This document shows, one piece after another, positions 1-33,854 of a stretch of DNA of 33,854 nucleotides (position 1 is its first letter; the number at the start of each line of letters is the position of its first letter). The notes under the pieces are model-generated. The model made no database searches. It saw nothing but the letters and a program-made list of their open reading frames with translations, and had not been told where the DNA came from. Both the position numbers and the translations under genes were made by a program. This stretch comes from a bacterium (GTDB lineage: Bacteria > Patescibacteriota > Patescibacteriia > JACPHY01), in contig JAUSKM010000001.1 in assembly GCA_030646955.1 (NCBI GenBank), positions 1-33,854 on the forward strand, in the 5' to 3' direction.

Positions 1-1185
1 GGTGGTTTCGGTCACGGTATACGACGCGGGTGCCTTGAAGGTGTACGTGGTACCGGACGTCACCGGCGCGCCGTTGATAAAGAGGGGGAAGTTCGCGATG
101 ACCCGATTCCTTCCATTATCGTTAATGACTTTCTTGACAACGTTGATGGTTCCCGAATCTGGCGAAGCGCCCGTGATCCTGCCTGCGAAGATATCATCAT
201 TCGTCACGGTACACGTCTTGCTCTCACCCGCGGCGAGCGTCACGCTGCCGTTCGTGGCGCAATCCCCGCTGAACGTCGCTGCATACCCCGCGAATGCGTC
301 CTCGCTCACGACGTAGGTGTCAGGGGCGAGGGAGTATGTGGTGCCAGGAGATACGGCTCCTGCGGCGGGGCTGCCGGTAACGTCGGTACCGGAGAGTTTG
401 ACGTGGAGGGTGAAGTCCGATGCGACAGCCGTACCACTGTCGTTATTCGTGACCGCTTTGATGACGCGGAGGGTGGCGGGAGCTGACGCGCACGTTGGGA
501 CGGTGATGGTATCCGTATCCGTGGTCACGGTTCCACCAAATGCCAATGCCCGTCCTGACCACGTCGTGTTTGCACCAACGGTGATACCCGCATTGTCAAT
601 GACGGTCCCTACAAACGTCGTGTTCGCAGCGAGCGTTGTCGCTTGCGTTGGTGTCCAAAAGACATCGCACGCCGACGAACCGCTCGACGTGACCGTCGCA
701 CCGGCCGTTGATGTCAACGCGCCATCTGGCCGGAAGATATACGTTCCGCTGCCGTTCAACGTCAACGGTCCGCCGACATCCATCGCCCCCGTGCTGCAGT
801 AGACGCCCGGAGTGTACACGCCAATAGGACCGTGTGTCGTATCCGTGGAGAGGTTGATCGCCCCCGGCGCAAAGGTAAACGTACATGGCTGGGCGGCCAA
901 CGTAGTGAGCGCGAACCCTTGGTCTTCACCTGCGGTTGCGTATGGAGCACCCGATCCGTAGTTCGGATGTACTCCTCCGGGCACCACAGCTGGACCCGTA
1001 GTGAAACCAATATCACCATTGATGGTCGTTCCCGCCGTCGTGTTTGTGTACGTACTCGCAAGAACACCGTACGACGTTGCTGCGCCAAGTGAAGGAGTAC
1101 TCGCAGCAAGGGCAGATGTGGGGACGAGGAATACAAAAAGGAAACCAATCATGGTCACCGATAGCATCTTGCGAAAAAAATTCAT
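1..1185 (-). CDS. Exported DUF3494 ice-binding-like protein with prealbumin-like repeats (3' end off window)
   Basis: This reading frame is open from an ATG at 1185 to the left edge, giving 395 residues with the C-terminus outside the window. Residues 1-27 form a Sec signal peptide (MNFFRKML, a hydrophobic stretch, then cleavage near SALA|AST). Residues about 35-235 match the DUF3494 ice-binding-like beta-helix family, with phrases such as ATSYGVLAS, TTINGDIG, PGVYCS and GTYIFRPDGAL. After this come at least two repeats of about 80 residues typical of prealbumin-like/SpaA surface modules: TLRVIKAVTNNDSG...CTVTNDD, then INVVKKVINDNGRN. Family members include true ice-binding proteins and many surface adhesins, so the substrate cannot be told from sequence. 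The protein is probably secreted or surface-displayed. No clear Shine-Dalgarno sequence precedes the start. Confidence 0.85.
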   Translation of the reverse strand, partial: MNFFRKMLSVTMIGFLFVFLVPTSALAASTPSLGAATSYGVLASTYTNTTAGTTINGDIGFTTGPAVVPGGVHPNYGSGAPYATAGEDQGFALTTLAAQPCTFTFAPGAINLSTDTTHGPIGVYTPGVYCSTGAMDVGGPLTLNGSGTYIFRPDGALTSTAGATVTSSGSSACDVFWTPTQATTLAANTTFVGTVIDNAGITVGANTTWSGRALAFGGTVTTDTDTITVPTCASAPATLRVIKAVTNNDSGTAVASDFTLHVKLSGTDVTGSPAAGAVSPGTTYSLAPDTYVVSEDAFAGYAATFSGDCATNGSVTLAAGESKTCTVTNDDIFAGRITGASPDSGTINVVKKVINDNGRNRVIANFPLFINGAPVTSGTTYTFKAPASYTVTETT

Positions 1186-1235
1186 ACATTTCTAGTGTGC
1201 TTTAAAAGAAAAGTTATCAACAGACTCATCGACCA

Positions 1236-1463
1236 TTACTTATAATATATCATGATGTCACCCTGCACGGCACCAATGACGCAGCAGCGCTTCTCAATAC
1301 CATTGATGGTCATGGTCACCGCACCCCCCACCGTTCGTCCAATGAGCGCTGCGCCGAGGGGTGACCGGAAGAGATACGGCCGCGCCCCGGGATCATCTCC
1401 TGCGAGCCGAGAGTTGTGTATGTGTGCTACGCGCCATCGCGAAACCACGCGAAACCGTTTCAA
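1236..1463 (-). CDS. Short ORF resembling the GreA/GreB C-terminal domain, possibly a gene remnant
   Basis: This is a 75-residue frame opening at TTG 1463; GTG 1448 is an alternative start. Residues about 20-70 resemble the C-terminal FKBP-like half of transcript-cleavage factor GreA: GDDPGA, then RSPLGAALIGRTVGG and a short beta-rich tail. The usual family pattern is DP...SPLGKALLGKKVGD. The N-terminal coiled coil that reaches into the RNA polymerase secondary channel, about 80 residues in GreA, is absent. A stop codon at 1479-1481 closes the frame just upstream. It may be a remnant of a degraded greA or a stand-alone RNAP-binding domain. No ribosome binding site or promoter is evident, and short TTTCGC-containing repeats crowd the 5' end. 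Confidence 0.4.
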   Translation of the reverse strand: MKRFRVVSRWRVAHIHNSRLAGDDPGARPYLFRSPLGAALIGRTVGGAVTMTINGIEKRCCVIGAVQGDIMIYYK

Positions 1464-1562
1464 GTCTGCGAAACCGTGTCAAGTCCATAAACGAAAGCGT
1501 GTAGAAACAAAATGGTGTCCGTGGGAATAATCGGAATAATCGTGGGGCTTGGTGCCATAGGG

Positions 1563-1605
1563 CCCCTCCCCCTCCCCATGGAATGGAGAGGGGGAGGATA
1601 AGAAA
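1563..1605. repeat. C-rich/G-rich hairpin repeat, copy A
   Basis: CCCCTCCCCCTCCCC is followed after a short loop by GAGAGGGGGAGG and the tail ATAAGAAAG. The two arms are inverted complements. The same core recurs at 1643-1670, 4900-4930 and 10139-10160. The G-rich arm plus the ATAAGAAAG tail recurs at 3176-3196. No gene is seen between 1464 and 1782; the stretch holds only repeats. Confidence 0.75.
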
Positions 1606-1642
1606 GTGCCGCTGGCTCCATGTGCGTTGTTGGATACGTTGT

Positions 1643-1670
1643 TCCCCCTCTCCACGAAGTGGGGAGGGGG
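1643..1670. repeat. C-rich/G-rich hairpin repeat, copy B
   Basis: TCCCCCTCTCC, loop ACGAAGT, then GGGGAGGGGGA form an inverted repeat. The loop CACGAAGTGG is identical to that of the copy at 4900-4930, which shows that the two belong to one dispersed family. Confidence 0.75.
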
Positions 1671-1708
1671 AATCTTTTGGGGGGGTGGGTGTTGGTTCTG
1701 TGGCGTGT

Positions 1709-1750
1709 GAGATTGCCGCGTCGCTCGGGGGACTCGCTCCTCGCAATGAC
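1709..1750 (-). repeat. GTCATTGCGAGGAG dispersed repeat, copy 1 (half element)
   Basis: Read on the minus strand, the copy begins GTCATTGCGAGGAGCGAGT and continues through CGACGCGGCAATCTC. It lies downstream of the glycyl-tRNA synthetase stop. Sister copies are at 3289-3328, 5030-5117, 6948-7059 and 28671-28706. Confidence 0.75.
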
Positions 1751-1782
1751 GCGGGGGGCAGCAGTGGGAAGAGGCGGGGGGG

Positions 1783-3111
1783 TCAGCAGCCGAGGAGATC
1801 GGAGAGATGACCGACGAGGTCTGGAATGGCGATACGGTCTTGGGTCATGGTGTCGCGGTCGCGAACGGTCACCTTGCCGTCCTCGAGGGACGCAAAGTCC
1901 ACGGTGACGCAGTAGGGGGTGCCGATCTCGTCCTGGCGGCGGTAGCGGCGGCCGATGGAGGCGACATCATCGTAGGCGACCATCCAGCGCGTGCGCAACT
2001 CGCGCACGATCTCCTGGGCTTTGGCGGCGAGGGGCTCTTTCTTGGAGAGCGGGAGGACGGCAACTTTGATGGGGGCAAGCTCTTTGGGGAGCTTGAGCAC
2101 CACTTCGGCTTCTTTGGTTGACTCCGTAGTGGTGCTGCGGCCGCCTTCGATTTCGTGGTATGCCTCTAGAAGCACGGCGAGTACCATGCGATCCACGCCG
2201 ACGGACGGCTCGATGACATGCGGCACGATGCGCTCCTTGGTGACCTCATCGAAGTACGAGAAGTCCTGCTTGGAGTGCTGCGCGTGCTGCGTGAGATCGT
2301 AATCTGTGCGGTACGCGAGGCCGTAGAGTTCTTTCTGGCCGAACGGGAAGTGGTACTCGATATCGATGGTGCGCTTGCTGTAGAACGCGCGCTCATCGTC
2401 TGCGTGCTCGCGCAATGCATAGCGCTCCGGCGCGATGCCACACGCGGCCATCCAATCCTGCATGAACTGCAACCACTCCGCGAACACGCGCTCCCAATCC
2501 GCGGGTTTCACAAAGTACTCGATTTCCATCTGTTCAAACTCACGCAGGCGGAAGAGGAACTGGCCCGGGGTGATCTCGTTGCGGAACGCCTTGCCGATCT
2601 GCGCCACGCCGAATGGGAGCTTCTTGCGCGCGGTGGCCAGGATACTGGGGAAATCCACGAAGATCGCCTGTGCGGTTTCCGGGCGCAGGTACGTTTGCGA
2701 CGCCGTGTCCTCCATGGGACCGACGAACGTGCGGAACATCATGTTAAACGGGCGCGCATCGGTCAGATCCTCACTCCCACACTGCGGACAGGCCCCAGGC
2801 GGTTCCAGCGTGTCCGCGCGGTGGCGCGCTTTGCACTTACGGCAGTCCACCAACGGATCAGCGAACCCCGCGACGTGGCCGGATGCCTCCCACACTTTTG
2901 GATTCATGAGGATGGCGGCGTCCAATCCCACGATGTCATCGCGCTGTTGCACCACGCGCTTCCACCACGCGCGCTTGATGTTGTTCTTGAGCTCCACACC
3001 CAACGGACCGTAATCGTATGTGCCGGCAAGCCCGGAGTACGGTTCCGATCCCGGAAAAATAAACCCCCGGCGCTTGCAGAGCGAGACGAGTTTTTCCATG
3101 GTGACGGGCAT
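1783..3111 (-). CDS. glyQS: Glycyl-tRNA synthetase, single-chain dimeric type
   Basis: This class II synthetase charges tRNA-Gly with glycine in the cytosol. At 442 residues it matches the single-polypeptide alpha2 enzyme rather than the two-gene alpha2beta2 form. The N-terminus carries the hallmark KRRGFIFPGSE...GLAGTYDYGPLG. A CxxC...CxxC pair (CRKC about residue 90, CPQC about 110) suggests a zinc ribbon insertion. Motif 2 reads FRNEITPGQFLFRLREFEQ and motif 3 contains GVDRMVLAVL. The C-terminal 90 residues form the anticodon-binding domain (IKVAVLPLSKKE...). The start is ATG 3111; ATG 3099 (MEKLVSLCKRRGF) is an equally credible start. No Shine-Dalgarno sequence is visible. A G-rich repeat arm lies about 65-85 bases upstream. 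Confidence 0.97.
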   Translation of the reverse strand: MPVTMEKLVSLCKRRGFIFPGSEPYSGLAGTYDYGPLGVELKNNIKRAWWKRVVQQRDDIVGLDAAILMNPKVWEASGHVAGFADPLVDCRKCKARHRADTLEPPGACPQCGSEDLTDARPFNMMFRTFVGPMEDTASQTYLRPETAQAIFVDFPSILATARKKLPFGVAQIGKAFRNEITPGQFLFRLREFEQMEIEYFVKPADWERVFAEWLQFMQDWMAACGIAPERYALREHADDERAFYSKRTIDIEYHFPFGQKELYGLAYRTDYDLTQHAQHSKQDFSYFDEVTKERIVPHVIEPSVGVDRMVLAVLLEAYHEIEGGRSTTTESTKEAEVVLKLPKELAPIKVAVLPLSKKEPLAAKAQEIVRELRTRWMVAYDDVASIGRRYRRQDEIGTPYCVTVDFASLEDGKVTVRDRDTMTQDRIAIPDLVGHLSDLLGC

Positions 3112-3175
3112 AGGACGGATGACGCGGATGATGCAGGTTGTTTGCGACTATTTTCAAAAAGGTTGCTGCGTGCAG

Positions 3176-3196
3176 CGAGGGGGAGGATAAGAAAGG
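3176..3196. repeat. Half copy of the G-rich hairpin repeat with ATAAGAAAG tail
   Basis: GAGGGGGAGGATAAGAAAG is identical to the right arm and tail of copy A at 1563-1605. A weaker relative (GAGGATAAGAAAGG) is at 5813-5827, upstream of frr. Confidence 0.6.
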
Positions 3197-3288
3197 GGCA
3201 ACGCGCGCGTGTTCGTGCGCGGCCGGTAGATTTTCAGCGTAGCGCGTGAGCGGGGCGAGGGCAAACGTGTACGGGGCACGAATCGTGG

Positions 3289-3328
3289 AAATTGCCGCGT
3301 CGTTCGCGGACTTACTCCTCGCAATGAC
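3289..3328 (-). repeat. GTCATTGCGAGGAG dispersed repeat, copy 2, overlapping the end of hisS
   Basis: On the minus strand it reads GTCATTGCGAGGAGTAAGT and continues through CGACGCGGCAATTTC. It closely matches copy 1. The TAA within it (3312-3314) is the stop codon of hisS, and the preceding CAT TGC GAG GAG encodes the last four residues HCEE. Confidence 0.8.
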
Positions 3329-4808
3329 GGAGGAGGTGCTGCACGATGTCGGGACGGGGGATGGCGGTTTGGGTGTGGGCAGCCATATGTTTGACGGCGA
3401 CGGTTCCGGAGGCGCGTTCATCATCGCCGACGATGAGCACGAACGGGATCTCCTGGGCGACGGCGTAGGAGAGTTGCTCTTTGAAGGAGGTCTCGGCTCC
3501 TTCCCAGAGGACGGTGCGGATTCCGGCGGCGCGGAGCTGGCCGGTGATCGCGAGGTAGTCCGCGATGTGCTCCGGATCCATCACGGTGACCAACGCCTGG
3601 ACGCGCGTAGGCGTAGGCGTGATGACGCCGGTGCGGACGAGCTGATAGAAGAGCCGATCTACACCAATGGAGGCGCCGGTGGCCGGGATGGATGCATCGG
3701 AAAACCGCGAGACGAGGCCGTCGTAGCGGCCGCCGGAGCAGACGCTGCCGAACCGCTCTTCCTGCTGCCCGTCGGCGCTGTCTGCGGACGGCATGACCAG
3801 CATCTCTCCACGCTCGTCGAGCAAGAACGTCTCGAACACCATGCCAGTGTAGTACCCCAGGCCCCGCGCGATGGTGAGGTCCAGGCGCCAACACCGCTCA
3901 TCCGCTCCCATCGCGCGCAGGGCGTCCACGATGCTGCGGAGCTCTGCAATCCCCTCCTCCGCAAGGGCGACGCCCGCGAAAAGCGCTGCGCTGCGCTCGA
4001 GTAGCTCATCCGTGGAGCCGGAGAGATCCATGAACGCGGCGATGCGCGCTGCGGTTGCCGCGTCAAACCCGAGGCCAAAATCGGATTCCGTATCTGCCTC
4101 CCCTTCTGTCGCTGCTGCCTGCGCGGGACGTTGTGGCTTGGTGAGCTCACGCAGCACGCCGTCGCGCCCGATCTTGAGGTACTTGTCCAACACACGAAGC
4201 ACGTCCGCGATGCGCGCCGGATCAAACCCCGCGTAGGGCGCCAACGCGTTGAGAAGCTTGCGGTTGTTGAATCGCACGGCGAAGCGTGGGACGCCGAGGG
4301 CCTGGAGAGCTGTCACGGCGAGCGCAATGACCTCCGCGTCTGCGACAGGCGTTGCGACGCCCACGATGTCCGCGTCGCACTGGATGAACTCGCGGAACCG
4401 CCCCGCCTGCGGACGCTCGCCGCGCCAGACGCTGCCCATCTGGTACCGGCGGAAGGGCAGGCGGAGCTGACGATCCTGCGCCGTGCCAACGCCAAGGTAC
4501 TGCGCGACGACGCGCGCGAGCGGCACCGTGAGGTCAAATCGCAGCGCGGTGGCGCGCGGGTCTGTTGCATCGGCCGGAGCGCGATCCGCGCTGGTGCGCG
4601 TCTCGTAGATCATCATGCTGGCATCCTGCCCGCCCGTGAGCACCGCGCGCCGCTCCATGCCGGGCGTCTCCAACGGGTCAAAGCCAAATCGCTCATAGAC
4701 CTCCCGAATGGTCTGGAGCATCTGGTTGCGCACGATCATCTCCCGCGGCAGGTAGTCGCGGAAGCCCGATGGGAGTCCGGGTTGAATTTTTTGTGGGGAG
4801 GACGACAT
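3312..4808 (-). CDS. hisS: Histidyl-tRNA synthetase
   Basis: A class II synthetase that attaches histidine to tRNA-His. It has 498 residues, longer than the usual 420-430. Motif 1 lies near PSGFRDYLP...QTIREVYERFGFDPLETP. Motif 2 contains YQMGSVWRGERPQAGRFREF. The HisA signature is RGLGYYTGMVFE, and motif 3 is GASIGVDRLFYQL. The C-terminal anticodon domain starts near TPTRVQALVTVMD. Extra length comes from an insert around residues 225-250 (QRPAQAAATEGEADTES) and another after LLDERGEMLVM. The stop codon and last residues lie inside a dispersed repeat, so the original C-terminus may have been altered. The start at ATG 4808 (MSSSPQKIQPGLPSGFRDYLP) has no Shine-Dalgarno sequence. Confidence 0.97.
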   Translation of the reverse strand: MSSSPQKIQPGLPSGFRDYLPREMIVRNQMLQTIREVYERFGFDPLETPGMERRAVLTGGQDASMMIYETRTSADRAPADATDPRATALRFDLTVPLARVVAQYLGVGTAQDRQLRLPFRRYQMGSVWRGERPQAGRFREFIQCDADIVGVATPVADAEVIALAVTALQALGVPRFAVRFNNRKLLNALAPYAGFDPARIADVLRVLDKYLKIGRDGVLRELTKPQRPAQAAATEGEADTESDFGLGFDAATAARIAAFMDLSGSTDELLERSAALFAGVALAEEGIAELRSIVDALRAMGADERCWRLDLTIARGLGYYTGMVFETFLLDERGEMLVMPSADSADGQQEERFGSVCSGGRYDGLVSRFSDASIPATGASIGVDRLFYQLVRTGVITPTPTRVQALVTVMDPEHIADYLAITGQLRAAGIRTVLWEGAETSFKEQLSYAVAQEIPFVLIVGDDERASGTVAVKHMAAHTQTAIPRPDIVQHLLRHCEE

Positions 4809-4815
4809 AGAGGAG

Positions 4816-4829
4816 ATACCCGAGGGTAT
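4816..4829. promoter_or_regulatory. Palindrome just upstream of hisS
   Basis: ATACCC-GA-GGGTAT is a perfect inverted repeat starting 8 bases before the hisS start codon. It could be a small operator or an RNA hairpin at the start of the transcript. No protein partner can be named. Confidence 0.3.
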
Positions 4830-4899
4830 GTGTCGCGTGTGCTGTATTGGGGGGTACTGCTTATGGTTCCCTCGTGCGCAAAAGCCCCTCCCCCTCTAA

Positions 4900-4930
4900 C
4901 TCCCCCTCCCCACGAAGTGGAGAGGGGGAG
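4900..4930. repeat. C-rich/G-rich hairpin repeat, copy C
   Basis: CTCCCCCTCCCC, loop ACGAAGTG, then GAGAGGGGGAG. It shares the CACGAAGTGG loop with the copy at 1643-1670. It lies in the 378-base gene-free stretch between hisS and frr, which otherwise holds the element at 5003-5145. Confidence 0.75.
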
Positions 4931-5002
4931 GAACAAAAAAAGAAAAAACCGTTCCTTACACGACAGACAGCACGCGGCCCAGCATTACGCACCACTCAAT
5001 AT

Positions 5003-5145
5003 GAGACCGTAGAAAAATACCCACGCGTTGTCATTGCGAGGAGTCTCCGACGAAGCAATCTCGGTCAACTAAGCCGCCGGGATTGCCACGCCCTCGAGGA
5101 CTCGGGCTCGCAATGACACTACTTATCCACTTTTTCTACGGTCTC
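5003..5145. mobile_element. MITE-like element with 15-bp terminal inverted repeats and AATAT duplication
   Basis: The element starts GAGACCGTAGAAAAA (5003-5017) and ends with the exact reverse complement TTTTTCTACGGTCTC (5131-5145). It is flanked on both sides by AATAT (4998-5002 and 5146-5150), which looks like a 5-bp target-site duplication. It contains no ORF of note, so any movement would need a transposase supplied elsewhere. Nested inside is a full palindromic copy of the GTCATTGCGAG repeat (5030-5040 paired with 5107-5117), with inner arms GCAATCTC and GGGATTGC. The layout is that of a non-autonomous miniature inverted-repeat element. Confidence 0.7.
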
Positions 5146-5186
5146 AATATGAAGCGGCACGCAAAAATTTCAGGAGAGCGCGAACC

Positions 5187-5735
5187 CTAGACCGTCATGA
5201 TCTCGCGAGATTTCTTGTCGCCCGTATCCTTGATTTTGTCGTCGTACTCCTTGGAGAGTTCATCGAGCTGCTTCTGGAGGCGGTACTTGTCGTCCTCGGT
5301 CACCTCCCCTTCCCGCTCTGCCTCCACGATGGCCGTGCGTGCTTTCTCGCGGACGTGGCGTGCGCTCTGGCGGGACTCCTCTACCTTCTGCCCGATGCGC
5401 TTGGTGAGTTCCTTGCGCGAATCCTCCGTAAGCTCCGGCATGGGCACGCGGATGGTCTTGCCGTCCACCACCGGATTGAGCATCGGCTGCGCTTTACGGA
5501 TGCCACGCTCGATGTCCTTGGTGACGCTCTGATCCCACGGGTCAATCTGAATGTTGCGTGCGTCCGGCACCGTGATCGTCGCCAACTCCTTCACACGCAT
5601 GATCGCGCCGTACGCTTCCACCGGCACATCTTCCACCAACGCCGGCGTTGCCCGGCCGGTACGAATCTGCTGCATCTCATGCAGGAGGTGCTGCAAAGTT
5701 TTCTCAAATTCTGGACGGTAGGGATCGAGGGTCAT
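5187..5735 (-). CDS. frr: Ribosome recycling factor
   Basis: This 182-residue cytosolic protein, with EF-G, splits post-termination ribosomes into subunits. Length and sequence fit the family throughout. Examples are the N-terminal helix with QQIRTGRATPALVEDVPVEAYG, the head domain ATITVPDARNIQIDPWDQS, IRVPMPELTEDSRKELTK, and the long C-terminal helix ending DDKIKDTGDKKSREIMTV. The frame is open to 5840, but the extension is unlike the family, so ATG 5735 (MTLDPYRPEF) is chosen. TACTAT lies 5 bases before this ATG, so the mRNA may be leaderless. The usual neighbours tsf and pyrH are absent here. Confidence 0.97.
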   Translation of the reverse strand: MTLDPYRPEFEKTLQHLLHEMQQIRTGRATPALVEDVPVEAYGAIMRVKELATITVPDARNIQIDPWDQSVTKDIERGIRKAQPMLNPVVDGKTIRVPMPELTEDSRKELTKRIGQKVEESRQSARHVREKARTAIVEAEREGEVTEDDKYRLQKQLDELSKEYDDKIKDTGDKKSREIMTV

Positions 5736-5740
5736 AACAG

Positions 5741-5746
5741 ATAGTA
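5741..5746 (-). promoter_or_regulatory. Putative -10 box of frr, giving a leaderless mRNA
   Basis: TACTAT on the minus strand ends 5 bases before the ATG at 5735. That places the expected transcription start at the initiation codon. No good -35 box is seen 16-18 bases upstream, so this is tentative. Confidence 0.35.
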
Positions 5747-5883
5747 CGCGAATGATGGGTTGTGTATGCGAGCACGAAACGAGCAGTGAAGAGGATGCGA
5801 CGGGATAGTGAGGAGAGGATAAGAAAGGTAATCCATGCATCCAGAACCGAGCAGCTACGGGCGGACGACTCGTTGCTTCCGCA

Positions 5884-6933
5884 TCACTCCTTCACCTGCC
5901 TCGTACTCATCCATACCGCATCGCTGCTACGCCGGTCAATGAGGAGGCCGGTGATGAGGCGGGAGGTGGGGAGCTTGCGGGTTTCCCAAGTGCGGCCGGA
6001 ATCCGACGTACGGTAGAACGTGGAGCGCGTGGCGTACACGATGCGATCACGATCTGCTGGGTCCACGGCTGCCGCGGTGATGGTGACAGATCCGGCTTCC
6101 GTGAGGAGCGGGATGGCCTCCCAGGTAGATCCTGCATCGCGTGAGCGCAGGAGGCCGTACTGCGATGCATGGATCAGCTCGCCCGGGCGCTCTGCCACCG
6201 GAACCACAACGCTCGTGTTGAACGCTGCGGGGAACGACTCCATGCCCTTGCGTAACGATTCCCATGTTGCGCCGCGCGTCATGCTGCGAAGCAATCCTTC
6301 GCGGCTGGTTACGGCAATGACGAAGCTACTGCCACCCGTGCGCACCGCGATGAGCTGCCGGATGGGATTCTCTGCGCGATGCATCGTGCGCCAGCTTGCG
6401 CCACTATCCGTACTCAACAGGATGTCGCCGCGCGAGTTACCCGCGTACACCACCGAGGGCGCGACGGGGTCCATCGCCAACGCGGTCATGGACACATTGG
6501 CCTCAAACACGCTGGAGTCCCAGTGGCGTCCGCAGTCCTTGGTCCGGTACACGCGCTGACCGCCGGCGATGATGATGGTACAGCGATCGGTTGGATGCAG
6601 CCCCACCGCGCTCGTGCGCGACTGCGCGAAGGATGATCCGAGGAGCTGCCACGATGCGCCGCCGTCCCACGACGCGTACGCGCCGTTGGCTTCCGTGGTT
6701 GTATAGAGCGCCAGCGGATCGTTGGGGTCCTGCGTAATCCCCAGAACGTTCACCGGCGCGAGCGACTGCCCGCCGCCCACGGAGAGCACCGCGCCACGTT
6801 GCTCCCACGCCTCACCGCGATCCTTGCTCAAGAAGATGCCGCCATCCGCGCCGCTACCGGAGAACGAGATGCACCCGGCGCCAAGGAACATCAGCGCAGC
6901 GACGGGAAGAGCGAGACGGGTAACGATGCGCAT
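5884..6933 (-). CDS. Lipoprotein with BNR/VPS10-type beta-propeller repeats
   Basis: A 349-residue exported lipoprotein. The N-terminus MRIVTRLALPVAALMF followed by LGAGC (Cys21) is a signal peptide with lipobox. The mature part carries repeated Asp-box/BNR motifs: SKDRGEAW, SWDGGASWQ, TKDCGRHWD, STDSGASWR, RSRDAGSTWE and TSDSGRTWE. This fits a sialidase/VPS10/Ycf48-like beta-propeller. Such propellers bind proteins or glycans, and the repeats alone do not imply hydrolase activity. The frame opens at 6951, but ATG 6933 gives a proper lipoprotein signal. The function is unknown. It sits between frr and the delta' gene with repeats on its upstream side. Confidence 0.85.
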   Translation of the reverse strand: MRIVTRLALPVAALMFLGAGCISFSGSGADGGIFLSKDRGEAWEQRGAVLSVGGGQSLAPVNVLGITQDPNDPLALYTTTEANGAYASWDGGASWQLLGSSFAQSRTSAVGLHPTDRCTIIIAGGQRVYRTKDCGRHWDSSVFEANVSMTALAMDPVAPSVVYAGNSRGDILLSTDSGASWRTMHRAENPIRQLIAVRTGGSSFVIAVTSREGLLRSMTRGATWESLRKGMESFPAAFNTSVVVPVAERPGELIHASQYGLLRSRDAGSTWEAIPLLTEAGSVTITAAAVDPADRDRIVYATRSTFYRTSDSGRTWETRKLPTSRLITGLLIDRRSSDAVWMSTRQVKE

Positions 6934-6947
6934 AAAATATTCAAAAC

Positions 6948-7059
6948 ACATTGCGAGATCGAGTCGTGATGAAATTACGGAGCATGTCCCGAGTACGCGA
7001 GGAATCCGCGTGCGTGGACTCGCTTCCGCCTCCGGCGGATGTAGAAACCTCGCAATGAC
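6948..7059. repeat. GTCATTGCGAG dispersed repeat, copy 4
   Basis: ACATTGCGAG at 6948-6957 and CTCGCAATGAC at 7049-7059 are inverted ends of a spacer of about 90 bases. The spacer also holds the palindrome TCCGCC-TCC-GGCGGA (7025-7039). This resembles the core of the copy at 5030-5117 and fills the gap between two minus-strand genes. Confidence 0.6.
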
Positions 7060-7071
7060 GCAGACAAGGAG

Positions 7072-7986
7072 CTACGGATGCGCGAGGACGAGGGATTCAA
7101 GGATGAGACGAGGAGCGACATTGGCATCGCGGAGCCGCGGTACCCGCGCGAGCGCGTGGAGGACATCCTGCCAGTGCGCGAGGTGCTCGTGTGGGGCACG
7201 AAGGCGCTGCTGCACCGCACGTTCGAACGCCTTGACGATCTCGTCCACCTCCGCTCGTACGGCGGCGCGATCTTTAGGGAATGCACTGACGATCTTCTCC
7301 ACGCTCCGCAGACGCGCTGCGATTGATCCCGTGGCCAAGGCATCTCCCGTTGTCCGATATGCACGAACCACATCCATGCGCGTTGCGTCCTCCGCGTATG
7401 CGAGTGCCCGTCCGGGTGCTCCGTCTGCAAGCGCCGCGATTATTGCAGCATCTGCAATCCCACGCGCTTCCAACGCAGACGCAATGACCGCCTCCGGCAC
7501 CGCCCCCAGGCGTACGATCGCGCACCGCGATGCAATGGTGGGAAGCACGCCGCGTGCGCGCGATGCCGTGAGGATGATGACGGTGCGCGGCGTTGGCTCC
7601 TCAATCGCCTTCAGACACGCATTTGCCGCGGATTCTGTCATCACTTCCGCTGCTTCCACCATACCAATTTTCCATCCGGCGAACAACGAGGACTGCACAA
7701 GCGTGTCCGTCCACACACGCGCGGCATCAACGCCGATGGTGCCCTCCTCCGGCGCGAGCACCCGCACATCCGCGTGCACGCCGCTTGCAATGTGTGCGCA
7801 CACCGTGCACGCACCACATGGCCGCACGGCATCCCCCGTGCAGAGGAGCCGCTGCGCGAGCCATCGCGCAAGCGTGGTCTTCCCCACGTGCGGCGGCCCC
7901 GCGAACAGGTACGCATGCGCAAGTCCCCCATCGGCAGCCAGCCGATCGAGGAGCACGCGCGCGGCATTGTGGCCGATGAGTTCCAT
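7072..7986 (-). CDS. holB: DNA polymerase III delta' subunit (clamp-loader AAA+ ATPase)
   Basis: This 304-residue AAA+ clamp-loader subunit opens and loads the beta sliding clamp. The N-terminus ELIGHNAARVLLDRL is followed by HAYLFAGPPHVGKTT with the Walker A motif at residues 30-37. A four-cysteine zinc module follows (C49, then CGACTVC with C57, C60, C63). The Walker B region is degenerate (GMVEAAEVM), followed by NACLKAIEEPT and the SRC arginine-finger motif (TIASRC), a pattern typical of delta'. A gamma/tau (DnaX) identity is less likely because of length and Walker B. ATG 7986 matches family N-termini. An in-frame TTG at 8004 lies 4 bases after AGAGGAG and may be the true start. Confidence 0.88.
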   Translation of the reverse strand: MELIGHNAARVLLDRLAADGGLAHAYLFAGPPHVGKTTLARWLAQRLLCTGDAVRPCGACTVCAHIASGVHADVRVLAPEEGTIGVDAARVWTDTLVQSSLFAGWKIGMVEAAEVMTESAANACLKAIEEPTPRTVIILTASRARGVLPTIASRCAIVRLGAVPEAVIASALEARGIADAAIIAALADGAPGRALAYAEDATRMDVVRAYRTTGDALATGSIAARLRSVEKIVSAFPKDRAAVRAEVDEIVKAFERAVQQRLRAPHEHLAHWQDVLHALARVPRLRDANVAPRLILESLVLAHP

Positions 7987-8202
7987 GGATTGTTGTTGAT
8001 TCAATGTGCTCCTCTTGCTCGTATCGTACCATGCGGCCAACGTTTACCGAATGCACATGTACACGTTGTGTTACTCGAAAACTTCGTCATTCTCTTGTAT
8101 AACACAAGAGTCAAAATTTCATAAATATATCGCAATACAGCAAAAAATTGTGCGTTGTGCAATGTACAAATTACGAAAAACGCCATAGGATGCCAAAAAA
8201 AC

Positions 8203-8231
8203 TTGACATGTTTTCCCGTGCGTGGTAGCGT
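8203..8231 (+). promoter_or_regulatory. Promoter of the small plus-strand unit
   Basis: A consensus -35 TTGACA (8203-8208), a 17-base spacer and TAGCGT (8226-8231) as -10 predict transcription from about 8238. It lies in an AT-rich stretch that contrasts with its surroundings. Confidence 0.65.
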
Positions 8232-8242
8232 TGCCGTAGAGC

Positions 8243-8282
8243 GTACGTCCTGTGCGGAACCTCACGGGAACACGGGACGTAC
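8243..8282 (+). promoter_or_regulatory. Inverted repeat in the 5' leader
   Basis: GTACGTCCTGTG (8243-8254) pairs with CACGGGACGTAC (8271-8282) in 11 of 12 positions around a 16-base loop. It begins right after the predicted transcription start. It could be an operator, an mRNA stability hairpin or a regulatory fold. Confidence 0.45.
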
Positions 8283-8343
8283 ACACATGGAGTACCTTCC
8301 ACTGCTGCGTGCAGTACGCGCAGCACAAGACGAGGAGCAAGCA

Positions 8344-8559
8344 ATGCGAACGAGCACCCGGGAAACCAATGCGGCAGCGTCCATCCTGTTCAACAGCGGT
8401 GGTAGCGGCATCTGCACACGCCTGCCGATCCAAGAAATCCGCTGTCCAGGGATTCGCAGGACGCACATGCTGGATCAGGGATGGTACGGTTGGGTGGAGC
8501 GCTGCAGCCAGCGCCCGGACGACAACGCCACCGGCCCTGCGATGCCGATGCTTTCATAG
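8344..8559 (+). CDS. Small hypothetical protein, 71 residues
   Basis: Starts with MRTSTRETNAAASILF and ends with GPAMPMLS. I do not recognise it. It has three cysteines (GICTR, IRCPG, VERCSQ) and a WYGW motif, with no membrane segment or signal. ATG 8344 is chosen because GAGGAG (8332-8337) sits 6 bases upstream, an excellent ribosome binding site. The frame extends to an earlier ATG at 8287 that lacks one. Support for a real gene comes from the flanking consensus promoter, hairpin leader and intrinsic terminator, which enclose exactly this ORF. The transcript, about 400 bases, could instead be a non-coding RNA; I saw no tmRNA or RNase P signature. Confidence 0.5.
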   Translation: MRTSTRETNAAASILFNSGGSGICTRLPIQEIRCPGIRRTHMLDQGWYGWVERCSQRPDDNATGPAMPMLS

Positions 8560-8611
8560 CCGCCCACGCCTCCACACGCCATTGCTCGCTCTGCTCGTTT
8601 CGTCTGGTTGA

Positions 8612-8638
8612 CCCCGCCCATCACTGGCGGGGTTTATT
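8612..8638 (+). terminator. Intrinsic terminator of the small plus-strand unit
   Basis: CCCCGCC (8612-8618), a 7-base loop, GGCGGGG (8626-8632), then TTTATT. Confidence 0.8.
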
Positions 8639-8654
8639 GATTGGCGGGAAGTGC

Positions 8655-8701
8655 AGAAAATAAACCGCACGACCCCCCTCCATCATGGAGAGGGGTCGTG
8701 C
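8655..8701 (-). terminator. Intrinsic terminator of the TrmB-like gene
   Basis: On the minus strand GCACGACCCC-TCTCC pairs across ATGAT with GGAG-GGGGTCGTGC (8667-8701), followed by GGTTTATTTT. It lies 21 bases after the regulator's stop codon and converges with the plus-strand terminator at 8612. Confidence 0.85.
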
Positions 8702-8721
8702 ATGCGAAAATCGGCCTGCCG

Positions 8722-9504
8722 TTATTCCACAAACAGCGGAGCGTGCTTGGGAGCTGCGGCGCCGAACCAGGCGAGACGAATGGTGGAACGGAGCGTCTCG
8801 GCGAGGTCTGCGTTCTCAATAATCACGCCGATAATCTTTCCGCTGTAGGTGAAGCCGTAAATCTTGTCGCCGAAAACCGAAATCTCGCCCTTGAACGGAA
8901 ATGTACCTTCGGGGACTTCTCGGAAGTTCCAGGTGGGATGCTGCTGGATTTCCTCTGGTGCCACGGTGCCAGTGTAGAGCACATGCAACGTGATTCCTTT
9001 CGATCGCAACTTGCGATCGTGCTCCTCATGCTCCGCGGTGGAGAGCTCGTGCGTGCCCAGCTTCACCTGCGTGACCACCCAGAGATCCTTCGCGTCCGTG
9101 GCGGCTATCTCCTCGCGCATGGCGCGCACGCCCTCCGGCCCCTCGAAGAACCGCACCCGCGGCCGCTCCCCTGCCGATGTGAGCATCGCGCGAAGATCGG
9201 GGAGCACCTGGCTAAACTCACGCTCGCGGTCGCGCAGCTCCTCCACCTGGACATGGAGCAGCGAGAGGAGCCGATCCGGCGCCTCCGCGTTGAAATAGCG
9301 CTTCTTCCCACGCTCAAACGATGTCATGAGCCCCTTCTGCGTCAGGGCCTCAATCATGACGTACGTCGTGGCGCGATTGACGCCCGCTTTCCGCGCAATA
9401 TCTTGCACCGGCTGCGGCCCAAGCTGCAACGACGCGAGGTAGACCTTGGACTCTTTGTCCGAGAGGCCTAGCTTCTGGAGTTCTCGCTCAAGAATGGGAT
9501 GCAC
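8722..9504 (-). CDS. TrmB-family transcriptional regulator
   Basis: A 260-residue DNA-binding regulator. The N-terminal winged helix (residues about 8-70) has the TrmB pattern LGLSDKESKVYLASLQLGPQPVQDIARKAGVNRATTYVMIEALTQKGLM. A coiled-coil linker follows (VEELRDREREFSQVLPDLRAML). The C-terminal sensor domain contains RVRFFEGPEGVRAMREEI and a beta-rich end (DKIYGFTYSGKIIGVIIENADLAETLRSTIRLAWFGA). In archaea TrmB proteins sense sugars; bacterial homologues with this phospholipase D-like C-terminal half are mostly uncharacterised. The start is GTG 9504. It has its own promoter and terminator, so it is a single-gene transcript beside an envelope gene block. Confidence 0.85.
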   Translation of the reverse strand: MHPILERELQKLGLSDKESKVYLASLQLGPQPVQDIARKAGVNRATTYVMIEALTQKGLMTSFERGKKRYFNAEAPDRLLSLLHVQVEELRDREREFSQVLPDLRAMLTSAGERPRVRFFEGPEGVRAMREEIAATDAKDLWVVTQVKLGTHELSTAEHEEHDRKLRSKGITLHVLYTGTVAPEEIQQHPTWNFREVPEGTFPFKGEISVFGDKIYGFTYSGKIIGVIIENADLAETLRSTIRLAWFGAAAPKHAPLFVE

Positions 9505-9542
9505 AATGATGGCGTGATAGGTGACCAGTGCGTTCTGTCATC

Positions 9543-9571
9543 AGCATAACAGGACTGCATTTGGTTGTCAA
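9543..9571 (-). promoter_or_regulatory. Promoter of the TrmB-like gene
   Basis: On the minus strand TTGACA (9571-9566), a 17-base spacer and TATGCT (9548-9543). The predicted start is near 9536, giving a leader of about 30 bases. It lies between the glycosyltransferase stop and the regulator start. Confidence 0.8.
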
Positions 9572-9575
9572 GCAA

Positions 9576-10754
9576 TTATGACATTTTCATGATGTCGCAC
9601 AGCACTTTCCATGTTTTACTTGCGGTTTTGTCCCAAGAAAACAGACGTGCGCGTGCTGTTCCTCGCACAGCGAGCGAGCGCGCAAGCGACGTGTCATCGA
9701 GCACGCGGGTCAATGCGTCAGCAATCGCCGCGGGATCCTGTGGATCGACGAGCAGCGCTGCTTCCCCCGCCACCTCCTCATGCGCGCCGCCGCGACTCGT
9801 GACAACGGGTATGCCCGCCGCCATCGCTTCTAGGATAGGCAAGCCGAATCCCTCCGCGAGCGTGGGGAAGCAGAACACGGACGCACGGCGGAGGAGTTCC
9901 GCGTACCGCGCGGGATCCACCCATCCCGGGGTGTCGATACGATCCGCGACAGACGATGCCGCAATAGCGCGCCGGACAGCATCTGCCCCGTACCCGTCAC
10001 TGCCTGCAAGCACGAGGCGCGCGTTCGCGTGTGTTTTTGCAACACGCGTGAACGCCTCTACGATGCGAACAACGTTCTTCTTGTGCTCGAGGCGGCCGAC
10101 GTAGAGAATGGAGGGTGCCATACCCCACCCCCCCTCGCCCCCCCTCCCAGCGGGAGGGGGAGGAACATGACTGACGCCATGATAGATCACCGTGATGTGG
10201 GCGGGGTCCGCAGCGTAGTAGCGCATCAATTCGTCTGCAACGTGCTGCGTGGGGACAATGATATGCGCGCCGGATCGCACGGCCAGCCGCGTGGCGTGAT
10301 CGGCGTACCATCGCTCACGCATCGAGTACGTTTCGGGAAATGTGCAGAACACCACGTCGTGAATGGTGGTCACCAGTTGTGGACGCTTGACGCGCGGCAT
10401 CATCATCAACACAAAGGGAATGACGTGCGCGGGCACGAACAGGACATCCGACGCGTCGCGAATCACGCGCTCCGCGAGGCGGAGCTGCGACCAGAGCGGC
10501 CAACGCAACGGCAAGCCGACTGTCGCAAACCACGCGCGCAGCGCAGCGGGTAACGGCGGCCACGGGAGCATGGTCTGCTCCCAGCGATCCGTGATGGGGC
10601 CGAGCGATGATGGCAGTACCGCATCCGAATACAAACGCACCCCGACGCCGTCAGGCATCGTGGTGCGCATGTGCGCGAGCAGGTGGTGCGTGTACCACCC
10701 AATGCCGGTTTTCTGCTCCCCTGCTGCACGAGAGGCATCAATAGCAATCCTCAT
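9576..10754 (-). CDS. GT4-family glycosyltransferase
   Basis: A 392-residue GT-B fold retaining glycosyltransferase that uses a nucleotide-sugar donor, likely for surface polysaccharide or glycolipid. The N-terminal domain starts MRIAIDASRAAGEQKTGIGWYTHHLL, the GT4 acceptor loop. The C-terminal domain starts at SILYVGRLEHKKN and carries the donor-site E-x7-E motif in EGFGLPILEAMAAG, followed by GIPVVTSRGGAHEEV. The linker between domains (about residues 198-213) is encoded by a C-rich repeat and reads PPPPAGRGGEGGWG, which is unusual for the family. Its upstream side faces an AGCT-rich repeat and mreB. The donor and acceptor cannot be told. Confidence 0.92.
   Translation of the reverse strand: MRIAIDASRAAGEQKTGIGWYTHHLLAHMRTTMPDGVGVRLYSDAVLPSSLGPITDRWEQTMLPWPPLPAALRAWFATVGLPLRWPLWSQLRLAERVIRDASDVLFVPAHVIPFVLMMMPRVKRPQLVTTIHDVVFCTFPETYSMRERWYADHATRLAVRSGAHIIVPTQHVADELMRYYAADPAHITVIYHGVSHVPPPPAGRGGEGGWGMAPSILYVGRLEHKKNVVRIVEAFTRVAKTHANARLVLAGSDGYGADAVRRAIAASSVADRIDTPGWVDPARYAELLRRASVFCFPTLAEGFGLPILEAMAAGIPVVTSRGGAHEEVAGEAALLVDPQDPAAIADALTRVLDDTSLARSLAVRGTARARLFSWDKTASKTWKVLCDIMKMS
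10139..10160. repeat. C-rich/G-rich hairpin repeat, copy D, inside a coding region
   Basis: CCCCCTCCC-AGC-GGGAGGGGG lies in frame in the glycosyltransferase gene. The family's other copies are intergenic. It encodes the Pro/Gly-rich linker between the two Rossmann domains. Confidence 0.65.
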
Positions 10755-10755
10755 A

Positions 10756-10826
10756 GCTGCTCGATGCTAGGTGCTAGAAACGGATTAGACATCCGAGCTA
10801 GGAGCCAGTAGCTAGAAGCTCGATGC
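10756..10826. repeat. AGCT-rich dispersed repeat between mreB and the GT4 gene
   Basis: Contains GCTCGATGCTAGGTGCTAG, then GAGCTAGGAGCCAGTAGCT and AGCTCGATGC. GAGCTAGGAGCCAG recurs at 16261-16274. The mreB stop codon sits exactly at its edge. Confidence 0.6.
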
Positions 10827-10827
10827 T

Positions 10828-11835
10828 CTACTTCGTTCCCACCAAACTGCGCTTGTAGACGTCCAGGTTTTCAAGGGCAATACCGGTGCCCTTGGCGACA
10901 CAGAGGAGGGCATCCTCGGCGACGTGCGCGGTCACACCAGTGGCGCGCGCGAGCAACTCATCGAGATTACGGAGGAGGGAGGTGCCGCCAGACATCATCA
11001 TCCCCCGCTCAATGATGTCCGCGGACAGCTCCGGCGGCGTGTCATGGAACACGTCCTTGAGTGCATCAATAATACCTTGAAGATCGCTCTGGATGGCATC
11101 CGTCACGTCATCGGACGTCACGCTGATTGTCTTGGGGAGGCCGGTCACCATGTCGCGCCCGCGCACCTCCATCGTGAGGCGATCTTCCAGATACATCGCG
11201 GAACCGACCCCGATCTTGATCTCCTCCGACGTCCGCTCACCGATGGCGAGCCCGTGCTTACGACGAATGTGCTCTTGAATCGCTGTATCGAAGCGGTTAC
11301 CGCCGATGCGGACGGAGCGCGATGTCACGATGCCGCCCAGCGAGAGCACGGCAATCTCCGCAGTACCGCCGCCGATATCAATAATCATGTGCCCGGACGC
11401 GCTGCCGATGGGAATGTCCGCGCCAATCGCGGCGCAAATGGGCTCCTTGATAATGTACGCGGCCTTCGCGCCCGCCGCGAGCGTCGCGTCAATCACTGCG
11501 CGCCGCTGCGTGGACGTGATGCCGCCCGGCACCGCAACCATCACTTCCGGGCGTCGAATCCGAAATCCGCCCGCGGCTTTGTTGATGAAGTACCGGAGCA
11601 TCGTCTCGGTGGTCTTGTAATCCGCGATGACGCCATCCTTCATCGGACGATGCGCGATGATGGTGTCCGGCGTACGTCCCAACATATCCTTGGCGTCCCG
11701 ACCCACCGCAAGGATCTTCTTGTCGAGCACGGAAATAGCAACCACCGACGGTTCATTGATAACAATCCCCCTTCGCGGCATGTACACGAGGACGTTCGTG
11801 GTGCCAAGATCAATGCCGATTTTGCTGGAGAACAT
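10828..11835 (-). CDS. mreB: Rod-shape determining protein MreB
   Basis: A 335-residue bacterial actin that polymerises under the membrane and organises lateral wall synthesis. All ATPase signatures are present: phosphate-1 IGIDLGTTNVLVY (residues 6-18), EPSVVAI, connect-1 region VAVPGGITSTQRRAV, phosphate-2 IDIGGGTAEIAV, and adenosine motif MMSGGTSLLRNLDELL. The length is typical. The usual partners mreC and mreD are not adjacent. Downstream of a DUF4012 gene by 21 bases, it may share that transcript. No Shine-Dalgarno sequence is seen before ATG 11835. Confidence 0.97.
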   Translation of the reverse strand: MFSSKIGIDLGTTNVLVYMPRRGIVINEPSVVAISVLDKKILAVGRDAKDMLGRTPDTIIAHRPMKDGVIADYKTTETMLRYFINKAAGGFRIRRPEVMVAVPGGITSTQRRAVIDATLAAGAKAAYIIKEPICAAIGADIPIGSASGHMIIDIGGGTAEIAVLSLGGIVTSRSVRIGGNRFDTAIQEHIRRKHGLAIGERTSEEIKIGVGSAMYLEDRLTMEVRGRDMVTGLPKTISVTSDDVTDAIQSDLQGIIDALKDVFHDTPPELSADIIERGMMMSGGTSLLRNLDELLARATGVTAHVAEDALLCVAKGTGIALENLDVYKRSLVGTK

Positions 11836-11856
11836 ACGGAGGTCTTGTTGGGGGCA

Positions 11857-13776
11857 CTACGGCACGCGTTGCAGCTCCACAGCAAACTGGCGGTCGAGCT
11901 GGAGATCGGTGGTGATCGTGTAGCGCCCATCGCCCCATGCGGCCGGCACTTCGGCGGGGGAGGCCTTCTCCACAGAAATACCGAATTGATGATCCACTGT
12001 CAATTGCGTTGGGCGTGGGAGTCCCAATTGCTTCTGGGCGTGGAGGGCGTACCGCCCGTCCCGGATCTGCGCCGCAACCGCCGGCGTTATGCCGATATCG
12101 AAGGTCAGCGTTCCCGTCGCGCCCGGCTCGATGGTCCAATACGCGCCGAACACGGCACGCCCAAGCTCCTCCGCGAGATCCGGGGGCTGGGCAGCGCCGC
12201 GAACGCCGTAGAGCACCGTCCCGGGTGGCATGTACACGCGCGTGTAGCTCTGATACCGCGTTGTCTTCCACGTGAACGTCCCGGTGTTGCGGTATGTCAA
12301 CGTCACTGTGCCGATGAATCCGCCGCGCGCGTCCGGCCGCAGCGCGTACGTGGTGGCACGCTCCATGACGGAATCCGTCTTCAGCGCACCGAGGTTTGCG
12401 TCCACCACCAGTAGCGCATCATCCCCCGCCGTAAGCGGCGCGACATGCCCCGCTGCGCCCACCTGCTCAAACGCACCCTGGAACAAGGGGTCTGTGCTGT
12501 ACGCCATGAGCTGGCGCTCCTCCACGGCAGTTCGCACGATGCTCGCAATGCGCACCGCCTCGCGCAACGGCACCTCCGCAAACCGCGCGACGACCGCACG
12601 GGAAAGCGGCGCGATGATGTCCTTGCGACGCTCCTGTGGAATACCACGATCGTAGTACGCCTTCTCCACCTGGTACTCCAGCTCGTCCGCGATGTTTGCC
12701 GCATCAAAGCGTACACCTTCCACCGTCACCGGCCCGGTGAGCGCCAGGAACGCCGCGGCGAGCGTCGGCGTGAATCCAATAACAACCTTCGGTTGGCCTG
12801 GCCCACGCTCTGCGGCGTAGAAATCGAGTACGGTCTTGGACGATTCCGCAAAATCCGGAGACCAGTTGGCATCGCGCAAGTACCAATACTGCACAATCCC
12901 CCGCTGCCGGAATGGAGCAGGTGGGTCGCGTCGCAATATACCGACAACTTCTTTATCCAATGCGTAGACGTCGTCGGTGGTGAACGAACGCAATGCGCCG
13001 CCCGCGATCCTGGCTAACCCGTATGTGCCAAAAAATCCACCACCCGGACGTAATTCCGTATTATTCAGGAACATGACCAGGATATCCGTGGGCTTGGTAT
13101 CGCCTGCGGCATTGGCGAATGCGGCCGCCGTCCGCGTCATCCCACGCAAGCGCTGGCGCTGTTCGGCCATCGCTGCAGATCCCAAGGCGCGATCCAATGC
13201 CGCGCATTGCGGAACCAGCGCGCGAACACGCCGGGAGCACTGTGCGCGGGCAAGCGCTTCATCACCCACAGCAAACGCCGCGTCGGCATTGCGCAACCGC
13301 AACACTGCGGAGCCAAAAATCTGCACAAGCTCCGCCTGTTCTGCTGCGGTAAGCGACGCAAACGTTCTACTCCCAAACTGCTCCGCGACGCGCTGTACAT
13401 CTGCGCCGATGGTTGCCAAACGGTGCGCCCCGCGCACCCACGCTTCTGCGCCGCGCGCAGCGTTGACCGCCGCCGCGTGCGCGTTGCGCGCCACGGGAAC
13501 GTACCGCAAGAACGCCTGCGACTCCAGCCGCTCCGCCGCACGCGTGAGCGTCATCTGTGCATTGGAAAGATCCACAACGATCGATTGGATGGCGTCCAAT
13601 CCCTGTGCGTCCCACGTACTGGATGCATGTGCTAACACCTGCTGCGCATCCAGCGTCTCACGTGCCGCGGTTGCAATCGCGGGGATACTTCGAAGTACCA
13701 CGAGCGCCGCAACACCCGCGCAGACGAGCACGACGGACGCGGCGACTTCGATACCCATTTTCCAGGATCGCTGCAT
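11857..13776 (-). CDS. DUF4012 membrane-anchored protein
   Basis: A 639-residue protein with one N-terminal membrane segment (residues about 8-28, IEVAASVVLVCAGVAALVVL) and a large outer region. Residues 45-220 are alanine-rich and helical. The DUF4012 signature NNTELRPGGGFFGTYG is at residues 238-253. This family is common in Patescibacteria and actinobacteria, often near envelope polysaccharide genes, and its biochemical role is not established. ATG 13776 lies 4 bases after the stop of the upstream GT2 gene, suggesting translational coupling. The frame also opens at TTG 13800, which would overlap that gene by 20 bases. The location between a GT2 enzyme and MreB suggests work in surface-polymer assembly (inference). 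Confidence 0.9.
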   Translation of the reverse strand: MQRSWKMGIEVAASVVLVCAGVAALVVLRSIPAIATAARETLDAQQVLAHASSTWDAQGLDAIQSIVVDLSNAQMTLTRAAERLESQAFLRYVPVARNAHAAAVNAARGAEAWVRGAHRLATIGADVQRVAEQFGSRTFASLTAAEQAELVQIFGSAVLRLRNADAAFAVGDEALARAQCSRRVRALVPQCAALDRALGSAAMAEQRQRLRGMTRTAAAFANAAGDTKPTDILVMFLNNTELRPGGGFFGTYGLARIAGGALRSFTTDDVYALDKEVVGILRRDPPAPFRQRGIVQYWYLRDANWSPDFAESSKTVLDFYAAERGPGQPKVVIGFTPTLAAAFLALTGPVTVEGVRFDAANIADELEYQVEKAYYDRGIPQERRKDIIAPLSRAVVARFAEVPLREAVRIASIVRTAVEERQLMAYSTDPLFQGAFEQVGAAGHVAPLTAGDDALLVVDANLGALKTDSVMERATTYALRPDARGGFIGTVTLTYRNTGTFTWKTTRYQSYTRVYMPPGTVLYGVRGAAQPPDLAEELGRAVFGAYWTIEPGATGTLTFDIGITPAVAAQIRDGRYALHAQKQLGLPRPTQLTVDHQFGISVEKASPAEVPAAWGDGRYTITTDLQLDRQFAVELQRVP

Positions 13777-13780
13777 ACGA

Positions 13781-15301
13781 TCAATGCGATTTCTTCGCAA
13801 CGTAAAATCCCAAGTACTTCCCTATCATCAGCCGCGTCTGCGCCTCAATAGCCGGGAACGCACCAAAGAGTATCAACGTAAACGGCAGGAGCAACCACTG
13901 AAGCACATGCACGATAAACGATGCGGGATGGCTGCTGCGTGGCCGCTTGGGGATCAACGTGAGCGCAAACAACGCCGACGCGAAGATGCCCACCATCGCC
14001 ACGGCGAGAAGCCACTCCAGCACATGCGGCGCGGTTTGCGCGATCACCGTACTGTCCCCACCGGTCCGCCGGAGCACCGCGAGCGGCAGGCGGCTAAAGA
14101 TGAACAGCAGCAGCGGCGCCGTGGCCATGGAGAACATGCCTTCGCCAAGATTCCAAAGGTACTTCACTTTCTTTCCCAATGCAATGGTGCGCCCGGATCC
14201 AAAGAAGAAATGCCAGACCATGTACGGAAAATGCTCCACGCCCCACATCCACCGCCGCTGCTGTTTGTAGAGATTCACCACACTCTGCCAGAACGTCCCC
14301 GCCTTGGCGGTGTACATGGATACCGGCACAAAAAGCGGGGTGACCGTGTAGTTACCGGCATACCGAATGAAACACTGCAGGAAGATGCGCGAATCCTCGG
14401 TCACGATGTCCTTCTCCCAGAACCCCACCTCCACCAACGCGGTCAATGGCATGGAGTGGGATGAGAAGGTGAAAAGCCGGTCCGGTCGCATGAGCTCCGT
14501 GAGCAGCCAGAACGTGGTCCCGAACGCAGCGACGCGCATGAACGACGGCGACTCCCACATGTTGTTGTTGTAGAGCGCCACGGGTTGATAGCTGGTGTGA
14601 TAGCGATCCGGGTGCGAGAGGAACGTCCACGTGAGGCACGCGAAGTACTGCAGGTGCACCACCGTATCGATATCGAACGCGGAGACGAGCACGTGATCCG
14701 TGCGGATGTCACGCGCAGCAAGATGCGCCAACGCCTGCTTCCCTGCGTAATGGAGGTTGGATCCCTTGCCCGGAATTTCATCCGGGAGATCCGTGGGATG
14801 CACGGTGATGAGAATGTCGAACGCATCGCCAAATTCGTCCTCAATCGCGCGCGCCCGCGCGTGAAACGCATCAGCGCCCGCGCGCGCCTCACCCGCAAGG
14901 ACCACCGTCATACGTCCAGGCGGACAGTGCGCCCGCTGGAGGCCCACGAACGTTTTGCGGATGACATCAACGCTTTCGGTGTACGTCGGCAGGAACACCA
15001 GGTGATGCACGTCCTTCCACGCGCTCGGAAAATCCCGATCGAGCAGTGCGGTCCAATCGCGCACGATATCGCGCCGAAACCTTCCCCAGGATGCCACGAG
15101 GTACACAATAAAATAGAGAACTCGCAACAGCCAGTAGAAGCTGAAGCAAATCATGAAGACGACAATCCAAACCGGGCGAACGAACGAAAGCGCCACGCTC
15201 GCGCTGAGCGCAGTCCACAGGACCACGCCCGGGATCATCTCAAAAAAGCGAAACAGCGGCGTTCCCCGCGGAACGCGCTCAATGTATGTCGATGTACCCA
15301 T
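13781..15301 (-). CDS. Membrane GT2-family processive glycosyltransferase
   Basis: A 506-residue polytopic enzyme. Membrane segments lie near residues 22-40, 44-70, 365-385, 390-410, 432-455 and 470-490. The cytosolic catalytic domain starts at LVFLPTYTES (101-110). The donor-binding DxD is DID in SAFDIDT (210-212), the catalytic acid is ED in VTEDSR (302-303), and the processive-type QxxRW motif is QQRRW (347-351). These are the marks of cellulose/hyaluronan synthase-like GT2 enzymes that polymerise and may export a glycan. No PilZ domain is seen. It is first in a probable operon with the DUF4012 gene. The product polymer is unknown. Confidence 0.9.
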   Translation of the reverse strand: MGTSTYIERVPRGTPLFRFFEMIPGVVLWTALSASVALSFVRPVWIVVFMICFSFYWLLRVLYFIVYLVASWGRFRRDIVRDWTALLDRDFPSAWKDVHHLVFLPTYTESVDVIRKTFVGLQRAHCPPGRMTVVLAGEARAGADAFHARARAIEDEFGDAFDILITVHPTDLPDEIPGKGSNLHYAGKQALAHLAARDIRTDHVLVSAFDIDTVVHLQYFACLTWTFLSHPDRYHTSYQPVALYNNNMWESPSFMRVAAFGTTFWLLTELMRPDRLFTFSSHSMPLTALVEVGFWEKDIVTEDSRIFLQCFIRYAGNYTVTPLFVPVSMYTAKAGTFWQSVVNLYKQQRRWMWGVEHFPYMVWHFFFGSGRTIALGKKVKYLWNLGEGMFSMATAPLLLFIFSRLPLAVLRRTGGDSTVIAQTAPHVLEWLLAVAMVGIFASALFALTLIPKRPRSSHPASFIVHVLQWLLLPFTLILFGAFPAIEAQTRLMIGKYLGFYVAKKSH

Positions 15302-15345
15302 GCCCTTCCATCATACCCGTCCCCCGCGCGCCGAACCACCTCCCA

Positions 15346-15380
15346 CAAAACACCAACGGCCCCGCGTGGGGGCCGTTGGT
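15346..15380 (-). terminator. Intrinsic terminator of the TM-helix channel-like gene
   Basis: On the minus strand ACCAACGGCCCC pairs with GGGGCCGTTGGT, followed by GTTTTGTGG. It lies 18 bases beyond the stop at 15398 and separates this gene from the GT2 gene. Confidence 0.85.
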
Positions 15381-15397
15381 GCGCCATGTCGAGTGGC

Positions 15398-16090
15398 CTA
15401 CTTGCCGGAGATGTCCTTGCGAAGCCGATCGAGGAACTTCGCGGCATGCTCCTTGCCGCCGAGGCCGAACGCGAGACCAGCGCCGATCGCAACCATCGCG
15501 ACGAAGCCCTGCACGATCGTGTTGAGCAGCACGGTGCCGATGTTGAGCTGATCGAGGGCCACAAAGATGCTGAAGACCATGATGGCCCACTTTGCGATGC
15601 CCGCGACGAAATGCGGGCTGAGCAACCCCGTGCTCTTCACCGCATTGCCAACAACTTTGTACACGAACTCCGCGGTGATGAGACCAGCCGCGAGGATCAC
15701 GACCGCCACGAGCACCTGCGGGATGTAGAGCGCAACGCTCGAGAGGAACGCCGTCACTTGTCCCCAGCCAAGGATGTCCGCCGCAGCGATGAGGAAGGCG
15801 ATGATGAGGAACCACTTCACGAGCCAACCAACGAGACGCGCGAGCGAGAAATCGACGTCCGCCTTTTCGAACACCTTGTGCACGTTCAGGCGCTCGATGA
15901 GCTTGTCAACCTGGGTAAAATCAATGATGCGCCGGGCAACGTTCCCGAGCGCAGCAGCGATCACCCAGCCAACCACAAACACAATGAGCGCTCCGAGCAA
16001 CCGCGGAAGGAATACCGCAGCACTCAACCAAAGATCCTGGAGCGACGAAAGCAAAACGTCACCCCATGCAGATACGTTGGAGTCAGGCAT
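15398..16090 (-). CDS. Conserved TM-helix (MscS/CmpX-related) membrane protein
   Basis: A 230-residue membrane protein with four or five hydrophobic helices (residues about 25-50, 80-105, 115-145, 165-190, 195-215). It has the repeated TM-helix pattern LLGALIVFVVGWVIAAALG...ARRIIDF and the C-terminal GAGLAFGLGGKEHAAKFLDRL, both found in the small 'conserved TM helix' proteins related to mechanosensitive channels. The MscS beta domain is missing, so channel activity is uncertain. ATG 16090 (MPDSNVSAWG) is preferred over TTG 16102. GATAAT lies 4 bases upstream of this ATG, so a leaderless mRNA is possible. It is transcribed alone and ends at a strong terminator. Confidence 0.85.
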   Translation of the reverse strand: MPDSNVSAWGDVLLSSLQDLWLSAAVFLPRLLGALIVFVVGWVIAAALGNVARRIIDFTQVDKLIERLNVHKVFEKADVDFSLARLVGWLVKWFLIIAFLIAAADILGWGQVTAFLSSVALYIPQVLVAVVILAAGLITAEFVYKVVGNAVKSTGLLSPHFVAGIAKWAIMVFSIFVALDQLNIGTVLLNTIVQGFVAMVAIGAGLAFGLGGKEHAAKFLDRLRKDISGK

Positions 16091-16258
16091 GTGAATTATC
16101 AATGTTATTTTCTACGACCCAACCGACCGACCGAACATCGGAATGTACACGACCTTTGTGGATATTCTCAATACCAGTATACCATCCCATCGCATTTTCC
16201 TGCAGGATCGTTATCCACATTGGGAAGCTGCAGGCCAGAAGATCAAAATTCGCGAACG

Positions 16259-16284
16259 AGGAGCTAGGAGCCAGCAGCTCTTGT
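16259..16284. repeat. AGCT-rich dispersed repeat at the end of tsaB
   Basis: GAGCTAGGAGCCAGCAGCTC matches the repeat at 10795-10813 with one change in the core. It supplies the TAG stop (16264-16266) and the last codons of the short tsaB. Confidence 0.6.
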
Positions 16285-16686
16285 GATGGTTGGTGGTGCG
16301 CCGTACTCCGGCTGCGCGATGCGGACGCGACGGCCGTGAACGGTGAGCGGAACACCCAATGCCCACGCGAGCGCGTTGGCAGTAACCACGCCAAGCCGCA
16401 CCGCGCTGAAGCGCCCGGGGCCTGGTACCACCGCGATCTCCGCGATATCTGTGACACGGCATCCCACAATGGCGCACGCGCGATGCATCGCGGTGAGGAG
16501 CACGCCGGGGCGCTGCGATGCTCCGCCGAGCGCAAATGTTCGCGACACCGGTGCTCCGGCTCGCGGACGCTCGACACGCACCATGCCGCGCGCGCCCGTC
16601 GTGTCAATCTCGAGCGAGCATCGCCGCTTCCGCCGCGGGGGTGAGCTCGTCAACGACGCTAATCTTATTGCCTTCGAGGATGTCAT
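16264..16686 (-). CDS. tsaB: Short TsaB-like protein (tRNA t6A biosynthesis), C-terminal half missing
   Basis: TsaB pairs with TsaD and TsaE to make threonylcarbamoyl-adenosine at position 37 of ANN-decoding tRNAs. Seen here are the first strand SLEIDTTGARG (about residues 24-33) and the family motif VPGPGRFSAVRLGVVTANALAWALGVPL (residues 87-113, dimer interface). Normal TsaB has about 220 residues; this frame ends at about 140, inside a dispersed repeat, so the second ASKHA lobe is absent. The start is unclear: ATG 16686 or TTG 16653. The first strand begins only about 20 codons later, within the end of the upstream gene, so the two genes overlap. It could be a working N-lobe or a decaying gene. 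Confidence 0.7.
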   Translation of the reverse strand: MTSSKAIRLASLTSSPPRRKRRCSLEIDTTGARGMVRVERPRAGAPVSRTFALGGASQRPGVLLTAMHRACAIVGCRVTDIAEIAVVPGPGRFSAVRLGVVTANALAWALGVPLTVHGRRVRIAQPEYGAPPTITRAAGS

Positions 16687-17224
16687 ACAGGAACCGGTCC
16701 CCGATGCCCTTCCGGTAGTTAAATTCACGAACGGTCATAACGGTGTAATTCACCGTCCTGCCGATCTCGCGCTCAAACTGACGCATGAGCCGCGTCAGGC
16801 GATCGCGCTTCACCGCGCCAACCAGGAACACATCAATCGGCGCTTCTGCCTCACCAAGGAACAAGCCGAGCAGCGCGAAGTACCGCAGCGTCCCCAGTTC
16901 CGTCACGCGGCGCTTGAACTCCGCCTCCAGGAGAAACTGCGATTTCATGACGAGCGAGCGCAACTCTTGCACCAAGAAGAATCCTTCATCAATCCGATAG
17001 TACCGCCGCTGCCGAGTCCGCAGCCCATCTTCGAGTGGCGCCGGCGCCTCCGCACCCGTGATGATTCCTAGCTGCTCCAGGTTCTCCAGCTCGCGACGAA
17101 CCGCGTGGATCTGGCCGCCAATGCGCCGGGAAATCTCACGAACATAGAAACTCCCGCTGGGATTTCCCAGGAAGAGCTGGAGGAGCTTGACGCGGGTTTT
17201 GGACCCGAAGAGGTGTTCAAGCAT
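16604..17224 (-). CDS. Winged-helix DNA-binding protein, likely transcriptional regulator
   Basis: A 206-residue protein. The N-terminus MLEHLFGSKTRVKLLQLFLGNPSGSFYVREISRRIGGQIHAVRRELENLEQLGIIT is a winged helix of the MarR/ArsR-like class. The rest (FFLVQELRSLVMKSQFLLEAEF, then RYFALLGLFLGEAEAPIDVFLVGAVKRDRLTRLM) has a nucleotidyltransferase-like beta-alpha pattern seen in winged-helix proteins of this sort. Catalytic acids are not evident: PIDVFLVG occupies the place of a GSxxD loop. ATG 17224 is chosen; the frame runs back to 17299 without homologous sequence. The 3' end overlaps the tsaB-like gene, so they are probably co-transcribed. Its target is unknown. Confidence 0.7.
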   Translation of the reverse strand: MLEHLFGSKTRVKLLQLFLGNPSGSFYVREISRRIGGQIHAVRRELENLEQLGIITGAEAPAPLEDGLRTRQRRYYRIDEGFFLVQELRSLVMKSQFLLEAEFKRRVTELGTLRYFALLGLFLGEAEAPIDVFLVGAVKRDRLTRLMRQFEREIGRTVNYTVMTVREFNYRKGIGDRFLYDILEGNKISVVDELTPAAEAAMLARD

Positions 17225-17381
17225 ACGCCGCCGCAAGCATGCACACGGTACGAACGCTACCCAATACGATATACTGATTCCATGGTGTGTGCAAATCATG
17301 TGTTCGCACCCCCGTCGGCCGATTCACGCCCGCGCACCATCGTGATTCGGACCGACACTCCTCCGCGCATCGCGCGGCGCT
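17225..17381. promoter_or_regulatory. Divergent promoter region
   Basis: This gap separates a minus-strand regulator from a plus-strand membrane protein. TATACT (17270-17275) is a fair -10 for the plus gene but lacks a good -35. On the minus strand TTGCAC and TATATC are spaced 15 bases apart. Neither assignment is strong. Confidence 0.3.
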
Positions 17382-19736
17382 ATGTCATCAGTGCTACTCA
17401 TGCACACTGCCGCGGAGCACCAGCACGCGGCCTCCATCTCGCAACCCATTGCGCTCCTGACACCGCGCCGCGCGCGGTTCTTCGCGCTGCTTGCACCTGT
17501 CGGAGATCATCAGAGCGCCGCCACGAGTGCATACCTCGACCGCATCGTCACCACCATGGAGAACATCGCGGGAGCCAACGACCTCCTCACTGCCGCGGAT
17601 GGCGGACGCAACGCCGGGGATCCTGAGGCATGGTTTGCCGCGTACGTCCAACGTATCCACGCGGCACTTGCGGAGCACGGTCCCGAGGGGAAGCAGCGTC
17701 GCGCATTCCCGATGCACGCCGTCATCGGCATCACCTACCACGCCCAGGGGCGCCGAGCGATCACGGTTGCCGCTGCGGGCGGCATGCACGTCCGCCTTGC
17801 GGCGCGGAACGCGCACGGCAACGTCGCAATCGGCGACATCATCACACCAGAAGCGCCAACGGTACCACTCCACTTCGCGCACGCGATGTCCGGCTTCTTA
17901 GGACCGCACGACGCGCTCCTCGTTGGCGCTGCGGCCGCGCACGAGGTGCTGGATGATACAATCGTGCGGCGCGCGCTCGCACGACAAACCATGAGCGATG
18001 CAGCCGCGCGCATCCAGCAGGCATTGCGCGATGCGACGGTACCGGGAACGCTCCTCGTGGTCTGTGGTTCTTCCACAAAACCCGCTGATCACTCGCAGGC
18101 GTCCATGGAATCCTTCATCCAAACCGCTGCGCTCACGGAGGGCTTCCTGACACCTCGCCTTGGTCCCTCGCTGCGCCGATATTTTGTCAACGCGCGGCGC
18201 ACGGGCACCATGATTGCCGCAGCGACAGTGCGCCCGCGCCGGAGGCACCGCGGCAGCCGTCGCGCTGCGGCCCCGCGTCGCATCCTGCCGGCAATCGTAC
18301 AGGCGATCCGGTTTGCATTCCAAACGGTCCGCGTCGCCGTCACGAGCACGCTCGCGCTCGTAGCCGACGCGGTGCGCCTCATTGGCATTGGTACGATTCG
18401 CACCATCCGCGGTGCGCAGCAGCTCCGGGCTACAGTACGGGAGCTCCCCGCAGTGGCACGCGGGCACGCGGCCGCTCACGAGAACGATGCAGCACCCGCA
18501 ACGGCCGCCGCGCGGGCTCGCGACATTATCGGCAACCTCCAAATCATGGTCCCCACCCCGGCACACACGCGAGACGCCGTGATGCATGCAGTGCGATCCG
18601 CACGCACGCAATACCGCGCACTCCCCCGTCAATCCCAGTACCTCCTGGTACTCGCCGTCGGCTTTGGGCTCCTTTTTACTGCATCTACCTTCGCGCTCTG
18701 GCGCCGCAACATCGCCGAGGCAGATATTGCGTCGTACAACGCGCTCATCGGACGCATCGAGGAACTCCGGTCTGTTGCGGAGGCGCGGCTGCTCTTCGGC
18801 GATCGTGACGAGGCACGTGGTGCATTCGTGGACGCTACAGCGCTCGCCGCATCGCTTCCCCATGACTCACGCGCACGCCGCGAACGTGCGGCGCGGCTGG
18901 AAGAAGAACTCACATCATCGCTGGACCGCGCGCGGCTCCTCACGCGAATCGAGCAACCGCTCGCCGTGGCCGCATCCGGCGCGCTTCCGTTTACCACAAT
19001 CCGCAGTACAACCGTCATCGGAAACGTGCTCGTCGCCATAGCACCTGATGCAACGCAGGTCGTCACGATCGAACCAAAAACGGGAGCAATCACTGCACAG
19101 CGCGTGGTTCCCGTCCCGCAGCTCGCCAACGATTTCCGTGTCCTCCCATTCGATGATCGTTCGATACTCCTCATTGATCGCAATGCCGAAATCGCACTCG
19201 TGAATGCGCGTACCGGCGCCATGACGTCCGCATCCATCGCATCGCCGCCCGCAGCAATTCGCGATGCCGCTCTCTTCCAGCAGCGGCTCTACCTCCTCCA
19301 TGAGGACGGCTCTATCACGCGACATCTGCGGACAGCCGGAGGATTTGGCACTGGAACAAGCTGGCTCCGCGCATCCGATGCTACCGCGCTCCACGAGAAA
19401 CTCTTCGTCAACGGTGCGGCGTACGCGGCAACGCGCAGCGGCGATCTCGCACAGTACCTCGCAGGCCGCCGAAGCGATATCGATTTTGCACCGCACATTG
19501 ATCCGCCGCTCCGAAGCACCCCGCTGATTGCTGGCGCAGCCGATGCAGAGATCTTGTACCTTGGCGTGCCGACGGATGGCCGCATCATCGCGCTCCGCGA
19601 CGACGGCCGATTGGTCGGACAGCTCCAGTCCGATGCATTCATCGGCATGTCCGCACTCGCGCTCGCACATGATAGCGCCTCGCTCTTCATCCTCGCCAAC
19701 GACACCATCTACGCCGCAATTCCGCCAACGGAGTAA
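17382..19736 (+). CDS. Large membrane protein: PP2C-like N-terminal domain, one TM helix, propeller-like C-terminus
   Basis: A 784-residue protein. Residues 1-230 show a PP2C/SpoIIE-like order of strands and helices (RARFFALLAPVGDHQSA, then ITVAAAGGMHVRLAARN, GPHDALLVGAA and AARIQQALRDATVPGTLLVVCG). The metal-binding aspartates of active phosphatases are not clear, so it may be a pseudo-phosphatase. A basic linker (RPRRRHRGSRRAAAPRR) and amphipathic helices follow. One membrane helix lies at about 421-441 (QYLVLAVGFGLLFTASTFALW), then a helical stalk. A beta-rich region (about 520-784), with repeats like DRSILLIDRNAEIALVNARTG and DAEILYLGVPTDGRIIALRDDG, looks like a PQQ/WD-type propeller. That places the propeller outside the cell. 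It ends at a strong terminator. The function is unknown. Confidence 0.75.
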   Translation: MSSVLLMHTAAEHQHAASISQPIALLTPRRARFFALLAPVGDHQSAATSAYLDRIVTTMENIAGANDLLTAADGGRNAGDPEAWFAAYVQRIHAALAEHGPEGKQRRAFPMHAVIGITYHAQGRRAITVAAAGGMHVRLAARNAHGNVAIGDIITPEAPTVPLHFAHAMSGFLGPHDALLVGAAAAHEVLDDTIVRRALARQTMSDAAARIQQALRDATVPGTLLVVCGSSTKPADHSQASMESFIQTAALTEGFLTPRLGPSLRRYFVNARRTGTMIAAATVRPRRRHRGSRRAAAPRRILPAIVQAIRFAFQTVRVAVTSTLALVADAVRLIGIGTIRTIRGAQQLRATVRELPAVARGHAAAHENDAAPATAAARARDIIGNLQIMVPTPAHTRDAVMHAVRSARTQYRALPRQSQYLLVLAVGFGLLFTASTFALWRRNIAEADIASYNALIGRIEELRSVAEARLLFGDRDEARGAFVDATALAASLPHDSRARRERAARLEEELTSSLDRARLLTRIEQPLAVAASGALPFTTIRSTTVIGNVLVAIAPDATQVVTIEPKTGAITAQRVVPVPQLANDFRVLPFDDRSILLIDRNAEIALVNARTGAMTSASIASPPAAIRDAALFQQRLYLLHEDGSITRHLRTAGGFGTGTSWLRASDATALHEKLFVNGAAYAATRSGDLAQYLAGRRSDIDFAPHIDPPLRSTPLIAGAADAEILYLGVPTDGRIIALRDDGRLVGQLQSDAFIGMSALALAHDSASLFILANDTIYAAIPPTE

Positions 19737-19758
19737 CGCGTAATGAGAAGGAACGCAA

Positions 19759-19796
19759 CACTCGGATCCGGCAGGTGCCGGATCCGAGTGTTTTTC
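19759..19796 (+). terminator. Intrinsic terminator of the large membrane protein gene
   Basis: CACTCGGATCCGGCA (19759-19773) pairs perfectly with TGCCGGATCCGAGTG (19776-19790), followed by TTTTTC. Confidence 0.92.
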
Positions 19797-19809
19797 CGTT
19801 TGCGTGCGA

Positions 19810-19881
19810 CCCCTCGACTCACTGCGCTCGATGGGGATCATCGCACCGACAAGGCATCCCTTGCTGCTATTCCGGTGCGAT
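19810..19881. repeat. Paired inverted repeats downstream of rplL
   Basis: CCCCTCGA (19810-19817) faces TCGATGGGG (19828-19836). Next to it ATCGCACCG (19840-19848) faces CGGTGCGAT (19873-19881), which touches the rplL stop. These could form the 3' end hairpin of the rplL transcript, but no U-tract follows. Confidence 0.45.
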
Positions 19882-20303
19882 TACTTGAACGTCACCTTCG
19901 CGCCGGCGGCTTCGAGCTGCTTCTTCCACTCGTCTGCAACGCCCTTGGCAACGCCCTCCTTGATGATCTTGGGAGCGGCATCCACCATGTCCTTCGCGTC
20001 CTTGAGGCCGATCTCCATGAGCGAGCGGATGGCCTTGATGACATCGATCTTCTTGTCGCCTGTGGCCGTGAGCTCCACGTTCACTTCGGTCACCTCTTCG
20101 GCGGCACCTGCGTCAGCACCTGCGGCCGGAGCAGCCATCATGGCCATCGGCGCTGCGGCCGACACGCCAAACTTCTCCTCAAGCACCTTCACAAGCTCTG
20201 CGAGGTCGAGCACCGTCATCTTCTCGATCGTGCCCACGAGGTCCTTGAACTTCGCCGGAACTTCAACTTCCTTCTTCTCGTCCACTGCGGTTTCGTCTGC
20301 CAT
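19881..20303 (-). CDS. rplL: 50S ribosomal protein L7/L12
   Basis: A 140-residue stalk protein that recruits translation GTPases to the ribosome. The N-terminal dimerisation domain ([24 protein letters not shown]) is followed by an Ala-rich hinge ([19 protein letters not shown]). The C-terminal factor-binding domain is canonical ([46 protein letters not shown]). It is about 15 residues longer than E. coli L7/L12, at the N-terminus ([19 protein letters not shown]). ATG 20303 has AAAGGA about 10 bases upstream. It follows rplJ by 22 bases, the standard L10-L12 operon. Confidence 0.98.
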
Positions 20304-20325
20304 ACATGCAACGTCCTTTAATTTC

Positions 20326-20865
20326 TTAGACACCCCCGCGCTGCCGCTGAATCGCGGCAAGCACGCCAACCAAATTGCGATGATTGCCCTGGAGCACTCC
20401 TACGAGGCCGCGGAGCGGGGCTGCGATGGAACCAACCGCCTTCGCAATGAGCTCGTTGCGGCTCGGGAGATCACCCAGCGTACGGACGCCTGCCACATCC
20501 ACGGCGGTCATGGCACCCTGTTCGCGCATGAATCCACCCAGCACTTTGAACGCATCGTGCGCCTTCGCAAAGGTCTTTGCGAGCTTCGCGGGAGCGACCG
20601 CATCAGAAAACCCGAAGAGCACGGAGAGCGCACCATCGATGCGCATGGCGTCCGCAGGCATGTTCCGCGCAGTAACTGCGCGATTGAAGAGCGTCTTTTT
20701 CACCACGAGGTACTCGCAGCCGTTCTGACGCGCCGCAATGCGCAACTCCTCCAACGCATGCACATCGCACCCCGTGAAGTCCGCAAAGACCGCTCCCTGC
20801 ATCTTCTCCAGGCGCTCCTCCATACCCGCAATCATCGCCTGCTTCTGTCCTTTCGTCTTTGGCAT
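20326..20865 (-). CDS. rplJ: 50S ribosomal protein L10
   Basis: A 179-residue protein that anchors L7/L12 dimers to 23S rRNA and represses its own operon by binding the mRNA leader. The N-terminus [46 protein letters not shown] and the following [15 protein letters not shown] match the family. The C-terminal part has [28 protein letters not shown], including the usual L12-contact helix. The start codon comes 11 bases after an attenuator-like hairpin in the leader. The usual upstream rplK-rplA pair is absent from the window, so the stalk genes form their own transcription unit here. Confidence 0.98.
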
Positions 20866-20988
20866 ACAACAGAAAACACTTGCCCGCCAGCAAGTGCAAA
20901 CCTCGACCTATCCCGGAAATCCGGGGGGTGCTTGCCTCTGCAGCATATTAAGGGCATTGTGGGGCGCCCCGCTGCTTTCTCTGGCGAT
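20866..20988 (-). promoter_or_regulatory. L10 leader (autoregulatory mRNA element) with attenuator hairpin
   Basis: The leader contains AGAAAGCAGCGGGG, later CTTAATATGCTGCAGAGG; the arms GCAGC and GCTGC pair. This resembles the conserved L10-binding element (CTTAAT...CTGCCGAGG in other bacteria). It is followed by CCCCGGATTTCCGGGATAGGTCGAGG. At the 3' end CACTTGC-TGGCGG-GCAAGTG (20896-20877) and TTTTCT form an intrinsic terminator immediately before rplJ. Known L10 leaders repress rplJ-rplL when L10 is in excess. Confidence 0.75.
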
Positions 20989-20994
20989 ACCACG

Positions 20995-21024
20995 ACTATA
21001 CGCGTCCAATCAAGGTACTGTCAA
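20995..21024 (-). promoter_or_regulatory. Promoter of rplJ-rplL
   Basis: TTGACA (21024-21019), an 18-base spacer and TATAGT (21000-20995). Transcription would start near 20988, giving a leader of about 120 bases. Confidence 0.8.
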
Positions 21025-21049
21025 GAAGACGTACACCTGCCGAACACAG

Positions 21050-21089
21050 AGCAAAAAGAGTACGCCCCCGACCGGTGTCGGTCGGGGGC
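21050..21089 (-). terminator. Intrinsic terminator of the coiled-coil/HhH gene
   Basis: On the minus strand GCCCCCGACC pairs with GGTCGGGGGC across a 6-base loop (21064-21089), followed by GTACTCTTTTTG. It separates this gene from the rplJ promoter. Confidence 0.88.
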
Positions 21090-21117
21090 GGATGGAACGA
21101 GAGGCGTCTGAGCACCT

Positions 21118-22086
21118 TCATGCACCTCTTCGGCGCACGAGCGCGTGGTGGATCTCATCCGCGCGCTTGGCGGCGATCCCGGGAATGCGCGTGAGATCCT
21201 CCCCGGAGCGTCGCAGCTGACCGATGCGGTGGATATCCGCCTTCCGCAGCACCTTCTCCGTGGTGGAACCCAGCTGGAGGACGCTGATGTCGTCACCGTC
21301 GCCCTCCGCGTACTGCGGATCAATGAGATCGAGCAGCTCCTCGATGGGCTGCTCGGTTGCGCGACGGCGGATCTCCACGGAGGGAGCGACCACCGTGCGA
21401 CGGCGGAGATCGCGCAGCATCTCGATAGTGACCGGCTCACCACCGGTGTCGAGCAGCAGTCCTTCCAACGCCGCCTTTTCGACCGCGCCGTACGACACCT
21501 TGAGGAACTGCGTTGCCCGCGCGATGCCCACCAGCTGGATGAGCTGGTCCACCGTCAAGCTGTAGCGCGGGTTGTCCTTGAGGAACGCGTAGAGCGACCC
21601 GTCGTCAAACCACGCGAGGTACCGCTTGAGCACGTCGTCGCTGTGGAGCCATCCCTTCGGATGCGCCTGAACGAACGTCCGGAGATCCTCCGCGAGCTCA
21701 TTCTCGCGCTTCTCGAGGAGCGCGATTGTTGCACGGATACCCTCCAGCTCCGCAATCCGCACGCCCACGATGCGATCGCCCGCATCCGTCCCCGCCGCCT
21801 GGTCGAGCGCAAGCTGCTTGCCCTTGACGTACGCCTCATATGCATCGCGCAGGCTCTGCGCTGCCAACGCAAACTGGTGCTCGCTCTCGAGCGCCGCGAG
21901 ATCCGCCTCGACACCCTTGATCTCCCGATCGTGCAACCCCACCGCTGCCGTCGCTTCCCTGAAAATCTGGAGATTCTTAGCCCGCAAACGCTTCTTCTGC
22001 CTGGACCGCTCGGCTCGCAACACGCGAATCTTCTCGCGCAGCTCCCCCATCTGCTGATCCAGTACTTCCAATCTTCCTGCGTCCAT
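21118..22086 (-). CDS. Coiled-coil protein with C-terminal helix-hairpin-helix (RpoA-CTD-like) domain
   Basis: A 322-residue protein I cannot name. Residues 1-65 and 120-145 are predicted coiled coil by heptad pattern (LDQQMGELREKIRVLRAERSRQKKRLRAKNLQ). A middle region (PKGWLHSDDVLKRYLAWFDD...YSLTVDQLIQLVGIARATQFLK) is unfamiliar. The last 50 residues read STTEKVLRKADIHRIGQLRRSGEDLTRIPGIAAKRADEI, a tandem HhH like the C-terminal domain of RNA polymerase alpha, which binds DNA or activators. ATG 22086 is fixed by GAGGAGG 6 bases upstream; the frame opens further back without homology. A role in transcription or DNA maintenance is inference. It has its own terminator at 21064. Confidence 0.7.
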   Translation of the reverse strand: MDAGRLEVLDQQMGELREKIRVLRAERSRQKKRLRAKNLQIFREATAAVGLHDREIKGVEADLAALESEHQFALAAQSLRDAYEAYVKGKQLALDQAAGTDAGDRIVGVRIAELEGIRATIALLEKRENELAEDLRTFVQAHPKGWLHSDDVLKRYLAWFDDGSLYAFLKDNPRYSLTVDQLIQLVGIARATQFLKVSYGAVEKAALEGLLLDTGGEPVTIEMLRDLRRRTVVAPSVEIRRRATEQPIEELLDLIDPQYAEGDGDDISVLQLGSTTEKVLRKADIHRIGQLRRSGEDLTRIPGIAAKRADEIHHALVRRRGA

Positions 22087-22114
22087 CGCTTCCTCCTCGC
22101 ATGACCTAAAATGA

Positions 22115-22143
22115 AAAGAGCGCCCCCGTGGGGCCGCCTCTTT
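22115..22143 (-). terminator. Terminator-like hairpin ahead of the coiled-coil/HhH gene
   Basis: On the minus strand AAAGAG-GCGG-CCCC pairs with GGGG-GCG-CTCTTT, then CATTTT. It may end the exonuclease/xse transcript. A weak TTGACG (22170-22165) lies just upstream, so the hairpin could instead be in the leader of the next gene and act as an attenuator. Confidence 0.6.
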
Positions 22144-22191
22144 CGTATCATGCCGCCCGCACGCCGTCAAGCACAACAAAAAATACTCCCT

Positions 22192-22272
22192 TCAACTTCT
22201 TCGTCGAGCGTTGCCGTTTTTTTGAATGCGCTCGGCAATGCTTAGGAGTTCCTCTTGCGTTAGGTGTGACAT
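22192..22272 (-). CDS. Possible 26-residue micro-ORF coupled to the exonuclease gene
   Basis: ATG 22272 lies 2 bases after the exonuclease-WYL stop, in the run TGATGATG. The peptide is MSHLTQEELLSIAERIQ followed by KNGNARRRS: a helix with a basic tail. No homology is known to me. Tight coupling and a helix-like composition are the only support. Confidence 0.25.
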   Translation of the reverse strand: MSHLTQEELLSIAERIQKNGNARRRS

Positions 22273-22274
22273 CA

Positions 22275-23093
22275 TCAAAAGAGCGCGTGTTGCCCCACGC
22301 GGTGCTCGTCCGCCATCACTTCATCCAGCACAACAACATCCGTGATGCGATCGATCGCAAAACGACGGATGTCCTGCCGGAGATGGCAGAACGCATCTAG
22401 GACATCCCCGTGGATGCCGCGAATATCCAGCTTGCGACGATTGCGGTGCCCGTCGCCGGTTGCGTCTACGGTGGAGACGTACTCAATCTCCACGCGCTTG
22501 CCCTCGCGGTGCGCTCGCTCCAGCCGTACGCGGAGATCGGTCGCAGCCGTCGCGTTACTTCCCCATGCCACGGGCACGGCGCGCTTGGACCCGTCCTTGC
22601 CCATGAAGAACACCTGCCCATGCTCGCGCCCGTATTCCCAGAGCTGCTTGGTGAGCCGCACGTCATCTAAGCAGTAGCGCTTCACCTTCTCAATCTCGCC
22701 CTGGCGGAACCAACGAACCGCCTGAAGCCCATCGCCGGATTTCTTAAGCCCGAACGTGGCCTCCGCGCACGCGTCCAATCCGATACGGTGCCCCAACACG
22801 CGCTCGAGATGGCGCATGAGGTCCAGCGATGGCACCTTCGCAGTGTCGAACGGAAGGTATGGCTGAATTACCGGCAGGTCAAAGTGCTCGCCGTTGAACG
22901 TGACCACGCAGTCCGCCTGCTTGAGGAGCTGCCCAAACTGCAGCACCTCGTGCTCCTCGATCGCGCGGTACTCGTCCGTTGCCGAGTCCCAGTACCCGAT
23001 GACGGACACACCCAGCAGATGCCGATTGTGCGCACCGCCCACCTCCGCAAATTCCTTCTTGGTTTCCACGTCGAATACGATGGTGCGCTGCAT
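22275..23093 (-). CDS. RNase H-like 3'-5' exonuclease fused to a WYL domain
   Basis: A 272-residue two-domain protein. Residues 1-170 form a DEDD/YprB-type exonuclease: Exo I IVFDVETK (Asp8, Glu10), Exo II VVTFNGEHFDLPVI (Asp after HF), and Exo III YCLDDVRLTKQLWEYG. The C-terminal 80 residues look like a WYL sensor: RLERAHREGKRVEIEYVS, then RKLDIRGIHGDVLDAFCHLRQDIRRFAIDRITDVVVLDE. WYL domains bind nucleic acid or nucleotides and regulate defence and DNA-repair genes. Finding one fused to an exonuclease without an HTH is unusual. ATG 23093 (MQRTIVFDVETKK) fits family N-termini; ATG 23105 overlaps the xseB stop. It is probably co-transcribed with xseB. Confidence 0.8.
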   Translation of the reverse strand: MQRTIVFDVETKKEFAEVGGAHNRHLLGVSVIGYWDSATDEYRAIEEHEVLQFGQLLKQADCVVTFNGEHFDLPVIQPYLPFDTAKVPSLDLMRHLERVLGHRIGLDACAEATFGLKKSGDGLQAVRWFRQGEIEKVKRYCLDDVRLTKQLWEYGREHGQVFFMGKDGSKRAVPVAWGSNATAATDLRVRLERAHREGKRVEIEYVSTVDATGDGHRNRRKLDIRGIHGDVLDAFCHLRQDIRRFAIDRITDVVVLDEVMADEHRVGQHALF

Positions 23094-23097
23094 ACCA

Positions 23098-23319
23098 CTA
23101 GTCATCATTGTCTTGCGGGAGTGTCTGCTGCATCCGCTCGATGGTCACCTCCGCCTCCTGCAGACGCTCCCGAAGCCCATGGGCCAACGTCATGCCGCGC
23201 TCAAACTTTGTGAGCCCCTCCTCCAAATCCACGGCATCGCCCTCAAACCACGCCGCAATTTCCTCCAGCTCCTGGAACTGCTTCGCAAAACTCGATTGGG
23301 ATTTCTTGGGTGCGGACAT
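23098..23319 (-). CDS. xseB: Exodeoxyribonuclease VII small subunit
   Basis: A 73-residue helical protein. The family core reads SFAKQFQELEEIAAWFEGDAVDLEEGLTKFERGMTLAHGLRERLQEAE, with the typical L/E-rich heptads and the GLTKFERG turn. Several copies bind each XseA to form ExoVII, which degrades single-stranded DNA into oligonucleotides. It lies 93 bases downstream of xseA, separated by an AGCT-type repeat that ends 4 bases before the start codon, so no Shine-Dalgarno sequence is present. Confidence 0.95.
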   Translation of the reverse strand: MSAPKKSQSSFAKQFQELEEIAAWFEGDAVDLEEGLTKFERGMTLAHGLRERLQEAEVTIERMQQTLPQDNDD

Positions 23320-23323
23320 ATGT

Positions 23324-23356
23324 AAGCTTCCAGCTTCCAGCTACAAGCTGCAAGCC
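23324..23356. repeat. AGCTT-rich repeat between xseA and xseB
   Basis: AAGCTTCCAGCTTCCAGCTACAAGCTGCAAGC is built from AGCT-centred units. It is similar in style to, but not the same as, the repeats at 10756 and 16259. It displaces the ribosome binding site of xseB. Confidence 0.55.
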
Positions 23357-23412
23357 AATACCGCGCGCACGCTCGCTCATCGCATTGCAAACCCATGCTC
23401 CCTCTTCATTCT

Positions 23413-24630
23413 TCACTCTCCGCTCGTCTGTGTCACTGTGGATGTCGCGCTGCCACGAGCAAAGCGGGTGTGGAGCATGTCGCCAGCGCGAAGCTGCGCT
23501 GCGTCGCGCACGATGCGCCCGCCACTGGTGGTGATTGCGTACCCCCGCTCCAGCAGCCGCGCGGGATTGAGGCCAACAAGCAGACGCGCAGCAGCGTCCA
23601 CGCGCGCCTGCCATGTGTCACGCCGCGCGGTGAAGAGCGCCATGACGCGATGCTCCGCATCACGCGTCCGTTGGTGCGCCTGCTGCACCACCACGGCGGT
23701 TCCCTGCGCGAGCGTGCGCGCGTGCGCGTCCACCAGCATGCGACGCGCGTGCACAAACGCCACGCCGCGCCGCAGGAACCGATCCAGCATCGCGCGGCGC
23801 GCATCCACGGCGCGACGCACGGCGCTGGCCATCCCCTGCTCCAGCAGGCGCAGCTCACTGGCCACCGCGGCGCGCTCCGGCACCGCGCGCTCTGCCGCGT
23901 TGGATGGCGTGGACGCGCGTACGTCTGCCACGAGATCCGCGATGGTCACATCACGCTCGTGCCCCACGCCCACCACCACCGGCACCGCGCACGCGAACAC
24001 CGCGCGTGCTACCTCCTCGCTATTAAACGCCATGAGATCCTCCAACGATCCACCGCCGCGCGTGAGCACCACCACGTCCACCTCCCGCATCTCGTGCAAC
24101 GCCGCACAGATCGCATCCACCGCACTCGTGCCCTGCACCGCTACGTCGCAGTGCACCACGCGCGCCCCGCCCCAACGGTTCTGAAGGATGCGCAGGAAAT
24201 CCGAGTACGCCGCAGAGTCCCCGCTCGCGACAAGCCCGATGCGCTCTGGAAACCGCGGAAGCGTCCGCTTGCGTCCGGCATCAAACAGCCCTTCCGCGCG
24301 CAATTTCTCGCACAGCAACTCAAACGCGCGCTTCAAACTTCCCTCTCCGACCGGTTCCAGCGCCTCCACGGTGATGGAGAACTTCCCCGACTTCTCGTAC
24401 ACGCGGGGAACGCCGGCAACGCGCACCAACATGCCGTCCTCCACCTCGTGCCGCACCTTCCACGCCGGCATAAAACACGCAACCATTCCCCGCTCATCTT
24501 TGAGCGAGAAGAACGCCCACTTGCCCTGGCTCATCGAGTAGCCGGACACCTCGCCCTCAACCAGCGCCGGCACGCTGGCGAGCACTTCATTGATCCCGCC
24601 AAGAAATTCCGAAACCGTGAGCACGCGCAT
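23413..24630 (-). CDS. xseA: Exodeoxyribonuclease VII large subunit
   Basis: The 405-residue catalytic subunit of ExoVII. The N-terminal OB fold starts LTVSEFLGGINEVLASVPALVEGEVSGYSMSQGKWAFFSLKDE. The conserved catalytic region includes LPRFPERIGLVASGDSAAYSDFLRIL, VLTRGGGSLEDLMAFNSEEVARAVFACAVPVVVGVGHERDVTIADLVADVRASTPSNAAE. Long helices follow, and the C-terminal segment NPARLLERGYAITTSGGRIVRDAAQLRAGD closes the family pattern. It is slightly shorter than E. coli XseA (456). ATG 24630 (MRVLTVSEF) matches family starts; the frame runs back to 24708. Divergent from the malic enzyme gene. Confidence 0.97.
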   Translation of the reverse strand: MRVLTVSEFLGGINEVLASVPALVEGEVSGYSMSQGKWAFFSLKDERGMVACFMPAWKVRHEVEDGMLVRVAGVPRVYEKSGKFSITVEALEPVGEGSLKRAFELLCEKLRAEGLFDAGRKRTLPRFPERIGLVASGDSAAYSDFLRILQNRWGGARVVHCDVAVQGTSAVDAICAALHEMREVDVVVLTRGGGSLEDLMAFNSEEVARAVFACAVPVVVGVGHERDVTIADLVADVRASTPSNAAERAVPERAAVASELRLLEQGMASAVRRAVDARRAMLDRFLRRGVAFVHARRMLVDAHARTLAQGTAVVVQQAHQRTRDAEHRVMALFTARRDTWQARVDAAARLLVGLNPARLLERGYAITTSGGRIVRDAAQLRAGDMLHTRFARGSATSTVTQTSGE

Positions 24631-24701
24631 ACCCGTGCATCGTAGCACGCTTGACAGCACGGAGACGAGCGGGTGGCACCAGACACTCTTGCACTCTTGC
24701 G

Positions 24702-24747
24702 CACCCATACTTCATACGCACTTCATGTCCCATGGAGAGTATGGGTG
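24702..24747. promoter_or_regulatory. Inverted repeat between xseA and malic enzyme gene
   Basis: CACCCATACT (24702-24711) and AGTATGGGTG (24738-24747) are perfect 10-base inverted repeats 26 bases apart, in the divergent intergenic region. This could be a looped operator pair or an RNA stem. The regulator is unknown. Confidence 0.35.
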
Positions 24748-24798
24748 TATACGTATCGCCCTGCTTGCGCTCATCGTCGCATGGTACGCTGGAAGCAT

Positions 24799-25968
24799 AT
24801 GGTGGAACACATCAGCCCTGCGGTGCGCGCGGCGCACGAGCGCGGGAAAATTCAGGTGATCCCGATGCGCCCGCTGGAGAACATGGAGGACCTAGCGTGC
24901 ATCTACACGCCAGGTGTTGCCGAGGTCTCCCGCGCGATCGCTGCGGATCCGTCGCTGGCACGGCGATACACTATTGCCGGGCACACCGTGGCTGTCATCT
25001 CGGACGGAACGGCCGTGCTGGGGCTTGGCAACATCGGCGCGGCAGCGGCACTGCCAGTCATGGAGGGCAAGTGTGCGATCTTCAAGCGCTTCGCGGGACT
25101 GGATGCCATCCCACTGGTTCTCAATACGCAGGACCCCGATACCATCATTCGCGTGGTCCGTGCCATCGCACCGGGGTTTGCCGCGATCAACCTGGAGGAC
25201 ATCGCAGCGCCGCACTGCTTTGCGGTGGAGGCCGCGCTCCAGGATCTGGGCATTCCCGTCATGCACGACGACCAGCACGGCACAGCGATCGTGGTACTCG
25301 CGGCGCTCACCAACGCGTGTCGCGTGACCGAGCGGAAACTTGAGAACCTCCGCGTGGTGATTAGCGGCGCTGGAGCGGCAGGCATCGCGGTTGCAAAGCT
25401 CCTCACGCCGCTCGTCGGCGACGTTGCGCTGCTGGATTCCAAGGGCGCGCTGTGCGATGCACGCGGCGACCTGGAAGGCGCCAAACGCACCGTCTTGGGC
25501 AAGCTTCGCACCAAGAACCGCTGCGGCTCGCTCGCGGATGTCATCTGCGGCGCGGACGCGTTCGTGGGGGTCTCACAACCGGGCGTACTCACGCCAGACA
25601 TGGTGCGATCCATGGCAGCCGATCCCATCGTCCTCGCGTTGGCAAACCCCACGCCCGAAATCATGCCGGATGCCGCACACGCGGCGGGCGCTGCGGTTGT
25701 GGCGACCGGCCGCAGTGACTTCCCCAACCAGGTAAACAACGCGCTTGCGTACCCCGGCGTCTTCCGCGGTGCCATCGAAGCACGGGCACCGCAAATTACA
25801 GACGCCATGAAGTACGCCGCCGCTGCAGCGATCGCGGCACTGGTTCCATCGCCCACTCCCCACTGCATCGTCCCCGCAATCTTTGACGATCGCGTCGTTC
25901 CCGCAGTTGCGCACGCTGTGCACAGTGCCTACCAGCACGCAAAAAAGGTGGCTGTTGCAACTATTTGA
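24799..25968 (+). CDS. NAD(P)-dependent malic enzyme
   Basis: A 389-residue short bacterial malic enzyme, catalysing oxidative decarboxylation of malate to pyruvate and CO2. Signatures: YTPGVAEVSRAIAADP (catalytic Tyr), GLGNIGAAAALPVMEGKCAIFKRFAGLDAIPLVL with the catalytic Lys, metal-binding INLEDIAAPHCF and MHDDQHGTAIVVLAAL, and the Rossmann loop ISGAGAAGIAVAKLL. The later ALANPTPEIMPDAA and GRSDFPNQVNNALAYPGVFRGAI are canonical. ATG 24799 (MVEHISPAVRAAHERGKIQV) has GGAAG close upstream; ATG 24781 is also in frame. No phosphotransacetylase domain is attached. Cofactor preference cannot be fixed by eye. It lies directly upstream of the carbonic-anhydrase-like gene. Confidence 0.95.
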   Translation: MVEHISPAVRAAHERGKIQVIPMRPLENMEDLACIYTPGVAEVSRAIAADPSLARRYTIAGHTVAVISDGTAVLGLGNIGAAAALPVMEGKCAIFKRFAGLDAIPLVLNTQDPDTIIRVVRAIAPGFAAINLEDIAAPHCFAVEAALQDLGIPVMHDDQHGTAIVVLAALTNACRVTERKLENLRVVISGAGAAGIAVAKLLTPLVGDVALLDSKGALCDARGDLEGAKRTVLGKLRTKNRCGSLADVICGADAFVGVSQPGVLTPDMVRSMAADPIVLALANPTPEIMPDAAHAAGAAVVATGRSDFPNQVNNALAYPGVFRGAIEARAPQITDAMKYAAAAAIAALVPSPTPHCIVPAIFDDRVVPAVAHAVHSAYQHAKKVAVATI

Positions 25969-25993
25969 CGCTGGATACAATGAGGCGTACGGT
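25965..25993 (+). promoter_or_regulatory. Promoter candidate for the carbonic-anhydrase-like gene
   Basis: TTGACG (25965-25970), a 17-base spacer, TACGGT (25988-25993), overlapping the end of the malic enzyme gene. An alternative -10, TACAAT (25976-25981), is closer to consensus but pairs with TTGCAA at only 15 bases. Either gives a long leader of about 170-190 bases. Confidence 0.5.
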
Positions 25994-26075
25994 AGACGTG
26001 TGCTCAAGGAACGATAGCACCCCTCCCAATCGACAAGATGGAACGAAGCATGATCAGCTTCGCTCGCTACGCAAC

Positions 26076-26106
26076 CGGAACGTGCGCGCATCGCACGACG
26101 GTTCCG
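26076..26106 (+). promoter_or_regulatory. RNA hairpin in the leader of the carbonic-anhydrase-like gene
   Basis: CGGAAC-GTGCG (26076-26086) pairs with CGCAC and GTTCCG (26092-26096, 26101-26106) with one 4-base bulge. A T7 run occurs at 26125-26131, too far downstream to make a standard terminator. The 208-base gap between genes holds no convincing ORF beyond a 23-residue frame at 26038-26109. Confidence 0.35.
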
Positions 26107-26176
26107 TAACGGCGGAGCTGGTACTTTTTTTCCTTGCCGTGTTGATTGGAGATGGACATCACTGAAGGGAGCTCGC

Positions 26177-27301
26177 GTGGGATCGTCCATTGCCCTTTCT
26201 CATTTCGATGGATTCCACGGACTTGTCGGACGAACTGTCCACACGCCCAATGAAGTGACCCACCTGCCGCAGATCATCCAGCGCATCCTCGGCATGAGTG
26301 GAGAACAGTCACTCCGCTACATCGCCGAAATCGCCGCACGCGAGCGGCATTGGCAACGACACCCCACCGGGTTCGCATGCATCGCGTGCATGGACGGACG
26401 CGTGCACCTGCCGACGATTACGAGAACCGCAATGGGGCTCGTGAAGCCGTACCGCGCCATGGGCGGACGATTTGAAATCTGGTGGCCGGCGTTCGCCAAG
26501 CGGTTCACGAACTGGGCCGACGCGGTGCTTCGCCACTACGGAGAGCGGTGCTGCGTGTTCGTCACGTACCACCACAGCGCGAGCAACAACCGGGAGCTCG
26601 GATGCGCCGGATGGGCGTGCGATACCGTTGCCGCCCGGGCGCACGCGGAGCACCTGGCTGCGGACATCAACGAGGTGTATCGCGACCAGGTGTACGCAAT
26701 CGTCGTCGGCATCGAAACCGATCGCGGCATCCTCAACCTGCACGGACCCCGGGGAACGGTCACCGGCGCGATGCAGAATGGAACCTCCGAGGATCACGTT
26801 CGCATGGCCCTGCGGGAGACGTTCCTGGGCATGCCGCCGCGCATCCTGGAAGACATCATTCCCTTCGTCACCGGCAACGCGGCATACGTCACGGAGCACG
26901 GCCCGACGCCGCGGCCCGACGATGTCCTGTGCCACCAGGAGCTGGTCATCGCCGTGGGTCACGGATTCGACTACTGGATCAGCGAGGCCAACCTCGCGGT
27001 CGCGGTGGACGATGCGGACCCCAATCTGGACACCCCGATCGCTACGGCAGCAAAGATTGTGGCGAACAATCTCAAGCGCGCGGGCCCCAAGGCGGAGGCA
27101 CTGCTCCTCGCGAGCGTGCCGTTCGAGCGCCAGGGCACTCCATGGAACCTCGCCGTCAAACGCGCGGAAGGCCTCGGCAATTTCGCGCTGGAGTGCATTC
27201 TCGCGTCCCAACCCTCGCTGCTCGACAACGGACGGCTCCGGGTACTCATCGGCGTCACGAGCGACCAGACGAAGCAGCTCGAGCCCATCGCATTCGCGTA
27301 G
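26177..27301 (+). CDS. CsoSCA/beta-type carbonic anhydrase-like metalloprotein
   Basis: A 374-residue soluble protein without signal peptide. The telling residues are C71-M-D73-G-R75 (ACMDGRVHLP) and H132-H-x9-C143 (TYHHSASNNRELGC). The spacing CxDxR ... H-x10-C is that of the zinc site and Asp-Arg dyad of the carboxysomal shell carbonic anhydrase CsoSCA, a divergent beta class; ordinary beta enzymes have HxxC. No carboxysome shell or RuBisCO gene is in the window, so a free bicarbonate/CO2 role or another zinc chemistry is possible. CO2 from the malic enzyme next door would fit (inference). GTG 26177 is chosen because AAGGGAG ends 5 bases upstream. Long opposite-strand frames over this gene lack any family match. 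Confidence 0.6.
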   Translation: MGSSIALSHFDGFHGLVGRTVHTPNEVTHLPQIIQRILGMSGEQSLRYIAEIAARERHWQRHPTGFACIACMDGRVHLPTITRTAMGLVKPYRAMGGRFEIWWPAFAKRFTNWADAVLRHYGERCCVFVTYHHSASNNRELGCAGWACDTVAARAHAEHLAADINEVYRDQVYAIVVGIETDRGILNLHGPRGTVTGAMQNGTSEDHVRMALRETFLGMPPRILEDIIPFVTGNAAYVTEHGPTPRPDDVLCHQELVIAVGHGFDYWISEANLAVAVDDADPNLDTPIATAAKIVANNLKRAGPKAEALLLASVPFERQGTPWNLAVKRAEGLGNFALECILASQPSLLDNGRLRVLIGVTSDQTKQLEPIAFA

Positions 27302-27376
27302 ATCGCTAGTGCCTTGACCGCGCAACGTCCATCCGATACCATGAGCGCGAGGATACACTCGCATCGCCTGCTCCTT

Positions 27377-27452
27377 ACCGGCGTAGCTCAATTGGTAGAG
27401 TGTCGGTCTCCAAAACCGAATGCTGCAGGTTCGAGTCCTGTCGCCGGTGCCA
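27377..27452 (+). tRNA. tRNA-Trp (anticodon CCA), CCA end encoded
   Basis: Acceptor stem ACCGGCG/CGCCGGT, D arm GCTCAATTGGTAGAGT, anticodon stem TCGGT with loop CTCCAAA and ACCGA (anticodon CCA), T arm GCAGG-TTCGAGT-CCTGT, then GCCA. The length is 76 bases. The CCA end is in the DNA. It is the only RNA gene seen in the window. Confidence 0.97.
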
Positions 27453-27457
27453 GCCCA

Positions 27458-27488
27458 AGCCCTTCCCCTAACCAGGGAAGGGCTTTTC
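27458..27488 (+). terminator. Intrinsic terminator after tRNA-Trp
   Basis: AGCCCTTCCC (27458-27467), a 7-base loop, GGGAAGGGCT (27475-27484), then TTT. It begins 6 bases after the tRNA end. Confidence 0.9.
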
Positions 27489-27528
27489 TCATCGCGAGAT
27501 ACAAGCATCATCGCCCGAAAATACAACA

Positions 27529-28647
27529 TCAACGCAGCACCCGCATGCTCGCGAGAAGTGCCTCGTGCACTGCCCCATCCAGCGCGGGGTTTGCAGCAAC
27601 CACGTAGTACCGCGTGGGACCGTTGGCCGCACGGAAATCTGTTACCGTATGTCGCGCATTGCGCCACGCGGGTTGTTCTGCAAATGCGGAAACCTCGGAC
27701 TTTTTTTCGATGACGTAGCGGCGTGCGGCGTAGCTCCCCTGCCCCACCGTCAAGTCATACTGTTCGTGAATGGTTACCGTTGAGAGCGTTAAAAAATCCG
27801 ATGCATCAAAATAGCGAATGAGCACTTGCGAGCGTTCCCGCGCCGTACCGCCCCCATCAACGCGATAGAAATTGAGCGCTTGTATCGATGAAATGTACTC
27901 CACATCCCACCCGGGCGGCAGCGTGAAATCGAGCGCGAACACGTCCTTGCCCTGCGGGTCTGCCAGCGCGGCATACTGCGCCGACGCCGTATTCGCCGAA
28001 ACAGTCACCTCGTATTGCGCAAATACATCCGCTGGATTCAGCCATCGCGATACCGCGCGCGCATCGCGCTCGTACCCTTGAAGACGCACATCTTCACCCT
28101 GATAGAGCGCAAAATGCAAATGCCGCCGCTCACCGTCTGTCTCGCGTGAGCGATCATCACCCAAAACACCGATCACTTCTCCTTGTGCAACCACATCACC
28201 TGCGCGCACACGCACGCTTGCCATATCCAGGTGTCCGTAGATCGCATGCATCGCAACACCCGCTGCGGCAATGTCGTCATGCCGCACCACCATCACGCCA
28301 CCGTATCCCGCCACCCACCCCGCATACCGCACGGTGCCATCGGCAATGGCGCGCACCGGAACATCCCCGCGAACGTCCGGCAGTACCTCAAGATCTTCCG
28401 CTACGTGATATCCCGTAAATCGATCTCGAAAGTACTCCCCAAACCGCTTGTACGTTGGGAGGTAGGGTTCAACCGGCAACACCAACTGCGGAGCCACGAT
28501 CTCTGAAGCTCTCGCCGCAACTTCAGGAGCAGACATGCTCTGCTGATCATCCGATGCAGATGGCGTCTGTGGCGCGGGCTGGACACGGCAGCCAATGCCG
28601 AACATGAGCACCATTGCGATGATAATTCCTCGCACGATATTCTGCAT
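27529..28647 (-). CDS. M23/LytM-family peptidase lipoprotein
   Basis: A 372-residue lipoprotein. The signal MQNIVRGIIIAMVLM is followed by the lipobox FGIGC (Cys20). The LytM zinc peptidase domain (about residues 75-215) has H81xxxD85 in GYHVAEDLEV, the catalytic-region H139 in YGHLD, and HxH at 176-178 in RRHLHFALY. All three motifs of active peptidoglycan endopeptidases are present. The last 150 residues form an extra beta-rich domain (FALDFTLPPGWDVEYISS, YVIEKKSEVSAFAEQPAW) that I do not recognise. Likely role: cutting peptide cross-links in the cell wall from the outer face of the membrane. It converges with the tRNA-Trp terminator. Confidence 0.92.
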   Translation of the reverse strand: MQNIVRGIIIAMVLMFGIGCRVQPAPQTPSASDDQQSMSAPEVAARASEIVAPQLVLPVEPYLPTYKRFGEYFRDRFTGYHVAEDLEVLPDVRGDVPVRAIADGTVRYAGWVAGYGGVMVVRHDDIAAAGVAMHAIYGHLDMASVRVRAGDVVAQGEVIGVLGDDRSRETDGERRHLHFALYQGEDVRLQGYERDARAVSRWLNPADVFAQYEVTVSANTASAQYAALADPQGKDVFALDFTLPPGWDVEYISSIQALNFYRVDGGGTARERSQVLIRYFDASDFLTLSTVTIHEQYDLTVGQGSYAARRYVIEKKSEVSAFAEQPAWRNARHTVTDFRAANGPTRYYVVAANPALDGAVHEALLASMRVLR

Positions 28648-28670
28648 AAAATCGCCGCTTGTAAAAAGGC

Positions 28671-28706
28671 GTCATTGTCGCTCGCGGATTCGCTCCTCGC
28701 AATGAC
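28671..28706 (-). repeat. GTCATTGCGAGGAG dispersed repeat, copy 5 (compact palindrome)
   Basis: On the minus strand GTCATTGCGAGGAGCGAATC, then CGCGAGCGACAATGAC. The ends GTCATTG and CAATGAC are inverted, making a 36-base miniature of the longer element at 5030-5117. It fills the gap between the btpA-like and M23 genes. Confidence 0.75.
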
Positions 28707-28718
28707 GCGGGGTGTTTT

Positions 28719-29522
28719 TTATTGTACCGCACACATGAATACACGAACGCGCTCGCTGTCCACGGGCGTCTCCCATGGCGTGCGCAGGCGGTGTTCGGTG
28801 CGATCGTGTGCGCCACCGGCTTTCAGCGAAGTTCCAACGATGCACCCCGCGATGTGCGGCAGGTAGGACGCAATGTTTGCTGCCGTCATGCCGCTCCCGA
28901 TGAGGATCGGCACAGAGACAGCTGCATGCGCTTCTGCGACATCGGCCATCGCTGCGGGCTCGCCCGTCCACGTTCCGGTGATGATAATTGCATCCGCACC
29001 TGCGGCAGCTGCGGCACGCGCGGACTCCGCAATGGGGCGCGGCGCAAGCATCTGAGCATGCTTGACCTGAATATCCGCAAAGATACCAACACCCGCCGCA
29101 CCTGCAGCATCACGCGCGCGGATGACTGCCGCGGGATCGGCCTGGAACGTGCCGTACTGCGTTGCAACGCTATCAACAAACACGGGGACTCGGATCCACG
29201 ATGCACCAAATTCCGACGCAAACGCAAAAGCAGCAGGATAATCGTTCCACAGTAATGAAATACCAAAGGGCACCGAAAGATCACGCGTGAGTACGCCCAG
29301 GAGCGCGCGAAACTCCTGGCGTCGCGCATCATCCAGACGCTCGGTATGCGGAAAATCGTACATGTTCTCCACCATGATTCCCGAGATTCCGCCCGCGAGC
29401 AATGCATCGCGATCGGCAATGCCGCGCGCGCATACCGCGTCAAACGACACCGCTCCCTCACGGCCGACGAGCGGCGGAAGATGAACCATGCCGATGACGA
29501 GTGGTTGAGGAAATGAAAACAT
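28719..29522 (-). CDS. BtpA/SgcQ-family TIM-barrel protein
   Basis: A 267-residue (beta/alpha)8 protein. Family hallmarks: VIGMVHLPPLVG at the N-terminus, GISGIMVENMYDFPH, WIRVPVFVDSVATQYGTFQADPAAVIRAR, GIFADIQVKHAQML, and the phosphate-binding end ADAIIITGTWTGEP...VPILIGSGMTAANIASYL...GCIVGTSLKAGG. BtpA is needed for photosystem I stability in cyanobacteria, and SgcQ sits in a sugar operon; no reaction is established for the family. The standard phosphate-binding TIM-barrel end suggests a phosphosugar or phosphoribosyl substrate. ATG 29522 starts 5 bases after a perfect hairpin, with no Shine-Dalgarno sequence; ATG 29534 lies inside the hairpin. It follows the TrpD-like gene and may belong to its operon through read-through. 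Confidence 0.88.
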   Translation of the reverse strand: MFSFPQPLVIGMVHLPPLVGREGAVSFDAVCARGIADRDALLAGGISGIMVENMYDFPHTERLDDARRQEFRALLGVLTRDLSVPFGISLLWNDYPAAFAFASEFGASWIRVPVFVDSVATQYGTFQADPAAVIRARDAAGAAGVGIFADIQVKHAQMLAPRPIAESARAAAAAGADAIIITGTWTGEPAAMADVAEAHAAVSVPILIGSGMTAANIASYLPHIAGCIVGTSLKAGGAHDRTEHRLRTPWETPVDSERVRVFMCAVQ

Positions 29523-29526
29523 AGTG

Positions 29527-29555
29527 AAAGGCATCGGCTGAGCGCCGATGCCTTT
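29527..29555 (-). terminator. Hairpin between TrpD-like and BtpA-like genes
   Basis: AAAGGCATCGGC (29555-29544) pairs perfectly with GCCGATGCCTTT (29538-29527) around GCTCA, followed by CACTATGTTTTC. It is 35 bases past the TrpD-like stop. It may be a terminator with a weak U-tract, or an mRNA element that hides the BtpA start. Confidence 0.65.
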
Positions 29556-29589
29556 GGTATACCATGCACAAACGTCACGCGCGAGCGCG

Positions 29590-30957
29590 TTAGGTGCCAC
29601 AGAACGTGCCGCCGGTCGCCTGCACGTACCGCTTGAGGAGATCGAGCGCCCGCCCGTCGCCGATTGCCCTGCGGCACTCGTGGACGCACCCGCGGAGTGC
29701 GTCGAGGTTGGGCCCGCGACCCTCGCAGAATGCATCCTCATCCGCCATGTCCCGCGCCACGAAGAGCGCGAGCCCCGCGTTCATTGCGAGGTAATCGGTC
29801 AACGCCGGCACGCGTCCGGTGAGCGCATCGAGGTTCGCGCGCTGGAGCAGCGACGCGGTGTTCTCGATGCCAATGGCGCCGTTCATCGCGCCGATCCCGA
29901 AATCGGACAGGTGCATGAGATGACTCCCGACGTACGCGCCATCACGCACGAATGCGACCACCGAGGCGAACGGCGAGAGCTCATCGAGCACGGCATGGTC
30001 CTTCACCAGCCGCCGATCGCACACGCGATGCGCATCGATGTCCGCGTCCAACCCCGTGACGATCGCTGCGTTGCCGATGCGCTGCGCGCCGCATCCATGG
30101 ATGAGCTGGTACGCGAGCGCGACATCCTCGGGGTGCACCTTCTCGTTGACCCCCATCACCTTGTGAAGCGTCGCCTCCTTTGCCACCGGCGGCGTCATCG
30201 GTCCAATGAGATGGTTCACCGTTTCGTGACGTGGCGCGAGGTGCGAGAGGTCATGGATCGTCTTCACGACGTGCGCGTCGGTGTAACTGAACCCCGACCG
30301 CTCGAACACTGCCGCAAGGTCGGCCACGCGCCGGTGCTCGATGCGCGCTCCAAATCGCTCCACCGCGTCCGTCGAACCCACTGCAGACGTGTTTGCGTAC
30401 GAGCCGTGCTTCATCGTGGGGATGCCCAACGACGCGACGACGAGCGAGGAGAGCGTGGACGCGTTGATGACTTTGCGCGGCTTGTCGCGCGGCGGAAGCC
30501 CCAGGTCGCCACCGGTCCCGCACGTCTCGAGGACGCTTTCGGAGAACGGCATACGCACGACCAGATCCTGCATCGCCGCCGTCACCATGCCGGCAATCTC
30601 ACCGGGGGTGAGCTGTCCCCATGCCTCCTTCATGGCCATTCCGTTCAGGAACTCGCGGCCCGCGATGCGGCAATCCATGCCGTCGAGATCCGTGAAGTGC
30701 TGCTCGGTTGCCGCCGCGAACACGCGGTTCGTTGCGCGCAGCACGTAGCACATCCCCACAAACGCCTCATCGAAGGTGAGATCGCGACGCTTCATCGCGG
30801 CATCGATCTCACGGAATGACGTCGTAGGGAGCAGATGTTTCGCCGTTGCATGCGCGGCGCGGTCCATTGCATACTGCGCATCGCGTGCAAGCGCTTCCCG
30901 CGCCTCCTGTTTCGGCTGATACGCCGACCCCAACTCGATCTGCGAGATACCACCCAT
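29590..30957 (-). CDS. TrpD-like phosphoribosyltransferase (glycosyltransferase family 3 fold)
   Basis: 455 residues, longer than anthranilate phosphoribosyltransferase (about 340) mainly through an N-terminal extension of about 60. The PRPP/Mg site is kept: TCGTGGD (146-151), INAST (164-168) and KHGSYANTSAVGSTD (183-197, against KHGNR..SS.SGSAD in TrpD). The C-terminal half also follows TrpD (HLAPRHETVNHLIGPMTPP, AIGIENTASLL, GRALDLLKRYVQATGG). Acceptor-side residues differ: the Asn-Arg of KHGNR are Ser-Tyr, and the GLDE Glu is Ala (GLDADID). So it probably transfers phosphoribose to something other than anthranilate, or uses a nucleoside; the nucleoside phosphorylase branch (DeoA) is a weaker match. 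GAGGAGG lies 7 bases before ATG 30957. It follows the aminotransferase by 30 bases in one operon. Confidence 0.85.
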   Translation of the reverse strand: MGGISQIELGSAYQPKQEAREALARDAQYAMDRAAHATAKHLLPTTSFREIDAAMKRRDLTFDEAFVGMCYVLRATNRVFAAATEQHFTDLDGMDCRIAGREFLNGMAMKEAWGQLTPGEIAGMVTAAMQDLVVRMPFSESVLETCGTGGDLGLPPRDKPRKVINASTLSSLVVASLGIPTMKHGSYANTSAVGSTDAVERFGARIEHRRVADLAAVFERSGFSYTDAHVVKTIHDLSHLAPRHETVNHLIGPMTPPVAKEATLHKVMGVNEKVHPEDVALAYQLIHGCGAQRIGNAAIVTGLDADIDAHRVCDRRLVKDHAVLDELSPFASVVAFVRDGAYVGSHLMHLSDFGIGAMNGAIGIENTASLLQRANLDALTGRVPALTDYLAMNAGLALFVARDMADEDAFCEGRGPNLDALRGCVHECRRAIGDGRALDLLKRYVQATGGTFCGT

Positions 30958-30987
30958 GGGAACCCTCCTCTTTCGTTTTCCGTATCC

Positions 30988-32130
30988 TCACACCGATGAT
31001 GCCTGCACGCTGCCGAGCAGCGCGATACGCCGACAAAGCTCATCCGCCTCCGGTTGCGGCACCACGCGCAGACGACAGAACGCGTCGTTCCATTCGGGGT
31101 GCGTCTTTTGAAACCCACGCCCGACGGCAACCGCGACACCGACCGCTGCAAATGCCGCACCAAGGTCACGTCCGGGGTCATGCAACGCCATCGTGAGCGT
31201 TGCCGGATGCGTGGGAAGCACCTGAAGGCCCGCGTGTGCGCACGCGTCCATGATGCGTTGCTTCACCGACCGCACGTTGTACCGTACGCCTGCAAGAAAT
31301 CCGTGATCAGAAAGCGCGGCGCGCGCCACGTGCGTACTGTACGCAGACGGCTCGAACGGCACGTCTAGCTGCCGATAGAACTCCGCAATGGGAGCAGCAC
31401 ACGCCATGTACCCGATGCGCGCCCCTGCAAGTCCAAGCCCCTTGGAGAACGCGCGCATGACGATCACATTGTTGTACGCAGACACCAGATGCATCGCCGA
31501 TTCGGCATCGGGCACGGTGTCCGCAAACGCCTCATCGATGAGCATGATGGTCCCGTGCGGTGCTGCTGCATCGACGTACTCCCGCACCTGCTCAAGTGAC
31601 AGGAACAACCCCGTAGGGTTGTTCGGGTTGTCGAGGTAGCACATGCTGTACGCACCCGATGCGAGGCTCCGCACCATCGCATCGTGCGGGAACGTGTACG
31701 GCGGCTCTGCACGGATACGCATCGTCCGGTAGACACCGCCCGCAGCGATGAACTCGGACGGAATCTCGTTAAACTGCGGGCCGATGCCGAGCAACGCCTC
31801 CGGCTGCGCCAGCTTGTGGATGATGCGCTCCGCCAGGTTGAAGCTCCCATGTCCGAAGAAGAGCTGCTCCCGCTTGATGTTCGCATCCGCAAATCGTACA
31901 AGGATCGCCGGCGCGAGCGTCGCATCAGGATAGCGATCCGGATAGCGCATGAGTGACGCAACATCGAATGCTGCATGTGCTTCACGCACCGATACCGGAA
32001 ACCCGAATGGGCTGCTGCCCGAATCGCAGTTGATGGGAGCGAACTCCGGATTGAGCACCAGCTGCACGCCGAGGCGCGTATCACGCTGATACGCCAGAAC
32101 CTGCGACCGAATACGCAATGGTTTTATCAT
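30988..32130 (-). CDS. Class I/II PLP aminotransferase, HisC-like
   Basis: A 380-residue fold-type I aminotransferase related to histidinol-phosphate aminotransferase and CobD. PLP-site residues are clear: DNPNNPTG (Asn171), LIDEAFAD (Asp199) and the Schiff-base lysine in RAFSKGLGLAGARIGY (Lys230). The C-terminal Arg for the substrate carboxylate is probably in CRLRVVPQ. The N-terminal FGFPVSV and the RYPD motif resemble HisC. No other histidine gene is nearby, so an aromatic or amino-phosphate substrate is possible. ATG 32130 is fixed by GGAGG 6 bases upstream; the frame runs back to 32145. The leader of about 225 bases holds a Trp-codon attenuator, so expression probably responds to charged tRNA-Trp. 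Confidence 0.92.
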   Translation of the reverse strand: MIKPLRIRSQVLAYQRDTRLGVQLVLNPEFAPINCDSGSSPFGFPVSVREAHAAFDVASLMRYPDRYPDATLAPAILVRFADANIKREQLFFGHGSFNLAERIIHKLAQPEALLGIGPQFNEIPSEFIAAGGVYRTMRIRAEPPYTFPHDAMVRSLASGAYSMCYLDNPNNPTGLFLSLEQVREYVDAAAPHGTIMLIDEAFADTVPDAESAMHLVSAYNNVIVMRAFSKGLGLAGARIGYMACAAPIAEFYRQLDVPFEPSAYSTHVARAALSDHGFLAGVRYNVRSVKQRIMDACAHAGLQVLPTHPATLTMALHDPGRDLGAAFAAVGVAVAVGRGFQKTHPEWNDAFCRLRVVPQPEADELCRRIALLGSVQASSV

Positions 32131-32160
32131 TGTCAACCTCCACATTCATCTTTCGTGATG

Positions 32161-32212
32161 ACGCGCCAGCGCGCGCACCACCCATGGAAAAGGGCTTGCT
32201 GTGCTGGCGCGT
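32161..32212 (-). promoter_or_regulatory. Second leader hairpin upstream of the aminotransferase
   Basis: ACGCGCCAGC (32212-32203) pairs perfectly with GCTGGCGCGT (32170-32161) across a 32-base loop. It stands 20 bases upstream of the GGAGG ribosome binding site, downstream of the attenuator. Confidence 0.5.
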
Positions 32213-32251
32213 ACGCACGCAAGATGCGCACACGCCAGAACAACACGCAAA

Positions 32252-32321
32252 CACTCCCCGATGGCCGGGGAGTGCGTTGGAGATACAGACAACGCGCACC
32301 GCCGACCCCGTTACCGGAGCC
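32252..32321 (-). promoter_or_regulatory. Transcription attenuator with mutually exclusive hairpins
   Basis: Four segments follow the Trp codons. Segment 1, GGCTCCG (32321-32315), pairs through a GTAA loop with CGGGGTC of segment 2 (32310-32304). Segment 2 continues to GTGCGCGTTG (32299-32290). Segment 3, CAACGCACTCCCCG (32279-32266), can pair with segment 2 twice: GTGCG..TTG with CAACGCAC, and CGGGG with CCCCG. Segment 4, CGGGGAGTG (32260-32252), pairs with CACTCCCCG of segment 3 to form a 9-bp terminator stem, followed by TTTGCGTGTTGTTCT. Thus 1:2 plus 3:4 excludes 2:3, as in trp operons. The U-tract is imperfect. Confidence 0.7.
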
Positions 32322-32355
32322 GCCACCAAGACGCAATGTTTCGCGCTGCGCTCAT
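32311..32355 (-). CDS. Leader peptide with tandem Trp codons
   Basis: ATG 32355 opens a 14-codon frame encoding MSAARNIASWWRLR and ending in TAA at 32313-32311. Two adjacent TGG codons are at positions 10-11. They sit just before segment 1 of the attenuator, and the stop codon lies in the loop of the 1:2 hairpin. A ribosome waiting at the Trp codons would cover segment 1 and free segment 2 for antitermination. The -10 box ends 9 bases before the ATG, so the mRNA is nearly or fully leaderless. The arrangement matches trp leader peptides of other bacteria in size and logic, although the downstream genes are not a standard trp operon. Confidence 0.72.
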   Translation of the reverse strand: MSAARNIASWWRLR

Positions 32356-32364
32356 ACTAAACAC

Positions 32365-32392
32365 AGCGTATGCGAACGCATGGCGCTGTCAA
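32365..32392 (-). promoter_or_regulatory. Promoter of the aminotransferase/TrpD-like operon
   Basis: TTGACA (32392-32387), a 16-base spacer and TACGCT (32370-32365). Transcription should start near 32358, three bases before the leader-peptide ATG. It lies between the terminator of the upstream decarboxylase gene and the attenuator. Confidence 0.7.
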
Positions 32393-32434
32393 ATGACACA
32401 CGCAGCGCTCCGGCCAAGGGCGGACAAATGATAT

Positions 32435-32461
32435 ACAGCCCCGACACCTTGTCGGGGCTGT
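32435..32461 (-). terminator. Intrinsic terminator of the PLP decarboxylase gene
   Basis: ACAGCCCCGAC (32461-32451) pairs perfectly with GTCGGGGCTGT (32445-32435), followed by ATATCATTT. It lies 16 bases after the stop codon. Confidence 0.85.
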
Positions 32462-32476
32462 GCAACTGCTATACAA

Positions 32477-33854
32477 CTATCGTCGCCGTCGCTGCCACTC
32501 GTTCCGCGCCCGCGCGAGGTCCCGTACGAAGTCCTTGAAATCATCCGACCGCACGTGCGGCCAGAGACAGAACTTGTAGACCTTCACCGGACAGCTCCGC
32601 GGATCCGATGGATCACCCGGGGAGAGATCACTCCGGAGCTGGTACGGCTCCAAGAGCGGCGTCTCGGGAATGCAGCCCTGCTGCTCGTCCAACGCGATGA
32701 TCGCGGGCAGAATGTTGACGTACTCGCTCATCGGCAACAAGCGCACCCACCCCGCAAACTCCTGGCCCGAGAGCTTCCGCCGCAGCAAGGCACGCGTGCG
32801 CATGCACGCCGCAACGTATTCGTGCTGCTCCTGCCGCCCGCCCCGAATGTTGTACCACGCCAACACCGGCGCCACGCACGTGCGCGAGCCCGAGACCGTA
32901 TCATCCCGATGGCCGCTGATGTACGGAACGTCACGCGTGATGTGCTGCTGGAGTCCCTTCCGGCACAGGAACACGCCGCCAGGGTACGGCAGACGCCCCA
33001 TCTTGTCCCCGTCCATCGTCACCGACATGACCTCGGGGATATCGAAGCCGAACGAGGGGAAGTCGCGTCCCGGATGTGCAATGATCTCATCCTCCGAACG
33101 CACGAACGGCGCCGTGAAGCCGCCGATGGATGCATCCACGTGGAGGTAGCACTGTGCGCGCGCCGAACGGTGCACGCGCGTACGGATGAACTCGGCGATG
33201 CGCCGCACGGGGTCCACGGCTCCCATGACTGTCGTCCCGACGGTCGCCACGATAATGAACCGCCGGAATCCCTCTTCGTACTTCAGCTCGAAGACGCGCT
33301 GGAGATCGCCGTACGGGAGTCGCTTGGTAGTGTCCGCATCGCCCGGCTGCTTGGGGCCGTACGGCCCCTGTCCCACATCCATTTCTCCCTTCAGGGTCAT
33401 GCCAACCAGCGTGATCCCCGCGCCGCTCGGATCCGCGACGAAGATGTGCGGCTCCCCGCAGTTCGGACACGCGCTCGCGCGGGATTGTCCAATGTCGAGC
33501 AGCGCTGTGGCCTTGTGCACCGAGTAGTGCGTCGCAGCGGTGCAGAGCACCGCAATGCCACGGTCCATCGTATCGCGGAACTGGCGCAACCACTCCCGCC
33601 CGATCCATGTACCCATCAGGTTCCCTTCGGTTCCGCCGCCGCAGTAGTAGCCGTCCACTCGCGTCGGTACATGCACGATCCGCTCGTCCGGTGTGCCCGG
33701 ATGGTTGGAGATGGCATCCGCGGTCTGGAAAATCGCTTCACGTTCCAGTGCATGCGTCTGCTCGAACCCTGCTTCCGGATCGGCATCGTCTCCACGCGTC
33801 TGGGTGCCAATCTGATTCACCTGCTTTGCGACAAGCCGCCCGAGTACCGCGTCC
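32477..33854 (-). CDS. Group II PLP-dependent amino acid decarboxylase (5' end off window)
   Basis: The frame is open through the right edge (codons before GTG 33820 read DAVLGRLVAKQ), so the N-terminus is outside the window and at least 459 residues are visible. Group II decarboxylase motifs: GYYCGGGTEGNLMG, THYSVHKA (His stacking on PLP), HVDASIGGFTAPF (Asp of the PLP ring), and SVTMDGDKMGRLPYPGGVFL with the PLP lysine. The pattern is closest to histidine/glutamate/aromatic decarboxylases; the substrate cannot be assigned. An insert with CPNC (ASACPNCGEPHI, lone Cys pair) is unusual. It makes an amine and CO2 in the cytosol. It has its own terminator, so it is a separate transcript from the aminotransferase operon. 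Confidence 0.88.
   Translation of the reverse strand, partial: DAVLGRLVAKQVNQIGTQTRGDDADPEAGFEQTHALEREAIFQTADAISNHPGTPDERIVHVPTRVDGYYCGGGTEGNLMGTWIGREWLRQFRDTMDRGIAVLCTAATHYSVHKATALLDIGQSRASACPNCGEPHIFVADPSGAGITLVGMTLKGEMDVGQGPYGPKQPGDADTTKRLPYGDLQRVFELKYEEGFRRFIIVATVGTTVMGAVDPVRRIAEFIRTRVHRSARAQCYLHVDASIGGFTAPFVRSEDEIIAHPGRDFPSFGFDIPEVMSVTMDGDKMGRLPYPGGVFLCRKGLQQHITRDVPYISGHRDDTVSGSRTCVAPVLAWYNIRGGRQEQHEYVAACMRTRALLRRKLSGQEFAGWVRLLPMSEYVNILPAIIALDEQQGCIPETPLLEPYQLRSDLSPGDPSDPRSCPVKVYKFCLWPHVRSDDFKDFVRDLARARNEWQRRRR

Follow-up and report, generated by a model that had tools for sequence, protein, structure and literature searches.

The attenuation decision in the trpL leader of E. coli is kinetic. 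Leader-peptide attenuators have also been described in Actinobacteria, among them those of C. glutamicum trpE and ilvBNC and of Streptomyces trp (PMC1262725, PMC4046766). The C. glutamicum ilvBNC leader peptide is made without a ribosome binding site, according to Morbach 2000 as cited in PMC4046766. A literature search, with subscription journals mostly outside its reach, returned no description of T-boxes or leader-peptide attenuators in Patescibacteria, a weak negative. The mechanism class is therefore known; the phylum, the target operon and the replacement of one sensor by another are new as far as was found. The locus compared here with these systems lies in a window of 33,854 nt, the whole stretch of DNA analysed. 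A minus-strand gap of 346 nt between the end of a decarboxylase gene (32477) and the start of an aminotransferase gene (32130) most likely holds a ribosome-mediated Trp transcription attenuator of the aminotransferase - TrpD-like - BtpA operon, in the syntenic position that a Trp T-box occupies in relatives, as judged from sequence and modelled folds.

Read along the minus strand, the gap contains a terminator-like hairpin, a TTGACA element with a weak TACGCT, a 14-codon ORF (MSAARNIASWWRLR) and three competing RNA pairings (Table 1). The first hairpin (32435-32461) is a probable terminator separating the decarboxylase gene from the leader. The original prediction had placed a TTGACA promoter about 3 bases before a 14-codon peptide with tandem Trp codons; both elements were present, though the -10 was weak. 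TACGCT was the best -10 candidate, yet it gave just 3/6 consensus matches, and a standard promoter scan did not pick up the TTGACA-16-TACGCT site. Similar promoters, TTGACA/TTGACG-16/17-TAnnnT (TTGACA-17-TACGTT in L056), were found at the T-box leaders of orthologs, in a layout matching that of the window leader. The tandem Trp codons are codons 10-11 (32328-32323), so that this short ORF (32355-32311), near a putative promoter, has the clustered cognate codons typical of the attenuator class. A Shine-Dalgarno site was not found before the leader ATG; the aminotransferase and TrpD-like genes do have one. The 5' UTR of the leader transcript would be about 2-3 nt, and the transcript is thus probably leaderless. 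The ilvBNC peptide, as it is reported in PMC4046766, is a precedent for such translation.

Table 1. Features of the leader region and its neighbourhood in the window; free energies are predicted values.
Feature	Position	Strand	Details
PLP-dependent decarboxylase gene, upstream of leader	32477..33853	-	PF00282; cut by window end
Hairpin, putative terminator dividing decarboxylase gene from leader	32435..32461	-	12-bp stem, tail ATATCATTTG
Putative promoter	32365..32392	-	-35 TTGACA 32392-32387, 16-nt spacer, -10 TACGCT 32370-32365
Leader peptide ORF MSAARNIASWWRLR	32311..32355	-	ATG at 32355, UAA 32313-32311, 14 residues
Hairpin 1:2	32303..32322	-	CGGCUCCG-GUAA-CGGGGUCG; segment 1 32322-32315, segment 2 32310-32303; -14.9 kcal/mol
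Antiterminator 2:3	32266..32310	-	32310-32290 pairs with 32279-32266; excludes both 1:2 and 3:4
Terminator hairpin 3:4 and tail	32237..32275	-	stem 32275-32266 with 32260-32251; tail UUGCGUGUUGUUCU
Second hairpin, between attenuator and aminotransferase gene	32196..32244	-	-34.5 kcal/mol
Class I/II aminotransferase gene (HisC/CobD-like), first after leader	30988..32130	-	PF00155, E 2.8e-31; SD GGAGG
TrpD-like phosphoribosyltransferase gene, conserved operon core	29590..30957	-	PF00591; TIGR01245 92 bits, trpD cut-off 199
BtpA/SgcQ-family TIM-barrel protein gene, TrpD-like partner	28719..29543	-	PF03437, E 1.9e-50
tRNA-Trp, anticodon CCA, 1.3 kb past btpA	27377..27452	+	ARAGORN

The segments were likewise found as first described, with pairings 1:2, 3:4 and 2:3 and the UAA stop codon within the loop of hairpin 1:2. 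Hairpin 3:4 reads GCACUCCCCG-GCCAU-CGGGGAGUGU (32275-32251, minus strand; predicted -18.9 kcal/mol). In the modelled structures, 1:2 and 3:4 are exclusive of 2:3, the control codons lie at segment 1 and the stop codon lies between segments 1 and 2. Ribosome-free leader RNA was predicted to fold as 1:2 (-14.9 kcal/mol) plus 3:4. Once a ribosome was modelled on the Trp codons, 2:3 became the minimum-energy nascent fold, at -15.0 kcal/mol at the end of segment 3 and -25.6 kcal/mol just before segment 4 was finished; 3:4 won once segment 4 was complete. With a ribosome placed at the stop codon, 3:4 was predicted to form. E. coli trpL served as positive control in the same truncation folding series and gave 2:3 at -15.6 kcal/mol followed by a switch to 3:4. 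Folding with and without segment 1 blocked, which had been proposed as a check, thus produced a switch in the predicted folds like that of the control. In the complete leader with a stalled ribosome, 3:4 still had the lowest predicted energy over the majority of lengths; as in E. coli, then, the switch has to be kinetic.

We infer the following course of events. Transcription would begin 2-3 nt ahead of the leader ATG, giving a nearly leaderless transcript onto which a ribosome would load. With charged tRNA-Trp in ample supply, the ribosome would reach UAA and segment 2 would be covered or kept in 1:2; with segment 2 unavailable, 3:4 would form and transcription would stop near 32240-32250. 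If charged tRNA-Trp ran short, the ribosome would stall on UGG-UGG and cover segment 1, 2:3 would form before segment 4 was made, and the polymerase would read through.

The 3:4 stem is strong (-18.9 kcal/mol), its tail UUGCGUGUUGUUCU is U-poor, and the hairpin was overlooked by a simple terminator scan. A further hairpin of -13.0 kcal/mol precedes the aminotransferase SD, and together with the second hairpin of Table 1 it spans 32244-32157. Copies of the second hairpin (32196-32244) were not found elsewhere in the genome, and the region is not a repeat element. The weak U-tract behind 3:4 and the presence of two strong hairpins (-34.5 and -13.0 kcal/mol) immediately ahead of the SD would suit a leader acting on translation, mRNA decay or Rho access instead of intrinsic termination, with the hairpins at 32244-32157 as effectors. 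Such a mode of action is considered improbable, since transcription attenuation directly accounts for the exclusivity of 1:2, 2:3 and 3:4 and for the position of the WW codons. Moreover, a similarly U-poor tail, UGUUGCGUU, follows the hairpin after rplL (19788, minus strand), and tails of this kind may suffice for termination in this genome.

Chance occurrence was assessed at two scales. Of the three short ORFs in the window with WW close to the stop, MSAARNIASWWRLR alone was followed by a hairpin of -18 kcal/mol or stronger. Markov-1 sequences of window length (n=20) contained a mean of 0.9 WW ORFs near a stop, and 0/20 had such a hairpin. In 20,000 local resamples, which took segment boundaries from the observed structure and therefore give figures that somewhat favour it, the observed level was reached for 1:2 in 0.1%, for 3:4 in 0.03% and for 2:3 in 16%, and for all three together in 0; 2:3 alone is accordingly not unusual. 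These results bear on the idea that the WW mini-ORF is accidental, that the hairpins are ordinary terminator or mRNA-stability elements in a GC-rich gap and that expression of the operon is either constitutive or under some other control. In favour of this idea, chance alone yields roughly one short ORF per window with WW close to its stop codon, both the U-tract and the -10 are weak, a Shine-Dalgarno site is lacking and 2:3 is unexceptional by itself. Set against this, WW plus the stop in the 1:2 loop plus a strong 3:4 were never reached together in the resamples, and both the amino acid and the position fit the T-box control by Trp seen in 11/11 readable orthologs (below). An accidental ORF is therefore rated unlikely, though the least so of the alternatives considered; chance does not readily produce the combination of WW peptide and hairpins.

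The window genome is of the metagenome-assembled type (1.03 Mb, 94% complete). The genes behind the leader had been said not to form a standard trp operon, which was borne out: trpB was not found in this incomplete assembly and the TrpD-like protein scored under the trpD cut-off. With trpB missing, the bacterium is probably unable to make tryptophan, i.e. a Trp auxotroph, which makes a biosynthetic role for the operon unlikely; that it salvages or modifies tryptophan is a guess. The trpS gene was also not found in the incomplete assembly. The contig break appears to fall within the decarboxylase gene, and since trpS adjoins that gene in L054 and L057, the missing copy probably lies just past the break. 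The closest solved structures to the decarboxylase are histidine and tyrosine decarboxylases. The aminotransferase met no curated equivalog cut-off, and a genome-collection scan gave no ortholog of it; 57 relatives yielded weak paralogs only. A perfect hairpin, GGCATCGGC-GCTCA-GCCGATGCC followed by TTT (29552-29530, minus strand), was observed at the TrpD-like/BtpA junction, where it overlaps possible BtpA starts and could be an internal terminator or control the RBS. The hisS and glyS genes in the window were without a cognate-rich leader peptide.

Orthologs of the TrpD-like protein (38-46% identity) were present in Uhrbacteria, Magasanikbacteria, an Azambacteria record, WWE3 and other Patescibacteria. 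In nearly every orthologous locus a BtpA gene adjoined or lay close to the TrpD-like gene, and a decarboxylase relative and trpS were often near. Across L053-L064, in bacteria that may lack Trp synthesis, trpS, tRNA-Trp, PLP decarboxylase, TrpD-like and BtpA genes make up a conserved tryptophan island, to which some loci add, as judged by eye, EamA-like transporter, AstE/ASPA-like deacylase or PfkB-like genes. A tRNA-Trp gene was near the cluster in seven orthologous loci (L054, L055, L056, L057, L062, L063 and L064). In L063, a tRNA-like sequence with an enlarged middle, not called by ARAGORN, lies at ~5840-5960 between the T-box and the TrpD-like gene.

Among the distinct orthologs, every one of the 11 whose leader could be read had a T-box (RF00230) directly upstream of the TrpD-like gene. 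Scores above the gathering score of 93 were obtained for L056 (94.8 bits) and L057 (94.3 bits), followed by L034 (90.0), L035 (83.7), L069 (74.3), L067 (66.4), L068 (65.8), L033 (57.8), L064 (45.7), L059 (40.3) and L063 (36.2). A custom model built from five of these T-boxes found the remaining six at 35-71 bits, which supports the sub-threshold ones. UGG was at the specifier position in all 11, the specifier in the compact stem I forms (L059, L063, L064, L067-L069) being assigned by inspection, and the T-box bulge was mostly UGGC, matching the discriminator G of local tRNA-Trp genes. The twelfth ortholog, L062, has a short gap before the TrpD-like gene without a T-box, and its contig begins within the decarboxylase gene. 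A compact stem I was observed in several Patescibacteria T-box leaders of the tRNA-Trp type, and of 192 genomes sampled in the class to which the window belongs, 62 had T-box matches (E up to 1e-5).

The original prediction had named orthologous leaders without the WW peptide as evidence against it, and taken literally this is what was found: the peptide is missing from them. They carry Trp T-boxes with UGG instead. These T-boxes independently confirm, at the level of sequence, that the gene set is tryptophan-controlled. The downstream genes appear to be Trp-related, their orthologs lying under Trp T-boxes and being linked to tRNA-Trp and trpS. Together with the anatomy, the switching folds and the chance tests, the ortholog T-boxes support the interpretation of the leader as a Trp attenuator.

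Because the orthologous leaders are tRNA-Trp T-boxes, and faint local similarity can be seen by eye (AGTA...GAGCG...GAAAC, GGGTGGTGCGCGCG), the leader might be a diverged T-box that still binds tRNA-Trp, with the peptide as a by-product. RF00230 however gave no match in the leader (E up to 5) or anywhere in the window genome assembly, and the best leader fragment with the custom model, filters off, scored 3.5 bits, whereas the same model recovers six T-boxes outside its training at 35-71 bits. The degenerate T-box reading was rejected on these negative searches and is regarded as very improbable. The Trp_leader family, RF00513, had no match in the leader at E up to 5 and none in its own genome. 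Across 192 genomes of the class it gave sub-threshold matches only, many of them on both strands (palindromic hairpins), which were treated as noise.

Gene order in L054/L060 and L057 is trpS - decarboxylase - T-box - TrpD-like - BtpA. The window leader, in the gap between decarboxylase and TrpD-like genes, thus occupies the T-box position. From this shared syntenic place the attenuator appears to be a functional substitute for the tRNA-Trp T-box of the relatives. We moderately favour the view that a T-box was replaced in situ by a leader-peptide attenuator in a bacterium without trpB, with Trp control of a Trp island kept; the island may salvage or modify tryptophan. On this view the island comprises the decarboxylase, aminotransferase, TrpD-like, BtpA, tRNA-Trp and trpS genes, of which the window holds 27377-33853. 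Replacement would keep the signal, tRNA-Trp charging, and change the sensor. The T-box would be the older state, a direction suggested solely by its presence in all other readable orthologs. The two nearest relatives were without TrpD-like and decarboxylase genes, i.e. without the operon, which may have been acquired horizontally; their trpS loci had no sense-strand WW leader upstream of trpS. A second genome with the same leader was not found among the relatives searched, and the evidence for the leader comes from one genome.

If correct, this brings Patescibacteria within the range of classical Trp attenuation and provides a clean case of one tRNA-Trp sensor swapped for another at one syntenic site. 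It would also mean that streamlined bacteria without trpB retain tight Trp control of a conserved gene set. The Trp T-boxes offer a handle on the role of TrpD-like/BtpA, expression of which should rise when tryptophan is short.

The window leader and E. coli trpL (RF00513) both encode a 14-residue peptide in which Arg follows the Trp residues of codons 10-11; in both, the stop codon falls within the loop of 1:2, the pairings 1:2/3:4 and 2:3 exclude each other, and the folding series gave the same behaviour. The window leader differs in that it lacks an Rfam match and a Shine-Dalgarno site, has no sequence homology other than WWR and carries a U-poor terminator tail, and its operon is without trp biosynthetic genes proper, in a genome without trpB. 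Actinobacterial trp attenuators share GC-rich terminators and tandem Trp codons with it (PMC1262725), but they belong to a different phylum, no homology to them is shown, and they control real biosynthetic operons. The Trp T-boxes of the orthologs (RF00230) bind uncharged tRNA directly, whereas the window leader would use a translated peptide; with the window leader they share the downstream genes, the syntenic site, the amino acid signal, the promoter layout and the terminator decision.
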